From: an uncultured Acetatifactor sp.
GTDB taxonomy: Bacteria; Bacillota; Clostridia; Lachnospirales; Lachnospiraceae
Direction of reading: 5' to 3'
Assembly: GCA_934436435.1 (NCBI GenBank)
Contig: CAKSAN010000004.1
Span: forward strand, 62,001-126,000
Length of the DNA: 64,000 nucleotides
Below the pieces are notes generated by a model. That model was not told the DNA's origin. It did not search any database and saw only the letters and a program-made list of their open reading frames with translations. A program made the position numbers and the translations under genes. Each line of letters starts with the position of its first letter. Position 1 is the first letter of the stretch. Of this stretch, positions 1-64,000 are shown piece after piece.

Positions 1-2634
1 AACAATGAAAAGCTGTATAATTGGGTACAGAACGGCTTGCAGGGCAACTGTGATGCCAGCCGCTACAGTCGTGCGATGGTAGGATTTGCAGTAAGTGATA
101 CACCGTTTGGTCCTTTTGAACTGGTAAACATTACCCGTATGAATTATGATGAGAGCCTGAATGCACAGAGATTAGGCGAAGCGCGTGATATGACGGTATT
201 CGTCGATGATGTGGATGCAGACCAGGACGGAGCTAAGGATGCTTATGTGATCTATTCCAGTGAAATGAATGCGAAGCTGTATGCGTCTTTATTAAACAGC
301 GAATATACGGGACCTACAGCAAGGGGCAATGAGGCAGATGAGACCCAGATGGCGGCAAGGCTGGTATCTGATAACAGCAGGGAAGCTCCGGCACTGTTAA
401 AGTACGATGGCTGGTATTATATGATAACCAGCGGAACAGATGGTTGGAACAGCACGGCGCATATCTATTACCGCAGCCAGAATATTTTATCCGGATGGGA
501 AAAGGTAGGAAATCCGGCAAAGAACGATACCGGAAAATGCTTTGATACGCAGGTGACCTATATCATACCTCTGGATGCAGAAGCAGGTAGATTTATTTAC
601 ATGGGAGATCGTTGGAATGGCAACAAGCTTTCCGACAGCCGTACAGTATGGCTGCCCATGCAGGTAAATGCCACGGATCATACGATTTCTATTTTGAACC
701 GTAGCAGCTGGAAGACAGAGGAACTGGATGAACTGCTTCCGGTTATTGTGAAGACGGCATTACCAGAGGTGACGTGGACAGACGGAAACAATCTGCCGGA
801 AAAGGTGACGGTGATTTATAAGGGACAGACGATGGAAAGCAAAGTAGCCTGGGAGAAAAGCTCATACCAGACACTTGGCACGGTCACAGTGACAGGTAAG
901 CTGACAGATTGCGGTAATGTGGAGATTTCAGCAGAAATGCTAGTATGCCCCAAGGATGCAGTTTATTTTGTAAATGCCTCTAAGGATCCTGTCAGTGATG
1001 ACTATACGTCAATCATGGAAAAACTGTCCGATACCATTCAGCATACAGCAGATCGTCATGACGGAGCTTACAGCGAAGAAACAGGATTTGGTTATGTGGG
1101 TGCAGAAGGAAAACTTCGAAACAGCACAGATGACATTTACCAGAGCCTGCGATATGCAGCATCCAAAACAGGCAGCATCAGCTATCGGTTTGATCTGGAA
1201 ACGGGAAAATATAACGTTTATGTGGGAATGTTTGATCCCTCCAGCTGGTATGACGGGAAACGTTATGCAGATGTTAAGATAAATGACGAAATTGTAACGG
1301 AAAAGTATCACTATCAGAAACAGACACCGGAAACACTGGTCTATGAGGCAGTAGAAGCAGGAGAGGACGGTACGCTTACCGTAACGATTACTCCCAATGC
1401 AGCAACCTCCAGCGCCGTACAGGTCAGCTTTATCGTTGTGACGAAGATGGCAGCAGAAACACCGGAACCCAGTGCAAGTCCGGAACCCAGTGTAAGCCCA
1501 GAGCCTACGGGGACACCGGAACCCACTGCAAGTCCGGAGCCTACGGAAAAGCCGGAACCCACTGCAAGTCCGGAGCCTACGGAAAAGCCGGAACCCACCG
1601 CAAGTCCGGAGCCTACGGAAAAGCCGGAACCCAATGTAAGTCCGGAGCCTGCGGGAACACCGGAACCCAATGTAAGTCCGGAGCCTGCGGGAACACCGGT
1701 ACCTACCGTGAGTCCTGCAACGACAAATGCACCGCAGGATGCGGATACTCCATCAGCAAGTAATCAGGATACGTTGGTACAGAGTCCTGACAGCAGTGTA
1801 GCACCTAAGGCTACAGCAGCTTCCAACGCTGCAATAACGCCGGTGCCTTCTACAGCTAAGACACCGCAGGTAACACAACAGCCGCAGCAGGCTTCGACGA
1901 AGAAGGAAAGTGAGCCGGTAAGAGTCAATAATAGTGGAGAAGCGAAGGAAGTAGGCTGGGCAAATATTTTGAACAGTATTTCTCGGGATCTGGCAGCAGG
2001 GGCAGCCAGTAACAGTGAAAAACAGATTGTAATCTCCATGGGTGAAGATGCAGTATTACCTGCTGAAATTCTGGAAGCGGTAAAAGGAACGGAACTTTCC
2101 CTCCGGCTAGAAGTAGAAAAGGACATTGTCTGGACGATTAACGGTCAGACTGTGTCGGAGATTGTTGGTGATATTGACTTCGGTGTTATACGCAGCGCAG
2201 ATACGATCCCTGCAAAGCTGATAGAAGAGACGGCGGCAGGACAGGAATATGTTTCCCTTTCTTTGGCACACAACGGAAGCTTTGGCATGACGGCAGTATT
2301 GTCTATGCGCCTAGGGGCAGACAGAATAGGAAAATATGCAAATCTGTTCTATTATAACCCGGAGAAATCCTCTATGGAGTTTGTAGACAGCAGTCTGGTA
2401 GCAGAAAACGGCTGGGCAGAATTAATCTATGAACATGCTTCAGACTACCTGTTGGTTATGTCGGACAAATCCATGGAACCCGATGCAGCCATTGATGAAA
2501 CGGTGCAGGAAGCTTCAGAAAATTCAGTTGCGGAACCACAGCAGCAGAAGGGATCCGGCTGGATTTGGATTCTTATAGTCATTGTACTGGCAGCGTCAGG
2601 CGGAATGGCAGTATATTTCAGAAAGAAAAAATAA
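1..2634 (+). CDS. Cell-surface glycoside hydrolase, GH43 galactanase-like (5' truncated)
   Basis: The reading frame is open from the first base, so the N-terminus lies outside the window; 877 residues remain. Residues about 1-245 look like the beta-propeller of family 43 enzymes of the exo-beta-1,3-galactanase type: EAPALLKY carries a candidate catalytic Glu (about 128), and DRWN followed by LSDSRTVWLP lies near 203-219. A Big_4-type Ig-like domain (about 250-317) and a carbohydrate-binding or malectin-like domain (about 320-483) follow. Next comes a Pro-rich spacer of EPTASPEPTEKP-type repeats (about 485-573), an unrecognised C-terminal domain (about 647-820), and one membrane helix ending in RKKK. 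There is no LPXTG motif, so anchoring is probably by the helix. The enzyme likely degrades plant or host galactan-type glycans outside the cell. The substrate is inferred from family resemblance only. Confidence 0.75.
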   Translation, partial: NNEKLYNWVQNGLQGNCDASRYSRAMVGFAVSDTPFGPFELVNITRMNYDESLNAQRLGEARDMTVFVDDVDADQDGAKDAYVIYSSEMNAKLYASLLNSEYTGPTARGNEADETQMAARLVSDNSREAPALLKYDGWYYMITSGTDGWNSTAHIYYRSQNILSGWEKVGNPAKNDTGKCFDTQVTYIIPLDAEAGRFIYMGDRWNGNKLSDSRTVWLPMQVNATDHTISILNRSSWKTEELDELLPVIVKTALPEVTWTDGNNLPEKVTVIYKGQTMESKVAWEKSSYQTLGTVTVTGKLTDCGNVEISAEMLVCPKDAVYFVNASKDPVSDDYTSIMEKLSDTIQHTADRHDGAYSEETGFGYVGAEGKLRNSTDDIYQSLRYAASKTGSISYRFDLETGKYNVYVGMFDPSSWYDGKRYADVKINDEIVTEKYHYQKQTPETLVYEAVEAGEDGTLTVTITPNAATSSAVQVSFIVVTKMAAETPEPSASPEPSVSPEPTGTPEPTASPEPTEKPEPTASPEPTEKPEPTASPEPTEKPEPNVSPEPAGTPEPNVSPEPAGTPVPTVSPATTNAPQDADTPSASNQDTLVQSPDSSVAPKATAASNAAITPVPSTAKTPQVTQQPQQASTKKESEPVRVNNSGEAKEVGWANILNSISRDLAAGAASNSEKQIVISMGEDAVLPAEILEAVKGTELSLRLEVEKDIVWTINGQTVSEIVGDIDFGVIRSADTIPAKLIEETAAGQEYVSLSLAHNGSFGMTAVLSMRLGADRIGKYANLFYYNPEKSSMEFVDSSLVAENGWAELIYEHASDYLLVMSDKSMEPDAAIDETVQEASENSVAEPQQQKGSGWIWILIVIVLAASGGMAVYFRKKK
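1454..1720 (+). repeat. In-frame 36-bp Pro-rich tandem repeat
   Basis: This is a near-perfect tandem repeat of about 36 bp inside the surface glycosidase, encoding EPTASPEPTEKP and close variants (EPAGTPEPNVSP). It forms an extended wall-spanning spacer and is likely to vary in copy number between strains. Confidence 0.8.
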
Positions 2635-2657
2635 ATTATTTCATGGTAAGCAATAAA

Positions 2658-2710
2658 CAGGCAGAAGAAATCCCAGGCACAGTCAGGATTTCTTCTGCCT
2701 GTTCTTTTAC
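2658..2710 (+). terminator. Rho-independent terminator after glycosidase
   Basis: Two perfect 16-nt arms (2658-2673 and 2686-2701, starting CAGGCAGAAG) enclose a 12-nt loop and are followed by a T-rich tail. It sits 24 nt past the stop codon. Confidence 0.85.
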
Positions 2711-2827
2711 TTTGATTTTGAAATGGACGAATACGCATTCTTGTGATATGCTGTAGTTGATCAACCCGCCTGCAAAGGCTGGACCGGGGAGAACGGAGTA
2801 ATCTTTATATAAGATAAGGAGAACATT

Positions 2828-3208
2828 ATGTCTATAGAATTTGTGGAAAAGAAGCGCTGGTTATTTTTGGGATTACCTTTTACCTTTACCAAGTATATGA
2901 TCAAAGAAGATATGATCACTGTGGATACGGGTGTGTTCACCAAGGTGGAGAATGACTGCTATATGTACAAGGTACAGGATGTGGAGCATACGGCAAGTAT
3001 CTGGGAGAGAATGGTAGGACTTGGTACTATTGTCTGTTATACCGGTGATACCACGCATCCCAAACTGTTGATCGAGCATATCCGCAATTCCAAAGCGATC
3101 AAGGAATTTATTTTGAAGGAGTCGGAGGAAGCCAGATTGAAGCGCAGAACTGTGAACATGCTGGATATCGGTTCCGGGGACATGGGAGATGTGGACGATC
3201 TGCAGTAA
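2828..3208 (+). CDS. PH-domain-containing protein (bacterial PH-like)
   Basis: This is a 126-residue protein with AGGAG about 7 nt before the ATG. After a short start (RWLFLGLPFTFTKY), the sequence reads as a small all-beta domain: ITVDTGVFTKVENDCYMYKVQDVEHT, then IVCYTGDTTHPKLLIEHI. This matches the bacterial PH-like (bPH2/DUF304-type) fold, in which a membrane-proximal beta sandwich is scored on 'kv.d' and 'v..GdG' strands. The C-terminal 40 residues are charged. No membrane helix is obvious, unlike many YdbS/YdbT relatives. It is alone between two hairpins and probably monocistronic. Its partner and function are unknown. Confidence 0.6.
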   Translation: MSIEFVEKKRWLFLGLPFTFTKYMIKEDMITVDTGVFTKVENDCYMYKVQDVEHTASIWERMVGLGTIVCYTGDTTHPKLLIEHIRNSKAIKEFILKESEEARLKRRTVNMLDIGSGDMGDVDDLQ

Positions 3209-3256
3209 CATCAGAATCCGGAATACGCAACAGATGTAACAATATGCAATATAGGA

Positions 3257-3284
3257 GACGGGACCTTCCGGGGTCCTGTCTTTT
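3257..3284 (+). terminator. Probable terminator after PH-domain gene
   Basis: The hairpin GACGGGACC/GGTCCTGTC (one G-T pair, 6-nt loop) is followed by TTTT. It lies 49 nt after the stop and just before the MATE gene. Confidence 0.55.
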
Positions 3285-3299
3285 CGGGAGAAGAGATTT

Positions 3300-4673
3300 A
3301 TGGAACTGGATATGACGAAGGGAAATCCTTCCAGACTGATTGTAAAATTTATCATTCCTATTATTATAGGCAATATTTTTCAGCAGTTATACAGCATGGT
3401 GGACACCATCATTGTGGGACGATTCGTAGGCGTGGACGCACTGGCGGCGGTGGGAGCCACCGGATCGGTGAGTTTTCTGATCCTCGGGTTCACCCAGGGA
3501 CTGACTACCGGGTTCACGGTGCTGACGGCGCAGCGATTCGGGGCCGGTGACAGAGAAGGTATGCGCAAAAGTATCGGAAGTGCGGTGATACTGTCAGTCA
3601 TCGTGACCATTGTGATGACAGCGGTGAGCATGGCAGGCATGGACAGCCTGCTGCGGGTGATGAATACCCCGGAAGATATTTTTGATATGACGAAGGAATA
3701 TATCATGATCATCTGTGCGGGAATCGCCTGTAATGTTCTTTATAACCTGCTGTCCAGTATCCTGCGTGCCATAGGCAACAGCGTGGTGCCTCTGGTGCTG
3801 CTGGTCATTGCATCGGTGATCAATATCGTTCTGGATTATGTACTGATTGTGTACGGCCATATGGGAGTGGGCGGTGCTGCCTATGCTACTATTATTTCCC
3901 AGGGGCTGTCCGGGGTACTGTGTCTGATCTACATTCTTAAGAGTGTACCCACACTGCATATCCGTCCGGAACATTGCAGACTGGAGAGCCAGTGCGTGAA
4001 GAACCAGCTGGCAGTGGGAATTCCCATGGCGTTACAGTTCTCCATTACAGCGGTGGGAACCATTCTGGTACAGGCTGCATTGAATCTGTTAGGCTCTACC
4101 GTGGTGGCATCCTACTCTGTATCCTGTAAGGTGGAACAGCTGGTAACGCAGCCTTTTGCAGCTATGGGTGTGACCATGGCGACCTACTGTGCGCAGAATC
4201 GCGGTATCAATGATCTGAATCGAATCCGGAAGGGCGTGAAAGTGGCCAATATTATGTCCGGTGTCTATGCGGTGATCGTCTACGGACTGGTATATCTGGC
4301 ACTTCCTTATATTGTGCCGCTGTTTATTTCCGAACAGATCGACATGGTATGCGGTTATGCCAGAACCTACATCACCATCTGCGGCATGTTCTTCATTCCG
4401 CTGGGAATGATCTTTATTTTCCGAAATGCGCTGCAGGGCTGCGGGTTCGGATTCATGCCCATGATGGGTGGTGTTGTGGAACTGGCAAGCCGCGGTATCG
4501 TTGCTTTCGTGGCAGCGCATCTGATGAGCTATGTGGGAGTGTGCTTCGCCAACGCCAGTGCCTGGCTGACGGCCGGAGTTTTCCTGTGGATCGCTTATCA
4601 TTTTATTATGAAGAAGATGGTGCGGGACAAAAAGGCTCACGAGGAACGTATGCTGGCCGAAGCTATGCAATGA
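3300..4673 (+). CDS. MATE family multidrug/cation exporter
   Basis: The protein has 457 residues, the usual MATE length, and is almost entirely hydrophobic with about 12 predicted helices in two related halves. The N-terminal half contains the family pattern PxxIGNIFQQLYSMVDTIIVGR followed by GxxALAAVGATGS. The repeat in the second half begins near GIPMALQFSITAVGTILVQ. MATE proteins export drugs or metabolites using Na+ or H+ gradients, and the substrate here cannot be told. The gene follows a hairpin closely and is convergent with the next gene, with a 25-nt gap. GAGAAGA just upstream of the ATG serves as the ribosome site. Confidence 0.9.
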   Translation: MELDMTKGNPSRLIVKFIIPIIIGNIFQQLYSMVDTIIVGRFVGVDALAAVGATGSVSFLILGFTQGLTTGFTVLTAQRFGAGDREGMRKSIGSAVILSVIVTIVMTAVSMAGMDSLLRVMNTPEDIFDMTKEYIMIICAGIACNVLYNLLSSILRAIGNSVVPLVLLVIASVINIVLDYVLIVYGHMGVGGAAYATIISQGLSGVLCLIYILKSVPTLHIRPEHCRLESQCVKNQLAVGIPMALQFSITAVGTILVQAALNLLGSTVVASYSVSCKVEQLVTQPFAAMGVTMATYCAQNRGINDLNRIRKGVKVANIMSGVYAVIVYGLVYLALPYIVPLFISEQIDMVCGYARTYITICGMFFIPLGMIFIFRNALQGCGFGFMPMMGGVVELASRGIVAFVAAHLMSYVGVCFANASAWLTAGVFLWIAYHFIMKKMVRDKKAHEERMLAEAMQ

Positions 4674-4698
4674 AGCAGTAGTGATGTAGTAAAACGAA

Positions 4699-5121
4699 TC
4701 AGTGCAGGATACGCTCGAAGAACAGTCCGGCCAGGAACCACCAGGGGGCATAGTCCAACCGGATGATCCGGTGGATGTGAAAACGGCTTCTGATGTAATC
4801 CCAGGGGCAGAGATCGTGCTTCCACAAGAGGCGGCCGCTGAGATATTCCACGGAGAAGATCATGGCCATATAGAACAGCCCACGTTTCAGACGGCTCATG
4901 TGCAGTCGCTGAAAAAGCCGCTTGAAGGGAGCCAGCAGGCAGGCGGAGCCGTAGATGGGGAACATCCACAGGGAAGTGTTGCCCGTGAGCCGCAGATCCC
5001 GTCGCTTCAGAGAATGCAATGCAGTGAACAGAATCTCCATGCACCAGCCGCACAGTCCGCACAGCAGGAAGTTCCTGCCGAAGGTTTTAATAGAGTTTGC
5101 AATCGATTTCATCATTTTCAT
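4699..5121 (-). CDS. PF06541-type integral membrane protein (putative ABC permease family)
   Basis: This is a 140-residue protein on the minus strand with 3-4 hydrophobic segments. The pattern CGLCGWCMEILFTAL, then GNTSLWMFPIYGSACLLAP, is the signature of the putative ABC-transporter type IV family (PF06541), which has no proven transport function. A longer member of the same family ends the window (63003-63959), where FGWCFES and RGPFLPLYGSGA occupy the same positions. This copy is short and lacks the long C-terminal coiled tail of the other. It is convergent with the MATE gene and divergent from folC, which starts 47 nt away. Confidence 0.65.
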   Translation of the reverse strand: MKMMKSIANSIKTFGRNFLLCGLCGWCMEILFTALHSLKRRDLRLTGNTSLWMFPIYGSACLLAPFKRLFQRLHMSRLKRGLFYMAMIFSVEYLSGRLLWKHDLCPWDYIRSRFHIHRIIRLDYAPWWFLAGLFFERILH

Positions 5122-5168
5122 GGACTTAGTATATGAAATTTTCAGTGTATGATACGGGAGAGTGAACT

Positions 5169-6485
5169 ATGAACTATCAGGAAGCAATGGACTATATGGA
5201 AAAAGTGGGAACCTACGGCATTGTTCCGGGGCTGGATAGTATCAGAGAGCTATGCAGAAGGCTGGAAAACCCGCAGGATGACTTAAAGTTCGTGCATATT
5301 GCGGGAACCAACGGAAAAGGTTCGACCCTTGCCTATATTTCCAACATCTTACAGGCAGCCGGATATCGTGTGGGAAAATATATATCACCTGTTATTATTG
5401 AATATTGCGAAAAAATTCAGATCGGAAGGCAGAAGATTACCCATAAAGATCTGTGCGAGGGACTGGAAATGATCAAAGAGCACTGCGAGGCAATGGTGCG
5501 GGACGGCTTCCATCATCCCACCCCTTTTGAAATCGAGACAGCACTGGCTTTCCGGTATTTCCGGGAGAAACAGTGTGATATTGTGGTACTGGAGACCGGC
5601 ATGGGCGGCAGAGAGGATGCAACGAATCTGGTCACCACCACACAGGTGGCGGTACTGGCGTCCATTGGCATGGATCACATGAAGTTCCTGGGCAGCAGTC
5701 TGGAGGAGATCGCGGCACACAAGGCAGGAATCTGTAAGCCGGGCTGTCAGGTGGTCTCCCTGCGGCAGAAGGAAGCGGCGGAGAAAATCGTGGAGCAGAC
5801 AGCGGCAGAGTTGGGATGCACTCTGACGATTGCGGATGCGGCAAATGCAGCCCATGTAAAATACGGTCTGAAAAAGCAGACTTTCGACTATGGAAGTTAC
5901 AAAAAACTGGAGATCACTCTGGCGGGAAAATTTCAGGTGGCCAATGCCATACTGGCACTGGAAGCTGTACAGGCATTAAGAAAATGCGGCTATGAGATCA
6001 AAGAGAGTGCCATCCGGAAGGGCCTGAAGGAGACAACCTGGCCCGGACGGCTGCAAATACTGGAAGAACATCCGTTATTTATCATTGACGGCGCCCATAA
6101 TGAGGATGCCGCCGCAAAACTTGCGGATTCCATAGAATTCTATTTTACAAATAAAAGAATTATCTATATAATGGGAATGTTGAAGGACAAGGAAGTGGAT
6201 CGTGTGATTGCACTGACGGAAAAGTATGCGGATCAAATTCTCACGGTGACACCTCCGGACAATCCCAGAGCCATGCATGCCTATGATCTGGCACAGGAGG
6301 TAACAAAGGTCCATCCCAATGTGACGGCGGTCGACAGTCTGGAAGAGGCGGTGGAACTGAGTCATTTGCTGGCAGGCAGGGATGATGTGATATTGTGCTT
6401 TGGATCCCTGTCCTATCTGGGAAGGATCCTGAAGATCATGGAAAAGAAACAGGCACAGAGGAATACACGGAAAGCGAAGCGGTGA
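5169..6485 (+). CDS. folC: Bifunctional dihydrofolate/folylpolyglutamate synthase
   Basis: The protein has 438 residues, typical for FolC. It carries the Mur-ligase-type P-loop GTNGKGST (about 47-54), the VVLETGMGGREDATN motif (substrate/Mg site), IGMDHMKFLG, and the C-terminal domain signature FIIDGAHNEDA. It adds Glu to dihydropteroate and then further Glu residues to folates, using ATP in the cytosol. It is the first gene of a tight folate operon, with folE starting 3 nt after its stop codon. The start ATG is preceded by GGGAGAG. No folate-sensing riboswitch consensus was recognised in the short upstream gap. Confidence 0.95.
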   Translation: MNYQEAMDYMEKVGTYGIVPGLDSIRELCRRLENPQDDLKFVHIAGTNGKGSTLAYISNILQAAGYRVGKYISPVIIEYCEKIQIGRQKITHKDLCEGLEMIKEHCEAMVRDGFHHPTPFEIETALAFRYFREKQCDIVVLETGMGGREDATNLVTTTQVAVLASIGMDHMKFLGSSLEEIAAHKAGICKPGCQVVSLRQKEAAEKIVEQTAAELGCTLTIADAANAAHVKYGLKKQTFDYGSYKKLEITLAGKFQVANAILALEAVQALRKCGYEIKESAIRKGLKETTWPGRLQILEEHPLFIIDGAHNEDAAAKLADSIEFYFTNKRIIYIMGMLKDKEVDRVIALTEKYADQILTVTPPDNPRAMHAYDLAQEVTKVHPNVTAVDSLEEAVELSHLLAGRDDVILCFGSLSYLGRILKIMEKKQAQRNTRKAKR

Positions 6486-6488
6486 AAA

Positions 6489-7046
6489 ATGGTAGATCAG
6501 AAGAAAGTACAGGAAGCGATAAAGCTTTTACTGGAAGGAATCGGGGAAGATACAGCCAGAGAAGGACTCAGGGAGACACCGGAGCGGATCGGCAGGATGT
6601 ATGAAGAGATCTGCGGCGGCATGGATCAGGATGCGGGAGAGCATCTGTCAAAGGTCTTTTCCGTAGACAATAACGAGATGGTACTGGAGAAGGATATTAC
6701 CTTCTATTCCATGTGCGAGCATCACCTGATGCCATTTTACGGCAAGGCCCATGTAGCGTATATTCCGAATGGAAAAGTTGTCGGCTTAAGCAAGCTGGCC
6801 CGGACGGTGGAAGTCTATGCCAGAAGATTACAGATCCAGGAACGGATGACGGCACAGATTGCAGACGATATTATGAAATATATGGCCCCCCAGGGCGTTA
6901 TGGTAATGCTGGAAGCGGAGCACATGTGCATGACCATGCGCGGGATCAAGAAGCCCGGCAGTCAGACCGTGACGCTGGTGACCAGAGGAATTTTTGCGGA
7001 GAATAAGGAACTGCAGGACAGATTTTTACAGATGGTAAATCGGTAG
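6489..7046 (+). CDS. folE: GTP cyclohydrolase I
   Basis: The protein has 185 residues, the normal length for FolE. It converts GTP to 7,8-dihydroneopterin triphosphate, the first step of pterin and folate synthesis. Zinc ligands are visible as Cys and His in [20 protein letters not shown] (Cys about 76) and Cys in [17 protein letters not shown] (about 145). The [11 protein letters not shown] motif that binds GTP is intact. The start lies 3 nt after the folC stop, which suggests translational coupling. The unusual feature is what follows: an HD hydrolase rather than a Nudix gene. Confidence 0.96.
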
Positions 7047-7103
7047 AAACTATAGATGCCGAAGGAAGCTATTAAGAGACCGGGACGAAATGGGGGAACT
7101 CCT

Positions 7104-7586
7104 GTGGATAGAATTGATAAAATATTAAATCATGATTTGCTTTTATATCATTTTGAAAAGAACAATGCGGCAGAAGCAGACAGACGCTTCTGCCGTCATA
7201 GTATGGTGCATTTTCTGGATGTGGCCCGGATCGGGACAATCATAGCTCTGGAGGAAGGGCTGGAACTGGACCGGGAATGGATCTATGCGGCGGCGCTGCT
7301 CCATGATTGCGGGAAGCATGAACAGTACGAAAACGGTACGCCTCATGAGCAGGCCAGTGCCCGGATCGCACCGGAGATCCTTAAGGACTGTGGATTTGAT
7401 GATAAAGAAACAGATGTTATCGTAACGGCGATCTCACGGCACAGAGATCCCGAGGCCGCGAAAGAGAAGAATTTAAACGGCATTTTGTATCGGGCGGACA
7501 AGGCCAGCCGTGCCTGCTTTGCCTGCGATGCGGAGAGCGACTGTAACTGGAAGGACGGCAAGAAGAATCTGACGATCAAATACTAA
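7104..7586 (+). CDS. HD-domain phosphohydrolase in folate operon
   Basis: From a GTG at 7104 this is 160 residues. The conserved family N-terminus (RIDKILNH) begins there, and GGGGGA lies 7 nt upstream. An ATG at 7056 would add 16 residues but has no ribosome site. The metal-binding HD pattern is clear: His in FCRHSMVHFLD, the HD pair in AALLHDCGKHEQ, and IxRHRDP further on. A Cys-rich tail (RACFACDAESDC) is also present. HD proteins hydrolyse phosphate esters of nucleotides and similar substrates. Its place between folE and folP suggests, but does not prove, that it dephosphorylates dihydroneopterin triphosphate or its monophosphate, a step for which this operon has no Nudix enzyme. Confidence 0.8.
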   Translation: MDRIDKILNHDLLLYHFEKNNAAEADRRFCRHSMVHFLDVARIGTIIALEEGLELDREWIYAAALLHDCGKHEQYENGTPHEQASARIAPEILKDCGFDDKETDVIVTAISRHRDPEAAKEKNLNGILYRADKASRACFACDAESDCNWKDGKKNLTIKY

Positions 7587-7604
7587 ACATGAGGGAGAAA
7601 ATAA

Positions 7605-8417
7605 ATGAAGATTGGCAACAGAGAGTTTCAGACCAAAGGACATACTTATGTAATGGGGATTCTGAATGTAACCCCGGATTCTTTTTCCGACGGAGGAAAA
7701 TGGAATGACAGAGACCGGGCATTGAAGCATGTGGAAGAAATGATTGCAGAGGGAATGGATATTGTGGATATCGGCGGAGAGTCCACGCGGCGGGGTTATA
7801 CCCTGTTGTCCGACGAGGAGGAGATTGCCAGAGTTGTCCCTGTGATCGAGGCGGTAAAGGCGAATTTCGATATTCCCATTTCGCTGGATACCTATAAGAG
7901 CGGTGTGGCAGAGGCGGGGATCCGTGCGGGAGCAGATCTCATCAATGACATCTGGGGACTGAAATACGATAGACATATGGCGGAAGTTATTGCAAAGAGC
8001 GGCCTGCCCTGCTGTCTGATGCACAACCGCAAAGAGGCGGACTATCAGGATTTCATGCAGGATGTGGCTGCAGATCTGGCAGATACGATCCATCTGGCGG
8101 AAGCAGCAGGCATCGCGGATGAGAAGATCATTCTGGATCCCGGCGTGGGCTTCGGCAAGACCTATGAGAACAATCTGGAGATCATCAATTGTCTGGAAGA
8201 ACTGAATATGTTCGGCTATCCCCTGCTGTTGGGATGCAGCCGCAAGTCGGTCATCGGGCTGACACTGGATCTGCCGGTGACGGAGAGAGTGGAGGGGACG
8301 CTGGTGACTACCATGTTCGGCGTCCAGAAGGGATGTATGTTCGTCCGGGTGCATGATGTGAAGGAGAATGTCCGCACCATTAAAATGTGTGAAGCTATTT
8401 TAAACAGTGGAAAATAA
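7605..8417 (+). CDS. folP: Dihydropteroate synthase
   Basis: The protein has 270 residues and forms a TIM barrel. It condenses 6-hydroxymethyl-dihydropterin diphosphate with p-aminobenzoate and is the sulfonamide target. Both signatures are present: MGILNVTPDSFSDGG (about 19-32) and the pterin-binding DIVDIGGESTRRGY. IPISLDTYKSGVAEAGIRAGADLINDIWG and the phosphate-binding GCSRKSVIG are also clear. GAGGGAGA precedes the ATG. It lies 18 nt after the HD gene and 39 nt before the folB-folK fusion, in one transcription unit. Confidence 0.96.
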   Translation: MKIGNREFQTKGHTYVMGILNVTPDSFSDGGKWNDRDRALKHVEEMIAEGMDIVDIGGESTRRGYTLLSDEEEIARVVPVIEAVKANFDIPISLDTYKSGVAEAGIRAGADLINDIWGLKYDRHMAEVIAKSGLPCCLMHNRKEADYQDFMQDVAADLADTIHLAEAAGIADEKIILDPGVGFGKTYENNLEIINCLEELNMFGYPLLLGCSRKSVIGLTLDLPVTERVEGTLVTTMFGVQKGCMFVRVHDVKENVRTIKMCEAILNSGK

Positions 8418-8456
8418 GAAGCTGCGAAAGTGTGTCGGGAAAGGCGGAGTCGGCAA

Positions 8457-9314
8457 ATGAGAAACGAGAATTTTGAGGATCAGATCCGTATCGAAGAACT
8501 GGAAGTATATGCGCATCATGGCGTATATCCGGAAGAAAATGAAAAAGGGCAGCATTTTTACGTGAATGCCACCCTGTATACCAATACCCGCCCGGCGGGA
8601 CTGGCGGATGATCTGAGCCTTTCCACTAATTACGGAGAGGTCTGTCAGTTTATCACGGAGTTCATGCAACGACATACCTTTCAGCTGATTGAAACGGTGG
8701 CGGAGCGGACGGCTTACGAGGTATTGCAGCAGTTTCCTCTGGTACAGGGACTGGGTCTGGAGATTCGTAAGCCCGAAGCGCCGATTCCACTGCCCTTTGG
8801 CAGCGTGTCTGTGGCGATCCACAGGGAATGGCATGAGGCCTATATTGCTGTAGGTTCCAATATGGGGGACAGCAGAGAGCATATCGCACAGGCATTAGGG
8901 CAGCTGGAAAAGCATAAGGACATTCAGGTCACGAAAGTATCGGGGCTGCTGGAGACATTGCCTTATGGCGGTGTGGAACAGGATAATTTCGTAAACGGAA
9001 TGTTTGAGATCCGGACACTGCTGACGCCGGAAGAACTGTTGCGGGAACTGCATAAGATCGAAGCCTCGGAAGGACGGGAACGGAAGATCCACTGGGGGCC
9101 CCGGACGCTGGATCTGGATATTATTTTCTATGATGATCTGATCTACAGTTCCGAGGATCTGGTGATCCCGCATGTAGATATGGAGAACCGTTATTTTGTA
9201 CTGAAGCCCTTAAGTGAGCTGGCACCGAATCTGCGTCATCCCATCACTCACAAGACCGTAACACAGATGTTGTCGGAGCTTCCGGTGGATCTCACGGAAG
9301 GAAGCGAAGCGTAA
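8457..9314 (+). CDS. folB-folK: Fused dihydroneopterin aldolase / HPPK
   Basis: This is a two-domain protein of 285 residues. FolB (about 8-115) shows VYAHHGVYPEENEKGQ and LEIRKPEAP with the expected Lys. FolK (about 125-280) shows YIAVGSNMGD, LLRELHKIEASEGR and the HPPK signature WGPRTLDLDIIFYDD. FolB cleaves dihydroneopterin to 6-hydroxymethyl-dihydropterin, and FolK then pyrophosphorylates it, so the fusion joins consecutive steps. I chose the ATG at 8457 because GGCGGAG lies 7 nt upstream; the GTG at 8430 has no ribosome site. The last 23 bases overlap the convergent Gx-transporter gene. Confidence 0.93.
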   Translation: MRNENFEDQIRIEELEVYAHHGVYPEENEKGQHFYVNATLYTNTRPAGLADDLSLSTNYGEVCQFITEFMQRHTFQLIETVAERTAYEVLQQFPLVQGLGLEIRKPEAPIPLPFGSVSVAIHREWHEAYIAVGSNMGDSREHIAQALGQLEKHKDIQVTKVSGLLETLPYGGVEQDNFVNGMFEIRTLLTPEELLRELHKIEASEGRERKIHWGPRTLDLDIIFYDDLIYSSEDLVIPHVDMENRYFVLKPLSELAPNLRHPITHKTVTQMLSELPVDLTEGSEA

Positions 9315-9789
9315 AGCGGGCGCAGAGACCGATGAACAAACCGGTCACAAGACCGCTGAGAAGCAAAAACGGCAGATAGACAAGCACGGCAGGAACAGAA
9401 GTCAGCAGAAACGCGACCCCAATCTGCCCCAGATTGTGAAAAATAGCACCGGTCATGCTTGCGAGGAACAGGTAATGCCCGCGCAACAGACGCTTCACAA
9501 GCACCATGGCGAGCAGACATAAGATGCCACCGGACAGGCTGTACAGAAGACTGATGGCCTGACCGAAGAACATGGTGGCCAGCAGGATCCGCACCAGAAG
9601 CACGAAAAAGGCATCTTTTGCGGAATATTTCCATAGAACAACAAGTGTTATTATATTGGCAAGCCCCAGTTTGATACCCGGGATCGGGACAATGGGGGGC
9701 AGAGCACTTTCCACGGCATAAAGGGCCAGCGCAATGGCCGCCAGCAGGGAAAGTGTCGTCAGTTTTCTGGTAGTTACAGGTGGTTTCAT
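9292..9789 (-). CDS. Gx transporter family membrane protein
   Basis: The protein has 165 residues and five or six hydrophobic helices. The sequence KLTTLSLLAAIALALYAVESALPP, then PGIKLGLANIITLVVL, matches PF07456, which is annotated as 'heptaprenyl diphosphate synthase component I' or Gx transporter. The substrate is unproven; resemblance to the membrane S-components of ECF importers suggests a vitamin or small cofactor. It lies 25 nt downstream of the NusG-domain-II gene on the same strand. A flavin transferase is encoded divergently, so flavin export or supply is plausible. The gene's end overlaps folB-folK by 23 bases. Confidence 0.75.
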   Translation of the reverse strand: MKPPVTTRKLTTLSLLAAIALALYAVESALPPIVPIPGIKLGLANIITLVVLWKYSAKDAFFVLLVRILLATMFFGQAISLLYSLSGGILCLLAMVLVKRLLRGHYLFLASMTGAIFHNLGQIGVAFLLTSVPAVLVYLPFLLLSGLVTGLFIGLCARFTLRFLP

Positions 9790-9814
9790 AAAAATCTCCG
9801 TGTTTTTAAAGGTA

Positions 9815-10243
9815 TCAATAGGTCACGCCGTCCGGAACCGGTGCAGTGTCATCCGGAACGTAAGCCTCTTCTCTGACCCGGATCACCAGCCGGTTGGGCA
9901 GACAGGTGATGGGGAGCAGGGAGGTGCTGATAAATCCCTGATGCACGCAGATCTGATCGGGACAGGATGCGGAGACGATGGCGATGCTGCCCGGACGGAC
10001 ACAGACGGTATTTGTGGCACCGGCATCCCCGGAGACCTCAAAGGTATATTCACCGATCACCGTGTCCAGACGGATGGTCTGCAATAATTCACCGTTCTGA
10101 TAGAGATCGGCATAGAGGGCCTGACTGTCTTCTACGGAACTGTGAGAGACTACATAGATCCGGATCCCGCAAAGGACAGCTATTACAAGCAGAACTGCTG
10201 TAAGGAGAACTGCTTTTTTTCGCTCATTCATGGAAGCATTCAT
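9815..10243 (-). CDS. NusG-domain-II extracytoplasmic protein
   Basis: The protein has 142 residues: one N-terminal membrane anchor (about 11-31) and then an exported beta domain. CPDQICVHQGFI and ITCLPNRLVIRV are the core of the NusG domain II family (PF07009). That family is named after an insert in some NusG proteins but occurs as a standalone membrane-anchored form next to ApbE and Gx genes. The two Cys residues in SCPDQIC are conserved and may be redox-active or metal-binding. It is the first gene of a two-gene minus-strand unit, with AAGGAG upstream of the ATG. The molecular function is unknown. Confidence 0.75.
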   Translation of the reverse strand: MNASMNERKKAVLLTAVLLVIAVLCGIRIYVVSHSSVEDSQALYADLYQNGELLQTIRLDTVIGEYTFEVSGDAGATNTVCVRPGSIAIVSASCPDQICVHQGFISTSLLPITCLPNRLVIRVREEAYVPDDTAPVPDGVTY

Positions 10244-10297
10244 AGGGATAAGTAACTCCTTTCTGATGTGAACAGTATAGCAAAAGGAATGAAAAAA

Positions 10298-11389
10298 ATG
10301 AAGAAGTATTTGAAAATGGCCCGGATGGTGCGGAGGGTAACGCTTCTGGCAGTGATCCCGATGCTTTTTCTGGGAGGCTGCGGACAGAGAACGGAATGCG
10401 AAAAAAGCATAGATACCGCCATGGGCACCGTGATCTCCCAGACGGTTTATCTTACCAGAAATTCCATAACTGCAACGAACAGTGAAACAAATAAGAAAAT
10501 AACGGATGTTGTTTTACAAAAGCTAAATGATCTGGAACAAAAAGAGCTTTCCTGGAGACTGGAAAGCGCGGAAGTGGCGCAGATCAATGCAGCCGCCGGA
10601 GAAGGACAGACCCCCGTATCCCCTGCCATGGCGGGCTGGCTGGAAAGGTGCCGGCAGATTTCGGAGGAGAGTGCCGGGGCCTTTGATGTCAGCATCGGCC
10701 GCCTCAGCCGTCTGTGGGACATTGATACCTGGGCGGCGGCTGAGGATCCCGGGGATTATGAACTGCCGGGGCAGGAGGAGATCGCGCAGGCTCTTGCCAC
10801 CGCAGGCTGGCAGAAGATTTTGCTGGGACAACAGGCGGACGGGGATTCGGTGAGTATTCCCGTAGAAATGCAGTTAGATCTGGGAGCCGTGGGAAAAGGT
10901 GTGGCACTGGATGAGATCCGTGGAATTCTGGAAGAACATCAGGAGGTAAGCGGCGCCGTGATTTCTGTGGGAGGCAGTATCCTGACTTACGGAAGCAAGC
11001 CTGAGGGTGGAGCCTGGCAGATCGCAGTGACAGATCCTCTGGATCCTTCAGAAAGTGCGGGAGTGCTGACGCTGGACGGAGGGTATTGTGTGTCCACATC
11101 GGGAGATTATGAACGTTATGTGGAAGTGGATGGTGTCAGGTATCATCATATACTGGATCCCCGGACCGGGTCCCCGGCCCGCAGTGACGTGGCAGGAGTT
11201 ACCATCGTGACAAAGGACGGTTTCCTGAGTGATGCCTTGTCTACAGCCTGTTTTGTTCTGGGGCAGCAGGAGGGGAAAAAACTTCTGGAAAAGTACGATG
11301 CCGAGGGATTGTTTATCGATCATGCGGGAACGATTACCATGACAGAGGATATGCAGCAATATTTTCATTTGTCGAATTCATATAAATAG
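10298..11389 (+). CDS. apbE: FAD:protein FMN transferase lipoprotein (ApbE)
   Basis: From the ATG at 10298 (AAAGGA 9 nt upstream; ATG 10289 and GTG 10268 are poorer) the protein has 363 residues. A basic start plus hydrophobic stretch ends in the lipobox LGGC (Cys about 28), so it is lipid-anchored on the outer face. ApbE motifs in order are DTAMGTVISQTVY, LGAVGKGVALDEI, GAVISVGGSILTYG, CVSTSGDYERY and HHILDPRTGSPA. The enzyme transfers FMN from FAD to Thr/Ser of extracytoplasmic redox proteins such as Rnf/Nqr subunits or FMN-binding-domain proteins. No substrate protein is encoded in this window. It is divergent from the NusG-II/Gx pair. Confidence 0.92.
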   Translation: MKKYLKMARMVRRVTLLAVIPMLFLGGCGQRTECEKSIDTAMGTVISQTVYLTRNSITATNSETNKKITDVVLQKLNDLEQKELSWRLESAEVAQINAAAGEGQTPVSPAMAGWLERCRQISEESAGAFDVSIGRLSRLWDIDTWAAAEDPGDYELPGQEEIAQALATAGWQKILLGQQADGDSVSIPVEMQLDLGAVGKGVALDEIRGILEEHQEVSGAVISVGGSILTYGSKPEGGAWQIAVTDPLDPSESAGVLTLDGGYCVSTSGDYERYVEVDGVRYHHILDPRTGSPARSDVAGVTIVTKDGFLSDALSTACFVLGQQEGKKLLEKYDAEGLFIDHAGTITMTEDMQQYFHLSNSYK

Positions 11390-11397
11390 TGTATAGT
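11369..11397 (+). promoter_or_regulatory. Sigma-A promoter for ArsR regulator
   Basis: TTGTCG, a 17-bp spacer and TATAGT lie within the end of apbE, about 60 nt before the regulator start. The region between (11398-11450) is where an operator would be expected. Confidence 0.5.
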
Positions 11398-11463
11398 AAA
11401 AGTAGTTTACCGCTAATACCCGGGGAATTTCCCGTAGGAAAAGTAAGATAGATGGAGAAAAAA

Positions 11464-11814
11464 ATGGAAGAGAAGAATAGTTATCTTTCCGCAGATCCGG
11501 AAACCATAAAGCAGATCGATGAGAAGATGCCGCCGGAGGAGGAATTGCAGGATCTGGCAGAATTTTTTAAGGTGTTCGGAGATGCCACAAGGTTGAAGAT
11601 CTTGTCGGTGCTGTTATGCTCCGAGATGTGCGTGTACGACATTGCCACGTTGCTTGGCATGTCCCAGTCCGCTATTTCCCACCAGCTGCGGGTACTGAAG
11701 CAGATGGATCTGGTGAAGAACCGCAGAGACGGCAAGACCATTTTCTACGCGCTGGCGGATGACCATATTATCACCATTTTAAATCAGGGTCTGAACCATA
11801 TTGAGGAAGGCTGA
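11464..11814 (+). CDS. ArsR/SmtB-family metal-responsive repressor
   Basis: From the ATG at 11464 (GGAG 6 nt upstream; the ATG at 11452 is an alternative) the protein has 116 residues. The winged-helix core is clear: LAEFFKVFGDATRLKIL, then the recognition helix MSQSAISHQLRVLKQMDLV and the wing RRDGKTIFYALAD. The last helix reads D-x-H-x10-H-x2-E (DHII...NHIEE), which is the alpha-5 dimer-interface metal site of zinc/cobalt sensors such as SmtB and CzrA. The CVCD-type alpha-3N arsenic/lead/cadmium site is absent. The protein therefore probably derepresses a zinc or cobalt gene. No efflux gene adjoins it; the ZIP and CobW genes at 57.8-62 kb are possible distant targets. Confidence 0.88.
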   Translation: MEEKNSYLSADPETIKQIDEKMPPEEELQDLAEFFKVFGDATRLKILSVLLCSEMCVYDIATLLGMSQSAISHQLRVLKQMDLVKNRRDGKTIFYALADDHIITILNQGLNHIEEG

Positions 11815-11827
11815 AAACATAAAATAA

Positions 11828-11862
11828 GAGCCGCAGGCGAAATGTCTGCGGCTCCTGTTGGC
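11828..11862. terminator. Bidirectional terminator hairpin
   Basis: GAGCCGCAG and CTGCGGCTC form a perfect 9-bp stem between two convergent genes. Read on the minus strand, it is followed by a T-rich run (TTATTTTATGTTTTC), so it mainly serves the DUF5050 gene. The plus-strand tail is weaker. Confidence 0.7.
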
Positions 11863-11867
11863 TGTAA

Positions 11868-12893
11868 TCATTTCTCCAGGGCATCCAGTGCTGCCTGTCT
11901 GGCACCCTCAAAGCTGCTGTAACTCTGGCTGCCCAGGGGAGAGTGATACCAGGAAGAGTCATCCCCGAACATCTGGAAGTAGACATACTGGGATGTCATA
12001 TTGATGGCAGTATAATTGCCCTCGGCGATGACCCAGGAATCGCTTCCGTCATCCCGCATACATTTCAGACAGGCGTTCTCGCCGTTCACCTGATAATACA
12101 CGTAGCCGTAACCCACATTGAAGCAGTCGATCCGTTCACTGGTCAGGACTTCGATTTCATTCCGGGACAGGGAGTAGCGGCATAGTCTGTAATCATTTTC
12201 TACATCCATATAGTAGATATAATCCCCTTGTACGATGGGATACCACAGATTACCGTTCCATAGGGTGGAGATCCCGTCCGTTGCGGTATCCAGAGCATAG
12301 AGATAATGATTGTCCTGCGTTCCGTTGTAGTAAATGATACCGTTTACGGCACAGGCGGGATTGATTTCGTAGTTGGCAAGTTCCGTCCGGTCGGATTTAT
12401 CGATCCGCATACGGTAAAACAGAGGTCCGTTATCATCCACGGTCATGATATAAAGCCGGCTTCCCACCAGTTGGGCCACGGAGATGGGATCTCTGGTGAG
12501 CCCTATGACGTCACTGCCGTTTAAGCGGCAGCGGTTGAAGGAACGCGCCGTCCGCAGAGCGCCGATCCCGGCGTCACCGGACACTCCCGTCTGATAATAG
12601 TAGAGGTATTTTCCTCCCGCCAGAATATTTTTCACAGAAGCATTGCCTGTTTTTTGAATGTTCTGCTCCCAGGGATCCATGGAATACAGGGTATTGCTGT
12701 CATAGACATTTGCAAAATACACTTTTCCGTCGTACTCACAGAAGTAACCGGAATTGTTCAGGTTCCCGGCGGTGTTGCCCACGGTCTCCGGGGGATTGTC
12801 CGGGATCCGGTCCCCAACAATGGCAAATGTACCGATGACGATCAGAAACAGAATAAAAGGTATCAGAATCAGCAGTGCTTTTTTATTTTTCAT
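11868..12893 (-). CDS. DUF5050 beta-propeller-like membrane-anchored protein
   Basis: The protein has 341 residues with an N-terminal membrane anchor (about 5-27), after which the rest lies outside the cell. Repeating units of about 45 residues carry the pattern 'G.YIYY.....LYR....G' (GKVYFANVYDSNTLYSMD, GKYLYYYQT, GIIYYNGTQDNHYLYALD, GDYIYYMDVENDYRLCRY). These are the beta-propeller-like repeats of the DUF5050 family. No catalytic residues stand out. Such proteins are probably surface binding or scaffold modules. The gene is monocistronic, and its promoter region shares the gap with pheA, transcribed the other way. Confidence 0.7.
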   Translation of the reverse strand: MKNKKALLILIPFILFLIVIGTFAIVGDRIPDNPPETVGNTAGNLNNSGYFCEYDGKVYFANVYDSNTLYSMDPWEQNIQKTGNASVKNILAGGKYLYYYQTGVSGDAGIGALRTARSFNRCRLNGSDVIGLTRDPISVAQLVGSRLYIMTVDDNGPLFYRMRIDKSDRTELANYEINPACAVNGIIYYNGTQDNHYLYALDTATDGISTLWNGNLWYPIVQGDYIYYMDVENDYRLCRYSLSRNEIEVLTSERIDCFNVGYGYVYYQVNGENACLKCMRDDGSDSWVIAEGNYTAINMTSQYVYFQMFGDDSSWYHSPLGSQSYSSFEGARQAALDALEK

Positions 12894-12984
12894 AAGTCAA
12901 CCTTCTTTATATGTAAAGTTTATGTAATATCTAATATTATACCTTGCTTCTTGCTTGCGAACAAGGTGAAATTGAGATAGAATA

Positions 12985-13019
12985 TAACTATTCAGAGCCA
13001 ATGGGGTTCTGAATAGTTA
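12985..13019. repeat. Short palindromic element, copy 1 (pheA leader)
   Basis: A 12-bp perfect inverted repeat, TAACTATTCAGA/TCTGAATAGTTA, encloses 11 bp. The right arm plus its flank (AATGGGGTTCTGAATAGTT) is identical over 19 bp to the right end of the 155-bp element at 56281-56435. It lies just upstream of the pheA ribosome site and would form a hairpin in the leader RNA. Confidence 0.7.
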
Positions 13020-13041
13020 CAGGGATTATAAGGAGAACAGC

Positions 13042-14166
13042 ATGGATTTATCACAGTTAAGACAACAGATCGACACCATTGACCGACAGATCGTGGAGCT
13101 CTATGAGAAGCGTATGGATGTCAGCAAACAGGTGGCGGAATATAAGATAGAGACCGGGAAAAAGGTATTTGACAAACAGAGAGAGCAGGAGAAGATCGCC
13201 GGGGTCAAGGCACTGACCCACAATGATTTCAACAGCCACGGCGTGGAGGAACTGTTTGAACAGATCATGTCCATGAGCAGAAAGCTCCAGTACCAGCTGC
13301 TGGCAGCCCACGGCAGTGTCGGCAGACTGCCCTTTATCGGTGTGGACGAACTGGAGACCGAATGCGCCAGAGTAGTCTATCAGGGCGCGGAAGGTTCCTA
13401 TTCCCAGGCAGCCATGCGGAAATTTTTTGGCGACAATGTCAATGCCTTCCATGTGGAATCCTTTCGGGATGCCATGAGCGCCATTGATGAAGGCAGCGCG
13501 GATTTTGCCGTGCTTCCCATTGAAAATTCCACGGCAGGCATCGTCAACGAGATCTACGACCTGTTGGTGGAATTCGAAAACTATATCGTGGGAGAGCAAG
13601 TGATCCCCATTGAACACTGCCTGTTAGCCCTGCCCGGCACGAAGATGGAAGAGATCAAAAGAGTCTATTCCCATCCCCAGTCCCTGATGCAGAGTGCCAG
13701 ATACCTCTCCGAGCATGACTGGCAGCAGATCAGCATGCAGAACAACGCTTTCGCGGCACTGAAGGTGGCAAAGGACAAGGATCAGACCCAGGCGGCCATC
13801 GCCAGCGAATATGCGGGCCAGACTTACGGACTGGAGATTCTGGAAAAAGGGATCAACGATTCCGACAGCAACTCCACCCGTTTTATCATTGTGACGAACC
13901 AGAAGATCTTCCGCAAAAATGCCAACAAGATCAGTCTGTGTCTGGAGATCCCCCATGAGAGCGGATCCCTGTACCATATTTTGTCCCATTTTATCTACAA
14001 TAATCTGAACATGACCAAGATCGAGAGCCGCCCGATCCCCGACAGGAACTGGGAGTACCGTTTCTTCATTGATTTCGAGGGCAATCTTGCGGACAGCGCG
14101 GTGAAAAACGCACTGCGGGGACTCAGAGAAGAAGCCCGCAGCATGAAGATCCTGGGCAATTACTAA
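13042..14166 (+). CDS. pheA: Bifunctional chorismate mutase / prephenate dehydratase
   Basis: The protein has 374 residues in three parts. An AroQ-type chorismate mutase (about 1-85) begins LRQQIDTIDRQIVELYEKRM with the catalytic Arg/Lys pattern (KRMDVSKQVAEYK). The prephenate dehydratase (about 105-285) shows VYQGAEGSYSQAA, FAVLPIENSTAGIV and the catalytic NDSDSNSTRFIIV. An ACT regulatory domain (about 300-370) contains the Phe-binding ESRPIP motif. It makes phenylpyruvate from chorismate for phenylalanine synthesis and is expected to be feedback-inhibited by Phe. AAGGAG lies 7 nt before the ATG. The palindrome at 12985-13019 sits in its leader. Confidence 0.96.
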   Translation: MDLSQLRQQIDTIDRQIVELYEKRMDVSKQVAEYKIETGKKVFDKQREQEKIAGVKALTHNDFNSHGVEELFEQIMSMSRKLQYQLLAAHGSVGRLPFIGVDELETECARVVYQGAEGSYSQAAMRKFFGDNVNAFHVESFRDAMSAIDEGSADFAVLPIENSTAGIVNEIYDLLVEFENYIVGEQVIPIEHCLLALPGTKMEEIKRVYSHPQSLMQSARYLSEHDWQQISMQNNAFAALKVAKDKDQTQAAIASEYAGQTYGLEILEKGINDSDSNSTRFIIVTNQKIFRKNANKISLCLEIPHESGSLYHILSHFIYNNLNMTKIESRPIPDRNWEYRFFIDFEGNLADSAVKNALRGLREEARSMKILGNY

Positions 14167-14185
14167 AAACAAGAAGGTTAGACAT

Positions 14186-15472
14186 ATGAGAGAAAAAGAA
14201 CTGATCGTATACCGTGATTTCGAGGACGGGGAACTGCTGTATGACATGGCATTTCTCATGTCCCATTACGATGACGAATACTACAATACGGAAGATATGG
14301 CAGCACTGTTTTACGAGTGTATCCATGATCTGATCGATCTGGCAGGTAATTATGGCTTCCACGGGAATCTGTGGCACTGCTATCTGGCCAATCTTCTGGT
14401 GAACAACGAGAACAGCTACAGCTGCGGCTGCGAGATCCGCGGAGAGATCGCCGGTTCCATCAATGAGGCGGCATTGCATGACATCCGCATTTTCAAGGAA
14501 TTCTATGATTTTGATTTCGCCCCCATGATGGAGCAGCTTCACGTGCCGGAATTTTCCATTATTGAAAATTATGCCAGCAGCATGCAGGAGAGCAAGGTCT
14601 ATAACAAGCGGATCTGCGCCCGTATCTGTGAACTGGCGGAGAAATTCTGCGCCGACGGCACTCCGGAGGAGATGAAGGCCACACTGACCCAGTTCTACAA
14701 GGAATACGGTGTGGGCAAATTCGGACTGCACAAATCCTTCCGCATCACCCACGACGAGGAGGGCGTACATATCGTTCCGATTTTAAATATTGCCCATGTG
14801 AAGCTGGATGATCTGGTGGGCTACGAGATCCCCAAGAAGAAGCTGGTGGACAACACCGAGGCTTTTGTAAACGGCAAAAAAGCCAACAACTGCCTGTTGT
14901 TCGGCGATGCGGGAACCGGTAAATCTTCCAGCATCAAGGCCATTGCCAACGAATATTATGACAGGGGACTGCGTATCATCGAGATCTACAAGCACCAGTT
15001 CCAGGATCTGAACACTGTGATCAGCCAGATCAAGAACCGTAATTACAAATTTATCATTTATATGGATGACTTAAGCTTCGAGGAGTTCGAAATCGAATAC
15101 AAATACTTAAAGGCTGTCATCGAGGGCGGTCTGGAAAAAAAGCCGGAAAACGTCCTGATCTATGCCACTTCCAACCGCCGTCACCTCATCCGCGAGAACT
15201 ACAGCGACAAGGAGGAGACCAGAGAGGATATGCACACCAGCGATACCGTACAGGAGAAGCTGTCATTGGTATACCGTTTCGGCGTGACTATTTATTTCGG
15301 TGCACCCAATAAGAAGGAATTCCAGAATATCGTGAAGACGCTGGCAGAGCGCTATCATGTGGAGATGCCGGAAGAGGAGCTTCTGCTGGAAGCCAACAAA
15401 TGGGAACTGTCCCACGGCGGACTGTCCGGAAGAAGCGCCCAGCAGTTCATTGATTATCTGTTAGGAAAGTGA
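14186..15472 (+). CDS. DUF815 family AAA ATPase
   Basis: The protein has 428 residues. The C-terminal half is a AAA-type ATPase of the DUF815 family (PF05673): the lead-in GYEIPKKKLVDNTEAFVNGKKANNCLLFG, Walker A GDAGTGKSS (about 240-248), Walker B FIIYMDDLSFEEFE (about 289-) and a sensor TSNRRHLI. The N-terminal 190 residues are acidic and helical and resemble nothing I can name. The family is widespread but its client is unknown. The stop overlaps the region just before ppx, so it is probably co-transcribed with the polyphosphate genes and may act on the same stress-related machinery. That role is inference. Confidence 0.8.
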   Translation: MREKELIVYRDFEDGELLYDMAFLMSHYDDEYYNTEDMAALFYECIHDLIDLAGNYGFHGNLWHCYLANLLVNNENSYSCGCEIRGEIAGSINEAALHDIRIFKEFYDFDFAPMMEQLHVPEFSIIENYASSMQESKVYNKRICARICELAEKFCADGTPEEMKATLTQFYKEYGVGKFGLHKSFRITHDEEGVHIVPILNIAHVKLDDLVGYEIPKKKLVDNTEAFVNGKKANNCLLFGDAGTGKSSSIKAIANEYYDRGLRIIEIYKHQFQDLNTVISQIKNRNYKFIIYMDDLSFEEFEIEYKYLKAVIEGGLEKKPENVLIYATSNRRHLIRENYSDKEETREDMHTSDTVQEKLSLVYRFGVTIYFGAPNKKEFQNIVKTLAERYHVEMPEEELLLEANKWELSHGGLSGRSAQQFIDYLLGK

Positions 15473-15480
15473 GGAACCCT

Positions 15481-17031
15481 ATGAGTGTGAAAACTTTTGC
15501 TGCCATTGATGTGGGCAGCTTCGAACTCACCATGAAAATATTTGATCTCTCCGGGAAAAATACCATGCGGGAGATCGACTGCATAAGGCAGCGGATCGAC
15601 CTCGGATCGGACACCTATGCCCACGGGAAGATCAGCAATGAGAAAATGGATGACCTGTGCCATACCCTGAAGGAATTCGCACAGATCATGGAATCTTACA
15701 AGGTGACCGCCTACAAGGCCTATGGAACCAGTGCGGTGCGGGAGACGGAAAATACCCTGATTCTTCAGGATCAGATCGAACAGCGCACCGGTATCCGGGT
15801 GGAGACCTTAAGCAACTCCGAACAGCGCTTTCTGGATTACAAGTCCATTGCCTCCAGGGGGGAGACCTTCCGCAGAATTATTGAGGAAAAGACGGCGATC
15901 TTAGACATCGGCGGCGGAAGTATCCAGCTTTCCCTGTTTGACAAGGATACTCTGGTATCCACGCAGAACCTGAGACTGGGGGTGCTGCGTCTGCAGGAGC
16001 TGCTGAATCATCTGAACGCGGGCAGTGCCCAGATGGAGCGTCTGGTGGATGAACTGGCCACAGCTCAGCTGGACGATTATAAGAAGTTGTACCTCAAGGA
16101 TCGTGAGATCAAAAACATTATTATCGTGGACGATTACCTGTCTCCCTGGGCGGTGCGAAAGGCTTATGAACGGGGAGAGGCGAATGCCGTAGTGGATCGC
16201 AAGGCATTTTCCCAGCTGATGGAAGCCCTTCGTACCAACGGCATCACGGAACTGGCAAAGCGGATGGATATTGCGGAGGAGAAGGTTCCGTTAGTGTACA
16301 TCAGTGCCATCCTTACCAGACGGATTGCGGAACTGATGGGTGCGGAGCTGATCTGGGCGCCGGGAGTGACGCTCTGTGACGGTATCGCCTACGAGTATGC
16401 GGAGCAGAATAAAATGCTCCGGGGAGAGCATGATTTTGCGGAGGACATCATCGCCTGCGCACTGAATATCAGCAAGCGTTACAACGGCAGCAGCAAGAGA
16501 GCGGATACGCTGGAACGTATTACAATGACGATCTTCGACAGCATGAAAAAAGTACACGGCATGGGACAGAGAGAACGCCTGTATCTGCGGCTGGCAGCCA
16601 TTTTGCATGACTGCGGAAAATACATCAGCATGATCAACATCGGCGAGGCTTCCTATGACATTATCATGGCAACGGAAATGATCGGACTGTCCCATATGGA
16701 GCGGGAGATCGTGGCCAATGTGGTACGGTTTAACCACAGCAATTTCGTCTATTACGGGCAGGCGCAGGAGCGGCCGTTGGGGTTGGATAAGGAAAGCTAC
16801 TTAACGGTTGCCAAGCTGACCGCCATCCTGCGACTGGCCAACAGCCTGGACCGCAGTCATAAGCAGAAAATGAAGGGTGTAAAAGCCGCGCTACAGGACA
16901 ATGAACTGATCCTGAAGGTGGACACCCAGGAAGATATTACGCTGGAAAAAGGATTTTTCCAGACCAGCACGGAATTTTTCAAGGAAGTATACAGCATTAC
17001 CCCGGTGATTCGGCAGAAAAAGAAATTTTAA
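15481..17031 (+). CDS. ppx: Ppx/GppA exopolyphosphatase with HD domain
   Basis: From the ATG at 15481 (GAGGA 5 nt upstream; the GTG at 15469 overlaps the previous stop) the protein has 516 residues. The actin-like N-terminal half shows AAIDVGSFELTMKIFDL, YGTSAVRETEN, LSNSEQRFLDY and the phosphate-binding AILDIGGGSIQLS. The C-terminal half is an HD domain, AAILHDCGKYISM (about 372-384), with a following His in RFNHSNF. These enzymes hydrolyse inorganic polyphosphate or pppGpp. It is followed 18 nt later by polyphosphate kinase, so the pair makes and breaks polyphosphate. Which phosphate substrate it prefers cannot be read from the sequence. Confidence 0.9.
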   Translation: MSVKTFAAIDVGSFELTMKIFDLSGKNTMREIDCIRQRIDLGSDTYAHGKISNEKMDDLCHTLKEFAQIMESYKVTAYKAYGTSAVRETENTLILQDQIEQRTGIRVETLSNSEQRFLDYKSIASRGETFRRIIEEKTAILDIGGGSIQLSLFDKDTLVSTQNLRLGVLRLQELLNHLNAGSAQMERLVDELATAQLDDYKKLYLKDREIKNIIIVDDYLSPWAVRKAYERGEANAVVDRKAFSQLMEALRTNGITELAKRMDIAEEKVPLVYISAILTRRIAELMGAELIWAPGVTLCDGIAYEYAEQNKMLRGEHDFAEDIIACALNISKRYNGSSKRADTLERITMTIFDSMKKVHGMGQRERLYLRLAAILHDCGKYISMINIGEASYDIIMATEMIGLSHMEREIVANVVRFNHSNFVYYGQAQERPLGLDKESYLTVAKLTAILRLANSLDRSHKQKMKGVKAALQDNELILKVDTQEDITLEKGFFQTSTEFFKEVYSITPVIRQKKKF

Positions 17032-17049
17032 GGGAGGCAGCAGGGCAAG

Positions 17050-19176
17050 ATGGAAATCGATTTTAAAGATCCGAAATATTATACCAACCGGGAATTGAGC
17101 TGGGTACTGTTTGACCACAGAGTGTTGAACGAGGCCAGAGATAAGAGTATCCCGTTGTTCGAGCGGTTAAAATTTTTAAGCATTACAGCATCCAATCTGG
17201 ATGAATTTTTTATGATCCGGGTGGCATCCTTAAAGGATATGGAAAATGCGGGCTACACGAAAAGGGACATTGCGGGCATGACCCCCACAGAGCAGTTAAA
17301 AGCGCTGCATGTGGCGATCCACGAACTGGTGGATCTGCAATATTCCACCTATAACCGGTCCTTACTCCCGCTTCTGGAGAAAAACGGGCTGCATATCATC
17401 AGAGAGCATGAGCAGCTGACGGCGGAGGAGGCGGCATATGTGGATCAGTATTTTCAGGAAAATGTGTATCCTGTGCTGACCCCCATGGCCGTGGATTCTT
17501 CCAGACCCTTCCCCTTGATCCGCAACAAGTCTCTGAACATCGGAGCCATGGTGCGGAAGAAGAACAGCGACGAGGAACTGGAATTTGCCACCGTGCAGGT
17601 GCCCAGTGTCTTAAGCCGTGTGGTGAGGATCCCCTCCAAGGGCAAAAGCTGCAAGATCATTCTGTTGGAAGAGATCATTGAGCGGAACATGGATAAGCTG
17701 TTCTTAAATTATGACATTGTCTGTGCCCATCCCTTTCGGATCATGCGAAATGCGGATCTGAGTATTGACGAGGATGAGGCGGCAGATCTGTTAAAAGAGA
17801 TCGAAAAACAGTTAAAGAAGCGTCAGTGGGGCGAAGCCATCCGTCTGGAAGTGGAAAGCGGTATGGATAAGCGCCTGCTGAAAATCATTAAGAAGGAACT
17901 GAACATCGAGACGGAAAATATTTATGAGATCGACGGGCCGTTAGATCTGACCGTACTGATGAAAATTTACGGGCTGGAGGGCTTTGACCATTTAAAGACT
18001 CCGAAGTATGAGCCCCAGCAGTCCCCGGAACTTCCTGCGGGCTGCAATATTTTCGAGGAGATCCGCAAGGGGGATATCCTTTTACATCATCCGTTCCAGA
18101 GCTTTACGCCGGTGGTGGATTTCATCCGTCAGGCGGCGAGAGACCCGGAAGTACTGGCCATCAAGCAGACACTGTATCGTGTCAGCGGCAATTCTCCCAT
18201 CATTGCGGCACTGGCACAGGCAGCCGAGAACGGCAAGCAGGTCACGGTACTGGTGGAACTGAAAGCACGTTTCGATGAGGAGAATAATATTGTCTGGGCG
18301 AGAATGCTGGAAAAGGCAGGCTGTCATGTTATCTACGGACTGGTGGGGCTGAAGACCCATTCCAAGATCACGCTGGTGGTCCGCAGAGAAGAGGACGGCA
18401 TCCGCAGATATGTCCATCTGGGTACCGGTAACTACAATGATGCTACGGCGAAGCTGTACACGGATGTGGGTATGCTGACCTGTGCGGAGCGGATCGGCGA
18501 AGATGCCACGGCAGTCTTCAATATGTTGTCCGGTTATTCGGAGCCGCTGTTCTGGAACAAGCTGGCACTGGCACCGTTATGGCTGAAAGACAAATTCCTG
18601 CACCTGATCGAACGGGAGAAAAATTATGCGCTGGAGGGCAAGAACGCTCATATCATTGCGAAGATGAACTCCCTCTGCGACAAGGATATTATCCGTGCCC
18701 TGTATGAAGCCAGTGCGGCAGGGGTGAAGATCGAACTGATCGTCAGAGGTATCTGCTGTCTGAAGGTGGGGATCCCGGGGGTCAGCGAGAACATCAGTGT
18801 CCGCTCCATCGTAGGCAATTTCCTGGAGCACAGCCGTATTTTCTATTTTGCCAATGATGACCATTATGAAATTTATTGCGGAAGCGCTGACTGGATGCCC
18901 CGTAATCTGGAGCGTCGTGTGGAGATCCTGTTCCCGGTGGATCGTCCGGAGCTGAAGGAGGAATTGTTACATATCCTGGATAGTCAGTTGAAGGATAATG
19001 TGAAGGCATCTATTTTACAGCCTGACGGCAGCTATGTGAAACAGGATAAGAGAGGAAAGCAGCTGTTTAATTCTCAGGATGCTTTCTGTCTGGAAGCCAT
19101 TCAAAAAGCAAAGGAGGCTGCGGGAGAATCTGCCATAGAGAGCAGAACATTTATCCCGGAGACACATCATGAATAA
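17050..19176 (+). CDS. ppk1: Polyphosphate kinase 1
   Basis: The protein has 708 residues, the standard length, with all four PPK1 domains. The start YYTNRELSWVLFDHRVLNEA is diagnostic. The autophosphorylated His lies in RRYVHLGTGNYNDATAKLYTDVG (about 455), and the second active-site His in the C-terminal catalytic domain (NFLEHSRIFYFAN). It polymerises the gamma phosphate of ATP into polyphosphate at the membrane or cytosol. GGGAGG lies upstream. The last 8 bases overlap the maf gene. Confidence 0.97.
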   Translation: MEIDFKDPKYYTNRELSWVLFDHRVLNEARDKSIPLFERLKFLSITASNLDEFFMIRVASLKDMENAGYTKRDIAGMTPTEQLKALHVAIHELVDLQYSTYNRSLLPLLEKNGLHIIREHEQLTAEEAAYVDQYFQENVYPVLTPMAVDSSRPFPLIRNKSLNIGAMVRKKNSDEELEFATVQVPSVLSRVVRIPSKGKSCKIILLEEIIERNMDKLFLNYDIVCAHPFRIMRNADLSIDEDEAADLLKEIEKQLKKRQWGEAIRLEVESGMDKRLLKIIKKELNIETENIYEIDGPLDLTVLMKIYGLEGFDHLKTPKYEPQQSPELPAGCNIFEEIRKGDILLHHPFQSFTPVVDFIRQAARDPEVLAIKQTLYRVSGNSPIIAALAQAAENGKQVTVLVELKARFDEENNIVWARMLEKAGCHVIYGLVGLKTHSKITLVVRREEDGIRRYVHLGTGNYNDATAKLYTDVGMLTCAERIGEDATAVFNMLSGYSEPLFWNKLALAPLWLKDKFLHLIEREKNYALEGKNAHIIAKMNSLCDKDIIRALYEASAAGVKIELIVRGICCLKVGIPGVSENISVRSIVGNFLEHSRIFYFANDDHYEIYCGSADWMPRNLERRVEILFPVDRPELKEELLHILDSQLKDNVKASILQPDGSYVKQDKRGKQLFNSQDAFCLEAIQKAKEAAGESAIESRTFIPETHHE

Positions 19177-19846
19177 GAAGATCATACTGGCATCCGCCTC
19201 CCCGAGAAGGCGGGAGCTTCTGACACAGATCGGCCTTGACTTCGAAGTCGTGGTCAGCGAGACCGAGGAAAAGATCACCTCCACCGAGCCTGCAAGGGTG
19301 GTGGAGGAATTGTCGGCACAGAAGGCAGCAGCAGTGTGGGAGAAGCTTGCATCAATGACAGCATCTCAGGGTTCGGATTCCAACGCTGAACGACCGGACG
19401 GGGTATCTGCGGCCTGTAGTGCAGAGCAGAACTGTGGCGAAAGTACGATGGCAGGCACCATTGTGCTGGGAGCCGATACGGTGGTTGCCTGCGATGGTAA
19501 AATTCTTGGCAAGCCTGTGGACACCGAAAATGCCGTTGCCATGCTGCGCATGCTACAGGGCAGAGAGCATGAAGTATATACGGGAGTGACCATTCTCTAT
19601 GGGGAAAACGGTGAGAAAAAGGCGCTGACCTTCCATGAGAAGACCATCGTGCATTTCTGCCCCATGACGGAGGAACAGATCCGGGAATATGTGGCTACCG
19701 GGGATCCCATGGACAAGGCGGGATCCTACGGCATTCAGGGAATCTGCGCCCGGTATATCCGCGGCATCGAGGGAGATTACAATAATGTGGTAGGGCTTCC
19801 GGCGGGGAGAGTCTATCAGGAACTGCATGGACTGGGATTAGTGTAG
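19169..19846 (+). CDS. maf: Maf nucleotide pyrophosphatase with internal insertion
   Basis: The protein has 225 residues. Family features are intact: ILASASPRRRELL at the N-terminus, VLGADTVVACDGKILGKP, REHEVYTGVTI, and the C-terminal DKAGSYGIQG. Maf/YhdE enzymes hydrolyse dTTP, UTP or modified nucleotides. Most Maf proteins are about 190-200 residues. The excess here is a Ser/Ala/Glu-rich stretch at about residues 63-94 (SMTASQGSDSNAERPDG onward), between the helix ending VWEKL and the strand TIVLGADTV. It looks like a low-complexity surface loop. The gene overlaps ppk1 by 8 bases and is translationally coupled. Confidence 0.93.
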   Translation: MNKKIILASASPRRRELLTQIGLDFEVVVSETEEKITSTEPARVVEELSAQKAAAVWEKLASMTASQGSDSNAERPDGVSAACSAEQNCGESTMAGTIVLGADTVVACDGKILGKPVDTENAVAMLRMLQGREHEVYTGVTILYGENGEKKALTFHEKTIVHFCPMTEEQIREYVATGDPMDKAGSYGIQGICARYIRGIEGDYNNVVGLPAGRVYQELHGLGLV

Positions 19847-19855
19847 GAGAACAGA

Positions 19856-20509
19856 ATGAAGAAAGCAGCAATTTTTGATCTGGACGGAACCTTATCCGAT
19901 TCCATTATGAGCATGAAATACAGCGGAGACAAGACCATGGCGGAATTCGGCTATGGTCCTTTCTCCGTACAGGATTACAAATATTTTGTAGGTGACGGTG
20001 CCGCCAATCTGGTGAAGCGGGCGCTGATCAAGGGCGGAGATACCGGTCTGACCCATTTTGAGGCAGCCTATGCCAGATACAAAGAGATCTTTCAGGCAAA
20101 CTGCATGTATCAGGTGAAGCCTTATGAAGGAATCCCGGAACTGCTGGAAGAGTTGAAGAAACGTGGAATGAAGATCGCCGTATTGTCCAACAAGCCCCAC
20201 CATGCCACCGTGGATGTCATCGAGAGCCTGTTTGGCAAGGGCTATTTTGACGTGGTGCAGGGACAGGTGGACGGCGTACCCATCAAGCCCGATCCCGCCG
20301 GAGTCTTCCGGATCCTGGATCAGTTTGGCCTCACCGCAGACGAAGTGCTGTACATGGGAGACACCGCCACAGACATGAAGACCGGCAAGGCCGCCGGTGC
20401 CTTCACCGTAGGTGTCCTCTGGGGCTTCCGCGACCGCAAGGAACTGGAAGAAGGCCACGCCGACGCCATTATCGCCCATCCGTTGGAACTGTTGAATTAT
20501 TGTGAATAA
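19856..20509 (+). CDS. HAD hydrolase, phosphoglycolate phosphatase-like
   Basis: The protein has 217 residues. HAD motifs are in order: motif I DLDGTLSDS (about 8-16), motif II AVLSNKP, motif III lysine in PIKPDP, and motif IV YMGDTATDMKTGKAAG. The helical cap between motifs I and II is of the Gph/PGMB type. It removes phosphate from a small metabolite; phosphoglycolate and beta-phosphoglucomutase-type substrates cannot be distinguished here. AGGAGA lies upstream and the gap to maf is 9 nt, so it ends the polyphosphate/maf operon. The 52-bp palindrome array begins 24 nt after its stop. Confidence 0.88.
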   Translation: MKKAAIFDLDGTLSDSIMSMKYSGDKTMAEFGYGPFSVQDYKYFVGDGAANLVKRALIKGGDTGLTHFEAAYARYKEIFQANCMYQVKPYEGIPELLEELKKRGMKIAVLSNKPHHATVDVIESLFGKGYFDVVQGQVDGVPIKPDPAGVFRILDQFGLTADEVLYMGDTATDMKTGKAAGAFTVGVLWGFRDRKELEEGHADAIIAHPLELLNYCE

Positions 20510-20532
20510 TGTGAGTTAGAAGATATGGCTTC

Positions 20533-21006
20533 TATGCCCAGGCTTTTCAAAATGCAGGGGTATAGAAGCTATTTTATGCTATTTATACCCAGAGGCGGGC
20601 AGCCTCGAGGGTATGGAGAGCATAGTCATGCCATATATACCCAGAGGCAAGCAGCCTCGAGGGTATGGAGAGCATATTCATGCCATATATACCCAGAGTC
20701 TGGCAGCCCCGAGGGTATGGAGAACGTATTCGTGCCATATATACCCAGAGTCTGACAGCCTCGAGGGTATGGAGAGCATATTCATGCCATATATACCCAG
20801 AGGCAAGTAGAATCGAGGGTATGGAGAGCATATTCATGCCATATATACCCAGAGGCAGGCAGTCCCGAGGGTATGGAGAGTGTATTCGTGCTATATATAC
20901 CCAGAGGTAAGCAACTCCGAGGGTATGGAAACCATATTTGTGTTATATATACCCTATCATGAACAGAGGGGAGGGTATAAAAGCCTCTTTTGTGTTGTGC
21001 ATACCC
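20533..21006. repeat. 52-bp tandem palindromic repeat array, 8-9 units
   Basis: ATACCC recurs at 20585, 20637, 20689, 20741, 20793, 20845, 20897, 20949 and 21001, an exact 52-bp period; a divergent unit (ATGCCC) begins at 20534. Each full unit also contains GGGTAT 24 bp after ATACCC starts, so ATACCC/GGGTAT form the ends of a hairpin. GAGGC/GCCTC extends this stem in the first two units. The stretch from GGGTATGG to CCATATATACCC is a second, overlapping palindrome with a GCAT/ATGC centre. Central bases vary most. Reading frames run through it only because 52 is not a multiple of 3. The whole 660-bp gap 20510-21169 holds no gene. Confidence 0.9.
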
Positions 21007-21169
21007 TCCCTACACATATGTAGATTCAGAAAAAGGAATAATAATATTTTCATTTCGGCTTCACGCTGACAAATATAAACAGTGAAAAAATAACCGATTG
21101 ACGTAAGCACCCATCCATATTATTATGAAAATAAATAAGACATTTTCGTAAGAATTTGGAGGTAATAGT

Positions 21170-21433
21170 ATGCGTGAGTATGATGATGCGGTACTGGAAT
21201 GCTTCCTGGACAAACAGCTCCAGCTTTTTCCGGAAGCCGTAGCAGAGACCCTGGATGAAGCAGAAGATTTTCTGGAAGAGTGCATGGCAGTTGTGGTAGA
21301 TTCCGTGGATGATGTCATCGAGTATTTCGATGAAGCCGGCATGGATATGGACGGCGCTGTGGATGATGAGATTCTGGAAGCAGATGAAGTATTCGATATC
21401 GGAGACGGCAGATACCTGATCGTAGAAGCGTAG
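21170..21433 (+). CDS. Small acidic conserved hypothetical protein
   Basis: The protein has 87 residues and is strongly acidic (many Asp/Glu, very few Lys/Arg). A good GGAGG lies 7-8 nt before the ATG. The sequence alternates helix-forming acidic stretches (AETLDEAEDFLEECMAVVVDSVDDVIEYFDE) and ends in DIGDGRYLIVEA. Similar small proteins occur in Lachnospiraceae, where automatic annotation sometimes calls them glyoxalase; nothing here supports that activity. It stands alone between the palindrome array and a strong terminator. Confidence 0.7.
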   Translation: MREYDDAVLECFLDKQLQLFPEAVAETLDEAEDFLEECMAVVVDSVDDVIEYFDEAGMDMDGAVDDEILEADEVFDIGDGRYLIVEA

Positions 21434-21450
21434 AACAAAGACAGACGAAG

Positions 21451-21494
21451 GATCCCCGGGAACAGGAAACGGTTCCCGGGGATCTTTTGCGTTT
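21451..21494 (+). terminator. Strong rho-independent terminator
   Basis: GATCCCCGGGAAC and GTTCCCGGGGATC form a perfect 13-bp stem with an 8-nt loop, followed by TTTT, 18 nt after the acidic-protein stop codon. Confidence 0.9.
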
Positions 21495-21516
21495 GTGTGC
21501 CCGGCGGCGCACGTTT

Positions 21517-23294
21517 TTATTTCTTCCGGTACTCTGCCGGACTGATGTCCATGATCTTGCGGAACTTCTGGTGGAAGTAGTCCACGTTTTTGTAGCCCAC
21601 ACGGGCGGCGATCTCGTAAACCTTCATGTCGGTCTGATCCAGCAGCTCCGTTGCCTTGCGGACCCGCAGCTGGTCCAGATAGGTGTTGAAGCTGATGCCG
21701 GTGCGCTGGGTGAACAGCTTGCCCAGATAGGAACTATTGTAGCCGAACAGAGGAGCGATGGTCTCTAACTTTAACGGCTCGCTGTAGTTGCGGGAAATAT
21801 AGTCCAGAATGTCATCGAAGATGCTTTCACTGGCATTGCCGCCGATGCCCCGGATGATCGTGTCGAACTGCTCCGTAAAATACAACAGGATCTCGTACAG
21901 ATAGTGCTTGCTCTCGATCAGCTCCAGGATCGCCGCATTGTGGGAAAACGGCAGCTCCAGATCCCCGTAGGTATGGGAAATGTCCTGCTTGATCTGGAGA
22001 AAAATATCCGCCAGAAAATACTTGATATTGGAAGTCCCGTCGTTGCTGACATAGAGCTCCCGTTTCAGACGGTCCAGCGTCTCGGAGATCCGGCAATTGG
22101 TCGTAGGACAGGACATGCTGGTTCTCGTCGCAGAAAAAGCGGCGTTTCATCAGCTTACAGCAGACGTCATAGGAAGTATGGATCTGTTGCAGAGAAGTGA
22201 CAGCGGGGCCGTAGGTCAGGAAAATGGTGTCCAGTGGAGAGCCTTTCTGTGTCCCCTCTTCATAATGCCGCAGGCAGTCCTGAAAACGTTCCAAGGCAAA
22301 ATTCCCTTTTAACAGGATCACGTTCTGACCGTCGATGGAGACACTTTCAAAGGAATTCCCTGCCGGTGAGCAGGTCCATCAGCACGGTGGCTTTCAGATC
22401 CTCGAAGGTCTCAGTCAGCTCGTCGTCCCCCTTTACCTCGTCAATGATATTGTAATCTCCCAGACGGGCGCGGTGCATGGCTGCTTTTAAGGTGCCAACC
22501 CGTTTGCTGAAAAAGGAGGAGAACAGCAGGATCACCAGTGTCGGCACACTGACCGCCAGCGTAATGATCAGGATGTAGAGCAGGGTCATGTGGTTGACGC
22601 TTTCCTGTGCGGTGGAATCATTGGTGCAGATATAGAAATAGTTGTTGGTCTTGTAAGGGGTAAAGGTGGCAATGTGGGATAGCATTTTTTGCCCCTGCAA
22701 CTGCGTATTTCCGGTGTAGGAACAATAGCTGCCGTTAAAATCCGCCGGAAACGGCAGATTGCTGCCAAGGAGTCTGCGGTCGGAAGCATAGAAGACCGGC
22801 AGGGAATCCACACTGATCAGCACCAGATTGTCCGACTGTTCGATCCGGTTCTTCAGGTAATTATTGTCCAGACGTAAGACCAGATAGGCGGAGTACTCCT
22901 GCGATACCACGGCCAGCTTTTTTACCAGAGCCAGTTCGGTGTAGGGATTGCCTACAATGTCCGTAGTGGTGAGACAGGTCCAGGTACTCCACTCATTTCC
23001 CAGATTGTTATACCATTCTTCCTTCGCTATCTCAGGTACGTAAGTGATATGGCTGCGGTCCGGGATCCCGGGATTGTTGGTATAGATCGTAATGGAGGAT
23101 ACCGCTGCGGTGTTCTGGCGGAACAGCGCCAGGTTATTGTCCAGCCGGTCCAGAGCCGCCAGAGTTTCCTCACCCGCAGGCTGTCTGCGGTGACCTGCGA
23201 CCGGTAATGTTCCAGCATCTGGTTCCGGACATGAATAATAGAAAAGACACCAAAAATGACCATAGGAAATCCTATTTTTTTCCCGTATACTCAT
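21517..23294 (-). pseudogene. Frameshifted AraC-type membrane sensor/regulator
   Basis: The parts of one protein are spread over three frames on the minus strand. In order they are: a start at 23294 and a broken first membrane helix (MVIFGVFSIIHVRNQM); an extracellular sensor domain (about 23160-22600); a second helix (LLYILIITLAVSVPTLVILLF); a HAMP-like linker; a middle domain (VILLKGNFALERFQDCL); and an intact C-terminal AraC HTH (ETIAPLFGYNSSYLGKLFTQ, YEIAARVGYKNVDYFHQKF). Frame changes fall near 23265-23283 (at a 7-base homopolymer), 23170-23195, 22350-22360 and 22076-22100. With at least four shifts and intact genes all around, true decay is more likely than read error. It is divergent from yicI and was probably its regulator. 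The intact HTH fragment (21517-22116) might still be made. Confidence 0.85.
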
Positions 23295-23332
23295 CTTAGA
23301 AAACGAAAATAAGACAGGAGGATGCACACTGT

Positions 23333-25591
23333 ATGAAATTTAGTAACGGATGTTGGCTGCAAAAGGAAGGCTGTGTCTGCTTTTCCCCGGCAGAGGTATA
23401 TTTTGTCAAAAAAGAAGGGGAGAAACTGATCCTCTGTGCACCGACCCATAAGGTGGCGCACCGGGGCGATACGCTGGGAGGCGTCAATCTGCCACAGGAT
23501 CCGGGCAGCATGGATGCGGACTGCGGAGAAGAGCAGATCGTGGTGCGCAGCGGCAGGGCGAAACTGGTCATTGATGTGAAAGCGTTCCGCATGACTTATT
23601 ACATAGATGACCGGAAGAAGTGTTCCAGCGGCTGGCGGGATCTGGCTTATATGAAAACGGACTGGAAGGGCGATGCCTATGTGAAAAGCTCGGATACCGA
23701 TGCCTATATGCGTCAGCAGTTGTCCCTCGGTGTGGGAGAACTGATCTACGGCATGGGAGAACGCTTCGCCGCCATGATCCGGAACGGGCAGAGCGTGGAC
23801 ATCTGGAACGAGGATGGCGGAACCAGCACCGACCAGTCTTATAAAAATATTCCGTTCTATCTGTCCAATAAAGGATACGGCGTTTTCGTAAACCACCCGG
23901 AAAAGGTTTCTTTTGAGGTGGCAACGGAAGCCGTGACCAAGGTGGAATTCTCTGTGCCGGGAGAAAGTCTGGATTACTTTTTTATCGGTGGAGAGGACTT
24001 AAAGGATGTGCTGCGTCATTACACCGATCTCACGGGAAAACCGGCACTGCCGCCCGCATGGACCTTCGGCCTGTGGCTGTCTACCTCCTTTACGACCAAT
24101 TATGATGAAGCAACGGTCATGAGCTTTATCGACGGCATGCTGAACCGCGGTATCCCTCTGAAAGTGTTCCATTTTGACTGTTTCTGGATGAAGGATTTCC
24201 ACTGGTCAGATTTCGTATGGGATCAGAGAGTGTTCCCGGATCCGAAGGGGATGTTATCCCGGATCAAGGCCAAAGGATTAAAGATCTGCGTGTGGATCAA
24301 TCCCTACATTGCCCAGGAATCCGTACTGTTTGACGAGGGCATGGAAAAAGGCTATTTTCTGCATCGGCCCGACGGTTCCGTATGGCAGTGGGATATGTGG
24401 CAGCCGGGCATGGCCATCGTGGACTTCACCAATCCGGCGGCAACAGCCTGGTATCAGGAGAAGCTGGAGGCTCTTTTAGACATGGGTGTGGACTGTTTCA
24501 AGACAGACTTCGGCGAGCGGATTCCTACGGACTGTGTGTACTACAATGGCATGGATCCGGTGAAAATGCACAATTACTATACCTATTTATATAATCAGAC
24601 CGTATTTGAAATGCTGGAACGCAAGCGCGGCAAGGGGGAAGCAGTGCTCTTTGCCAGAAGCGCCACCGTGTGGGGACAGAAGTTCCCGGTACACTGGGGC
24701 GGCGACTGCTGGTCGGATTATGAATCCATGGAGGAAAGCCTTCGGGGAGGATTGTCTCTGCAAATGTCCGGCTTCGGTTTCTGGAGCCATGACATCGGCG
24801 GTTTCGAGAGCACTTCCACACCGGATGTTTATAAGAGATGGTGTGCCTTCGGACTACTGTCTTCCCACAGCCGGCTCCACGGAAGCACTTCCTATCGTGT
24901 GCCCTGGGCCTATGACGAAGAGGCTGTGGATGTGGTGCGGTTTTTCACCAGATTAAAATCCCGTCTGATGCCCTATCTGTGGAAGACAGCTTTACAGGCT
25001 CATAACGAGGGCATTCCCTCCATGCGGGCCATGGTGCTGGAATACCCGCAGGATAAGATGTGCAACTATCTGGACAAACAGTATCTGCTGGGAGATTCCC
25101 TGCTGGTGGCACCGATCTTCAATGAAGAAGGAATCGGAGAATACTACTTGCCGGAAGAAAACGGCAGATGGACGAACTTCTTTACCGGAGAACAGGAAGC
25201 GGGCGGGAAATGGTACTCCCGCAAGGTAGGCTACTGTGATATTCCGCTGATGGTACGGCCGAATTCCGTGATCCCCTTTGGGTATAGTGAAGAAGGGCCG
25301 GAATATGATTACGGGGAAAATATCACCTTCCGGGTATATGAGATCACCGACCGGGCGACGGCCGTTGTGTATGACAGGGAGGGGAAAAAATGCGCGGAAC
25401 TTACAGCGGTAAGACAGGGGGAAGAACTGCAGCTGGAAGTACATGCACCGAAAGGATGCACCATAGAATTATGGAATCTGTCCGTGAAGGAAGTACAGGG
25501 GGCAAGCGTCACGGCAGAAGAAAACAGAACCATACTGGAACCTGCGGCAGACAAGATACTCTGCCGGACAGACGGACCGGTTCGCGGATAG
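23333..25591 (+). CDS. yicI: Alpha-xylosidase, GH31 (YicI-like)
   Basis: The protein has 752 residues, close to E. coli YicI, and follows its architecture. The nucleophile Asp lies in CFKTDFGERIPTD (about 391) and the acid/base Asp in VHWGGDCWSDYESM (about 458). Substrate-pocket patterns FHFDCFWM, WINPYIAQES and FWSHDIGGFE are all present. It removes alpha-linked xylose from the non-reducing end of xyloglucan oligosaccharides such as isoprimeverose, in the cytosol (no signal peptide). The start follows AGGAGG. Its divergent regulator gene is broken, so control may have been lost or moved. A terminator follows directly. Confidence 0.93.
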   Translation: MKFSNGCWLQKEGCVCFSPAEVYFVKKEGEKLILCAPTHKVAHRGDTLGGVNLPQDPGSMDADCGEEQIVVRSGRAKLVIDVKAFRMTYYIDDRKKCSSGWRDLAYMKTDWKGDAYVKSSDTDAYMRQQLSLGVGELIYGMGERFAAMIRNGQSVDIWNEDGGTSTDQSYKNIPFYLSNKGYGVFVNHPEKVSFEVATEAVTKVEFSVPGESLDYFFIGGEDLKDVLRHYTDLTGKPALPPAWTFGLWLSTSFTTNYDEATVMSFIDGMLNRGIPLKVFHFDCFWMKDFHWSDFVWDQRVFPDPKGMLSRIKAKGLKICVWINPYIAQESVLFDEGMEKGYFLHRPDGSVWQWDMWQPGMAIVDFTNPAATAWYQEKLEALLDMGVDCFKTDFGERIPTDCVYYNGMDPVKMHNYYTYLYNQTVFEMLERKRGKGEAVLFARSATVWGQKFPVHWGGDCWSDYESMEESLRGGLSLQMSGFGFWSHDIGGFESTSTPDVYKRWCAFGLLSSHSRLHGSTSYRVPWAYDEEAVDVVRFFTRLKSRLMPYLWKTALQAHNEGIPSMRAMVLEYPQDKMCNYLDKQYLLGDSLLVAPIFNEEGIGEYYLPEENGRWTNFFTGEQEAGGKWYSRKVGYCDIPLMVRPNSVIPFGYSEEGPEYDYGENITFRVYEITDRATAVVYDREGKKCAELTAVRQGEELQLEVHAPKGCTIELWNLSVKEVQGASVTAEENRTILEPAADKILCRTDGPVRG

Positions 25592-25603
25592 ACGGGAATA
25601 AAC

Positions 25604-25643
25604 AGAAGCTCTCCAACATATATATGTTGGAGGGCTTCTTTGT
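25604..25643 (+). terminator. Terminator after yicI
   Basis: AGAAGC-CTCCAACATA pairs with TATGTTGGAG-GGCTTCT around a short AT loop and is followed by TTTG. It begins 12 nt after the stop. Confidence 0.85.
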
Positions 25644-25719
25644 GTAATCCTCCGTAAAATACTCTTCCCCATTCGTAGGGAATGCGGTATAATGAACTGA
25701 TGGACTTTTACAGAAAGGT

Positions 25720-27099
25720 ATGGTAAGGAAAATGTTAGAAGGACAAAAATGTCTGGTCATCGGCTCCGGCATCAGCGGAATCGGTGCAGTGGCTTTACTG
25801 GAAAAATACCATGCAGACGTGGTTCTGTATGACAGCAGTGATAAATTGACAAAGGAAGATCTGGAGGCGAAGCTTCCGGAGGGAAGTAAGGCGGTCTGCA
25901 TCGCCGGGGAACTCCCAGAGGAGGTGGAACTGGGCATCGAGGCCGCCATTTTGAGTCCCGGAGTGCCTACGGATATTCCGCTGGTGAACCGTATGAGAGA
26001 CCGTGGGGTACAGATTTTGGGTGAGATCGAGCTGGGATTCCTTGCGGAGCAGGGCAGAGTGATCGCCATTACCGGTACTAACGGCAAGACGACGACCACC
26101 ACACTGACCGGTGAGATCATGAAGGCTCATTTCGGTACAGAGAAGACTTTTGTAGTGGGCAATATCGGTAACCCCTATACGCTGGAAGTATCCAAGACTT
26201 CCAAGGACAGCGTCACCGTGGGAGAGATCAGTTCTTTCCAGCTGGAGACCATACATACATTCCATCCGGTGGTATCGGCGATCCTGAACATCACACCGGA
26301 TCACCTGAACAGACATCACACCATGGAAGCCTATGTGGCAGCCAAGGAGGCGGTGGCTTCCCATCAGACCAAAGCAGACATCTGTGTGCTGAATTATGAC
26401 AATGATTACACCAGAGATTTCGCAGGAAGATGTCCGGCCACTCCGGTACTGTTCTCCTCTCATCACGAGCTGGAAAACGGTTATTTTCTGCGAGGCGACA
26501 AGATCATCAAAAGCGTGAACGGCGAAGAGCGCGAACTGATGGATATTCATAAGGACATGAATCTGGTAGGCCTGTGCAATGTGGAAAATGTTATGGCAGC
26601 CATTGCCATTGCAGAGGGCATGCAGGTGCCCATGGAGACGATCCTTACTGTGATCCGCGGTTTCCATGCGGTGGAGCACAGAATTGAATTTGTAGCTGCC
26701 AAAGGCGGCGTGGACTATTACAATGATTCCAAGGGAACCAATCCCGATGCGGCCATTCAAGGCATCAAGGCCATGAGCAAGCCCACCGTACTGATCGGTG
26801 GCGGCTATGACAAGCAGAGCGAATACGATGAGTGGATCGACAGTTTTGACGGCAAGGTAAAATGTCTCGTCCTCATCGGTCAGACCAGAGAAAAGATCGC
26901 AGAGTGTGCCAGAAAGCACGGCTTTGACAAGATCCGTTTTGCGGATACCTATGAGGAATGCCTGAAGCTGTGTACCGAACTGGCAGAGCCGGGGGATGCG
27001 GTACTGCTGTCTCCGGCCTGCGCAAGCTGGGGAATGTTCCCGAACTATGAAGTCAGGGGACAGCTTTTTAAGGAATATGTACACGGACTGGCAGAATAA
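25720..27099 (+). CDS. murD: UDP-N-acetylmuramoyl-L-alanine:D-glutamate ligase
   Basis: The protein has 459 residues, or 455 from the ATG at 25732, which starts MLEGQKCLVIGSG and is the more family-like choice. The N-terminal Rossmann domain (VIGSGISGIGAVALL) is followed by the ATP-binding AITGTNGKTTTTTL (about 111-124). Next come EISSFQLETI, NITPDHLNRH and the C-terminal YYNDSKGTNPDAAIQ. It adds D-Glu to the peptidoglycan precursor in the cytosol. It opens the mur/fts cluster and is 37 nt from ftsW. TATAAT at 25688-25693 may be its -10 box. Confidence 0.96.
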   Translation: MVRKMLEGQKCLVIGSGISGIGAVALLEKYHADVVLYDSSDKLTKEDLEAKLPEGSKAVCIAGELPEEVELGIEAAILSPGVPTDIPLVNRMRDRGVQILGEIELGFLAEQGRVIAITGTNGKTTTTTLTGEIMKAHFGTEKTFVVGNIGNPYTLEVSKTSKDSVTVGEISSFQLETIHTFHPVVSAILNITPDHLNRHHTMEAYVAAKEAVASHQTKADICVLNYDNDYTRDFAGRCPATPVLFSSHHELENGYFLRGDKIIKSVNGEERELMDIHKDMNLVGLCNVENVMAAIAIAEGMQVPMETILTVIRGFHAVEHRIEFVAAKGGVDYYNDSKGTNPDAAIQGIKAMSKPTVLIGGGYDKQSEYDEWIDSFDGKVKCLVLIGQTREKIAECARKHGFDKIRFADTYEECLKLCTELAEPGDAVLLSPACASWGMFPNYEVRGQLFKEYVHGLAE

Positions 27100-27136
27100 G
27101 AAGTAATAATTATAGAAGCAAGGAGTAAGAGCAGGC

Positions 27137-28306
27137 ATGGAAGAAACCCGGAGAAAAAGACGAAGAAAGAAACAACAATCCGAATACTTTTTTGACTACA
27201 GCCTGCTCTTTATCGTGCTGTTTTTGCTGGGGTTCGGTCTGATCATGATCTATTCGGCCAGTTCCTATGAGGCCTATGACGCTTACGGGGATGCTGCTTA
27301 TTATATGAAGAAACAGCTGATCGCCAACATCATCGGCCTGGTCTTCATGATGGTCATTGCCAATATTCCCTATGCGTTCTGGGAACGGTTTGCCGTACTG
27401 GGATATGTGGTGTCGATGATCCTGATTTTTCTGGTAAAGACACCGTTAGGTATCAGTTCCCATGGTGCGACCAGATGGATCGGTATTCCGCATACGGGAT
27501 TCAATCTGCAGCCTGCCGAGGTGGCGAAGCTGTGTATGATCCTGTTTCTGGCAAGCCTGGTGTGCAAAATGGGGAAAAGCGTCCGCACCATGAAGGGCTT
27601 TTTCATTATGATGGCTGTGCCCCTGCCGATTGCAGCGTCCGTATATCTCATTACGGATAACTTAAGTTCCGCCATTATTATCATGGGTATCTCCGTGCTG
27701 ATGGTGTTCGTGGCAAGTCCGGATTACAAGAAATTCATCATCATGGGTGGTATTGTGGTGGCGGCTGCGATCCTGTTGGTTGTGGCAGTGATGCAGATGG
27801 GAGACAAGGTCGGCACTTTCCGTCTGGAGAGAATTCTGGTATGGCTGAATCCGGAGAGCCAGGCACAGGATAAGGGATTCCAGACGCTGCAGGCATTGTA
27901 TGCCATTGGAAGCGGCGGTATCTGGGGCAAGGGACTGGGACAGAGCATGCAGAAGTTAAGTTTCCTGCCAGAGGCGCAGAATGATATGATCTTCTCCATC
28001 ATCTGTGAAGAACTGGGACTGTTCGGAGCCATTGCCATTATCCTGATGTTTATTATGCTGCTGTGGCGAATGATGGTGATTGCCAACAATGCACCGGATC
28101 TGTTCGGAGCCATGCTGGTAGTGGGAGTTATGGGACATATTGCCATACAGGCGATCCTGAACATTGCCGTGGTGACCAACTCCATTCCCAACACCGGAAT
28201 CTCATTGCCGTTTATCAGTTACGGAGGTTCTTCGGCTCTGTTTTTGCTGTCGGAGATCGGACTGGTCTTAAGTGTGGCACGGAGGATCCAGTTAAAAGAA
28301 CTGTAA
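27137..28306 (+). CDS. ftsW: FtsW/RodA/SpoVE family peptidoglycan polymerase
   Basis: The protein has 389 residues with a basic cytoplasmic start (RRKRRRKKQQ) and about 10 membrane helices. SEDS-family signatures are present: LIMIYSASSY, GATRWIG, FNLQPAEVAKL, LVWLNPESQAQDKGFQTLQALYAIGSGGIWGKGLG with the QNDMIFSIICEELG motif, and the C-terminal SIPNTGISLPFISYGGSS. SEDS proteins polymerise lipid II with a partner class B PBP. Position between murD and murA/ftsQ/ftsZ points to the septal FtsW, although spoVE is closely similar. No partner PBP is encoded in the window. Confidence 0.9.
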   Translation: MEETRRKRRRKKQQSEYFFDYSLLFIVLFLLGFGLIMIYSASSYEAYDAYGDAAYYMKKQLIANIIGLVFMMVIANIPYAFWERFAVLGYVVSMILIFLVKTPLGISSHGATRWIGIPHTGFNLQPAEVAKLCMILFLASLVCKMGKSVRTMKGFFIMMAVPLPIAASVYLITDNLSSAIIIMGISVLMVFVASPDYKKFIIMGGIVVAAAILLVVAVMQMGDKVGTFRLERILVWLNPESQAQDKGFQTLQALYAIGSGGIWGKGLGQSMQKLSFLPEAQNDMIFSIICEELGLFGAIAIILMFIMLLWRMMVIANNAPDLFGAMLVVGVMGHIAIQAILNIAVVTNSIPNTGISLPFISYGGSSALFLLSEIGLVLSVARRIQLKEL

Positions 28307-28390
28307 GAAAATTACATATCGGAAGACATGGTACGAAACAGCGTATCCCTACATAAGATATAAGTATCTTAAAAACGGGGATGGTGCTGT

Positions 28391-29674
28391 ATGAAAGGAA
28401 TCCGGATACAGGGAGGCATGCCGCTGCAGGGGAAGGTACGCATACAAGGGTCGAAAAATGCGGCACTCCCGATTTTGGCGGCAACACTTCTTACCAATGA
28501 AGTATCCTATATTCAGAACTGCCCGCGCATTGCGGATGTACATCGTTTTGTATATCTGCTCCGGGAACTGGGATGTCTGGTACACTGGCAGGAAAATGGG
28601 ATCCGGGTACAGCCGGGAGGAGAGAGCGGGCTGCCCTGCGCGCGGGCAGAAGCCAGGCGGATGCAGGGAGAAGCCATTACCGGGATGCGGTCTTCGCTGT
28701 GTCTGCTGGGAGCATTGCTCGGCAGGTGCGGTTATGTGACCATGGAGCATCCGGGAGGGTGTGTCATCGGGGAGCGCCCCATCGATCTGCATATCAGGGC
28801 GCTGGAGCAGATGGGGGTCGATTTCCGGGAGGAGAACGGACTGCTGTCTGCACAGGTGAAAGACGAAAAGATGCACGGTGCAGAGATCACACTGGATTTC
28901 CCCAGTGTGGGAGCCACGGAGAATATTTTGCTGGCAGCGGTGAAAGCCATGGGAGATACCAGAATCATCGGAGCTGCCAGAGAACCGGAAGTGACGGCAT
29001 TATGCGAATTCCTGACGGCATGCGGTGCTGTGATCGAGGGGATCGGAAGTACGGAGCTTCTGATCAGGGGCGGCAGGCCGCTCCACGGGACGCAGTTTAC
29101 GGTTCCCGCAGACCGGATCGTGGCGGGAACGTATCTGTTTGCCTGTGTTGCCTGCGGCGGCAGTGCATTGCTGACGGGGGCTCCCTGGGAGCAGATGGAA
29201 GCGGTGACGCTTGTGGCGGAGAAAATGGGGGCACAGTGTATCGCTTCGGAGGAAGGCCTGTTCGTACAATCCTCCGGCAGACCGAAGGCTGTGAACCATA
29301 TACAGACCGGCCCGTATCCGGAGTTTCCCACAGATCTGCAATCGGTGGCAATGGCGGTACTTGCGAAAGCGGATGGCATCAGCTGCATCGAGGAGAATAT
29401 TTTCGAGAACCGTTTTCGGATCGTGGATGCGTTGATACAGATGGGAGCACAGATCCGCAGGAAGGACGGAAGACATGCCGTGATCACCGGGGTGGAGCGG
29501 TTACGGGGAAGTCAGATGGAAGCCTGCGAACTTCGCGGCGGGGCTGCACTGGTTCTGGCAGGGCTCGCGGCGGAGGGCGAGAGCTTTGTGACGGGACAGC
29601 ACTTTATAGAACGCGGATATGAAAATATCTGTAGAGATTTCAGAGAATTAGGAGCACGGATCATCAGTGTATAG
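28391..29674 (+). CDS. murA: UDP-GlcNAc 1-carboxyvinyltransferase
   Basis: The protein has 427 residues, the usual length. The active-site Lys-Asn lies in IQGSKNAALPILAA (about 21), and the fosfomycin-binding catalytic Cys in EHPGGCVIGERPIDLH (about 124). Further signatures are DFPSVGATENIL, EFPTDLQSVAMAVL and the C-terminal RGGAALVLAGLAAEG. It commits UDP-GlcNAc to peptidoglycan by adding enolpyruvate from PEP. Its presence in the division cluster, where other Firmicutes carry murG and murB, is a lineage trait. The last 8 bases overlap ftsQ. Confidence 0.96.
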   Translation: MKGIRIQGGMPLQGKVRIQGSKNAALPILAATLLTNEVSYIQNCPRIADVHRFVYLLRELGCLVHWQENGIRVQPGGESGLPCARAEARRMQGEAITGMRSSLCLLGALLGRCGYVTMEHPGGCVIGERPIDLHIRALEQMGVDFREENGLLSAQVKDEKMHGAEITLDFPSVGATENILLAAVKAMGDTRIIGAAREPEVTALCEFLTACGAVIEGIGSTELLIRGGRPLHGTQFTVPADRIVAGTYLFACVACGGSALLTGAPWEQMEAVTLVAEKMGAQCIASEEGLFVQSSGRPKAVNHIQTGPYPEFPTDLQSVAMAVLAKADGISCIEENIFENRFRIVDALIQMGAQIRRKDGRHAVITGVERLRGSQMEACELRGGAALVLAGLAAEGESFVTGQHFIERGYENICRDFRELGARIISV

Positions 29675-30401
29675 AGACCGAAGCAAAATTATCAGAAGAA
29701 TAGTGATCATAGGCATCCTGTTGCTGGCACTGGGCGGGGGTGCGGTGGTATTGCACTCCGTGTATACGGTTCGTACCGTGTATGTGGAGGGTAATGTGCA
29801 CTATACCGAGGATGAGATCAAAGAGATCGTAATGGCAGGTCCTCTGGGGGACAATTCCCTGTATCTGTCATTAAAGTATCGGGACAGAGGCATTCAGAAT
29901 ATTCCCTTTGTGGATGTGATGAATGTATCCATTCTGGCTCCCGATACCATCAAGATCACCGTATATGAAAAAGCACTGGCGGGATATGTCAAATACCTGG
30001 ATACTTACATGTATTTTGATAAGGACGGCTATGTGGTGGAAAGCTCCGGGATCCGCACCCAGGGAATACCGCAGATCACGGGACTTTCCTTTGATCATAT
30101 TGTGCTGGGGGAACAACTGCCGGTGGAGGATCCGCAGGTGTTTGCCAGGATCATGGATCTGACAAAGCTGCTGAATAAATATTCTCTGGCGGCGGACAAG
30201 ATTTATCTGCATTCTTCCGGAGAGATTACGATCTATTTCGGCCAGATTAAAGTATCCATGGGCAGTGACAACAGCCATCTGGAGGACAAGCTGCAACTGT
30301 TACCGGGCTTTCTGGAGAAGCTGGAAGGAAAGAGTGGGACCCTGCAAATGGAAAACTATGAGGAAGGAAAAGGGAAATTTACTTTCAAGCCGGATGCGTG
30401 A
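29667..30401 (+). CDS. ftsQ: Cell division protein FtsQ/DivIB
   Basis: The protein has 244 residues from a GTG that overlaps the end of murA by 8 bases; AGGAG lies 12 nt upstream. It has a short cytoplasmic start (YRDRSKIIRR), one membrane helix (about 10-31), then a POTRA domain opening VRTVYVEGNVHYTEDEIKEIV and a FtsQ/DivIB beta domain (TIKITVYEKALAGYVKYLDTYMYFDKDGYVVE). The protein bridges early and late division proteins outside the membrane. The order murA-ftsQ-ftsZ, with no ftsA, fits Clostridia of this type. Confidence 0.9.
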   Translation: MYRDRSKIIRRIVIIGILLLALGGGAVVLHSVYTVRTVYVEGNVHYTEDEIKEIVMAGPLGDNSLYLSLKYRDRGIQNIPFVDVMNVSILAPDTIKITVYEKALAGYVKYLDTYMYFDKDGYVVESSGIRTQGIPQITGLSFDHIVLGEQLPVEDPQVFARIMDLTKLLNKYSLAADKIYLHSSGEITIYFGQIKVSMGSDNSHLEDKLQLLPGFLEKLEGKSGTLQMENYEEGKGKFTFKPDA

Positions 30402-30431
30402 AACATTTGTGAAACATTTTGAAAAAATAGG

Positions 30432-30460
30432 TTGCTAAATTTGTAAAATGATTATATGAT
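30432..30460 (+). promoter_or_regulatory. Sigma-A promoter for ftsZ
   Basis: TTGCTA, a 17-bp spacer and TATGAT lie in the 101-nt gap between ftsQ and ftsZ. They give ftsZ its own start about 36 nt before the coding region. Confidence 0.65.
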
Positions 30461-30502
30461 AGTCTATGTGAAGTTGAAAAAGGTTAAAAGGAGGAACTAA
30501 CC

Positions 30503-31699
30503 TTGCTGGAGATTAAGACGAATGACGCGGATGTAGCTGCCAAGATCATCGTAGTCGGTGTAGGCGGTGCGGGTAACAACGCTGTAAATAGAATGGTAGA
30601 TGAGAAAATTGACGGAGTGGATTTCATCGGTGTGAATACCGATAAGCAGGCATTACAGCTCTGCAAAGCTCCGAAACTGTTACAGATTGGTGAGAAGCTG
30701 ACCAAGGGCCTTGGTGCGGGAGCCAAGCCGGAGATCGGCGAGAAGGCAGCCGAGGAGAGTGCGGAAGAGATCTCCGCAGCTCTGAAGGGTGCAGACATGG
30801 TATTTGTCACCTGTGGTATGGGCGGCGGTACCGGAACCGGAGCTGCTCCGGTAGTGGCCAAGCTTGCGAAGGACATGGGCATCTTAACCGTTGGTGTGGT
30901 AACGAAGCCTTTCCGCTTTGAAGCAAAAGCCCGTATGGTCAATGCATTAAACGGTATCGAGCGTATCAAGGAACACGTGGATACCCTGATCGTGATCCCC
31001 AATGACAAGCTTCTGGAGATCGTGGACAGACGTACCACCATGCCCGAAGCACTGAAGAAGGCTGACGAAGTATTGCAGCAGGCAGTACAGGGAATCACTG
31101 ACCTGATCAATGTTCCCGCAGTGATCAATCTGGACTTTGCAGATGTACAGACCGTTATGAAGGACAAGGGTATCGCTCACATCGGTATTGGTGAAGGCAA
31201 GGGCGATGACAAGGCTATGGAAGCTGTCAAGATGGCAGTGGAGAGCCCTCTGTTAGAGACCACGATTTCCGGTGCTACCCATGTTATCATCAATATTTCC
31301 GGCGACATCACTCTGGCAGATGCTTCCGATGCAGCAAGCTATGTACAGGAGCTGGCAGGCGACGATGTGAACATTATCTTCGGTGCCATGTATGATGAGT
31401 CCAAGTCCGACAGCTGCACCATTACGGTTATTGCTACCGGTCTGGAAGATAAAGTAAACAATGCGGTACAGAACCGTCTGGGCGGAGGCGCTGCTTTCAG
31501 ACAGCCCGCATCCCATATGACTCCGACTTCTTTGAAGGGAATGAATTTACAGCCTACGATGCCTACCGCACCTGCAGGACAGGGAGGACAGGCTCAGAGA
31601 CCCGTACAGCCCGTACCCGGTATTCATAAGCCCGCAGACATCAGAAGCTCCGTAGAGGAGAAATCTCTGAAGATTCCTGATTTCTTGCAGAGAAAATAA
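30503..31699 (+). CDS. ftsZ: Tubulin-like division GTPase FtsZ
   Basis: The protein has 398 residues and begins with a rare TTG codon, supported by a full AGGAGG 8 nt upstream and by the family start ([26 protein letters not shown]). The tubulin signature [12 protein letters not shown] (about 105-116), the T7 loop [11 protein letters not shown] and the C-terminal partner peptide KIPDFLQRK are present. It polymerises into the Z ring and sets the division site. A linker rich in Pro, Gln and Thr precedes the C-terminal peptide. It has its own promoter and a strong terminator, so it can be expressed apart from the upstream cluster. Confidence 0.98.
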
Positions 31700-31740
31700 T
31701 ACTTAGCGGTTATTGCGGTAAATAGCAGAACATAATAGGA

Positions 31741-31774
31741 GCCACGACACAGATTACTGTGTTGTGGCCTTTTT
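31741..31774 (+). terminator. Terminator after ftsZ
   Basis: GCCACGACAC and GTGTTGTGGC pair (one G-T) around an 8-nt loop and are followed by CTTTTT. Confidence 0.88.
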
Positions 31775-31821
31775 GTCGCATAAGTTTATCCTTTTTTTAG
31801 AATAAGGTAAGAGAATATCCA

Positions 31822-31850
31822 TTGATTGTGGGGCAAAAAATGGCTATGAT
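31822..31850 (+). promoter_or_regulatory. Sigma-A promoter for ftsH
   Basis: TTGATT, a 17-bp spacer and TATGAT lie 64 nt upstream of the preferred ftsH start codon. Confidence 0.6.
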
Positions 31851-31913
31851 TGATTTATTATTACAGAAATGGACAATAATACAGGAAACGAAGGAATAAG
31901 AAAGGGAAAACGT

Positions 31914-33737
31914 ATGCAGGAAGTAAAACAACCTAATAAAAAGCCATTTATTTTTTACTACCTGATCGCGCTTGTGGCGATTATGCTGATCAACAGCCTG
32001 TTGGTACCGCAGATCGCACAGCGGGCGGTGAAGGAGGTGGATTACAACACCTTTATGCAGATGACTTATGACAAGCAGATCGATGAGGTACAGATCCAGG
32101 ATAACCAGATCGTATTCACGGCCAAGGATGACAAGACCATATATAAGACCGGTCTGATGGACGATCCGGACAGAACCCAGAGACTGTATGACAGTGGTGC
32201 ACAGTTCTCCAGTGAGATCGTGGAGGAAGCGTCCCCAATCTTGAGCTTTCTGATCAGCTGGTTACTTCCGTTGGTTATTATCATTGGGTTCGGACAGTTT
32301 ATGTATCGTCAGATGGCGAAAAAGGCCGGCGGTGACTCCATGATGTTCGGTATGGGAGGTATGGGCAAGAGCAATGCGAAAGTCTATGTGAAATCCTCTA
32401 ACGGTATCAAGTTCACGGATGTGGCCGGTGAGGATGAAGCGAAGGAAAATCTGACGGAGATCGTGGAATACCTGCATGATCCTGAAAAATATAAGGAGAT
32501 CGGTGCTTCCATGCCGAAGGGCATTCTGTTAGTAGGCCCTCCCGGAACCGGTAAAACGATGCTGGCCAAGGCAGTAGCCGGAGAAGCCAATGTTCCCTTC
32601 TTCTCCATGTCCGGTTCCGAATTCGTGGAAATGTTCGTAGGTATGGGCGCGTCCAAGGTCAGAGACCTGTTCAAGCAGGCAAAGGAGAAGGCACCCTGTA
32701 TCGTATTTATCGATGAGATCGATGCCATCGGTAAAAAGCGTGACGGCCAGATCGGCGGCAATGATGAGAGAGAGCAGACTCTGAACCAGCTGCTGACCGA
32801 GATGGATGGTTTTGAAGGCAACAACGGTGTCATCATTCTGGCAGCTACCAACCGTCCGGAGAGTCTGGATCCCGCACTTTTACGACCCGGCCGTTTTGAC
32901 AGACGTGTGCCGGTAGAACTTCCCGACCTGAAAGGAAGAGAAGAGATCTTAAAGGTACATGCCCGTAAGATCAAAATAGCGGACAACGTGGACTTCAACA
33001 AGATCGCCCGTATGGCCTCAGGCGCTTCCGGTGCTGAGCTTGCCAATATTGTCAACGAGGCAGCACTCCGGGCAGTCAGAGACGGCCGGAAGTTCGCTAC
33101 CCAGGCGGATCTGGAAGAGAGCATCGAAGTCGTTATCGCAGGTTATCAGAAGAAGAATGCCATCCTTACGGATAAGGAGAAGAGGATCGTAGCTTACCAT
33201 GAGATCGGTCATGCGCTGGTGGTGGCAAAGCAGACTAATTCCGCACCGGTACAGAAGATCACCATTGTACCCCGTACTTCCGGTGCACTGGGCTACACCA
33301 TGCAGGTGGAAGAGGAAGGCAACCATTACCTTATGACCAAGGAAGAGATGGAGAACAAGATCGCCACACTGACCGGTGGCCGGGCAGCGGAAGAGATCGT
33401 ATTCGGATCCGTTACCACCGGAGCCTCCAATGATATTGAGCAGGCTACCAAGCTGGCCAGAGGCATGATCACCCGCTACGGTATGAGTAAGGATTTTGAT
33501 ATGGTAGCCATGGAGACCGTGACCAACCAGTATCTGGGCGGAGATTCCTCCCTGACCTGTTCCATGGAGACCCAGACCGCCATTGACAGAGAAGTGGTGG
33601 AACTGGTGAAGCGCCAGCATGAGAAGGCAGGACAGATCCTGCTGGAGAACCGGGCAAAGCTGGACGAATTGTCCCAGTATTTATATGAAAAAGAGACCAT
33701 TACCGGAGAAGAGTTTATGAAGATCCTGAATTCTTAA
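31914..33737 (+). CDS. ftsH: ATP-dependent zinc metalloprotease FtsH
   Basis: The preferred ATG at 31914 (AAAGGG 7 nt upstream) gives 607 residues; an ATG at 31869 has no ribosome site. Two membrane helices (about 12-32 and 102-122) enclose a small outer domain. The AAA domain has Walker A GPPGTGKT (about 209), Walker B CIVFIDEIDAIG, and the SRH ATNRPESLDPALLRPGRFDRR. The protease Zn site is HEIGH (about 428-432), where most FtsH proteins have HEAGH; the metal ligands are unaffected. It degrades membrane and regulatory proteins as a hexamer. It is monocistronic with its own promoter and terminator. Confidence 0.97.
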   Translation: MQEVKQPNKKPFIFYYLIALVAIMLINSLLVPQIAQRAVKEVDYNTFMQMTYDKQIDEVQIQDNQIVFTAKDDKTIYKTGLMDDPDRTQRLYDSGAQFSSEIVEEASPILSFLISWLLPLVIIIGFGQFMYRQMAKKAGGDSMMFGMGGMGKSNAKVYVKSSNGIKFTDVAGEDEAKENLTEIVEYLHDPEKYKEIGASMPKGILLVGPPGTGKTMLAKAVAGEANVPFFSMSGSEFVEMFVGMGASKVRDLFKQAKEKAPCIVFIDEIDAIGKKRDGQIGGNDEREQTLNQLLTEMDGFEGNNGVIILAATNRPESLDPALLRPGRFDRRVPVELPDLKGREEILKVHARKIKIADNVDFNKIARMASGASGAELANIVNEAALRAVRDGRKFATQADLEESIEVVIAGYQKKNAILTDKEKRIVAYHEIGHALVVAKQTNSAPVQKITIVPRTSGALGYTMQVEEEGNHYLMTKEEMENKIATLTGGRAAEEIVFGSVTTGASNDIEQATKLARGMITRYGMSKDFDMVAMETVTNQYLGGDSSLTCSMETQTAIDREVVELVKRQHEKAGQILLENRAKLDELSQYLYEKETITGEEFMKILNS

Positions 33738-33757
33738 ATAAGCGTTTCCGGAAAAGA

Positions 33758-33790
33758 CGGAATCGGCAGTTGTGCCGGTTCCGTTTTTTT
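33758..33790 (+). terminator. Terminator after ftsH
   Basis: CGGAATCGGC pairs with GCCGGTTCCG around a short loop and is followed by seven T residues. Confidence 0.9.
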
Positions 33791-33918
33791 GTTAAAGAAA
33801 TCTTAAACAAAAGGTAAAAGCATCTTAACCTGTGCCTGCTGTTATCTTAAAAAAGAAACCGCTATACTTTTCCTGTAAGAAAAAGTTGTGGAACGACACA
33901 GCAGAATGGGAGAAAAGG

Positions 33919-36192
33919 ATGCAAAACAGAAACTACTTTAATAACAATAACATGCAAAAAGGAGTCGCACTGGCGACTTGCATGGCGATCGTCATGGGAA
34001 TGCTCACCGGCTGCGGGAACAAGGATGATCTGCAAATTGCAGCATCTCCGGAGGAAGCGCAGAAAGGGCGTTATGTAGAGACGGAACTTTCGCTTCCGGA
34101 AGAATGGAAGGATAAGAATATCAGTCAGATCTTCCGTTCGGATGACGAACTGCATTTTCTTGTGGCAGGAGGATCCGAAGGGCAGGTTTCTCTGGAGGAA
34201 TGGAAGCTGGGTGAAGGGGATGTACTGACGGAAGTGACGAAGGACTGGCTGAAGGCTTTTCCCGAAGGAAAGGATCTGGAAAGCAGCGACGGCTTTACGT
34301 TGTTACAGGATGCGGAAGGAAATCAGTATCTGTATGGAAACTGCTACCGGGATGAGGAGACCTCCCCTGCACATTTGTGGAAGGAAGCAGACGGCAGTGC
34401 ACTGGATATCACACCGCAGAAGTGGCAGGAACCTATGGATATGGACGGATACCGGTTCTATGATACGCCGCAGTCTGTGACACTGACAGAGGATGGTCTG
34501 CTGGTGGGGCTTTCTTATTTTTCTCTGGATGTATTGTTGGCACAGGACGGAAGTCTGGTGAGCAGTCAGGAGAGTGACAGCCTGACAGATAGTGGCAGCC
34601 TGTCGGATAACAAGTGGGTCAGCGCTGTGGGAGACACCCTATATTTACAGCAGGCAGATGAGCAGGGTAATGTGAACGGATTGTTACAGATGCAGCTGGA
34701 TGGAAATAATGGGGCAAAGGTAAAGGAAGTGCTTCCTTTTTCTCAGGACAGCTACAGCTCTGTTTATTTCAGCGTGCTGGAGGATGGTACAGCTTATGCG
34801 GCGGATGCAGACGGATTTTTCCGCTGTGATGCCGGGGATACCAACTGGCAGAAACTGCTTCAGGGAATCGACACCAGTTTTTCCCTGACGGATCAGTGGT
34901 GCCGGGATATAGTGGCACTGTCGGACGGCAGTGTGTATGGCTGGTTTGGAAGTGAAAGCGGAGACAAAATAATGATTTACCGCTACGATCCCGATGCGGT
35001 GACTGAGGTGACCGAAGAACTGACACTGTATACGGTGGAGGAGAGCTTCTTTTTACAGCAGGCCGCCGTGCAGTACCACAAGCAGCATCCGGAGGTGCTG
35101 ATCCATGTGGATGCAGCGATCTCCATGATGGACAAGTACAGCGGAAATGCGGATTATCAGCAGATCTATCAGGATCTGAACACTTCTCTGACCTCCGGCA
35201 AGGGACCGGATCTCATGGTGATGGATCATCTGAAACTGGACACTTATGCCTCCAAGGGATTACTGCTGGATCTACAGGATGTACTACAGCCCATGGAAGC
35301 GGACGGAACCCTGCTTTCCAATATTACCACTGCCTATGAAGAGGAAAACGGCGTAAGATATGCGGTACCGTTACAGTTCAGCCTGTTGCTGGCCGTTGGC
35401 AGGGATATGCAGCCGGAGGAGATGAGCAACATGGATGCGATCGCAAAGGCGGTATCCGGAAAGACGGAGAGTTATATGGGAGACCGTACCTGTGGGGAAC
35501 TGGTGGAAGAGTTCTATCCGTTGATTGTGGATGATATTTTGCAGAACCGTCAGGTGGACCGCGAGACCCTGCGCCCCTGGCTGGAAGATTTAAAGACCAT
35601 CGGGGACAACTGCGGTATTCTTCCTTCCAGAAAAGAAGGACGGGCGGCGAATATCTGGGATCTGGGATCGAATGTGAAGCTGGTGCTTCAGGAGACCGAC
35701 GGCTTTAATCAGGCAATGACTCCTTATGCTGTGGCAGAGCTGTTGAATGCCAATGTGGTGTCCATGGAAAATGCATTTTATCCCAAGATGGTCATCGGAA
35801 TCAACAGCCAGAGCGAACATGTGGAGACCGCAAAGGATTTCCTGCGGTTTGCCCTGTCCGAAGAATTACAGAGCGTGGATACCTATGAAGGATTCCCGGT
35901 CAACGTGAAAGCACTGGAGACGCAGGCAGCAGCTGATCGCAGCATGGCCGAAGCCTACACCACCTATGACATTGATGGCACCAGCGCAGAATTTGCCATC
36001 AAATCCTACTCTGAGGAGACCGCAAATCATCTGATGGATCTGTGCAAGGCCGCAACCCTGTGCCTTAAGGAAGACACCCAGATCGAGACCTCTCTGACCG
36101 AGAGCCTCCAGACCTACCTCCAGGGTCAGGCCACCGTGGAAGAAGCCATGGATGCCGTGGAAGGAAGCCTGAAGATGTATCTGGCGGAGTAG
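33919..36192 (+). CDS. Composite lipoprotein: beta-rich N-terminus plus solute-binding domain
   Basis: From the ATG at 33919 (GGGAG about 8 nt upstream) the protein has 757 residues. A signal sequence with lipobox LTGC (Cys about 32) anchors it outside. Residues about 40-370 are beta-rich, with repeated 'DGS.Y' type units (EDGLLVGL, VGDTLYLQQ, EDGTAYAADADGFFRCD, SDGSVYGWFG) that suggest a propeller. Residues about 380-757 resemble an ABC family-1 solute-binding protein: LTLYTVEESFFLQQAAVQYHKQHPEV, GKGPDLMVMD, KGLLLDLQDVL, then a hinge and C-lobe. No permease or ATPase gene adjoins it, so it may be a receptor or sensor rather than an importer component. The ligand is unknown. Confidence 0.75.
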   Translation: MQNRNYFNNNNMQKGVALATCMAIVMGMLTGCGNKDDLQIAASPEEAQKGRYVETELSLPEEWKDKNISQIFRSDDELHFLVAGGSEGQVSLEEWKLGEGDVLTEVTKDWLKAFPEGKDLESSDGFTLLQDAEGNQYLYGNCYRDEETSPAHLWKEADGSALDITPQKWQEPMDMDGYRFYDTPQSVTLTEDGLLVGLSYFSLDVLLAQDGSLVSSQESDSLTDSGSLSDNKWVSAVGDTLYLQQADEQGNVNGLLQMQLDGNNGAKVKEVLPFSQDSYSSVYFSVLEDGTAYAADADGFFRCDAGDTNWQKLLQGIDTSFSLTDQWCRDIVALSDGSVYGWFGSESGDKIMIYRYDPDAVTEVTEELTLYTVEESFFLQQAAVQYHKQHPEVLIHVDAAISMMDKYSGNADYQQIYQDLNTSLTSGKGPDLMVMDHLKLDTYASKGLLLDLQDVLQPMEADGTLLSNITTAYEEENGVRYAVPLQFSLLLAVGRDMQPEEMSNMDAIAKAVSGKTESYMGDRTCGELVEEFYPLIVDDILQNRQVDRETLRPWLEDLKTIGDNCGILPSRKEGRAANIWDLGSNVKLVLQETDGFNQAMTPYAVAELLNANVVSMENAFYPKMVIGINSQSEHVETAKDFLRFALSEELQSVDTYEGFPVNVKALETQAAADRSMAEAYTTYDIDGTSAEFAIKSYSEETANHLMDLCKAATLCLKEDTQIETSLTESLQTYLQGQATVEEAMDAVEGSLKMYLAE

Positions 36193-36204
36193 CGTTCCAA
36201 CCAT

Positions 36205-36245
36205 AAAAAAAGAGATGTGCCCTAACCGGCACACCTCTTTTTCTG
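36205..36245 (+). terminator. Terminator after composite lipoprotein
   Basis: AAAGAGATGTGCC and GGCACACCTCTTT pair around a short CTAACC loop, with A- and T-runs on the two sides. It could act in both directions. Confidence 0.85.
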
Positions 36246-36248
36246 TAT

Positions 36249-36434
36249 TTACCGCCTGATTCTACGATTTGTGTGCAGCGGCGGTAAAAAAGAGCACTTT
36301 CTTGTTGGATTTTCCAGCATAATACCGCCTGACCGGCAACAGTGTCTGTGCAAGCGGTAATTTCCTCGCAATTTTCTTATATTTTGCTGAATTATTACCG
36401 CCGGAATTATTGCGTTGGATATTGAGGCGGTAAT
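36249..36434. repeat. Three spaced palindromes, TACCGC...GCGGTA family
   Basis: Three palindromic units lie at 36249-36287, 36322-36361 and 36394-36434, each opening TTACCGCC or ATACCGCC and closing (G)GCGGTAA. Unit starts are 73 and 72 bp apart, and the AT-rich spacers between them resemble each other, so this is a decayed tandem repeat of about 72 bp. Unit 3 has a 9-bp perfect stem (ATTACCGCC/GGCGGTAAT). There is no gene in the 260-bp gap, and the array sits at the 3' edge of the AT-rich cassette. Confidence 0.75.
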
Positions 36435-36456
36435 AGGACAGGAAAAATAGAATATA

Positions 36457-36642
36457 TCAGAAATCATCCTCGCCAGTATTGTCACTCCAACCGGAAGTTA
36501 CATGAAGTTCACCGGTTTCCAGATTCATAGACATATTGTCACCCATACGCATATGAAGATTGCCTTCTGAATCAAAGCCCATGTTATCGGAAGTGGGATA
36601 GATAAAATTGCCGTCGTCATAATTAAAAATGGAATTATACAT
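36457..36642 (-). CDS. Small hypothetical protein downstream of XRE regulator
   Basis: From the ATG at 36642 the protein has 61 residues; AAAGGAG lies about 9 nt upstream on the minus strand. The start overlaps the end of the preceding gene by 8 bases, so the two are translationally coupled. The protein begins MYNSIFNYDDGNFIYPTSDN. A repetitive beta-like run follows, 'GFDSEGNLHMRMGDNMSMNLETGELHVTSGW', and an acidic tail. It has no Cys, no signal and no helix-rich region. I do not recognise it. Its size and coupling to a DNA-binding regulator would fit a regulator's ligand or an accessory factor, but that is speculation. Confidence 0.65.
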   Translation of the reverse strand: MYNSIFNYDDGNFIYPTSDNMGFDSEGNLHMRMGDNMSMNLETGELHVTSGWSDNTGEDDF

Positions 36643-37900
36643 TTTGAAAATTCTCCTTTTTGCTAAAATAGTGGTTAAAAGTATTGTAGGTTTCATTTAA
36701 TTCATCAATAAGAATCTGGACATCGGAATCGGATGACTTTGCCGTAACATGAACTACATTGGTGATGAAGCCGTGTAATGGTTTTAAAAATGTAGGACTT
36801 GAAAAAGCGACAAAACCTGTTTTGCAATAAAAATAGTACTCCTTCCATGCCTCATGTGCATAATAGGAATTATTGTATAAGGATGGATATGTTTTTTCGT
36901 AAAAATTCTCAAGTTTTTTTTCGTTATCTTTTGCAAATTGCAAAACCGTTTCCAAGACAGAACTATTGTGTGCAATCATCTTTTTTAGAAACGGAACAAC
37001 ATTTTTATTTTTCTGTTTGATCATTACATTAAGGACGGCACCGGCATAGGGAAATATAAAGACATTGCTTTTTTCCCAAGGCCGTCGAACATCAACTTCA
37101 AACTCTTTAAAAAAATAAGAAAGATTTTTTTCGGAACAGGAGGCAATGCACTGTATCATATTAGTTAAGTTTTGGGAATCTGGAAGACTATCGGAGCGTG
37201 GATTAAGGTTCAACAGATAGCCTATCGTATAAAGCATCGGAAGTTCTCTGGCATGCAATTGATCCAGAGCATCAAAATCTTGGTTTTTTATAGCGAGAGT
37301 AATCATTTTGAAACGCAGATCGTCAGATTCCTTCAATTTCGTGTCAAGAATATCGATAGATTCAGGTTTCCTCCTTTTTATACTTGTTCCGGCACCAAAA
37401 CCAATGTAATATTCGTTCGGGTCGTTTCCAACAAACCAAATGTAGTGGTTGTCCATGAGATATTTCAAAAAAGAATAATTGCCATTCTCTAAGGCATAAT
37501 CAATGACGGTTTTATTAAATTCGTCAGGATTTAAGATGGGCTTGTCCTCCCGTTGGAGGTATGCTTCCCATTCAGAGGGATCCTTGGAACAGGCAATGGA
37601 GTAATTGGTAGTCCTGTTGGAAATAGGTGCCAGAACAGCTCCGGCACTTAGAATATCCTCAATAGATACCTGAAGAAGTTCCGAAAAAATAGGAAGATCT
37701 TCGATTTGTATGCCTTTATTTCCATTTTTGATCTGGCAGATACGGTTTTGGATTTTTTGAATTTCCTCAGGGGAGGGATCAAAATTATAGCGTTGTTTGA
37801 AGCAAGCTATCCCGAATTGACGGTCACTCTTATAGTCACTTTGTTTTATTAAATCAGCAAGATGGCTGCCGATTTTTTTATTCGTTGCAGTATGAAACAT
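36635..37900 (-). CDS. XRE-type HTH protein with long helical C-terminal domain
   Basis: The start at 37900 is fixed by a perfect AGGAGG 8 nt upstream, giving 421 residues. Residues about 1-75 look like an XRE-type HTH region with an unusual insertion (IGSHLADLIKQSDYKSDRQFGIACFKQRY, RICQIKNGNKGIQIEDLPIFSELLQVSIEDIL). The rest is helical and contains ankyrin-like spacing in FNKTVIDYALENGNYSFLKYLMDNHYIWFVG and KMITLAIKNQDFDALDQLHARELPMLY. The codon use is clearly more AT-rich than in the neighbouring genes, which suggests transfer. It forms a two-gene cassette with the downstream small protein. The target is probably its own promoter, where phased repeats lie. The biological role is unknown. 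Confidence 0.7.
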   Translation of the reverse strand: MFHTATNKKIGSHLADLIKQSDYKSDRQFGIACFKQRYNFDPSPEEIQKIQNRICQIKNGNKGIQIEDLPIFSELLQVSIEDILSAGAVLAPISNRTTNYSIACSKDPSEWEAYLQREDKPILNPDEFNKTVIDYALENGNYSFLKYLMDNHYIWFVGNDPNEYYIGFGAGTSIKRRKPESIDILDTKLKESDDLRFKMITLAIKNQDFDALDQLHARELPMLYTIGYLLNLNPRSDSLPDSQNLTNMIQCIASCSEKNLSYFFKEFEVDVRRPWEKSNVFIFPYAGAVLNVMIKQKNKNVVPFLKKMIAHNSSVLETVLQFAKDNEKKLENFYEKTYPSLYNNSYYAHEAWKEYYFYCKTGFVAFSSPTFLKPLHGFITNVVHVTAKSSDSDVQILIDELNETYNTFNHYFSKKENFQNV

Positions 37901-37956
37901 ATGAATTACCTCCTTTGTGCTCATCATAAATGAAAGCAGTAAAAAAAGATATAACT

Positions 37957-38019
37957 AAAAAGAATATGCAAAAAGGATATGTATAATTATATATAAAATA
38001 ATATATGCAAAAAGAATAT
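37957..38019. promoter_or_regulatory. Phased repeats, candidate operator of XRE cassette
   Basis: AAAAAGRATAT occurs at 37957-37967, 37970-37980 and 38009-38019. Offsets are 13 and 39 bp, both multiples of 13. The sequence between is nearly pure AT with TATAAT-like words on both strands. The location, 57-119 bp upstream of the XRE start, suits an autoregulatory operator overlapping the promoter. Confidence 0.5.
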
Positions 38020-38061
38020 ATTACAATAAGTATTTAAAACATATAATTATTGCAGACAAAG

Positions 38062-38102
38062 AACTTCTATGCTAAAGTGAATACTAAGCATAGAAGTTTT
38101 TT
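38062..38102 (+). terminator. Orphan plus-strand terminator
   Basis: AACTTCTATGCT and AGCATAGAAGTT are perfect 12-nt arms with a 13-nt loop, followed by six T residues. No plus-strand gene lies in the preceding 1.8 kb, so it either ends a small RNA or insulates the next gene. The rest of the gap 37901-38222 holds the operator-like repeats and a promoter. Confidence 0.75.
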
Positions 38103-38165
38103 GTGCCTACAATTTCTCATATCGCGTGACTGGTGTTCTACAGTCGATTCCCGTAGGAAAGTAAC

Positions 38166-38194
38166 TTGTAAACATAGGATAAAGCCGCTATAAT
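38166..38194 (+). promoter_or_regulatory. Sigma-A promoter, copy 1 of a duplicated module
   Basis: TTGTAA, a 17-bp spacer and TATAAT lie 29 nt before the small gene at 38223. The 36 bp from 38165 to 38200 recur at 38956-38990 with few changes. Confidence 0.65.
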
Positions 38195-38222
38195 TTTAAG
38201 TACAGGAAAGGCGGTGGAGAGA

Positions 38223-38414
38223 ATGGAAGAATTGAATAATCAGGAAACTATCAAAATTTGTGTGGAAGAATTTTCACGGTTGCAGGAGTGGATGCAATTA
38301 GCGCAAAAAGATACAGCAGTTTATAATTCCATGAAGATCCGGTACCGTGACTTGAAAGTGATTTTGACAGCATTGGGAGTAAATGTAACAGAACTGGATG
38401 TTATAAAGGAATAA
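38223..38414 (+). CDS. Small conserved hypothetical protein
   Basis: From the ATG at 38223 (GGTGGAG upstream) the protein has 63 residues. It is soluble and predicted helical, with a helix-turn-helix-like spacing in VEEFSRLQEWMQLAQKDTAVYNSMKIRYRDLKVILTALGVNVTEL. It lacks Cys, a signal sequence or membrane segments. It lies 3 nt before the DUF188 gene and shares a promoter with it. I cannot name a function. Confidence 0.65.
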   Translation: MEELNNQETIKICVEEFSRLQEWMQLAQKDTAVYNSMKIRYRDLKVILTALGVNVTELDVIKE

Positions 38415-38417
38415 ACT

Positions 38418-38870
38418 ATGCAGATTTATGTGGATGCGGATGCCTGTCCGGTGGTGGGCATTGTAGAAAAAACAGCGCGGAAGTATCAGATTCCGGTAAC
38501 ACTTCTGTGCGATACCAATCATATACTGGCTTCCGATTACAGCGAGGCAGTGGTCGTGGGGGCCGGAGCGGATGCGGTGGATTATAAGCTGATCAGCCTC
38601 TGCCACAGGGGAGATATCGTGGTGTCTCAGGACTATGGTGTGGCAGCCATGGCGCTGGGCAAGGGTGCCTACGCCATCCATCAGTCCGGCAAATGGTACA
38701 CGGAGGAGAATATCGACCAGATGCTCATGGAAAGACATCTGAATAAAAAGGCAAGAAGAGCCTCCCACAAGAATCATTTAAAAGGCCCAAAGAAACGGAC
38801 GGCGGAGGATGACGAGAGATTTGAACAGTCCTTTGAACGGCTGATAGAAGCAGCACTTGGGGAAGCCTGA
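38418..38870 (+). CDS. DUF188 (YaiI/YqxD, UPF0178) family protein
   Basis: The protein has 150 residues, the family length. The N-terminal MQIYVDADACPVVGIVEKTARK, then GADAVDYKLISLCHRGDIVVSQDYGVAAMALGKGA, are the two conserved Asp-rich blocks of the UPF0178 family, whose PIN-like fold suggests a nuclease. The acidic residues of VDADACP, DAVDYK and TQDY-type QDYG fit a metal site, but activity is unproven. The C-terminus is basic. It follows the 63-residue gene with a 3-nt gap. Confidence 0.88.
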   Translation: MQIYVDADACPVVGIVEKTARKYQIPVTLLCDTNHILASDYSEAVVVGAGADAVDYKLISLCHRGDIVVSQDYGVAAMALGKGAYAIHQSGKWYTEENIDQMLMERHLNKKARRASHKNHLKGPKKRTAEDDERFEQSFERLIEAALGEA

Positions 38871-38888
38871 TGGGCTTCTCCAGTCATC

Positions 38889-38927
38889 CGGTTTCAAAAG
38901 TTGAAAATTTTTTATTTTTTGAAACCG
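38889..38927 (+). terminator. AT-rich hairpin after DUF188 gene
   Basis: CGGTTTCAAAA and TTTTGAAACCG form an 11-bp stem around an AT-rich loop containing T-runs. It begins 19 nt after the stop. The tail lacks a clear T-tract beyond the stem, so termination strength is uncertain. Confidence 0.55.
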
Positions 38928-38956
38928 TAAAGAATTATATTTCACAGGAAAGCAGC

Positions 38957-38985
38957 TTGTAAACATAGAGTAAAGCCACTATATT
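38957..38985 (+). promoter_or_regulatory. Sigma-A promoter, copy 2 of a duplicated module
   Basis: TTGTAA, a 17-bp spacer and TATATT lie upstream of the small gene at 39024. It is near-identical to the promoter region at 38165-38200, including the spacer (ACATAG.RTAAAGCC.C). Confidence 0.6.
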
Positions 38986-39023
38986 TTTAAGCATAAATCT
39001 AAAAGACCCGAAGGGATAGACAG

Positions 39024-39266
39024 ATGAGTACGAGAGAGGGAAGCCGGATGGGATTATTTTCTAAGAAAACCGAAAAGAAAACTTATGACCGGAGCAATCA
39101 AAAGCCCGTCATCAAAGCAAGTATTTGCAACGGCGAACAGGTGGCAGGATTCAAGGATATCCATACGGGAAGATTTGAAGAAGTCATGCTGATCCGCCGG
39201 GCGGAGGATCTTAATATATTTAAGACGATGTATGGGATAGAGGAAGAGATCACAAAAGAATACTGA
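39024..39266 (+). CDS. Small conserved hypothetical protein
   Basis: The protein has 80 residues from the ATG at 39024 (AAGGG upstream) or 72 from the ATG at 39048 (GAGGG 7 nt upstream), which starts MGLFSKKTEKKTYD. It has a basic N-terminus, then CNGEQVAGFKDIHTGRFEEVMLIRRAEDLNIFKTMYGIEEE. Proteins with this GEQVAGFKDIHTGxFEE pattern are common in Lachnospiraceae; some databases label them aspartate dehydrogenase without support. One Cys is present. The function is unknown. It is expressed from its own copy of the duplicated promoter. Confidence 0.7.
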   Translation: MSTREGSRMGLFSKKTEKKTYDRSNQKPVIKASICNGEQVAGFKDIHTGRFEEVMLIRRAEDLNIFKTMYGIEEEITKEY

Positions 39267-39318
39267 ATTATAAACTGTTTTAAATGTATAAAAAATTCCC
39301 ACAAATTTCAAAATCATG

Positions 39319-39347
39319 TTGACATTACCGAGGGAAGATGTTATTAT
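39319..39347 (+). promoter_or_regulatory. Promoter for tRNA-Leu(AAG)
   Basis: A consensus TTGACA, a 17-bp spacer and TATTAT lie 44 nt before the tRNA gene. Confidence 0.65.
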
Positions 39348-39390
39348 CATTCTTGCGTGATGTGAGATAGTAATTATCTTATTTCGCTAT

Positions 39391-39474
39391 GCGGAAGTGT
39401 CGGAATTGGCAGACGAGCAAGACTAAGGATCTTGTGGTAGCAATACCGTGTGGGTTCAAGTCCCATCTTCCGCA
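39391..39474 (+). tRNA. tRNA-Leu, anticodon AAG
   Basis: The 84-nt class II tRNA has a 7-bp acceptor stem (GCGGAAG/CTTCCGC), D-loop, a 5-bp anticodon stem CAAGA/TCTTG with loop CTAAGGA (anticodon AAG), a long variable arm and a GGTTCAAGTCC T-arm. CCA is not encoded. A34 would need deamination to inosine to read CUC and CUA efficiently. In many bacteria this box is read by a GAG tRNA instead. Confidence 0.93.
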
Positions 39475-39484
39475 TTTTTATTTT

Positions 39485-39520
39485 TTGAGAAGCCTTGATT
39501 TTCAAGGCTTCTTATTTTTT
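39485..39520 (+). terminator. Terminator after tRNA-Leu(AAG)
   Basis: GAGAAGCCTTGA and TCAAGGCTTCTT pair closely around a short T loop and are followed by ATTTTTTT. Confidence 0.88.
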
Positions 39521-40087
39521 TACCTGTGTCCGGTTTTGGGTTACAGTCAGGTTACACTTTATACCTGATGAATGCAGCGCCTTTGCGTAGGTAGAGGCTA
39601 TTTTAGAATATTACGTTCTGGAAAGCTTTTTAATGCAAATTTGTAAGCAGAGTGATATACTTAAAAAGAACGTTTGTTTGAAAAAAAGCAATGCCGTGAA
39701 AACTGAAAACTGTTTTAAAATATAAATTGTGGCAATATTATTGTATTTATTGGGAGGGACTTCTATGGAAAAGAACGGGCTGAATAAAGAAATCACAAAC
39801 AGTGTTTACGATTTTTGAGAAGGAAGAACCGTTTAAGTTTTTCTGGCCACACTATCTTTAATTTATGAGAATTGATAACGAAGTGGACGAGAGATTGGCT
39901 TTAAGTCAAGATAAGGAGGAAGGACTAAAACTAGCTTCGGAAGGAAATATTATTGCTACAGCAAAAATTAAAGGAATGGATTAATGAAATAGAACTTACC
40001 AACTAAACTATTTCTGTTATAATAAATAATAAGACTTATAGCATAACCGCCACCGGTAAAATACAAACAGAAAAAGGAATAACAATT
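39521..40087 (+). other. Gene-poor AT-rich stretch with short ORF remnants
   Basis: No convincing gene is visible in 567 bp. A strong GGGAGGG precedes an ATG at 39765 whose frame ends after 17 codons. A second fragment, 39865-39984, encodes 39 residues (MRIDNEVDERLALSQDKEE...) and shows a coding-like charged pattern but is in a different frame with a stop just upstream. Together they look like a decayed small gene. The product is not identifiable. Confidence 0.4.
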
Positions 40088-40477
40088 ATGGAATCAAGAG
40101 TAGAAAAAGCAGCAGAGAGAAAAATGTGTGGTTATAATTGTGCGCAGGCCGTTGCGTGCACGTATTGTGATCTGGCGGGGATCGATGAGGAGACGGCGAA
40201 GAATCTTACCCAGGGATTTGCGGTAGGAATCGGCGGCAGTATGGAAGCCACTTGCGGAGCCATTATCGGAGCAGTCAATATACTGGGACTGATCAATAAA
40301 AATCCGCAAAAGACCATGCAAGGATCCAGACGGATAATTCAGAGCTTCAAAGAGCAGAACGGGACTGTGATCTGCAAGGAATTAAAAGGCATCACCGATG
40401 GCATTGTAAAAAGAGAGTGCATCGACTGTGTCAGGGACGCAGCGGCTTTACTGGAAGCGGAATTACTGGAACTGTAA
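40088..40477 (+). CDS. C-GCAxxG-C-C family redox-type protein
   Basis: The protein has 129 residues. The spaced Cys motifs that name the family (PF09719) are all present: CGYNCAQAV near the N-terminus, MEATCGAIIGA (GCAxxG-type), GTVICKELKG, and ECIDCVRDAAAL near the C-terminus. The protein is cytosolic and helical. The Cys set suggests binding of an iron-sulfur cluster, metal or electron-transfer partner, but this is unproven. A ribosome site (AAAGGAATAAC) precedes the ATG. A small lipoprotein gene follows 32 nt later. Confidence 0.85.
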   Translation: MESRVEKAAERKMCGYNCAQAVACTYCDLAGIDEETAKNLTQGFAVGIGGSMEATCGAIIGAVNILGLINKNPQKTMQGSRRIIQSFKEQNGTVICKELKGITDGIVKRECIDCVRDAAALLEAELLEL

Positions 40478-40509
40478 TCAGATCATACAACAGACAGAAG
40501 GAAAACGAT

Positions 40510-40674
40510 ATGAAGAGAGTATTTCTGGCAGCAGCATTATGTATTGCCATCACTGTAGGATTATGTGCCTGTCAGGGGCAGAATAACGGAGCATCCACCC
40601 AGAACATGCAGGAGCGGGACTTCGTGGATATGACGGAAGGATATGTACCGCCGAAGCCGGTAGTAGTGGAGTAG
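40510..40674 (+). CDS. Small putative lipoprotein
   Basis: From the ATG at 40510 (AGAAGGA 8 nt upstream) the protein has 54 residues. It has a basic start, a hydrophobic stretch (RVFLAAALCIAITVGL) and the lipobox LCAC, which would leave a mature peptide of about 34 residues rich in Gln, Asn and Pro, ending PPKPVVVE. It lies between the Cys-motif protein and a membrane protein gene, in one strand-consistent run. The role is unknown. Confidence 0.65.
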   Translation: MKRVFLAAALCIAITVGLCACQGQNNGASTQNMQERDFVDMTEGYVPPKPVVVE

Positions 40675-40688
40675 AGGTGTGACGCAGG

Positions 40689-41483
40689 ATGACGGAGATT
40701 ATTGCAAGAAGACAGTTCGCACCGTTGTACATCTGGCTGGATATTGCCTTTCTGATCGTATTCTTAGGGCTCCTTTTGTGGCGGAAAAAATACATGACCG
40801 TAGTAGTCGGACTGGTCATGGGGATCGTGTACCTGCTGGTGGATTACGGGATCTTTCATCTGTTATTACATACCCGAAGCATTTCGGAAGGGCACAGCCT
40901 GTTTCTTGTGCTTTCGTGGATGTCCATGAGCTATGGTTTTACGAATTTTACGTGGATCTGGCTGGCACTGTCGAAGGACGAACATCTGACGGAATGGTCA
41001 CTTCTGATCTTCGGCTGGTGGTTTACCTGCCCGCTGTTGACGCAGACCTTTGCCGGGGATGCACAGCCCATTGTGATCCAGAGGACCACCGGAGCTTATC
41101 ATGGCTATATGGCACTGATCCTGTTTATCGGCTATCTGGGTGTGATCGTCTACAACCTGTGGCAGCAGGACAGAAGCAGCAGGATCTGTATCCCATGGCT
41201 TCTTGCCGTCGGCATTCTGATACAGTTTGGCTGGGAGGCAGGACTGTTGCTGGGAGGTATCCGCAGTGCGGGATTTGCAACCATGGGAGAGAAGCTACAG
41301 ACGCTGGTAGTGAACTCCTTATTGGAGACGAATCTGGGAATGCCCTATGTGTATTGCATTTTCGTGGCATATACCGCAAGATTCACGGAACAGCTGCGGC
41401 ACAGGGAGAAGGCTCTGTCCTTTACGGAGAGGATCCGGGAGAATAACCGGGAAAAAGTAAGACGACCCAAGGAGACACTATGA
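40689..41483 (+). CDS. Polytopic membrane protein, unknown function
   Basis: The protein has 264 residues and about seven hydrophobic segments (FAPLYIWLDIAFLIVFLGLLLW, YMTVVVGLVMGIVYLLVDY, and so on). Aromatic residues dominate in and around the helices (SYGFTNFTWIWLAL, FGWWFTCPLL). There is no motif I can assign. The last 4 bases overlap the TetR-type regulator that follows, so the regulator may control this gene or its substrate. A transporter, sensor or enzyme role cannot be chosen. Confidence 0.7.
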   Translation: MTEIIARRQFAPLYIWLDIAFLIVFLGLLLWRKKYMTVVVGLVMGIVYLLVDYGIFHLLLHTRSISEGHSLFLVLSWMSMSYGFTNFTWIWLALSKDEHLTEWSLLIFGWWFTCPLLTQTFAGDAQPIVIQRTTGAYHGYMALILFIGYLGVIVYNLWQQDRSSRICIPWLLAVGILIQFGWEAGLLLGGIRSAGFATMGEKLQTLVVNSLLETNLGMPYVYCIFVAYTARFTEQLRHREKALSFTERIRENNREKVRRPKETL

Positions 41484-42052
41484 GTACGAAGGAAGCTTCA
41501 GCAGATAAAACAAAATATCGTCTGGCGGAAGCAGCGAAAAAGTGTATGGCTGCTTCCGGTACCGATGCTATGACAGTGACGCAGATCGTGCAGACCTGTG
41601 GTGTGACAAGGCAGACCTTTTACCGGAATTTTCAGGATAAATACGACCTGATCAACTGGTATTTTGACAAGCTCTTACTGGAATCTTTTGCACAGATGGG
41701 AGACGGGCTTACGGTATACGACGGGCTCACGAGGAAGTTTGAATTCATTCAGAAGGAGAGAGTTTTTTTCGCCGGAGCATTCCGCTCGGACGACCACAAT
41801 TCCCTGAGGGAGCATGACTACGAACTGATTCTGGATTTCTATACACAATTGATCCGGCGTAAGACCGGCAGACAGCCCGAAGAGAATATTTTATTCCCCC
41901 TGCGGCTTTATTGCAGAGGTTCCATTGATATGACCGTGGAATGGATCTTCGCTCCGAAGGAGAGAACCCCGGAGCAGATGGCGGCACTTTTAGTGAGTGC
42001 CCTTCCGGTACCGGTGTCGGAATTGTTCCAACAATTAGGTGTATTGCGTTGA
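41480..42052 (+). CDS. TetR/AcrR-family regulator (DhaS-like C-terminus)
   Basis: The protein has 190 residues. The N-terminal TetR HTH is clear: KYRLAEAAKKCMA, then TVTQIVQTCGVTRQTFYRNFQDKYDLINW. The C-terminal half (FFAGAFRSDDHNSLREHDYELILDFYTQLI, then FPLRLYCRGSIDMTVEWIF) follows the TetR_C_8 pattern found in DhaS-type regulators, in which helices bind a ligand or protein partner. The start overlaps the membrane-protein gene by 4 bases. The closest functionally related gene is the iron alcohol dehydrogenase downstream, but a terminator separates them. Confidence 0.88.
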   Translation: MSTKEASADKTKYRLAEAAKKCMAASGTDAMTVTQIVQTCGVTRQTFYRNFQDKYDLINWYFDKLLLESFAQMGDGLTVYDGLTRKFEFIQKERVFFAGAFRSDDHNSLREHDYELILDFYTQLIRRKTGRQPEENILFPLRLYCRGSIDMTVEWIFAPKERTPEQMAALLVSALPVPVSELFQQLGVLR

Positions 42053-42130
42053 TTGCACTAAGGAAAATTTACTAAAGCTATTTGTGAAAAAATACCAAAA
42101 GAATTGTACATATTATGAATTTTTTATAAA

Positions 42131-42163
42131 AAGTGACAGTCAGACCAAACTGTCACTTTTTTT
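42131..42163 (+). terminator. Terminator after TetR gene
   Basis: AAGTGACAGT and ACTGTCACTT pair with an 8-nt loop; a run of seven T residues overlaps and extends the stem. Confidence 0.85.
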
Positions 42164-42233
42164 ATGTCCGGCTGGCAGTTAGAATAAAATTATCATTAAG
42201 ATTCGTTCTCAAATCGAAAGGAGATTATGTATC

Positions 42234-43379
42234 ATGGCAAACAGAATTATGCTCAACCAGACATCTTATCACGGTGCCGGAGCAATCGCAGAAATCGTAA
42301 ACGAAGCAAAGGCTCATGCTTTCCGGAAAGCATTCGTATGTTCCGATCCGGATCTGATTAAGTTCGGTGTGACCGGAAAGATAACCGGTCTGCTTGACAA
42401 AGAAGGCCTTGCTTATGAAATTTATTCCGATATCAAGGCTAACCCCACCATTGACAATGTGAAAAACGGCGTGGCTGCTTTCAAGGCATCCGGCGCAGAC
42501 TATATCATCGCCATCGGCGGCGGATCCTCCATGGATACTTCCAAAGCCATCGGCATCATCATTGCGAACCCTGAATTCGAAGATGTACGCAGCCTCGAAG
42601 GCGTAGCACCTACCAAGAAACCCTGCGTACCCATCATCGCAGTGCCCACCACAGCCGGTACCGCAGCAGAGGTTACCATCAACTACGTTATCACGGATGT
42701 GGAGCGCAAGCGTAAGTTCGTCTGCGTAGACCCTCATGACATGCCCATCATCGCCGTGGTAGATCCGGAGATGATGTCCTCCATGCCCAAAGGTCTGACC
42801 GCGTCCACCGGTATGGATGCTCTGACCCATGCTATTGAGGGTTATACTACCAAGGCAGCCTGGGAGATGACGGATATGTTCCATCTGAAAGCCATTGAGA
42901 TCATTTCCAAGTCCTTGCGGGGCGCTGTAGCCAACACCAAAGAAGGCCGTGAAGGCATGGCCCTCGGTCAGTACATTGCAGGTATGGGCTTCTCCAACGT
43001 AGGTCTTGGTATTGCACATTCCATGGCACATACGCTGGGCGCGGTCTATGATACCCCTCACGGTGTTGCCTGCGCAATGATGCTTCCTATCGTTATGGAA
43101 TACAATGCTGACTGCACCGGTGAAAAATATCGTGAGATCGCCCGCGCTATGGGCGTGGAAGGGGTAGACCAGATGGATCAGGCTGCCTACCGTAAGGCTG
43201 CTGTAGATGCCGTACGTAAGCTGTCTGAGGATGTTGGTATTCCTTCCAAACTGGAAGCACTGAAGGAAGAGGATCTTCCTTTCCTGGCAGAATCCGCACA
43301 TGCAGATGCCTGCGCACCCGGTAACCCCAAGGATGCAAGCATCGAGGATCTGACCAACCTGTTCCGTAAGCTGATGTAA
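42234..43379 (+). CDS. fucO: Iron-containing alcohol dehydrogenase, lactaldehyde reductase type
   Basis: The protein has 381 residues, the FucO length. The NAD(P)-binding GGGSSMDTSKAIG, PTTAGTAAEVTINYVI and the Fe ligand region (MDALTHAIEGYTT, then GLGIAHSMAHTLGAVYDTPHG) are those of group III iron alcohol dehydrogenases. The whole chain tracks E. coli FucO closely. It reduces lactaldehyde to 1,2-propanediol during fucose or rhamnose fermentation, or related aldehydes; the exact substrate rests on overall resemblance. AAAGGAG precedes the ATG. It is flanked by terminators and is probably monocistronic. Confidence 0.9.
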   Translation: MANRIMLNQTSYHGAGAIAEIVNEAKAHAFRKAFVCSDPDLIKFGVTGKITGLLDKEGLAYEIYSDIKANPTIDNVKNGVAAFKASGADYIIAIGGGSSMDTSKAIGIIIANPEFEDVRSLEGVAPTKKPCVPIIAVPTTAGTAAEVTINYVITDVERKRKFVCVDPHDMPIIAVVDPEMMSSMPKGLTASTGMDALTHAIEGYTTKAAWEMTDMFHLKAIEIISKSLRGAVANTKEGREGMALGQYIAGMGFSNVGLGIAHSMAHTLGAVYDTPHGVACAMMLPIVMEYNADCTGEKYREIARAMGVEGVDQMDQAAYRKAAVDAVRKLSEDVGIPSKLEALKEEDLPFLAESAHADACAPGNPKDASIEDLTNLFRKLM

Positions 43380-43430
43380 TCATTAAATTTGCCACTGTTT
43401 TTTTGAAAAATAATATGATATGCTAAGACA

Positions 43431-43464
43431 CGAGCAGGCTTGCGAGAGCAGACCTGCTCGTTTT
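43431..43464 (+). terminator. Terminator after fucO
   Basis: CGAGCAGG and CCTGCTCG form an 8-bp stem with a 14-nt loop, followed by TTTTG, 52 nt after the stop. Confidence 0.75.
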
Positions 43465-43508
43465 GACAGGCAAATATCGTAAAAATAAAGCAGGAAAAGG
43501 ATATAAGC

Positions 43509-45323
43509 ATGAAGAATACACAACATACCAAAGAACAGATTCGTGAAAGGATCCGGCAGAAAAAGATCCTGTTCGACGGAGCATTCGGCACCTATTACGG
43601 AGGAAAATACGATACAAAGCAGCTGCCGGAACTGGCGAATCTGGAAGCCCCGGAACGGGTGAAGGAGATCCACAGGGAGTATCTGGAGGCGGGAGCGCAG
43701 ATCCTGCGTACCAATACCTTCGCTGCCAACAGCTTCTGCATGGATCTGCCCCGGGAACAGATCGAAGGAGCATTGCGTAACGGCATCCGCCTGGCACAGG
43801 AAACGGTGGCAGAGTGGAGAGAAGCAACCGGAGAGACGAAAGAAATCTACATAGCGGGGGACATCGGACAGATTCCCTGTGATGCACTGGCACAGAAGGA
43901 TGTGTTGAGCCGGGAATATCAGGAGATCTGCCGGATCTTTCTGGAGGAAGGCGTGGACTTTTTTGTCTTTGAGACTTTCTCGGAGATGGAGGAGATTCTG
44001 CCCGCTGTAAAAATGATCGGTGACCGGGCATTTATCACAGTGCAATTCTCCGTGAACCAGTTCGGCTACAGCAATGCGGGCTTAAGTGCCAGAAAGCTGT
44101 TGCAGAGAGCGGGAGAGGTAAAGGAGATCGATGCCGTAGGCTTTAACTGCGGCGTGGGTCCTTCCCACATGCACAGGATCCTGCAACAGTTGGAAAAGCC
44201 GGCGGACAAGTTCTTCACAGCCCTTCCCAATGCCGGATATCCCCAGATGGTCACCGGACGCATGATCTTCACCGGGGACAACAGAGACTATTTTGTGGAC
44301 AGAATGCAACAGATGGTGCACTTAGGTGTGGATATGGCAGGAGGCTGCTGCGGTACGACACCGGAATATATCGCAGATCTTGCGAGGAAACTGGATCTCA
44401 CCCAGCATCCGCAGGCGAAAAAGGATGCGCAACCGGAGAAAATGGAGATCAGCACAGGGGACCATTCTTTTTATCATAAAAAGGAAGCGGAAGGTAAGAA
44501 GGGCAGGTTGATCGCCGTGGAACTGGCACCGCCGGTAGGCATCGATGACGAAAAACTGATGGATGCCGCACACCTGTTGCAGAAAAGCGGTGTGGATGTT
44601 CTGACCTTCCCGGATTCTCCTTCGGGACGCACCAGAGCCGATTCCATTCTCATGGCGGAAAAAGTGGCAAGAGAGACAGGTATGTGTGTCATGCCCCATA
44701 TCTGCTGTCGGGATAAAAACGCCATCGCCATGCGTTCCCAACTGTTGGGTGCTTATATCAACGGGATCCAGAATTTCCTGGTGATCACGGGAGACCCTAT
44801 CCCTTCCATGGTGCGTACCACGGTAAAGAGTGTGTTCAATTTTGATTCCGTGGGATTAATGCAGATCCTTGCGGATATGAATGAAGAGCAGTTTACACAG
44901 GTGCCGGTAAGCTACGGCGGTGCCATCAACCAGGGCAGACGAAACCTGGAGGTGGAGATTGGCAGAGTGAGGAAGAAAATGGCGGCGGGGGCCACATTTT
45001 TCCTGACCCAGCCCGTATCTACGAAAGAGAGCGCGGACAGAGTGCGCAGGATCAATGAGGAGACCGGTGCCAGGATTCTCTGCGGAATCATGCCCTTTGT
45101 CAGTTTGAAAAATGCTACTTTTATGAAAAACGAGATGGCCGGCATCGATGTGACGGATGAGGTACTGGCAAGATACCGGGCGGATATGACCAGAGAAGAG
45201 GGAGAACAGGCCGGCGTGCAGCTGGCAAGGGAAGTAATCGCCATGACGGAGGATTTTGCGGACGGTTATTACTTCTCCTTCCCTTTCAACCGGGTGACCA
45301 TGTTGGAAAAAATATTGAATTGA
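43509..45323 (+). CDS. Fused homocysteine S-methyltransferase / MTHFR
   Basis: This is a two-domain protein of 604 residues. The N-terminal half (about 1-290) is a Zn-dependent homocysteine methyltransferase: ILFDGAFGTYYGG, EAGAQILRTNTFAAN, VGFNCGVGPSHM with the first Zn-ligand Cys, and DMAGGCCGTTPEYI with the other two. The C-terminal half (about 315-604) is a methylenetetrahydrofolate reductase: AVELAPPVGIDDEKLMDAA, VDVLTFPDSPSGRTRADSI, and FLTQPVSTKESAD. It can make 5-methyl-THF and, through the other domain, transfer a methyl to homocysteine. It resembles YitJ of B. subtilis. No S-box or T-box was recognised in the 130-nt gap upstream. It lies about 1.5 kb from the small FliD-like gene and far from the folate operon. 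Confidence 0.93.
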   Translation: MKNTQHTKEQIRERIRQKKILFDGAFGTYYGGKYDTKQLPELANLEAPERVKEIHREYLEAGAQILRTNTFAANSFCMDLPREQIEGALRNGIRLAQETVAEWREATGETKEIYIAGDIGQIPCDALAQKDVLSREYQEICRIFLEEGVDFFVFETFSEMEEILPAVKMIGDRAFITVQFSVNQFGYSNAGLSARKLLQRAGEVKEIDAVGFNCGVGPSHMHRILQQLEKPADKFFTALPNAGYPQMVTGRMIFTGDNRDYFVDRMQQMVHLGVDMAGGCCGTTPEYIADLARKLDLTQHPQAKKDAQPEKMEISTGDHSFYHKKEAEGKKGRLIAVELAPPVGIDDEKLMDAAHLLQKSGVDVLTFPDSPSGRTRADSILMAEKVARETGMCVMPHICCRDKNAIAMRSQLLGAYINGIQNFLVITGDPIPSMVRTTVKSVFNFDSVGLMQILADMNEEQFTQVPVSYGGAINQGRRNLEVEIGRVRKKMAAGATFFLTQPVSTKESADRVRRINEETGARILCGIMPFVSLKNATFMKNEMAGIDVTDEVLARYRADMTREEGEQAGVQLAREVIAMTEDFADGYYFSFPFNRVTMLEKILN

Positions 45324-45355
45324 TGGAAATTATTTCAAAAAAATGTTAACAAACC

Positions 45356-45384
45356 TTGGAAAAATCCGATGTAAGTAGTATACT
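45356..45384 (+). promoter_or_regulatory. Sigma-A promoter for FliD-like gene
   Basis: TTGGAA, a 17-bp spacer and TATACT lie 71 nt upstream of the start codon. Confidence 0.55.
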
Positions 45385-45454
45385 GTAATTGATATAAGAG
45401 AAACAATGGCTGTGAAGCAGCCGATTCAAAACAGTTGACACGGAGGTGACTGTG

Positions 45455-46225
45455 ATGAGTATTAATATTCAGGCAAAGACAAACTATTCTTTTCTGTTTT
45501 CCGGTTTAAGCTCTGCGGCATCCAATGCGGCGAGCGGCAACTGGCTGGCAGATTATGCAAGTATTAAGAACGGCAGCTACGGTAAGCTGATGAAAGCTTA
45601 TTACGGTAAGGGCAACAACGCATCCCAGACCGCAGCTTCCACCATAACGAAGAAGAACACCGCTACAGATACCGCGAAGAAGGCACTGGCGAAGGTAGAG
45701 ACCGCCACCGACGCCCTGAAGGAGTCCGCAGATGCTCTGCTGGCCACCGGCAAAAAGGATCTGTTCGCCCAGAAGGACATCACCACCAAGGATGAGAACG
45801 GTGTGGAGAGCACGACAAAGGGATACGATACCAATGCGATCTACAATGCAGTGAACAGTTTTGTAAAGGATTACAACAGCGTTATGAGCGCAGTAGATAA
45901 TGTGTCGGATTCCAGCGTGAACAACCGTACGGAAGCCATGGGCAACGCTACGATTGCCAACAGCAAGCAGCTGGCCAAGATCGGTATCACCCTGAAAAAT
46001 GACGGCACCCTGTCCCTGGACAAGGATACCTTTATGAAAGCGGATATGGCTACGGTGAAGAATCTGTTCCAGGGGAACGGATCCTATGGTTATCGTGTAT
46101 CCGCACAGAGCTCCATGATTAGCTTTGCGGCGGATCATGCATCCACCAGAACGAGCCTGTATACCGGAACGGCGGGAGCTATCGGAACCTACAATGCAGG
46201 TAACTTATTTAGTTCATACATGTAA
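45455..46225 (+). CDS. Orphan FliD-like protein
   Basis: The start at 45455 is supported by GGAGG 8 nt upstream (the GTG at 45446 is less likely); the protein has 256 residues. After a Ser/Ala/Asn-rich start, it carries the C-terminal pattern of flagellar hook-associated protein 2: an acid/Ala coiled segment (ATDTAKKALAKVETATDALKESADAL), VNSFVKDYNSVMSAVDNV, LAKIGITLKNDGTLSLDKDTF and TVKNLFQG. FliD caps the flagellar filament and normally has about 450 or more residues with an N-terminal domain absent here. No other flagellar gene is visible. It may be a repurposed surface or secreted protein; no signal peptide is seen. Confidence 0.7.
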   Translation: MSINIQAKTNYSFLFSGLSSAASNAASGNWLADYASIKNGSYGKLMKAYYGKGNNASQTAASTITKKNTATDTAKKALAKVETATDALKESADALLATGKKDLFAQKDITTKDENGVESTTKGYDTNAIYNAVNSFVKDYNSVMSAVDNVSDSSVNNRTEAMGNATIANSKQLAKIGITLKNDGTLSLDKDTFMKADMATVKNLFQGNGSYGYRVSAQSSMISFAADHASTRTSLYTGTAGAIGTYNAGNLFSSYM

Positions 46226-46241
46226 AATAACTTTGTCAAAA

Positions 46242-46278
46242 AAAACATGCAGCTGCTTGCAGGCTGCATGTTTTTTTT
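46242..46278 (+). terminator. Terminator after FliD-like gene
   Basis: ACATGCAGC and GCTGCATGT pair around a short loop and are followed by eight T residues, 20 nt after the stop. Confidence 0.9.
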
Positions 46279-46331
46279 GCGGAGAAATCGTAAATATTTT
46301 ATATACATTTCAAATTATTTGAAAAATAATG

Positions 46332-46360
46332 TTGACATTTCGGACCAAGTGTTGTAAGAT
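46332..46360 (+). promoter_or_regulatory. Promoter for first tRNA-Leu(CAG)
   Basis: TTGACA, a 17-bp spacer and TAAGAT lie 11 nt before the tRNA. The same arrangement recurs before the second copy. Confidence 0.75.
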
Positions 46361-46370
46361 ACACTTGTTC

Positions 46371-46454
46371 GCAGAAATGGCGGAATTGGCAGACGCGCAC
46401 GGTTCAGGTCCGTGTGGTAGTGATACCATGAGGGTTCAAGTCCCTCTTTCTGCA
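46371..46454 (+). tRNA. tRNA-Leu, anticodon CAG, copy 1
   Basis: The 84-nt class II tRNA has acceptor stem GCAGAAA/TTTCTGC, anticodon stem CACGG/CCGTG with loop TTCAGGT (anticodon CAG, reading CUG), a long variable arm, and T-arm GGTTCAAGTCC. CCA is not encoded. It has its own promoter and a GATC-stem terminator. Confidence 0.96.
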
Positions 46455-46461
46455 TCATAAG

Positions 46462-46490
46462 AGCGGTGATCGCAAGATCGCCGCTTTTGC
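46462..46490 (+). terminator. Terminator after tRNA-Leu(CAG) copy 1
   Basis: AGCGGTGATC and GATCGCCGCT pair around GCAA and are followed by TTTTGC. Confidence 0.85.
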
Positions 46491-46531
46491 TTTCTCACTG
46501 AAAATATTTTTGAATAATATGAAAAATAGTG

Positions 46532-46560
46532 TTGACATTTTGAAGCAAATACTGTAAGAT
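46532..46560 (+). promoter_or_regulatory. Promoter for second tRNA-Leu(CAG)
   Basis: TTGACA, a 17-bp spacer and TAAGAT, in the same position relative to the tRNA as in copy 1. Confidence 0.75.
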
Positions 46561-46571
46561 ACATCTTGTTC

Positions 46572-46655
46572 GCAGAAATGGCGGAATTGGCAGACGCGCA
46601 CGGTTCAGGTCCGTGTGGTAGTGATACCATGAGGGTTCAAGTCCCTCTTTCTGCA
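46572..46655 (+). tRNA. tRNA-Leu, anticodon CAG, copy 2
   Basis: The mature sequence is identical to copy 1, 201 bp downstream. Promoter and terminator sequences have diverged while the tRNA has not, so each is an independent transcription unit from an old tandem duplication. Confidence 0.96.
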
Positions 46656-46661
46656 TCACAT

Positions 46662-46688
46662 GGCGGTGACCGAAAGGTTGCCGCTTTT
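46662..46688 (+). terminator. Terminator after tRNA-Leu(CAG) copy 2
   Basis: GGCGGTGACC and GGTTGCCGCT pair (with one mismatch) around GAAA and are followed by TTTTGTC. Confidence 0.8.
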
Positions 46689-46747
46689 GTCGTTTCTGGA
46701 AAGAATAAAAGAGAAGATAAGACAAGACCGGGAAAGGGGTGAAGACC

Positions 46748-48064
46748 GTGGCAATCCGCAGAAAAGACAGGACAAAGACAGACAAAGCACCGAAGGTGCA
46801 CAAGGACTGGTACAAGTTGGATCTGTCTGCCATTGTATACCCTACTTTACAGCGAAGAGATTTCTCCTCCGTCTATCGGTTGTCCGTTCTGTTAAAGGAA
46901 GAGATCGACCCCAAGATGCTGCAACGGGCGGTGAATCTGACCATGCCCCGTTTTCCGACGTACAAGGCGGCCATCCGTAAAGGGGTATTCTGGAGATATT
47001 TAGAGCCAAATGACCGCCCGGGCCCTTTTGTACAGGAGGACGTGAAGAATCCCTGCCAGCCTATGTATTTTAAGGCCAATAACCGTTATCTGGTAAGGGT
47101 CTATTATTACCGGAACCGGATTGCGCTGGAGGCACACCACAGTCTGGGAGACGGCACCGGCGGCATGTGTGTATTGCAGACGCTGACAGCCACCTATCTG
47201 CGGCTGATGGGACACACGGAGATCGAGAACGGCGGGTTCGTGCTGGATATTTTAGAGACACCGGATCCGGGGGAACTGGAAGATGCCTACATGAAATACG
47301 CCAATGCCAAGGTATGTCCTCCCAGACCGGGAGAAAAGACCTACCGTGTCCGGGGGACCAAGGAGCCTTTTTACACCCTGAACATCATTGACGGTATTAT
47401 GTCGGTGTCTGAGGTCATGAAGGTGGCGAAAAGCTATAATGCCACCATCACGGAATATCTTAATGCGGTTCTGCTCTATGCCCTGATGCAGAAGCAGGAG
47501 AGTGAGTGGCATATCAACTTACGACCGGTAAAGATTGCCATGCCGGTGAATCTGCGGCGGTTCTTCCCGTCGAAGACCCTGCGGAATTTCATTACCATGA
47601 TCTATCCCGGAATCGATCCGAGACTGGGAGAATACACCTTTGAGGAGATCGTGACACAGGTACACAACTATATGCGGTATTATCTGAACGAGAAGCTGCT
47701 GCGGGGCGACATCACTACCAACGCAGAGACCCAGAGGAATCCGTTTATCCGCATTGTGCCGCTGTTTATCAAGGATCTGGTGGTCCGTCAGTTCTATACG
47801 AAGATCCAGGACAAAAACTCTTCGGCGGGTCTGACCAACATGGGAGCATTAAAGGTGCCGGAGACCATGAAGCCCTATATTGAGCGGTTTGATATTTATA
47901 TGGGACAGCCGTTCTCCACGAGGACCAACTGCGCCATTGCCAGCTTTGAGGACATTCTGACCATCAATTTTGCCAGCAGCATTGCGGAGACGGATGTGGA
48001 ACGACTGTTTTTCTGCAAGCTGGTACAGGACGGTATTCATGTGAAGATCGAGAGTAACCGGTAG
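46748..48064 (+). CDS. Alcohol acetyltransferase / condensation-domain-like acyltransferase
   Basis: From the GTG at 46748 (AAAGGGG 8 nt upstream; the GTG at 46739 is an alternative) the protein has 438 residues. It belongs to the condensation/PapA5-type acyltransferase fold: RRDFSSVYRLSVLLKEEIDPKMLQRAV at the start, and the catalytic HHxxxDG as AHHSLGDGTGG (about 129). The second half contains the IAMPVNLRRFFPSKTLRNFI bridge pattern. Such enzymes transfer acyl groups to alcohols or make complex lipids. The two genes that follow (a zinc-ribbon membrane protein and an esterase) are in the same unit, so the substrate is likely a lipid or envelope alcohol. The exact reaction is not known. Confidence 0.8.
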   Translation: MAIRRKDRTKTDKAPKVHKDWYKLDLSAIVYPTLQRRDFSSVYRLSVLLKEEIDPKMLQRAVNLTMPRFPTYKAAIRKGVFWRYLEPNDRPGPFVQEDVKNPCQPMYFKANNRYLVRVYYYRNRIALEAHHSLGDGTGGMCVLQTLTATYLRLMGHTEIENGGFVLDILETPDPGELEDAYMKYANAKVCPPRPGEKTYRVRGTKEPFYTLNIIDGIMSVSEVMKVAKSYNATITEYLNAVLLYALMQKQESEWHINLRPVKIAMPVNLRRFFPSKTLRNFITMIYPGIDPRLGEYTFEEIVTQVHNYMRYYLNEKLLRGDITTNAETQRNPFIRIVPLFIKDLVVRQFYTKIQDKNSSAGLTNMGALKVPETMKPYIERFDIYMGQPFSTRTNCAIASFEDILTINFASSIAETDVERLFFCKLVQDGIHVKIESNR

Positions 48065-48090
48065 ATCCTCCGGTTAGAAAGGAAATGCTT

Positions 48091-48795
48091 ATGTCATATT
48101 GTGTGAACTGCGGTGTGGAACTGGACGCCTCGGCGACGAAGTGTCCTCTGTGCGATACACCGGTCTATAACCCCAAGGCACCGGAACCTGCGAAGCAGCC
48201 GTCCCCGTTTCCAAAGGAAAAAGGACAGGTGGAAGTGGTCAAAAGAAAAGATCTGGGAGTGCTGCTGACGGTCATTGTGCTGGCAACGACAGTGACCTGC
48301 GGCTTATTGAATGCTTTTGTGTTCCGCAGTAATCTGTGGTCTCTGGCGGTGATCGGCGTATTTCTGGTACTGTGGGTCATTATGATCCCGGTGGTGATCT
48401 ATACGAGACAGCCCATTTATCTGTCGATCCTGCTGGACGGGGTGGCGGTGATCGTGTATCTGTATCTGCTGACTTACCTGACGGGACAGAACGGCTGGTT
48501 CTACGGATTGGGGCTTCCCATTGTGCTGCTGGTAACGGCGGTGGTGGAAGCGGTGACCTTCTGTATCCGCAAGCTCCCCCTGTCCTTCCTGACGGGAGCT
48601 TTGTATCTGATCTCCGGAATCGCCGTTCTGTGTGTGGGACTGGAACTCCTGATCGACCGGTTCTTGAGACAGGAGATCGTGCTTGGCTGGTCGGCCATCG
48701 TATTGACGGTCTGCATTATCGTGGATATTACCATCGCGACCCTTTTATCCCGGAGAAGACTGCGCAATGCAGTGCGCAGAAGACTACATTTTTAA
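48091..48795 (+). CDS. DUF6320-type zinc-ribbon membrane protein
   Basis: The ATG at 48091 (AGAAAGGA 7 nt upstream) gives 234 residues. An N-terminal zinc ribbon, YCVNCGVELDASATKCPLCDTPVY, is followed by a charged linker and six or so membrane helices (DLGVLLTVIVLATTVTCGLLNAFVF and later segments). The tail is Arg-rich (RRRLRNAVRRRL). The pattern matches DUF6320, which is found next to alcohol acetyltransferase-like genes. It may present or sense the product of that enzyme at the membrane. No catalytic site is visible. Confidence 0.75.
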   Translation: MSYCVNCGVELDASATKCPLCDTPVYNPKAPEPAKQPSPFPKEKGQVEVVKRKDLGVLLTVIVLATTVTCGLLNAFVFRSNLWSLAVIGVFLVLWVIMIPVVIYTRQPIYLSILLDGVAVIVYLYLLTYLTGQNGWFYGLGLPIVLLVTAVVEAVTFCIRKLPLSFLTGALYLISGIAVLCVGLELLIDRFLRQEIVLGWSAIVLTVCIIVDITIATLLSRRRLRNAVRRRLHF

Positions 48796-48807
48796 CAGGA
48801 GGAACTT

Positions 48808-49716
48808 ATGGCACTGGTAGGAAAAAACAGTGAGAAGAACAATCAGAGTCTGATGCAGCTGATCCGCAGGGCTCATGGCCTTGTGGAGAATCCGGATCTG
48901 GAGAAACACAGACAATCCCAGGATCATATCGGAGAACTGCTCAGCAACAATAAAGAGATCCAATACCGTCCCGTGGACATTGAAGGGATGGAGGCGGAGT
49001 GGGTCAGTGTGAACCGCGCCCACATGAAAAAATATGTGATCCTGCACTGCCACGGTGGCGGTTATTCCACCGGCAGCAGCCTCTATGCCAGAACCCTGAC
49101 CTCGAAGCTGGCTGCGGGAACCTCCATGGACGTGCTGTGTTTTGATTACAGACTGGCACCGGAGCACCCTTATCCGGCCGCCACAGAGGATGCCATGAAA
49201 GCCTGGAACTATCTGATGCTTTTGGGTTACGGAGCAAGAGACGTGATCATTACCGGAGATTCCGCCGGAGGTAATCTGGCACTTTCTCTGGTGCTGAAAT
49301 TAAAAGAGCAGGAACGTCTGCTCCCCAGAGGCATCGTGCTGATGTCTCCATGGACGGATCTCACCGGCGGGGGCAAGACCTTCCAGACCAAGGCGGAGCT
49401 GGATCCGGTGCTGGATAGTGAGTACATCGACCGTATGACGAAGGCTTACGCACCGGACATGGATCTGACGGATCCTTATATTTCTCCGCTATATGGAGAC
49501 TTTCACGGCTTCCCGCCCGTCTATATTCAGGTGGGAGAGAACGAGATCCTGTTAGATGATTCCCTGCGATTATATAAGAATCTGATCAAAGCAGGGGTAG
49601 CTGCCCATATCGACCGTTTCCCCGGAATGTGGCATGTTTTTCAGATGTCACCCTTCAAAAAGGCCGGTGAGGCCATGGATAAAAATGCGGAATTCATCTA
49701 TTCTGTGTGCAGGTAA
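48808..49716 (+). CDS. HSL-family alpha/beta-hydrolase (esterase)
   Basis: The protein has 302 residues. The oxyanion-hole motif HCHGGGYSTGSS (about 82), nucleophile motif GDSAGGNLALS (Ser about 151), a Glu/Asp in VGENEILLDD (about 249) and the catalytic His in MWHVF (about 275) form a complete hormone-sensitive-lipase type site. It hydrolyses short acyl esters in the cytosol (no signal peptide). AGGAGG lies 7 nt before the ATG. As the third gene in the acyltransferase unit it could reverse or edit the acyl transfer; this is inferred from the neighbourhood. Confidence 0.88.
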   Translation: MALVGKNSEKNNQSLMQLIRRAHGLVENPDLEKHRQSQDHIGELLSNNKEIQYRPVDIEGMEAEWVSVNRAHMKKYVILHCHGGGYSTGSSLYARTLTSKLAAGTSMDVLCFDYRLAPEHPYPAATEDAMKAWNYLMLLGYGARDVIITGDSAGGNLALSLVLKLKEQERLLPRGIVLMSPWTDLTGGGKTFQTKAELDPVLDSEYIDRMTKAYAPDMDLTDPYISPLYGDFHGFPPVYIQVGENEILLDDSLRLYKNLIKAGVAAHIDRFPGMWHVFQMSPFKKAGEAMDKNAEFIYSVCR

Positions 49717-49799
49717 GAAAATTTGGCTAATTTTTTCGAATTCGGGAAAAGGATTTTCCGGACAGGCACAGAATATTAGAAGTAGGGGCAGGAGGAACT

Positions 49800-50804
49800 A
49801 TGACGATCAGAGAAAGCTTGGAACAGTGGGAAAAGGATTATTTAAGTCCATATGCATCATTGAGTGTGAATTCCAAAGGGCGTCTGAGGCCGGAGGAACA
49901 GTGTGACATCAGGCCGGTGTTTCAGAGAGACAGAGACCGTATTATCCATTGCAAGGCCTTCCGCAGGCTGAAGGATAAGACACAGGTATTTCTGACGCCC
50001 GAGGGCGACCATTACCGTACCAGACTGACACATACGCTGGAGGTATCCCAGACGGCCAGAACCATAGCCAAGGCCTTAAAGCTGAACGAGGATCTGGTGG
50101 AAGCCATTGCGCTGGGACACGATCTGGGGCACACGCCTTTCGGACATGCCGGAGAGCGTGCACTGAACAGAGTATGCCCGTTTGGCTTCGAACATGCCGA
50201 GCAGAGCGTCCGCACGGTGGACATTCTGGAGAAGGACGGCAAGGGACTGAACCTGACCTATGAGGTGCGTGACGGTATCCGGAACCACCAGACCATCGGC
50301 AAACCCCACACTCTGGAAGGCAAGATCGTCAGACTTTCCGATAAAATAGCCTATATTCATCACGATATGGACGATGCCATCCGCGGAGGGATCCTCACGG
50401 AAGCAGATGTGCCCAAGGACATCTGTGAAGTGATTGGCAGCAGTCCCACCGAGAGACTGGATCACTTTATCCATGACATCGTGACCAACAGCATGGACAA
50501 GGGAGACATCCTGATGTCTGAGCCGGTGGCGGAAGCCATGACGAAGATCAGACAGTTCATGTTTGAGAGAGTTTACAAGAATCCGGTAGCCAAGAGTGAA
50601 GAGGGAAAAGCAGAGATGCTGATGGAGACACTGTATCAGCATTTCCTGAAGCATCTGGATGATCTGCCGGAAGAGTACCTGAACCTCCTTTCCGTGGGAG
50701 AACCCAGAGAGAAGGTTGTCTGCGATTATGTGGGGGCTATGACGGATCGTTTTGCCATAGCGGTATACGAGGATATCTACATACCGAAATCCTGGCAGAG
50801 ATAG
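49800..50804 (+). CDS. dgt: dGTP triphosphohydrolase-like HD protein
   Basis: The protein has 334 residues. The Dgt-type HD site is complete: RRLKDKTQVFLTPEGDHYRTRLTHTLEV, then EAIALGHDLGHTPFGHAGE, and the later HHDMDDAI. The family converts dGTP (or other dNTPs) to the nucleoside and triphosphate, controlling dNTP pools. AGGAGG precedes the ATG by 6 nt. It lies 28 nt before dnaG, so it is part of the replication/sigma-factor operon, an arrangement common in Clostridia. Confidence 0.93.
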   Translation: MTIRESLEQWEKDYLSPYASLSVNSKGRLRPEEQCDIRPVFQRDRDRIIHCKAFRRLKDKTQVFLTPEGDHYRTRLTHTLEVSQTARTIAKALKLNEDLVEAIALGHDLGHTPFGHAGERALNRVCPFGFEHAEQSVRTVDILEKDGKGLNLTYEVRDGIRNHQTIGKPHTLEGKIVRLSDKIAYIHHDMDDAIRGGILTEADVPKDICEVIGSSPTERLDHFIHDIVTNSMDKGDILMSEPVAEAMTKIRQFMFERVYKNPVAKSEEGKAEMLMETLYQHFLKHLDDLPEEYLNLLSVGEPREKVVCDYVGAMTDRFAIAVYEDIYIPKSWQR

Positions 50805-50832
50805 GCACAAGACAAAATAGGAGTTTAAAAAC

Positions 50833-52605
50833 GTGTATTACCCCGAAGAACTGGTAGAAGAAGTCAGAGCCAGAAATGACATCGTGGATGTGATCTCAGG
50901 CTATGTCTCATTGAAAAAAAAGGGAAGCAACTATTGGGGCTGCTGTCCTTTTCATAACGAAAAAACACCATCCTTTTCGGTGTCTTCGAACAAGCAGATG
51001 TACTATTGCTTTGGATGTCATGCCAGCGGTAATGTATATACGTTTCTCATGAAATATGAAAACGATACCTTCCCGGAGGCTATCAAAATTCTGGCGGACC
51101 GCGCCGGAGTAAAGCTTCCCGAGGTAGAGGAGACACCGGAACAGAAGAAAAAAGCAGGAAAGCGCATGCGGCTTCTGGAAGTCAACAAGGAAGCAGCAAA
51201 ATATTTTTACTATATGTTGCGAAATCCTCAGGGAGAAGTGGGAATGCGGTATCTGACGGGACGGAAACTGACCGATGAGACCATGCACCATTTCGGGCTG
51301 GGGTACGCCGGGAAAAACGGCGAACAGGTGGTACAGTACCTGCGGAAAAAAGGATTCACGGATGAAGAGATCAAGGATTCCGGGCTGGCAATGTTCTCCG
51401 AGCAACGGGGATTGCGGAGTCAGTTCTGGAACCGTGTCATGTTCCCCATACAGGACATCAACCACCGGGTCATCGGCTTCGGCGGCAGAGTCATGGGAGA
51501 TGGGGAACCGAAATACCTGAATTCCCCGGAGACCATGATCTTCGATAAGAGGCGGAACCTCTACGGGCTGAATTTCGCAAGGACCGCCCGGACGGGCAAC
51601 ATTATTCTGTGCGAGGGCTACATGGATGTGATCGCCATGCATCAGGCGGGCTTCACACAGGCAGTGGCATCTCTGGGAACGGCATTTACGGTGGAACAGG
51701 CGAATCTTTTGCACCGCTATGCGGAAAATATTCTGCTGGCCTACGACAGCGACGGTGCCGGAACCAAGGCGGCGCTCCGCGGTATCGGTATCTTGAGAGA
51801 AGCGGGACTTACCGGTAAGGTCATTAACATGCGGCCCTACAAGGATCCGGATGAATTTATCAAGAATCTGGGAAAAGAAGCATTTCAGGAACGCATCGAT
51901 CAGGCGGAGAACAGCTTTTATTTTGAGATCCGCATCCTGAGTGAACAATACGATCAGAGCGATCCGGAGCAGAGGACGAAGTTTCACCGGGAGATTGCAC
52001 AGAAGCTGTGTGAGTTCTCGGAAGATCTGGAACGGGAGAACTATTTACAGGCCATTGCGGAGAAATACATGATCCGCCCGGATGATCTGCGGAAGATGGT
52101 CGTCGGCTATGCTTCCCAGACGGGAATCGCCAAACCGATCCCCCGACCCCGCAGCGGAGTCCAGAACAAGAGCGATCCGTCGGAGAACGGGCGGAGAGCC
52201 CAGAGGCTCCTGATTACATGGATCGGGGATGATCCTTCCCTGTACACGATCGTGCGTAAGTACATTTCTCTGGAGGATTTCACAGAGGAACTGTATCGCA
52301 AAGTGGCGGAGCGGATGTTCGCGGAGCTGGACGTGGGTCAGTTCCAGCCGGCAGGGATCATCAGCATGTTTGAGGACGAGGAAGAACAGCGGCAGGCGGC
52401 GGAACTGTTCCACACCACACTTCCGGAATTGTCCACCAGACAGGAGAGAGAAAAAGCCTTTCACGACATTCTGGTGTCGGTCAAACGCAACAGCTACCAG
52501 TATTACATGGCGCAGCTGGGAACGGATGTCAACGCGGTAAAAAAAGCGGTGGAAGGCAAAAAAGCACTGGAAGAACTGCAAAGAGCCCATATTTCTCTGG
52601 AATAA
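50833..52605 (+). CDS. dnaG: DNA primase
   Basis: The protein has 590 residues and starts with a GTG, supported by TAGGAG 9 nt upstream and the family start YYPEELVEEVRARNDIVDVISGYV. The CHC2 zinc finger (CCPFHNEKTPSFSV...YYCFGCHASGN, about 37-65) is followed by the TOPRIM core: ILCEGYMDVIAMHQAG and LAYDSDGAGTKAAL. The C-terminal helicase-binding domain is present from about 430. It makes RNA primers for replication. It stands between dgt and sigA, the classic macromolecular-synthesis arrangement. Confidence 0.97.
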   Translation: MYYPEELVEEVRARNDIVDVISGYVSLKKKGSNYWGCCPFHNEKTPSFSVSSNKQMYYCFGCHASGNVYTFLMKYENDTFPEAIKILADRAGVKLPEVEETPEQKKKAGKRMRLLEVNKEAAKYFYYMLRNPQGEVGMRYLTGRKLTDETMHHFGLGYAGKNGEQVVQYLRKKGFTDEEIKDSGLAMFSEQRGLRSQFWNRVMFPIQDINHRVIGFGGRVMGDGEPKYLNSPETMIFDKRRNLYGLNFARTARTGNIILCEGYMDVIAMHQAGFTQAVASLGTAFTVEQANLLHRYAENILLAYDSDGAGTKAALRGIGILREAGLTGKVINMRPYKDPDEFIKNLGKEAFQERIDQAENSFYFEIRILSEQYDQSDPEQRTKFHREIAQKLCEFSEDLERENYLQAIAEKYMIRPDDLRKMVVGYASQTGIAKPIPRPRSGVQNKSDPSENGRRAQRLLITWIGDDPSLYTIVRKYISLEDFTEELYRKVAERMFAELDVGQFQPAGIISMFEDEEEQRQAAELFHTTLPELSTRQEREKAFHDILVSVKRNSYQYYMAQLGTDVNAVKKAVEGKKALEELQRAHISLE

Positions 52606-52685
52606 TGGGATTTGGACTTCCGATAGTTATAAAAAATACAAAATATGGCTATAAATAATGGCAATGAAAGGATGGAACCACGAAA

Positions 52686-53798
52686 ATGGATGAAAACACA
52701 CAGGCAAAATTTGCGGAGAAGATAAAAGAGCTCCTGAATATGGCGAAAAAGAAAAAGAATGTGCTGGAGTATCAGGAAATTAATGACTTCTTCGCGGACA
52801 TGCCTCTGGAAGAGGAACAGATGGAGAAGGTTCTGGAATATCTGGACCAGAACAACGTGGACGTACTGCGTATTACCGACGACGATGATGTGGATGATGA
52901 GGAGATCATTCTGACGGACGAGGACGAAGTGGATGTGGAGAACATCGACCTGTCCGTACCCGAAGGTGTCAGCATCGAAGATCCCGTCCGCATGTATCTG
53001 AAGGAGATCGGTAAGGTTCCTCTGTTAAGTGCGGAGGAAGAGATCGAACTGGCCCAGAGAATGGAAGAGGGCGATCAGGAGGCGAAGAAGCGTCTGGCAG
53101 AAGCCAACTTGCGTCTGGTAGTCAGCATTGCCAAGAGATATGTGGGCCGTGGAATGCTGTTCCTCGATCTGATTCAGGAAGGTAACTTAGGTCTGATCAA
53201 GGCCGTGGAAAAATTCGATTACCGTAAGGGATATAAGTTCTCCACCTATGCTACCTGGTGGATCCGTCAGGCCATCACCAGAGCCATTGCGGATCAGGCG
53301 AGAACCATCCGTATCCCCGTGCATATGGTAGAGACCATCAACAAACTGATCCGCGTGAGCAGACAGCTGCTGCAGGAGCTGGGAAGAGAACCGACCCCCG
53401 AAGAGATCGCAGCAGAGATGAACATGCCGGTAGACAGAGTGCGTGAGATCTTAAAGATCAGTCAGGAACCCGTTTCCCTGGAGACTCCTATCGGTGAAGA
53501 GGAAGACAGCCATCTGGGCGACTTTATTCAGGACGACAATGTACCGGTTCCCTCCGATGCAGCGGCATTTACCCTGCTGAAAGAGCAGCTGGTAGAGGTA
53601 CTGGGCACTCTGACAGAGAGAGAGCAGAAGGTACTGAGACTTCGTTTCGGCCTGGATGACGGACGTGCCCGTACTCTGGAAGAGGTAGGACGGGAATTCA
53701 ACGTTACCCGTGAGCGTATCCGTCAGATCGAAGCAAAGGCTCTGAGAAAATTACGTCATCCCAGCCGCAGCCGCAAGCTGAAGGATTATCTGGATTAA
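52686..53798 (+). CDS. sigA: Primary sigma factor (sigma A)
   Basis: The protein has 370 residues. It has an acidic region 1.1/1.2 ([27 protein letters not shown], then [22 protein letters not shown]). Region 2 carries [60 protein letters not shown], which binds core polymerase and melts the -10. Region 4 [36 protein letters not shown] binds the -35. It is the housekeeping sigma factor, consistent with the TTGACA/TATAAT promoters seen across the window. Its stop overlaps the trmK start by one base. Confidence 0.98.
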
Positions 53799-54583
53799 TG
53801 GCGGAAATCGTATTATCCAATAGAATGCAGGCATTAACAGACATGGTCACTCCCGGCACTGTGATAACAGATGTGGGGTGTGACCATGGTTTTGTATCTG
53901 TGTATCTGGTGCAGAAGGGCATTTCCCCGCGGGTGATCGCCATGGATGTCCGCTCCGGCCCGCTGGAACATGCCAGAGAGCATATCCGGGAATACGGTCT
54001 GGAACACAGCATAGAGACAAGACTTTCCGACGGCCTGCACAGCCTGAAGACCGGGGAGGCTGCCGGGATGATCTGTGCCGGAATGGGCGGTCCTCTCATG
54101 GAGAAGATTCTTACCGAAGGAAGACAACAGGCGAGAAGCTTTCAGGAACTGATCTTACAGCCCCAGTCGGAGATACCGCACTTTCGGGCATTCCTGAGGG
54201 AAGAAGGATATCTTCTGACAGATGAGAATATCATCTATGAAGAAGGAAAATATTATTTTATGATGAAGGTGCGCTGGCTGGGCGATGCGTCGGACGAAAC
54301 GGTGCGGCAGCAGGTCAGGGATTCCTGGAGAGCGGATGCCGCAGATTCCGTATTGGCGGAACAGTTCGGACCGTTATTGTTATCCCGCAGGGATCCGCTG
54401 CTTTCGGATTATCTGGAATGGCAGCTTGCGGAACACAGGCAGATCGCGGAACGGCTGGAGCGGAAAGCGGATGCGGACAATCCGAGAACCGCACGCCGCA
54501 GGCAGGAGATCACGGAAGAGATCACACTGCTTACCCGTGCACTGGAGTGGTACGATAATGGTAAGGAACCGGATTGCATTTAA
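53798..54583 (+). CDS. trmK: tRNA (adenine-22-N1)-methyltransferase
   Basis: The protein has 261 residues. The SAM-binding motif is VITDVGCDHGFVSVYLVQKGISPRVIAMDV, followed by ETRLSDGLHSL and the motif IV region AGMICAGMGGPLMEKIL (NPPY-like position). A coiled C-terminal segment follows (WQLAEHRQIAERLERKADADN). This is the TrmK/YqfN family, which methylates A22 of some tRNAs. sigA-trmK order is typical of Firmicutes. The ATG overlaps the sigA stop (TAATG), so translation is coupled. Confidence 0.9.
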   Translation: MAEIVLSNRMQALTDMVTPGTVITDVGCDHGFVSVYLVQKGISPRVIAMDVRSGPLEHAREHIREYGLEHSIETRLSDGLHSLKTGEAAGMICAGMGGPLMEKILTEGRQQARSFQELILQPQSEIPHFRAFLREEGYLLTDENIIYEEGKYYFMMKVRWLGDASDETVRQQVRDSWRADAADSVLAEQFGPLLLSRRDPLLSDYLEWQLAEHRQIAERLERKADADNPRTARRRQEITEEITLLTRALEWYDNGKEPDCI

Positions 54584-54630
54584 AAAATAAGACCTGTAAA
54601 AGCAGATTACAGAAGGACAGGGTGAGAAAA

Positions 54631-56286
54631 ATGATCACAGTGAAGATAAACGGGGAAGAGAGACAGTATCCTCAGGGGGCGACCTACGAGGATGTGGCCA
54701 ACGATTACCAGCAGGAGTACGAGAACCTGATCGCTCTGGCGGCCAGAGACGGTAAGATCAGAGAACTGTTCAAGAAGCTGACAAAGGATTGTGAGGTCAC
54801 CTTTTTTACCTTGAAGGATGACGTGGGCAACAAGACCTATGTGCGTTCCGCAACGATGCTGTTTTTGAAGGCGGTATTTGACGTCTTCGGCAGAGAAGCG
54901 GCCCAGAGCTGTCGTGTGGAATTTGCCATCGGCAACGGTTCTTATATCTCTCCCGGAGGAGAGTTTGGGGCTACGGCGGACAATGCGGCGAAGATCCGTG
55001 ACAGAATGCGGGAACTGGTGGCGGCAAAGACACCTTTCCTGAAAAGGTCCTATTCGCTGGACAATGCCATGGAACTGTTCCATACGGAAGGCATGAAGGA
55101 TAAGGAAAAGTTGTTCCGCTACCGCAGAGGTTCTTTCGTGAACATCTATGAGATGGACGGTTATTATGATTACTACTACGGTTATATGCTGCCCAATGCC
55201 GGCTATGTAAAATGGTTCGATGTCATAGCGTATGATGAAGGCTTTATGCTCCTGTTACCGGATAAAAGTGAACCCACGCAGGTGAAACCTTTTGAGGAGC
55301 GGAAAATGTTGTTCCAAACCCTCAAAGAATCAGAGGAATGGGGCAGGAAGGTCGGCATTGAGACCGTGGGAGATCTGAACGACCAGATCTGCCGTGGCTC
55401 CTTAAGTGAACTGATTCTGGTACAGGAAGCGGAGCAGGAGCGTAAGATCGGTGAGATTGCAAAGGACATTGCAGGCAGAGGCGGCGTCAAGTTCGTCATG
55501 ATCGCGGGGCCTTCTTCCTCCGGCAAGACCAGTTTCTCCCACAGACTGTCCATTCAGTTAAAGACGCTGGGTAAGACTCCTCATCCCATCGGACTGGATG
55601 ATTATTTTGTGGACAGAGAGTTCACTCCCAGAGATGAAAACGGGGATTACAATTTCGAATGTCTGGAAGCCATTGACGTGAAGCAGTTTAATGACGATAT
55701 GTGCAGACTGCTGGCCGGAGAACGGGTGGAACTGCCGTCCTTCAACTTCAAGACCGGAAAGCGGGAGTACAAGGGCAATTTCAAACAGCTGGGACCGGAC
55801 GATATTCTGGTCATCGAGGGAATCCACGGACTGAATGAGAAGACTTCCTATGCACTTCCCGAGGAGAGCAAATACAAGATCTACATCAGTGCGCTGACCA
55901 ATATCAACATTGATGAGCACAACCGTATTCCCACCACCGACGGCAGACTCCTCCGCCGTATGGTCAGAGATGCCAGAACCAGAGGTGCGGATGCGAGACG
56001 CACCATCGGCATGTGGGCTTCCGTGCGCCGGGGAGAGGAGCAGAATATTTTCCCGTTCCAGGAGGATGCGGATGCCATGTTCAATTCCGTACTGATTTAT
56101 GAGTTGGCGGTCTTAAAGCAGTTCGCGGAGCCGTTATTGTTCCAGATCGACAAGGGAGAACCGGAATATTACGAGGCCAAGAGACTGTTGAAGTTTTTAG
56201 AATATTTCCTGGGTGTGACCAGTGAAAGCCTTCCCAACAACTCCCTGTGCAGAGAATTCGTGGGCGGAAGCTGCTTCAACGTGTAA
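54631..56286 (+). CDS. TGS/ThrRS-like domain fused to uridine-kinase-type nucleoside kinase
   Basis: From the ATG at 54631 (GGTGAG upstream) the protein has 551 residues. An N-terminal TGS domain (ITVKINGEERQYPQGATYEDVA) is followed by a region like the second domain of threonyl-tRNA synthetase (HTEGMKDKEKLFRYRRGSFVNIYEMDGYYDYYYGYM). The C-terminal half is a P-loop kinase of the phosphoribulokinase/uridine kinase family: VMIAGPSSSGKTSFSHRLSIQL (about 291-) and PIGLDDYFVDREFTP. It may phosphorylate a nucleoside using a domain set borrowed from tRNA synthetases. The stop codon lies inside the terminal repeat of the palindromic element at 56281. Confidence 0.88.
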   Translation: MITVKINGEERQYPQGATYEDVANDYQQEYENLIALAARDGKIRELFKKLTKDCEVTFFTLKDDVGNKTYVRSATMLFLKAVFDVFGREAAQSCRVEFAIGNGSYISPGGEFGATADNAAKIRDRMRELVAAKTPFLKRSYSLDNAMELFHTEGMKDKEKLFRYRRGSFVNIYEMDGYYDYYYGYMLPNAGYVKWFDVIAYDEGFMLLLPDKSEPTQVKPFEERKMLFQTLKESEEWGRKVGIETVGDLNDQICRGSLSELILVQEAEQERKIGEIAKDIAGRGGVKFVMIAGPSSSGKTSFSHRLSIQLKTLGKTPHPIGLDDYFVDREFTPRDENGDYNFECLEAIDVKQFNDDMCRLLAGERVELPSFNFKTGKREYKGNFKQLGPDDILVIEGIHGLNEKTSYALPEESKYKIYISALTNINIDEHNRIPTTDGRLLRRMVRDARTRGADARRTIGMWASVRRGEEQNIFPFQEDADAMFNSVLIYELAVLKQFAEPLLFQIDKGEPEYYEAKRLLKFLEYFLGVTSESLPNNSLCREFVGGSCFNV

Positions 56287-56435
56287 ACTATTCAGAGTCA
56301 TGCGAATCGGACATATACGTCGAATGCTTGCATTCGTAAGGATATGTCCGATTCGGTATGACGAAGTAACCACATGAGCAAAAAGTAAGCATCGTCAGAT
56401 GCGATTTTGCGAATGGGGTTCTGAATAGTTTACAC
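56281..56435. repeat. Palindromic element with 16-bp terminal repeats (MITE-like)
   Basis: This 155-bp element begins GTGTAAACTATTCAGA and ends with its exact complement (56420-56435). Inside, a 14-bp perfect inverted repeat (CGAATCGGACATAT at 56303-56316 and its complement at 56342-56355) encloses CGAATGC/GCATTCG. A further GCATC/GATGC hairpin lies at 56389-56402. It overlaps the kinase stop codon. Its right end is shared with the short palindrome at 12985-13019. No coding region and no clear target-site duplication were found. Confidence 0.75.
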
Positions 56436-56457
56436 GGGAATTTGCGTGATATTTTCC

Positions 56458-56486
56458 TTGCTTTTTTTATTTGGAAAAGATATAAT
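56458..56486 (+). promoter_or_regulatory. Sigma-A promoter for RNase P RNA
   Basis: TTGCTT, a 17-bp spacer and a perfect TATAAT; transcription would begin about 56493, at the RNA's 5' end. Confidence 0.8.
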
Positions 56487-56492
56487 CGAACG

Positions 56493-56835
56493 GGTGTAAG
56501 TAAGATAGATGATCGCGGCTGCTTTATGCAGGTGAGGAAAGTCCGGGCTTCACAGGGCAGGATGCCAGATAACGTCTGGTGGAGGTGACTCCAAGGCTAG
56601 TGCAACAGAAATATACCGCCGGCTTCATGCCGGTAAGGGTGGAAAGGCAGTGTAAGAGACTACCGTCCGGCTGGTAACAGACGGAGCCATGTAAACCCCA
56701 TCCGAAGCAAGACCAAACAGAGAGCGATAGGCCGGCCCGGTCTGCTTTCAGGTAGGTCGCTTGATGCGGCTGGTGACAGCCGTACTAGATAGATGATCGT
56801 CAGATACAGAACTCGGCTTATTTTTTGCTTACACC
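56493..56835 (+). ncRNA. rnpB: RNase P RNA
   Basis: Universal RNase P RNA signatures are present: GAGGAAAGTCCGGGCT near the 5' end, GGTAAGGGTGGAAAGGCAG-type P8/P9 region, and ACAGAACTCGGCTTA near the 3' end. The ends pair (GGTGTAAG at 56493-56500 with CTTACACC at 56828-56835). The layout appears closer to the ancestral A type than the Bacillus B type. It is the catalytic subunit that trims tRNA 5' ends. Exact ends are estimated from the promoter and pairing. Confidence 0.95.
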
Positions 56836-56846
56836 TTTTGAGAAAA

Positions 56847-56875
56847 ATGCGGACTGCGGATGCGGTCCGTTTTCT
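56847..56875 (+). terminator. Probable rnpB terminator
   Basis: CGGAC and GTCCG with additional GC pairs around them form a modest hairpin followed by TTTTCTG. It is weaker than other terminators in the window. Confidence 0.45.
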
Positions 56876-56918
56876 GTTGTAGTACACTATAATGCAGAGC
56901 AGGTTTCGCGGAGAAGTT

Positions 56919-57707
56919 ATGGAGAAAAAAGAGAAAAAGAGGATAAAAGGAATCGCTGTGATATTGGGCTGTCTGTTACTTTTCACCGGCTGTGGGGAAA
57001 ATGGCAGGAGTGAGGGAAATGTCGCCACGGAGACCACAGGACAGAAGTCTTCGGAAGAAAACAGCGGCAGGGGGCAGGCTGACACAGGAATGGAATTTAC
57101 GGAACTACCAGTGCAGGAGGAACGGAAGCTGACGGAGACGGATCTGCGTGTATTGCGATCCATGGTGCAGATTCAGGCGGGAGATTTGCAGGGCAGCGGG
57201 GTGATCTATGAGGAAGATGAGAACACTCTGCTGGTCGCCACGGCGGGGCATGTGCTGGCTCATGACATCGGAGAGGTGCAGGTGACGTTCCAAGATGGAA
57301 GACAGGTGACGGCCACCGGCACGAAGACAGCAGACAGTTGTGATCTGGCATTTCTGTGGGTGGACAAGACGGAGTTGTCGGAAGAAACATGGAAAGCCTG
57401 CCTGCCGGTGCAGACGGACCGGGAGATATTCGACGCTCTTAAGGAGTACGACGATGTATGGATGTACGGCGGAGAGAGCGGTGTGCCGGTCTATGCCTTT
57501 GTGGTGGATCCCTGGATCTACGTGGAGGATTTTGATCAGTATATGCTTCTGTTGCAGGGACTGATCGCCCCCGGAATGTCGGGAGGCGGTGCCTTTACGG
57601 AGGACGGCGTGTTCGTGGGGATCCTGTGTGGCGGCGACGAGGAAGGCAAAGTGGCGGTGGTGCCCTACAGCATGGTCGCGACGGAGGCCCCTGGTTTTAT
57701 CAACTAA
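56919..57707 (+). CDS. Trypsin-like serine protease lipoprotein
   Basis: From the ATG at 56919 (GCGGAG 5 nt upstream) the protein has 262 residues. A lipoprotein signal ends FTGC (Cys about 25), followed by a Ser/Glu-rich spacer. The protease domain shows the triad: His in VATAGHVLAH (about 109), Asp in DSCDLAFLWV (about 141) and Ser in IAPGMSGGGAF (about 221). The gate residues and strand order suggest an S1C/HtrA-like fold but without a PDZ domain. It would act outside the membrane, on unfolded or regulatory proteins. Its neighbours (rnpB and the CobW genes) give no further clue. Confidence 0.85.
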   Translation: MEKKEKKRIKGIAVILGCLLLFTGCGENGRSEGNVATETTGQKSSEENSGRGQADTGMEFTELPVQEERKLTETDLRVLRSMVQIQAGDLQGSGVIYEEDENTLLVATAGHVLAHDIGEVQVTFQDGRQVTATGTKTADSCDLAFLWVDKTELSEETWKACLPVQTDREIFDALKEYDDVWMYGGESGVPVYAFVVDPWIYVEDFDQYMLLLQGLIAPGMSGGGAFTEDGVFVGILCGGDEEGKVAVVPYSMVATEAPGFIN

Positions 57708-57766
57708 GCCCCTCACATTCATAAAAGTGTCTGCTGCGCAGCCAGCGCAGGCCCCTAGTTGATAAA
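57697..57766. repeat. 11-bp inverted repeat over protease stop codon
   Basis: TTTATCAACTA (57697-57707, including the TAA-adjacent end of the gene) and TAGTTGATAAA (57756-57766) are exact complements 48 bp apart, and GGCCCCT-like text flanks both. It may form a long hairpin that ends the transcript, though no T-tract follows the stem directly. Confidence 0.45.
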
Positions 57767-57854
57767 AATTTAATAATCGTTTTATTGACAATACTGTAAA
57801 TATGATAGAAAATAAAAAGGATGGGTTTTTAGAACCAGATTGGAGGAAAAAACA

Positions 57855-59027
57855 ATGACGAAAATAGATGTAGTATCCGGATTCCTGGGTGCCGGCAAGA
57901 CCACCCTGATCAAGAAGCTGTTAAAAGAAGCGCTGGACGGCAGCAAGACCGTTCTGATCGAGAACGAGTTTGGTGAGATCGGTATCGACGGTGGTTTCTT
58001 AAAAGAGGCCGGTATCGAGATCAAGGAGATGAACTCCGGTTGTATCTGCTGCTCTCTGGTAGGAGACTTCGGTACTTCCCTGAAGGAAGTGATCAGCACC
58101 TACGCTCCCGAGCGTATCCTGATCGAGCCCTCCGGTGTCGGCAAGCTGTCCGATGTCCTGAAGGCTGTGGAGAACGTGGCAGGTGATCTGGATGTGGAGA
58201 TCAACAGTGCGGTGGCAGTGGTAGATGCTTCCAAGTGCAAGATGTATATGAAGAACTTCGGTGAATTCTTCAGCAACCAGATCGAATACGCCGGAACCAT
58301 TATTTTGAGCAGAACCGACAAGGTAGATCAGGCCAAGCTGAACGCCTGCGTGGAGATGATCCGTGAGCATAATGATAAAGCTACTATCATCACCACCCCT
58401 CTTGACCAGCTGGATGGAAAGGAAGTACTCAAGACCATCGAAGGTGCCGACAAGCTGGAAGATATGATGAAGGAAATGCTGGAGCATATCCATGATGATC
58501 ACGATGAGGATGAGTGCTGCTGCGGACACCATCACGATGACGACGATGATGAGGACGAGCACGAACATCACCATCACCATAACCATGATGAGGACGAGCA
58601 CGAACATCACCATCATCATGACCATGATGAGGACGAGCATGAGCATCACCATCATCACGACCATGACGAAGACCATGACCATGAGCATGACGAGAACTGC
58701 ACCTGCGGCTGCCACGATCATGACCATGACCACCACCATCATCACCATCACGCAGACGAAGTATTCACCAGCTGGGGTATCGAGACGCCCAACACCTACA
58801 GCGCAGAGGACATCGAGAAGATCCTTACCGCTTTGGACAGCGGGGAGTACGGTGCAATCCTGCGTGCCAAGGGTATGGTGCCCGCTCCCGACGGAACCTG
58901 GGTATATTACGATTATGTTCCCGAAGAGCATGACATCAGAAGCGGCAAGCCGGAAGTCACCGGTAAGATCTGTGTCATCGGTTCCAAGCTGGACGAGGAC
59001 AAGCTGGCAGAGCTGTTCCGTAAGTAA
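57855..59027 (+). CDS. CobW/COG0523 GTPase with long His-rich metal-binding tract
   Basis: The ATG at 57855 (GGAGG 8 nt upstream) gives 390 residues. The G domain is complete: GFLGAGKTTLIKKLL (P-loop, about 8-16), ENEFGEIGIDG, the hallmark CxCC as SGCICC (about 62-66), LIEPSGVGK, and the NKxD-type SRTDKVD. Residues about 210-300 are extraordinarily rich in His and Asp/Glu, including three 13-residue repeats (DEDEHEHHHHHNH). Then CGC and further HDHDHDHHHHHHH stretches follow before the C-terminal CobW domain. COG0523 GTPases deliver metals, usually zinc, to client proteins, and the tract fits zinc buffering or storage. It leads a probable metal operon. Confidence 0.92.
   Translation: MTKIDVVSGFLGAGKTTLIKKLLKEALDGSKTVLIENEFGEIGIDGGFLKEAGIEIKEMNSGCICCSLVGDFGTSLKEVISTYAPERILIEPSGVGKLSDVLKAVENVAGDLDVEINSAVAVVDASKCKMYMKNFGEFFSNQIEYAGTIILSRTDKVDQAKLNACVEMIREHNDKATIITTPLDQLDGKEVLKTIEGADKLEDMMKEMLEHIHDDHDEDECCCGHHHDDDDDEDEHEHHHHHNHDEDEHEHHHHHDHDEDEHEHHHHHDHDEDHDHEHDENCTCGCHDHDHDHHHHHHHADEVFTSWGIETPNTYSAEDIEKILTALDSGEYGAILRAKGMVPAPDGTWVYYDYVPEEHDIRSGKPEVTGKICVIGSKLDEDKLAELFRK
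58566..58685 (+). repeat. 39-bp in-frame His-rich repeats
   Basis: About three tandem 39-bp units encode DEDEHEHHHHH(N/D)H within the CobW protein. The nucleotide repeats are close to identical, which makes copy-number change by slippage likely. Confidence 0.75.
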
Positions 59028-59081
59028 ATTGCCGGAACAGATGTTACAGGCAGCAGGATAAGAAAGAGAAAGGTATGAATT

Positions 59082-60014
59082 ATGACGAAACCAGTCTATA
59101 TCATAAACGGTTTTCTGGAGAGCGGTAAGACAGAATTTATCACATTTACGTTGGGACAGCCTTATTTCCAGATCAAGGGAAAGACCCTGCTCCTCCTCTG
59201 TGAAGAGGGCGAGAACGAATACGATCCCGCACTGCTGAAAAAGAGCCGGACGGAAGTCGTATTGATCGAAGACGAAGAGGATTTCAATCCGAATCATCTG
59301 ATCGAACTGGAGAAAAAGTACAAGCCCGCCCGTATCATTATTGAGTATAACGGTATGTGGAATTTTAAGAATATGACGCTTCCCTGGTACTGGAAAGTGG
59401 AACAGCAGATCACGACCATCGATGGCTCCACCTTCCCCATGTACTACACCAACATGAAGTCTCTGCTGGCTGAGATGATCCGTAAGTCCGAGATGATCAT
59501 TTTCAACCGCTGTGACGGCATCGAGGATCTGAATGTATACAAGCGTAACATCAAGGCAGTCAATCCTTCCGCAGACGTGATCTTCGAGGATTCCAACGGA
59601 GAGATCGACGAGATCTTCGAGGAGGATCTGCCCTATGATCTGAACCAGGATCCCATTGTACTGGATAATCAGGGCTATGGCATCTGGTATCTGGATTCCA
59701 TGGATCATCTGGAGCGCTATGAGGGTAAAAATATCCAGTTCCTGGCCATGGTACTGAAGCCCGAGGGTTATCCCGACGGTTATTTCGTACCCGGACGCAT
59801 GGCAATGACCTGCTGTGCGGAGGACATGGCATTTCTGGGTTATGCCTGTGAGTATGCGGGCACGAAAGACCTGAAGCAGAAGGAATGGGTCAAGGTGACA
59901 GCGAAGGTCGCCAAAGAATACTTCGCAGACTATAAGGGAGAGGGTCCCGTACTTCATGCCATCAGCGTGGAGAAGGCAAAGGCTCCCAAGGATCCCGTGA
60001 TCAGTTTTAACTAG
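59082..60014 (+). CDS. CobW-like P-loop domain fused to DUF1980/YcgQ C-terminal domain
   Basis: The protein has 310 residues. Residues about 1-185 form a divergent CobW-type G domain: GFLESGKTEFI (P-loop), LLLCEEGENEY and FNRCDGIEDL, but the CxCC metal motif is missing. Residues about 200-305 (QFLAMVLKPEGYPDGYFVPGRMAMTCCAEDMAFLGYACEY, then EWVKVTAKV and EKAKAPKDP) match the C-terminal half of TIGR03943/YcgQ (DUF1980) proteins, which are associated with Zur-regulated membrane permeases. The TCCAxD pair in that domain is a likely metal site. Together with the upstream His-rich CobW, this suggests a zinc-handling module. It is not a standard CobW. Confidence 0.8.
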   Translation: MTKPVYIINGFLESGKTEFITFTLGQPYFQIKGKTLLLLCEEGENEYDPALLKKSRTEVVLIEDEEDFNPNHLIELEKKYKPARIIIEYNGMWNFKNMTLPWYWKVEQQITTIDGSTFPMYYTNMKSLLAEMIRKSEMIIFNRCDGIEDLNVYKRNIKAVNPSADVIFEDSNGEIDEIFEEDLPYDLNQDPIVLDNQGYGIWYLDSMDHLERYEGKNIQFLAMVLKPEGYPDGYFVPGRMAMTCCAEDMAFLGYACEYAGTKDLKQKEWVKVTAKVAKEYFADYKGEGPVLHAISVEKAKAPKDPVISFN

Positions 60015-60028
60015 AAAGGATCAGCTCT

Positions 60029-61303
60029 ATGAAAAAGAATCCCATAAAGAGCGGCCTGCGGGAGACAACGGCAGGAAAAGTGACATTTCTTTTCCTGCTG
60101 TTTTTGTATACCGGGGTCATGTTGTATCTGTTCTGGATGGAGTGCTATCAGGTACCCGGTTTTCAGTCGGATATGCCGGACTATGTAAATAAGGTGGCGG
60201 GCATTCAGGGGAATTATGAGTTCCCCTATCCGATCCTGTTCTGGACCGCCAGACTTTCCGCATGGCTGATCGGTGCGAAAGCGGCCATGGCCATCACCAC
60301 GGCGCTGTTTAATCTGGCGGCAGTGGTCATTACAAAATATTACATGAACCGTGAGATCCGGAAAATAAGTCATTATGAAAACTTAACGCAGGGAAGACAG
60401 GTCATGACGGACATTGTTGTGACTCTGCTTGTGTTCGCACTGTTCCTGCTGTCGAATCTCTATTCTCCCAAGAATACAGCGTTTTTCGGCTTTGATTATG
60501 CCTATCGCTGCATGGGCATTTACACACCCAATCCCTTCTGGAATGCCACCTATCTGGCCACCAGACCCTTTGCTGTCATCTGCTTTTTTGAGACGGTGAA
60601 GGTGCTGTCAGAATACCAGAAAGATTTTCAGTGGAAGAAGTGTGCCCTGTTCGCCGTCAGCCTCCTGCTGACCACCATGACCAAGCCCAGCTACACCATG
60701 GTGGTGGTACCTCTGATTGGCCTGATCCTTCTGATCCAGCTGATCGTAAGCCGGGGAAAAAGTTTTCGCAATGCCTTTTGTCTGTGCGTGACCATGATCC
60801 CCACGGGAATCGCCCTGCTGTATCAGTTCTCCGGAATTTTCACCGGAACGAATGCCATGGGAGAGGAGACCGGTATCGCCATCGGTTTTGCCAAAGTATG
60901 GAGCAATTATTCCAAGAGCATTCCCTTAAGCATTGTCATGGGAATGGCCCTGCCCATCGGTGTCCTTTTCCTGAATCTGGTCTTTGATTTTAAAAATATC
61001 CGGCAGAACCGGTATTACTGGTTTGCGTGGCTGAATTATCTTGCAGGCACGGCGATGTTCCTGATTTTCTATGAAAAGGGCTTCCGCATGATGCATGCGA
61101 ACTTTTCCTGGGGCTATATGCACGGCATGTTTTTCGTGTTCCTGATGACACTGATCGTCATGGTGAAAAATATCAGGGAGTGGTGCAGGAGCTGGAAGGT
61201 GATCTTCGTGATCGGAGAGATCGCAGTATTTCTGTACCATCTGGTGTGCGGCGTGAATTTCCTGCTGTATGCCGTCATGGGCAATGATCTGGCGGGATTT
61301 TAG
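60029..61303 (+). CDS. Polytopic membrane protein (GT-C-like fold possible)
   Basis: The protein has 424 residues with about 10 membrane helices. The acidic residues just after the first helix (ECYQVPGFQSDMPDYVNK) and the outer loop after helix 1 resemble GT-C glycosyltransferases, which use polyprenyl-sugar donors, but no family match is certain. Loops with CMGIYTPNPFWNATYLATRPFAV are distinctive. The gene starts 14 nt after the CobW-like/DUF1980 gene and probably belongs to the same unit. A link to zinc is not evident from the sequence. Confidence 0.65.
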   Translation: MKKNPIKSGLRETTAGKVTFLFLLFLYTGVMLYLFWMECYQVPGFQSDMPDYVNKVAGIQGNYEFPYPILFWTARLSAWLIGAKAAMAITTALFNLAAVVITKYYMNREIRKISHYENLTQGRQVMTDIVVTLLVFALFLLSNLYSPKNTAFFGFDYAYRCMGIYTPNPFWNATYLATRPFAVICFFETVKVLSEYQKDFQWKKCALFAVSLLLTTMTKPSYTMVVVPLIGLILLIQLIVSRGKSFRNAFCLCVTMIPTGIALLYQFSGIFTGTNAMGEETGIAIGFAKVWSNYSKSIPLSIVMGMALPIGVLFLNLVFDFKNIRQNRYYWFAWLNYLAGTAMFLIFYEKGFRMMHANFSWGYMHGMFFVFLMTLIVMVKNIREWCRSWKVIFVIGEIAVFLYHLVCGVNFLLYAVMGNDLAGF

Positions 61304-61326
61304 ATTTTACCCACAATGATTTACGA

Positions 61327-61354
61327 GGGCAGACAAGATACCATCTTGCTGCCC
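61327..61354. other. Strong hairpin without T-tract
   Basis: GGGCAG-A-CAAGA and TCTTG-CTGCCC form an 11-bp interrupted stem with a 5-nt loop in the gap before the ZIP gene. The lack of a T-tract argues against simple termination; it may be a processing or regulatory hairpin. Confidence 0.4.
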
Positions 61355-61389
61355 GTTACATAAAATAAGAAAAGAAAGGAGAGAATTTC

Positions 61390-62172
61390 ATGAACTTAAA
61401 CATTGTAGCCGGTCTTCTGATTCCGTTTCTGGGAACGACTGCGGGGGCAGCCTGCGTCTTTTTCCTGAAAAAACAGATTGGCGGCAACATTCAGAGAATA
61501 TTTACCGGATTCGCTGCCGGCGTCATGGTGGCGGCTTCGGTGTGGTCTTTACTGATACCGGCCATGGATATGTGCGAAGAGATGGGAAAGCTTGCATTTC
61601 TTCCCGCAGTGATCGGCTTCCTGATCGGTATTGTTTTTTTGTTGTTCATCGACAGTATGGTACCCCATCTGCATGTGGGAAGCGATGAGCCGGAGGGACA
61701 TAAGAGCAGCCTGAACCGTACAGCCATGCTGATGCTGGCTGTGACCATTCACAATTTTCCGGAAGGCGCGGCCTGTGGTGCTATTTTTGCCGGAGTGTTA
61801 AACGGGGACGGAACCGTTACGATGGCGGGAGCACTGACGCTGGCCATCGGTATTGCCATTCAGAATTTCCCGGAGGGAGCCATCATCTCCCTGCCCCTTC
61901 GCAGTGAGGGAAATAAGAGAGGAAAGTCCTTTGCCTTGGGAGTACTGTCGGGAGCCGTGGAGCCGGTAGGAGCGGTCCTGGCCATTGCACTGGCAAGCAT
62001 CGTGACACCGATTCTGCCGTATATGCTGGCCTTTGCCGCCGGAGCCATGATCTATGTAGTGGTGGAGGAACTGATTCCGGAAGCCAGTGAGGGAGAGCAT
62101 TCCAATCTGGGAACCATCGCCTTCGCCATCGGATTTGCCCTGATGATGATGTTAGACGTGGCTCTGGGCTGA
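61390..62172 (+). CDS. ZIP family metal importer
   Basis: The protein has 260 residues and eight predicted helices. The metal path signatures are VTIHNFPEGAACGAIFAG (helix 4) and AIQNFPEGAIISLPLR (helix 5), whose His/Asn/Glu residues line the transport site. The cytosolic loop between helices 3 and 4 is short and has one His (HLHVGSDEPEGHKSS). ZIP proteins bring zinc, iron or manganese into the cytosol. Following the two CobW-type genes, it completes a probable zinc-uptake and delivery set. AGGAGAG precedes the ATG. Confidence 0.93.
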   Translation: MNLNIVAGLLIPFLGTTAGAACVFFLKKQIGGNIQRIFTGFAAGVMVAASVWSLLIPAMDMCEEMGKLAFLPAVIGFLIGIVFLLFIDSMVPHLHVGSDEPEGHKSSLNRTAMLMLAVTIHNFPEGAACGAIFAGVLNGDGTVTMAGALTLAIGIAIQNFPEGAIISLPLRSEGNKRGKSFALGVLSGAVEPVGAVLAIALASIVTPILPYMLAFAAGAMIYVVVEELIPEASEGEHSNLGTIAFAIGFALMMMLDVALG

Positions 62173-62188
62173 GGAAAGGTGACAAGTC

Positions 62189-62959
62189 ATGTCCGTAGAA
62201 AATGAAAAAGAAATACAACAGTTGAAAAACCGTATCCGGGAGTTGGCGGAGAAATCCTACAACCAGAACCAGTATACTTTTACAGGGTTCCTGGGACTGG
62301 CGGAGCAGGACGCTCTGTGGCAGGTGGAACGGGAAGTAAAATTTGCCGGAATCACGTTATACGGCGGCAGGGAAGAGGCGGAACGGAAAATCCTGCGCTT
62401 TGGAACCGAAGCGGATCTTGGGTATGAACAGCCCTTTCCCATCTGCTGTATCCGGATCCGGCCTCTGTCGGCAAAATTTGCGGACAAGCTGTCTCACAGA
62501 GATTATCTGGGGGCATTGATGAATCTTGGCATTGAGCGGAGCACCATCGGTGACATTTTGCCGGGAGAGGGCGAAGCGTTTTTATTCTGTCTGGATACCA
62601 TCGCGGAATTCATCTGTGACAATCTGGAACAGATCCGCCATACCCATGTGAAATGTGAGGTGGTGGATGCGGCGGCCGAGGTGCCGCAGGAAGAGCCGGT
62701 AAAACAGGTGATTCAGGTGGCAAGTCCCCGTGTTGACGCTGTTCTGGCCAAGGTATATAATAAGTCAAGAAGTGACTGTCTGGAGCTGTTCCGGGCGGGG
62801 AAAGTATATGTGAACGGCAGGCTGTGCGAGAACAATTCCAAGTCTCTGGAGCAAGGGGATGTGGTGAATGCCAGAGGCTACGGGAAATTCCGTGTCAGCG
62901 GCGAACCTCATGCCACGAGGAAGGGGAAGCTTGCCATAGAGACGGAAGTATATCCGTAG
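62189..62959 (+). CDS. ylmH: YlmH-family S4 RNA-binding protein
   Basis: The protein has 256 residues. The N-terminal part (LAEKSYNQNQYTFTGFLGLAEQ, then FAGITLYGGREEAERKIL) and the middle region LGALMNLGIERSTIGDIL are the conserved YlmH blocks. The C-terminal S4 domain is SPRVDAVLAKVYNKSRSDCLELFRAGKVYVNGRLCENNS. YlmH binds ribosomes and takes part in ribosome-associated quality control in B. subtilis. AGGAAAGG lies upstream, and the gap to the ZIP gene is 17 nt. In B. subtilis it lies in the division/ylm cluster, so this placement next to metal genes is different. Confidence 0.9.
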   Translation: MSVENEKEIQQLKNRIRELAEKSYNQNQYTFTGFLGLAEQDALWQVEREVKFAGITLYGGREEAERKILRFGTEADLGYEQPFPICCIRIRPLSAKFADKLSHRDYLGALMNLGIERSTIGDILPGEGEAFLFCLDTIAEFICDNLEQIRHTHVKCEVVDAAAEVPQEEPVKQVIQVASPRVDAVLAKVYNKSRSDCLELFRAGKVYVNGRLCENNSKSLEQGDVVNARGYGKFRVSGEPHATRKGKLAIETEVYP

Positions 62960-63002
62960 GAATATTTTAGCGTAAAACAGAAGAGTTGAGGGAGGTTACA
63001 CA

Positions 63003-63959
63003 GTGTACCATTATACTGCGATCCAGTGGTTGTTTTTCTTTTATTTCTATTGCTTTTTCGGCTGGTGCTTTGAATCCACCTACGTATCCCTGAAAAGCAG
63101 GAAGTTAGTCAATCGCGGTTTCTGTCGCGGACCGTTTCTGCCGCTGTACGGCAGCGGAGCCATCATGATGCTGGTGGTGTCCATGCCGTTTCAGGACAAT
63201 CTGGTGTTGGTATATATCGCCGGATGTATTGGGGCCACGGTGCTGGAATATGTCACCGGCGTGACCATGGAAGCATTGTTCAAAGTCAGGTATTGGGATT
63301 ATTCCCAGAATAAATTCAATTTTCAGGGACATATCTGCCTGGGTTCATCCTTAGCCTGGGGCGGTCTGACGATCCTGATGACGGAGTTTATTCACAAGCC
63401 CATCGAGCATCTGGTACTGTCCATCCCGGACAGCATCCTCACTCCGGTGACGCTGGTGCTGACGGCACTGATCGGTGCGGACTTTGCGTTATCCTTCAAG
63501 GCAGCCCTGGATCTGCGGGATGTACTGGAGAAGATGGAGAAGGCCAAGGAGGATATGCTGCGGATCCAGAAGAGGCTGGACGTTATTATTGCTGTGACCA
63601 GTGAGGATCTGGAGAATCGTAAGGAGGACTTCAGCGAGAGTCTGGCCCAGAAGAAGGAAGACATCACCGAGGGTATTACCACCAGAGTGGAAGATTTGAA
63701 ATCCAGTATTGAAGAGAAGCTGGAAAGCATCCGTACTTCCGCACAGAAATCTCCCGGCCGGTATCTGGACAGCGTGAAGAACGAAGTACTGGAGCTGAAG
63801 CAGAAGTACACCAGAAGCGTGGCAGACAGAGAGAATGTCAGCAGCTTAAGAGATTTCTTCCAGCGGGATATGATTCGATCCAATCCTACCATGAGTTCCG
63901 AAAAGTTCAAGGATGCTTTGGAAGAGTTGAAGGATCACTCCAACAAGAAAAACGAATAA
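63003..63959 (+). CDS. PF06541-type membrane protein with long C-terminal coiled coil
   Basis: The protein has 318 residues from a GTG, with GGAGG 7 nt upstream. The membrane part (about 1-170) shows FYCFFGWCFESTYVSLKSRKLVNRGFCRGPFLPLYGSGA, ATVLEYVTGVTMEALFKVRYWDYS and FQGHICLGSSLAWGG, which define PF06541 (putative ABC-transporter type IV). A long charged, heptad-like tail follows (about 175-318), with repeated EKMEKAKEDMLRIQKR and LAQKKEDI stretches. The tail would lie in the cytosol and could mediate oligomers or partner binding. It is a larger relative of the gene at 4699-5121. The remaining 41 bases to the window end show no feature. Confidence 0.75.
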   Translation: MYHYTAIQWLFFFYFYCFFGWCFESTYVSLKSRKLVNRGFCRGPFLPLYGSGAIMMLVVSMPFQDNLVLVYIAGCIGATVLEYVTGVTMEALFKVRYWDYSQNKFNFQGHICLGSSLAWGGLTILMTEFIHKPIEHLVLSIPDSILTPVTLVLTALIGADFALSFKAALDLRDVLEKMEKAKEDMLRIQKRLDVIIAVTSEDLENRKEDFSESLAQKKEDITEGITTRVEDLKSSIEEKLESIRTSAQKSPGRYLDSVKNEVLELKQKYTRSVADRENVSSLRDFFQRDMIRSNPTMSSEKFKDALEELKDHSNKKNE

Positions 63960-64000
63960 AGATGTTAAAAAGCGTGTCTGTGAAGCCTGGTTTTGGGCAG

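Follow-up and report, generated by a model that had tools for sequence, protein, structure and literature searches.

What purpose is served by a strictly periodic array of short inverted words lying between two genes of an uncultured Acetatifactor sp.? In the window, by which we mean the whole stretch of 64,000 nucleotides analysed, ATACCC occurs nine times at a spacing of exactly 52 bp (20585, 20637, 20689, 20741, 20793, 20845, 20897, 20949 and 21001), and the drift-free period given in the preliminary description was thus exact at all nine positions. GGGTAT also occurs nine times, at 20558 and then every 52 bp over 20609-20973; the statement that it always lies 24 bp after ATACCC holds for eight of the nine, the last ATACCC having none after it, and the first GGGTAT lies 27 bp ahead of the first ATACCC. 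The 52-bp array proper (20585..21006, no strand assigned) comprises nine ATACCC and eight GGGTAT 24 bp after them, and TRF reported a period of 52, 7.3 copies, 86% matches and 0% indels over 20576-20954. The words also form rigid pairs GGGTAT-N22-ATACCC, for example at 20609..20642 (no strand assigned), with seven further pairs starting at 20661, 20713, 20765, 20817, 20869, 20921 and 20973 and an N21 variant at 20558-20590. The first GGGTAT belongs to an atypical unit (20525..20572, + strand) with a 15-bp hairpin, ATGGCTTCTATGCCC...GGGGTATAGAAGCTAT (-26.8 kcal/mol, z -6.0), in which ATACCC is replaced by ATGCCC. A longer palindrome, GGGTATGG...CCATATATACCC, had been proposed for each unit and proved only partly general on inspection by eye, with GG after GGGTAT in 7/9 and CCATAT before ATACCC in 5/9 cases. 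No second copy of the array was detected by blastn inside the 64-kb window. On both strands, several reading frames stay open over 20525-20910 (ORFs of 65-84 aa), and automatic annotation may therefore list small proteins there that do not exist.

That bases vary between the words was borne out in the window array, where departures from the consensus affect 59 of 288 interior positions and 0 of 48 positions of the right word. With only the left word used to place the lattice, 12 of 13 loci yielded arrays of four or more units, and bases off the array consensus in these 12 arrays numbered 2/390 in the right word, 3/260 in the outer CG and 285/2340 in the interior (Fisher p 1e-17). The half-sites are constant while the interiors vary. 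Mean interior identity was 76% within arrays, 47% between 12 arrays of genome G426 and 37% between species, and the interiors are not wholly free, as the 47% between G426 arrays compares with 31% expected from composition. Identities of the words themselves, being fixed by construction, were left out of this comparison. The exclusion of a coding repeat and of CRISPR in the preliminary description was supported on both counts: a 52-bp unit is not divisible by three and would change the reading frame at every repeat, and the intervals, at the identity given above, are alike within arrays and lack the unrelated unique spacers of a CRISPR array.

The array sits between a putative HAD-like hydrolase ORF of 217 aa (19856..20509, + strand, named from its sequence) and a small acidic ORF of 87 aa (21170..21433, + strand), which is syntenic with HAD in many relatives. 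A putative promoter-like TTGACG-17-TATTAT (21098..21126, + strand), identified as a consensus match, lies upstream of the acidic ORF in DNA common to the two nearest genomes (L001 and L002). The nearest relative found was Lachnospiraceae bacterium GAM79 (L001), with a HAD identity of 98% and flanks ~89% identical; collinearity ends at 20527 and returns at 21097, leaving a species-specific block (20528..21096, no strand assigned). Neither L001 nor L002 has the window array in the corresponding HAD/acidic-ORF gap, indicating no conserved tie to these two genes; GAM79 carries a different element of ~500 bp there, and L002 a relative of the second part of that element (75% identical). The gap measures 48-185 bp in ten outgroups (L003-L006, L009-L011 and L013-L015) and is longer or absent in others, and none of the 80 HAD loci kept, out of 115 encoding a relative, contained paired words at 12-26 bp. 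Further downstream, a block at 21437-25592 likewise has no counterpart at this place in L001 and L002 and includes a glycosidase-like ORF of 752 aa (23333-25591); AraC/YesN-like ORFs at 21517-22116 and 22347-23327 on the minus strand look like one split gene (all names by eye). Elsewhere in the window, a tandem repeat with many His, Asp and Glu codons (58542-58693; 39-, 24- and 6-bp periods) perhaps encodes a metal-binding protein stretch, and repeats of 18, 36 and 72 bp at 1462-1715, all multiples of three, are probably coding.

Recurrence was analysed with a four-word pattern at the window spacing, GGGTAT-N22-ATACCC-N18-GGGTAT-N22-ATACCC, and with the backward pattern as control. Allowing up to three mismatches, it was found in 4/138 genus genomes, at one place each in GAM79 and G409, seven in G349 and 63 in G426, and the control was absent from all 138. 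With up to two mismatches it was found in 3/397 family genomes (GAM79, the centre of the comparison, G092 and G227) and in 1/391 class genomes (again GAM79). Exact single GGGTAT-N22-ATACCC pairs numbered 78 in G426 (control 0) and four or fewer in GAM79 and G349; at least one such pair was present in 36/138 genomes as counted from the result rows, against 21 with a control match, so that single pairs carry little meaning. The G426 arrays are spread over at least 13 contigs, two contig pairs with like interiors being possible halves of one array. Among 20 array-flanking ORFs searched against Pfam, 16 were assigned to a family and four to none, and these families (ribonucleotide reductase, acyltransferase, MatE, Na/H exchanger, glycosyltransferase, EPSP synthase, HAD, sodium symporter and others) tie the arrays to no single gene family. 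Absence of the period and the paired words from relatives had been named as the finding that would speak against the preliminary description; the layout recurs at other loci and in related species, and the same words and spacing occur with different interiors in other Lachnospiraceae, so the window array is not a one-off. Its own sequence gave no blastn match in plasmids and phages, none in six relatives searched at the DNA level (0/6) and two in 101 genus genomes, both confined to the 3' flank; two exact patterns had 0 and 0 matches in viral contigs, and a pattern with window-specific bases, which was too strict, had none in 299 family genomes. Several other repeats were seen alongside. G409 contains related arrays (L224:2077-2626 and L195:3193-3379) built on the word TGGGTA/TACCCA, with an uneven period of ~50-53 bp, and G352 a 102-bp repeat (L216:1565-1880) with one GGGTAT-N22-ATACCC pair and a large hairpin per unit. 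Short arrays in three genomes (L215 in G384, L219 in G359, L222 and L223 in G227) mix pair spacings of ~52 and ~71 bp, and G366 carries four dispersed near-identical copies (C8, C19, C29 and C47) of a different element with GGGTAT-N22-ATACCC, which constitutes its own repeat family.

A word-blind TRF scan covering 2.4 of the 4.08 Mb of GAM79 led to arrays with inverted G-tract words at 466.7 kb (period 51, ATACCC/GGGTAT), 2518.5 kb (period 53), 2918.0 kb (period 52), 3108.9 kb (period 52, 10.7 copies, the last two units being of GGGTAT type) and 3306.6 kb (period 52). A sixth, at 1341.4 kb (period 52, 13 TAAGCCCC in L325), was found by word pattern search. Five of the six use another word, CGGGGCTTA, on the 51-53 bp period. 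The TRF results also include a 53-bp array at 3170 kb without inverted words and arrays of other periods. The CTTA word pattern was detected in 2/138 genus genomes (GAM79 and G002; control 0), and orthologous arrays differ in unit number, with ~13 in GAM79 and ~3 in G002. Word polarity relative to replication was identical in 5/5 GAM79 arrays, the direction of transcription being confounded with replication. Separately, a 63-bp tandem repeat of GAM79 (G001:C1:713484-713778) contains AATTTCTACTAGTGTAGAT, which we take to be the direct repeat of Cas12a-type CRISPR arrays.

The preliminary description also pointed to a period close to five helical turns with fixed inverted words, and this was supported. 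Of 108 neighbouring pairs in 31 sequences, 84 were exactly 52.0 bp apart from centre to centre and 95 within 51.5-53 bp, the proportion at exactly 52 being too high except in the window and GAM79, since a fixed spacing had been used to find most loci. The other 13 distances were 42, 62, 70.5, 71, 71, 71.5, 74, 102, 103.5, 104, 104, 123 and 123 bp, the last five (103.5 to 123) reading as skipped units or sums. The GGGTAT/ATACCC pair itself measures 28 almost everywhere and 27 now and then, and the interval between pairs, usually 24, was 14, 33, 33, 34 or 34 once in each of five G426 arrays and 22 (L193), 23 (L194) and 43 (G227) elsewhere. For seven independent non-52 events the mean cosine was 0.736 at 10.2 bp per turn (null 0.0014) and 0.536 at 10.5 (null 0.016). 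Spacings off 52 bp (42, 62, ~71 and 102) thus fall mostly near whole helical turns, which is suggestive only, since events and period were picked after viewing the data. A gyrase-like G+C periodicity was rejected, as the 10.4-bp harmonic (mean 0.045) did not rise above its neighbours (0.058 and 0.040).

Words held at exact spacing, variable interiors and recurrence beside unrelated genes make a docking strip for a putative DNA-binding protein likely. The explanation we favour, at a confidence a little short of even, is therefore that of a phased DNA platform for a putative sequence-specific protein, lying inside BIME-like mosaic elements. Such a protein would occupy successive sites along the tandem inverted half-site pairs, all facing the same side of the helix, with a dimer or tetramer binding each rigid GGGTAT-N22-ATACCC; as neighbouring pairs are about five turns apart, contact between the bound proteins could build a filament or a wrapped patch. 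The intergenic patches might organise or insulate the chromosome locally, comparable to the BIME-2 arrays that attract gyrase in E. coli. The arrays themselves are probably carried by interchangeable BIME-like intergenic elements. Counting against the platform are the absence from the same gap in the sister species and the patchy distribution, which is odd for a general chromosome organiser. On the same side stand the small, post hoc set of seven spacing events behind the helical phasing, the flat G+C harmonics near 10 bp and the interior identity above expectation between G426 arrays. A bolder and rather doubtful proposal is that genome-wide helically phased half-site arrays in some Lachnospiraceae mark the chromosome for a putative undescribed DNA-binding protein, whose word would have shifted from GGGTAT to GGGGCTTA between lineages, in concert across unrelated loci and with the spacing kept at five turns. 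As position and word are held and content is not, selection on half-site spacing in chromosomal DNA becomes directly testable, and a binding protein, if found, would be a new chromosome-organising factor for abundant gut anaerobes. In practical terms, several G426 arrays lie at contig ends, and such arrays may break short-read assemblies.

The preliminary description had also considered a structured RNA of alternating hairpins, and we regard it as quite improbable that the array is transcribed into a hairpin chain lying at gene ends, where it would stabilise or terminate the upstream transcript or be processed from it. The predicted fold of the window array is strong (z -7.6 on the + strand and -5.4 on the - strand), although the + strand value is expected of any palindromic array. 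Hairpin A shows weak covariation, its score being reached by 20/500 shuffles, whereas hairpin B shows no excess (447/500). Read along the purine-rich strand, ORF maps place 14 of the 19 arrays with a readable upstream side behind a gene or tRNA of the same direction; five are not so placed, and in GAM79 a terminator-like hairpin (by eye) stands between the sodium symporter gene and its array. No Rfam family matches the arrays; the window gave two sub-threshold matches to unrelated families, and the four matches at 14 loci were all off the arrays. In five GAM79 arrays, 36/37 CTTA-type pairs among the top four classes per array are mismatched at one recurring position, chiefly as G.A; G092 shows C.A in 6/6 pairs counted. 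A mismatch common to five arrays indicates that each half-site is held as sequence and not as base pair; being shared by five unrelated arrays, it argues against base pairing as the selected property, so that the RNA proposal is disfavoured despite the strong fold and the covariation of hairpin A. Two further candidate signals of RNA were rejected. In the five GAM79 arrays measured, GC skew identifies the strand richer in purines as the leading one, so that replication-strand bias can explain the purine richness, which is weak in two of them (0.489 and 0.480 purine on +); strand-biased G.U pairs are explained equally by a transition bias, and G092 shows the opposite.

Rather unlikely, too, is that an enzyme which multiplies or moves modular elements recognises the words, perhaps as single-strand hairpins, the arrays then being selfish, REP/BIME-like and devoid of host function. 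The non-coding ~500-bp element of GAM79 (L001:4660-5190, copies in L083-L121) starts right at the HAD stop codon; its first part recurs at 19 places (15 at 95-100% and four at 82-87% identity), its second part at 18 (96-100%) plus one short self-inverted match. The dispersed element starts with TAAATTGAGAGTTAGT, TAAATGGAAAGTTAGT or variants and finishes with the inverse, the ends being near-perfect. Three slots hold an array in one species and this element in the sister: that of the window, and two in G002 where arrays of the 3306-kb type adjoin DNA that borders the element in GAM79 (judged from one flank each). Array-bearing stretches with ATTGAGAGTTAC-like ends were found in G002 (L326 and L328) and at 3306 kb in GAM79, and the window has a left-terminal-repeat-like TAATGTGAGTTAG (20507..20519, + strand) that begins with the HAD stop codon, resembles the TAA(A)TTGAGAGTTAG of the GAM79 dispersed elements and is one mismatch from their GAGAGTTAG; no right end was found in the window, only this left-end-like TGTGAGTTAG directly after the stop codon. 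The earlier exclusion of a MITE therefore needs a qualifier, because one sister-genome array type lies inside elements with terminal-repeat-like ends and a similar left end precedes the window array. These swaps and ends, together with the patchy distribution, speak for this rival; as part of the platform explanation, we infer modular intergenic elements that exchange contents; arrays carried and exchanged by them would explain an array and another dispersed element in one slot of sister species. Against an enzyme acting on the words themselves stand interiors that differ among arrays of one genome, unlike recent copies, the lack of terminal repeats nearby, within the stretches scanned, in 4/5 GAM79 arrays, and the Y1_Tnp (RAYT) transposase, which had no match in array-bearing G426, G092 and G227, nor in G409, and one each in G349 and GAM79 (the GAM79 copy with an internal stop), besides occurring in 3/8 other relatives. 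Slippage of a neutral minisatellite would account for the varying unit number of orthologous arrays and for the species-specific window array; it is nevertheless very improbable, as the interiors vary but the words scarcely do, and loci without any relation to each other combine identical words and lattice with interiors that are unrelated.

The best-known dispersed palindromic arrays are those of Proteobacteria, which are targets of gyrase and IHF and are associated with RAYT transposases. A human-microbiome survey lists palindromic structured-RNA candidates on both strands, some perhaps REP sequences; in its accessible text Bacteroidetes examples are named and 52-bp arrays are not (PMC8040213). 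For Lachnospiraceae, we found no description of a 52-bp inverted-word array in the openly licensed literature. The phased platform that we favour would resemble plasmid centromeres and phased operator arrays, in which half-sites are repeated at near-integral helical spacing; the arrays described here differ in being dispersed over many chromosomal sites. They share with MITEs the terminal-repeat-like ends that some array slots have in common with the GAM79 ~500-bp element, and differ in that the window array has a left-end-like remnant only and four GAM79 arrays lack such ends in the stretches scanned. A further likeness is to BIME-2/REP of Enterobacteria, Pseudomonads and Stenotrophomonas, described in the accessible parts of two papers as arrays of palindromic units in alternating orientation that bind gyrase (PMC2817692, PMC6379681): the arrays are likewise intergenic, dispersed tandem runs of palindromic units, alternate in orientation and change in unit number. 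A REP unit carries a GTAG or CGTC tetranucleotide at one end, according to the accessible text of PMC3733652, but on inspection by eye neither strand of the window consensus unit has one of these as a constant feature, GTAG occurring only in single units or arrays, e.g. in one window unit. REP copy number is usually above 100 per genome in the part of PMC2817692 available, compared to the 78 exact pairs in G426 and at most four of the GGGTAT word in GAM79 and G349. The exact 52-bp lattice and the locus-specific interiors also set the arrays apart. Since it lacks the tag motif and, in G426, G092 and G227, the Y1 transposase, the array is not filed as a BIME here, although it may work like one. 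The arrays form a class in gut Lachnospiraceae devoid of the REP tag and, in the array-richest genome, of the transposase.
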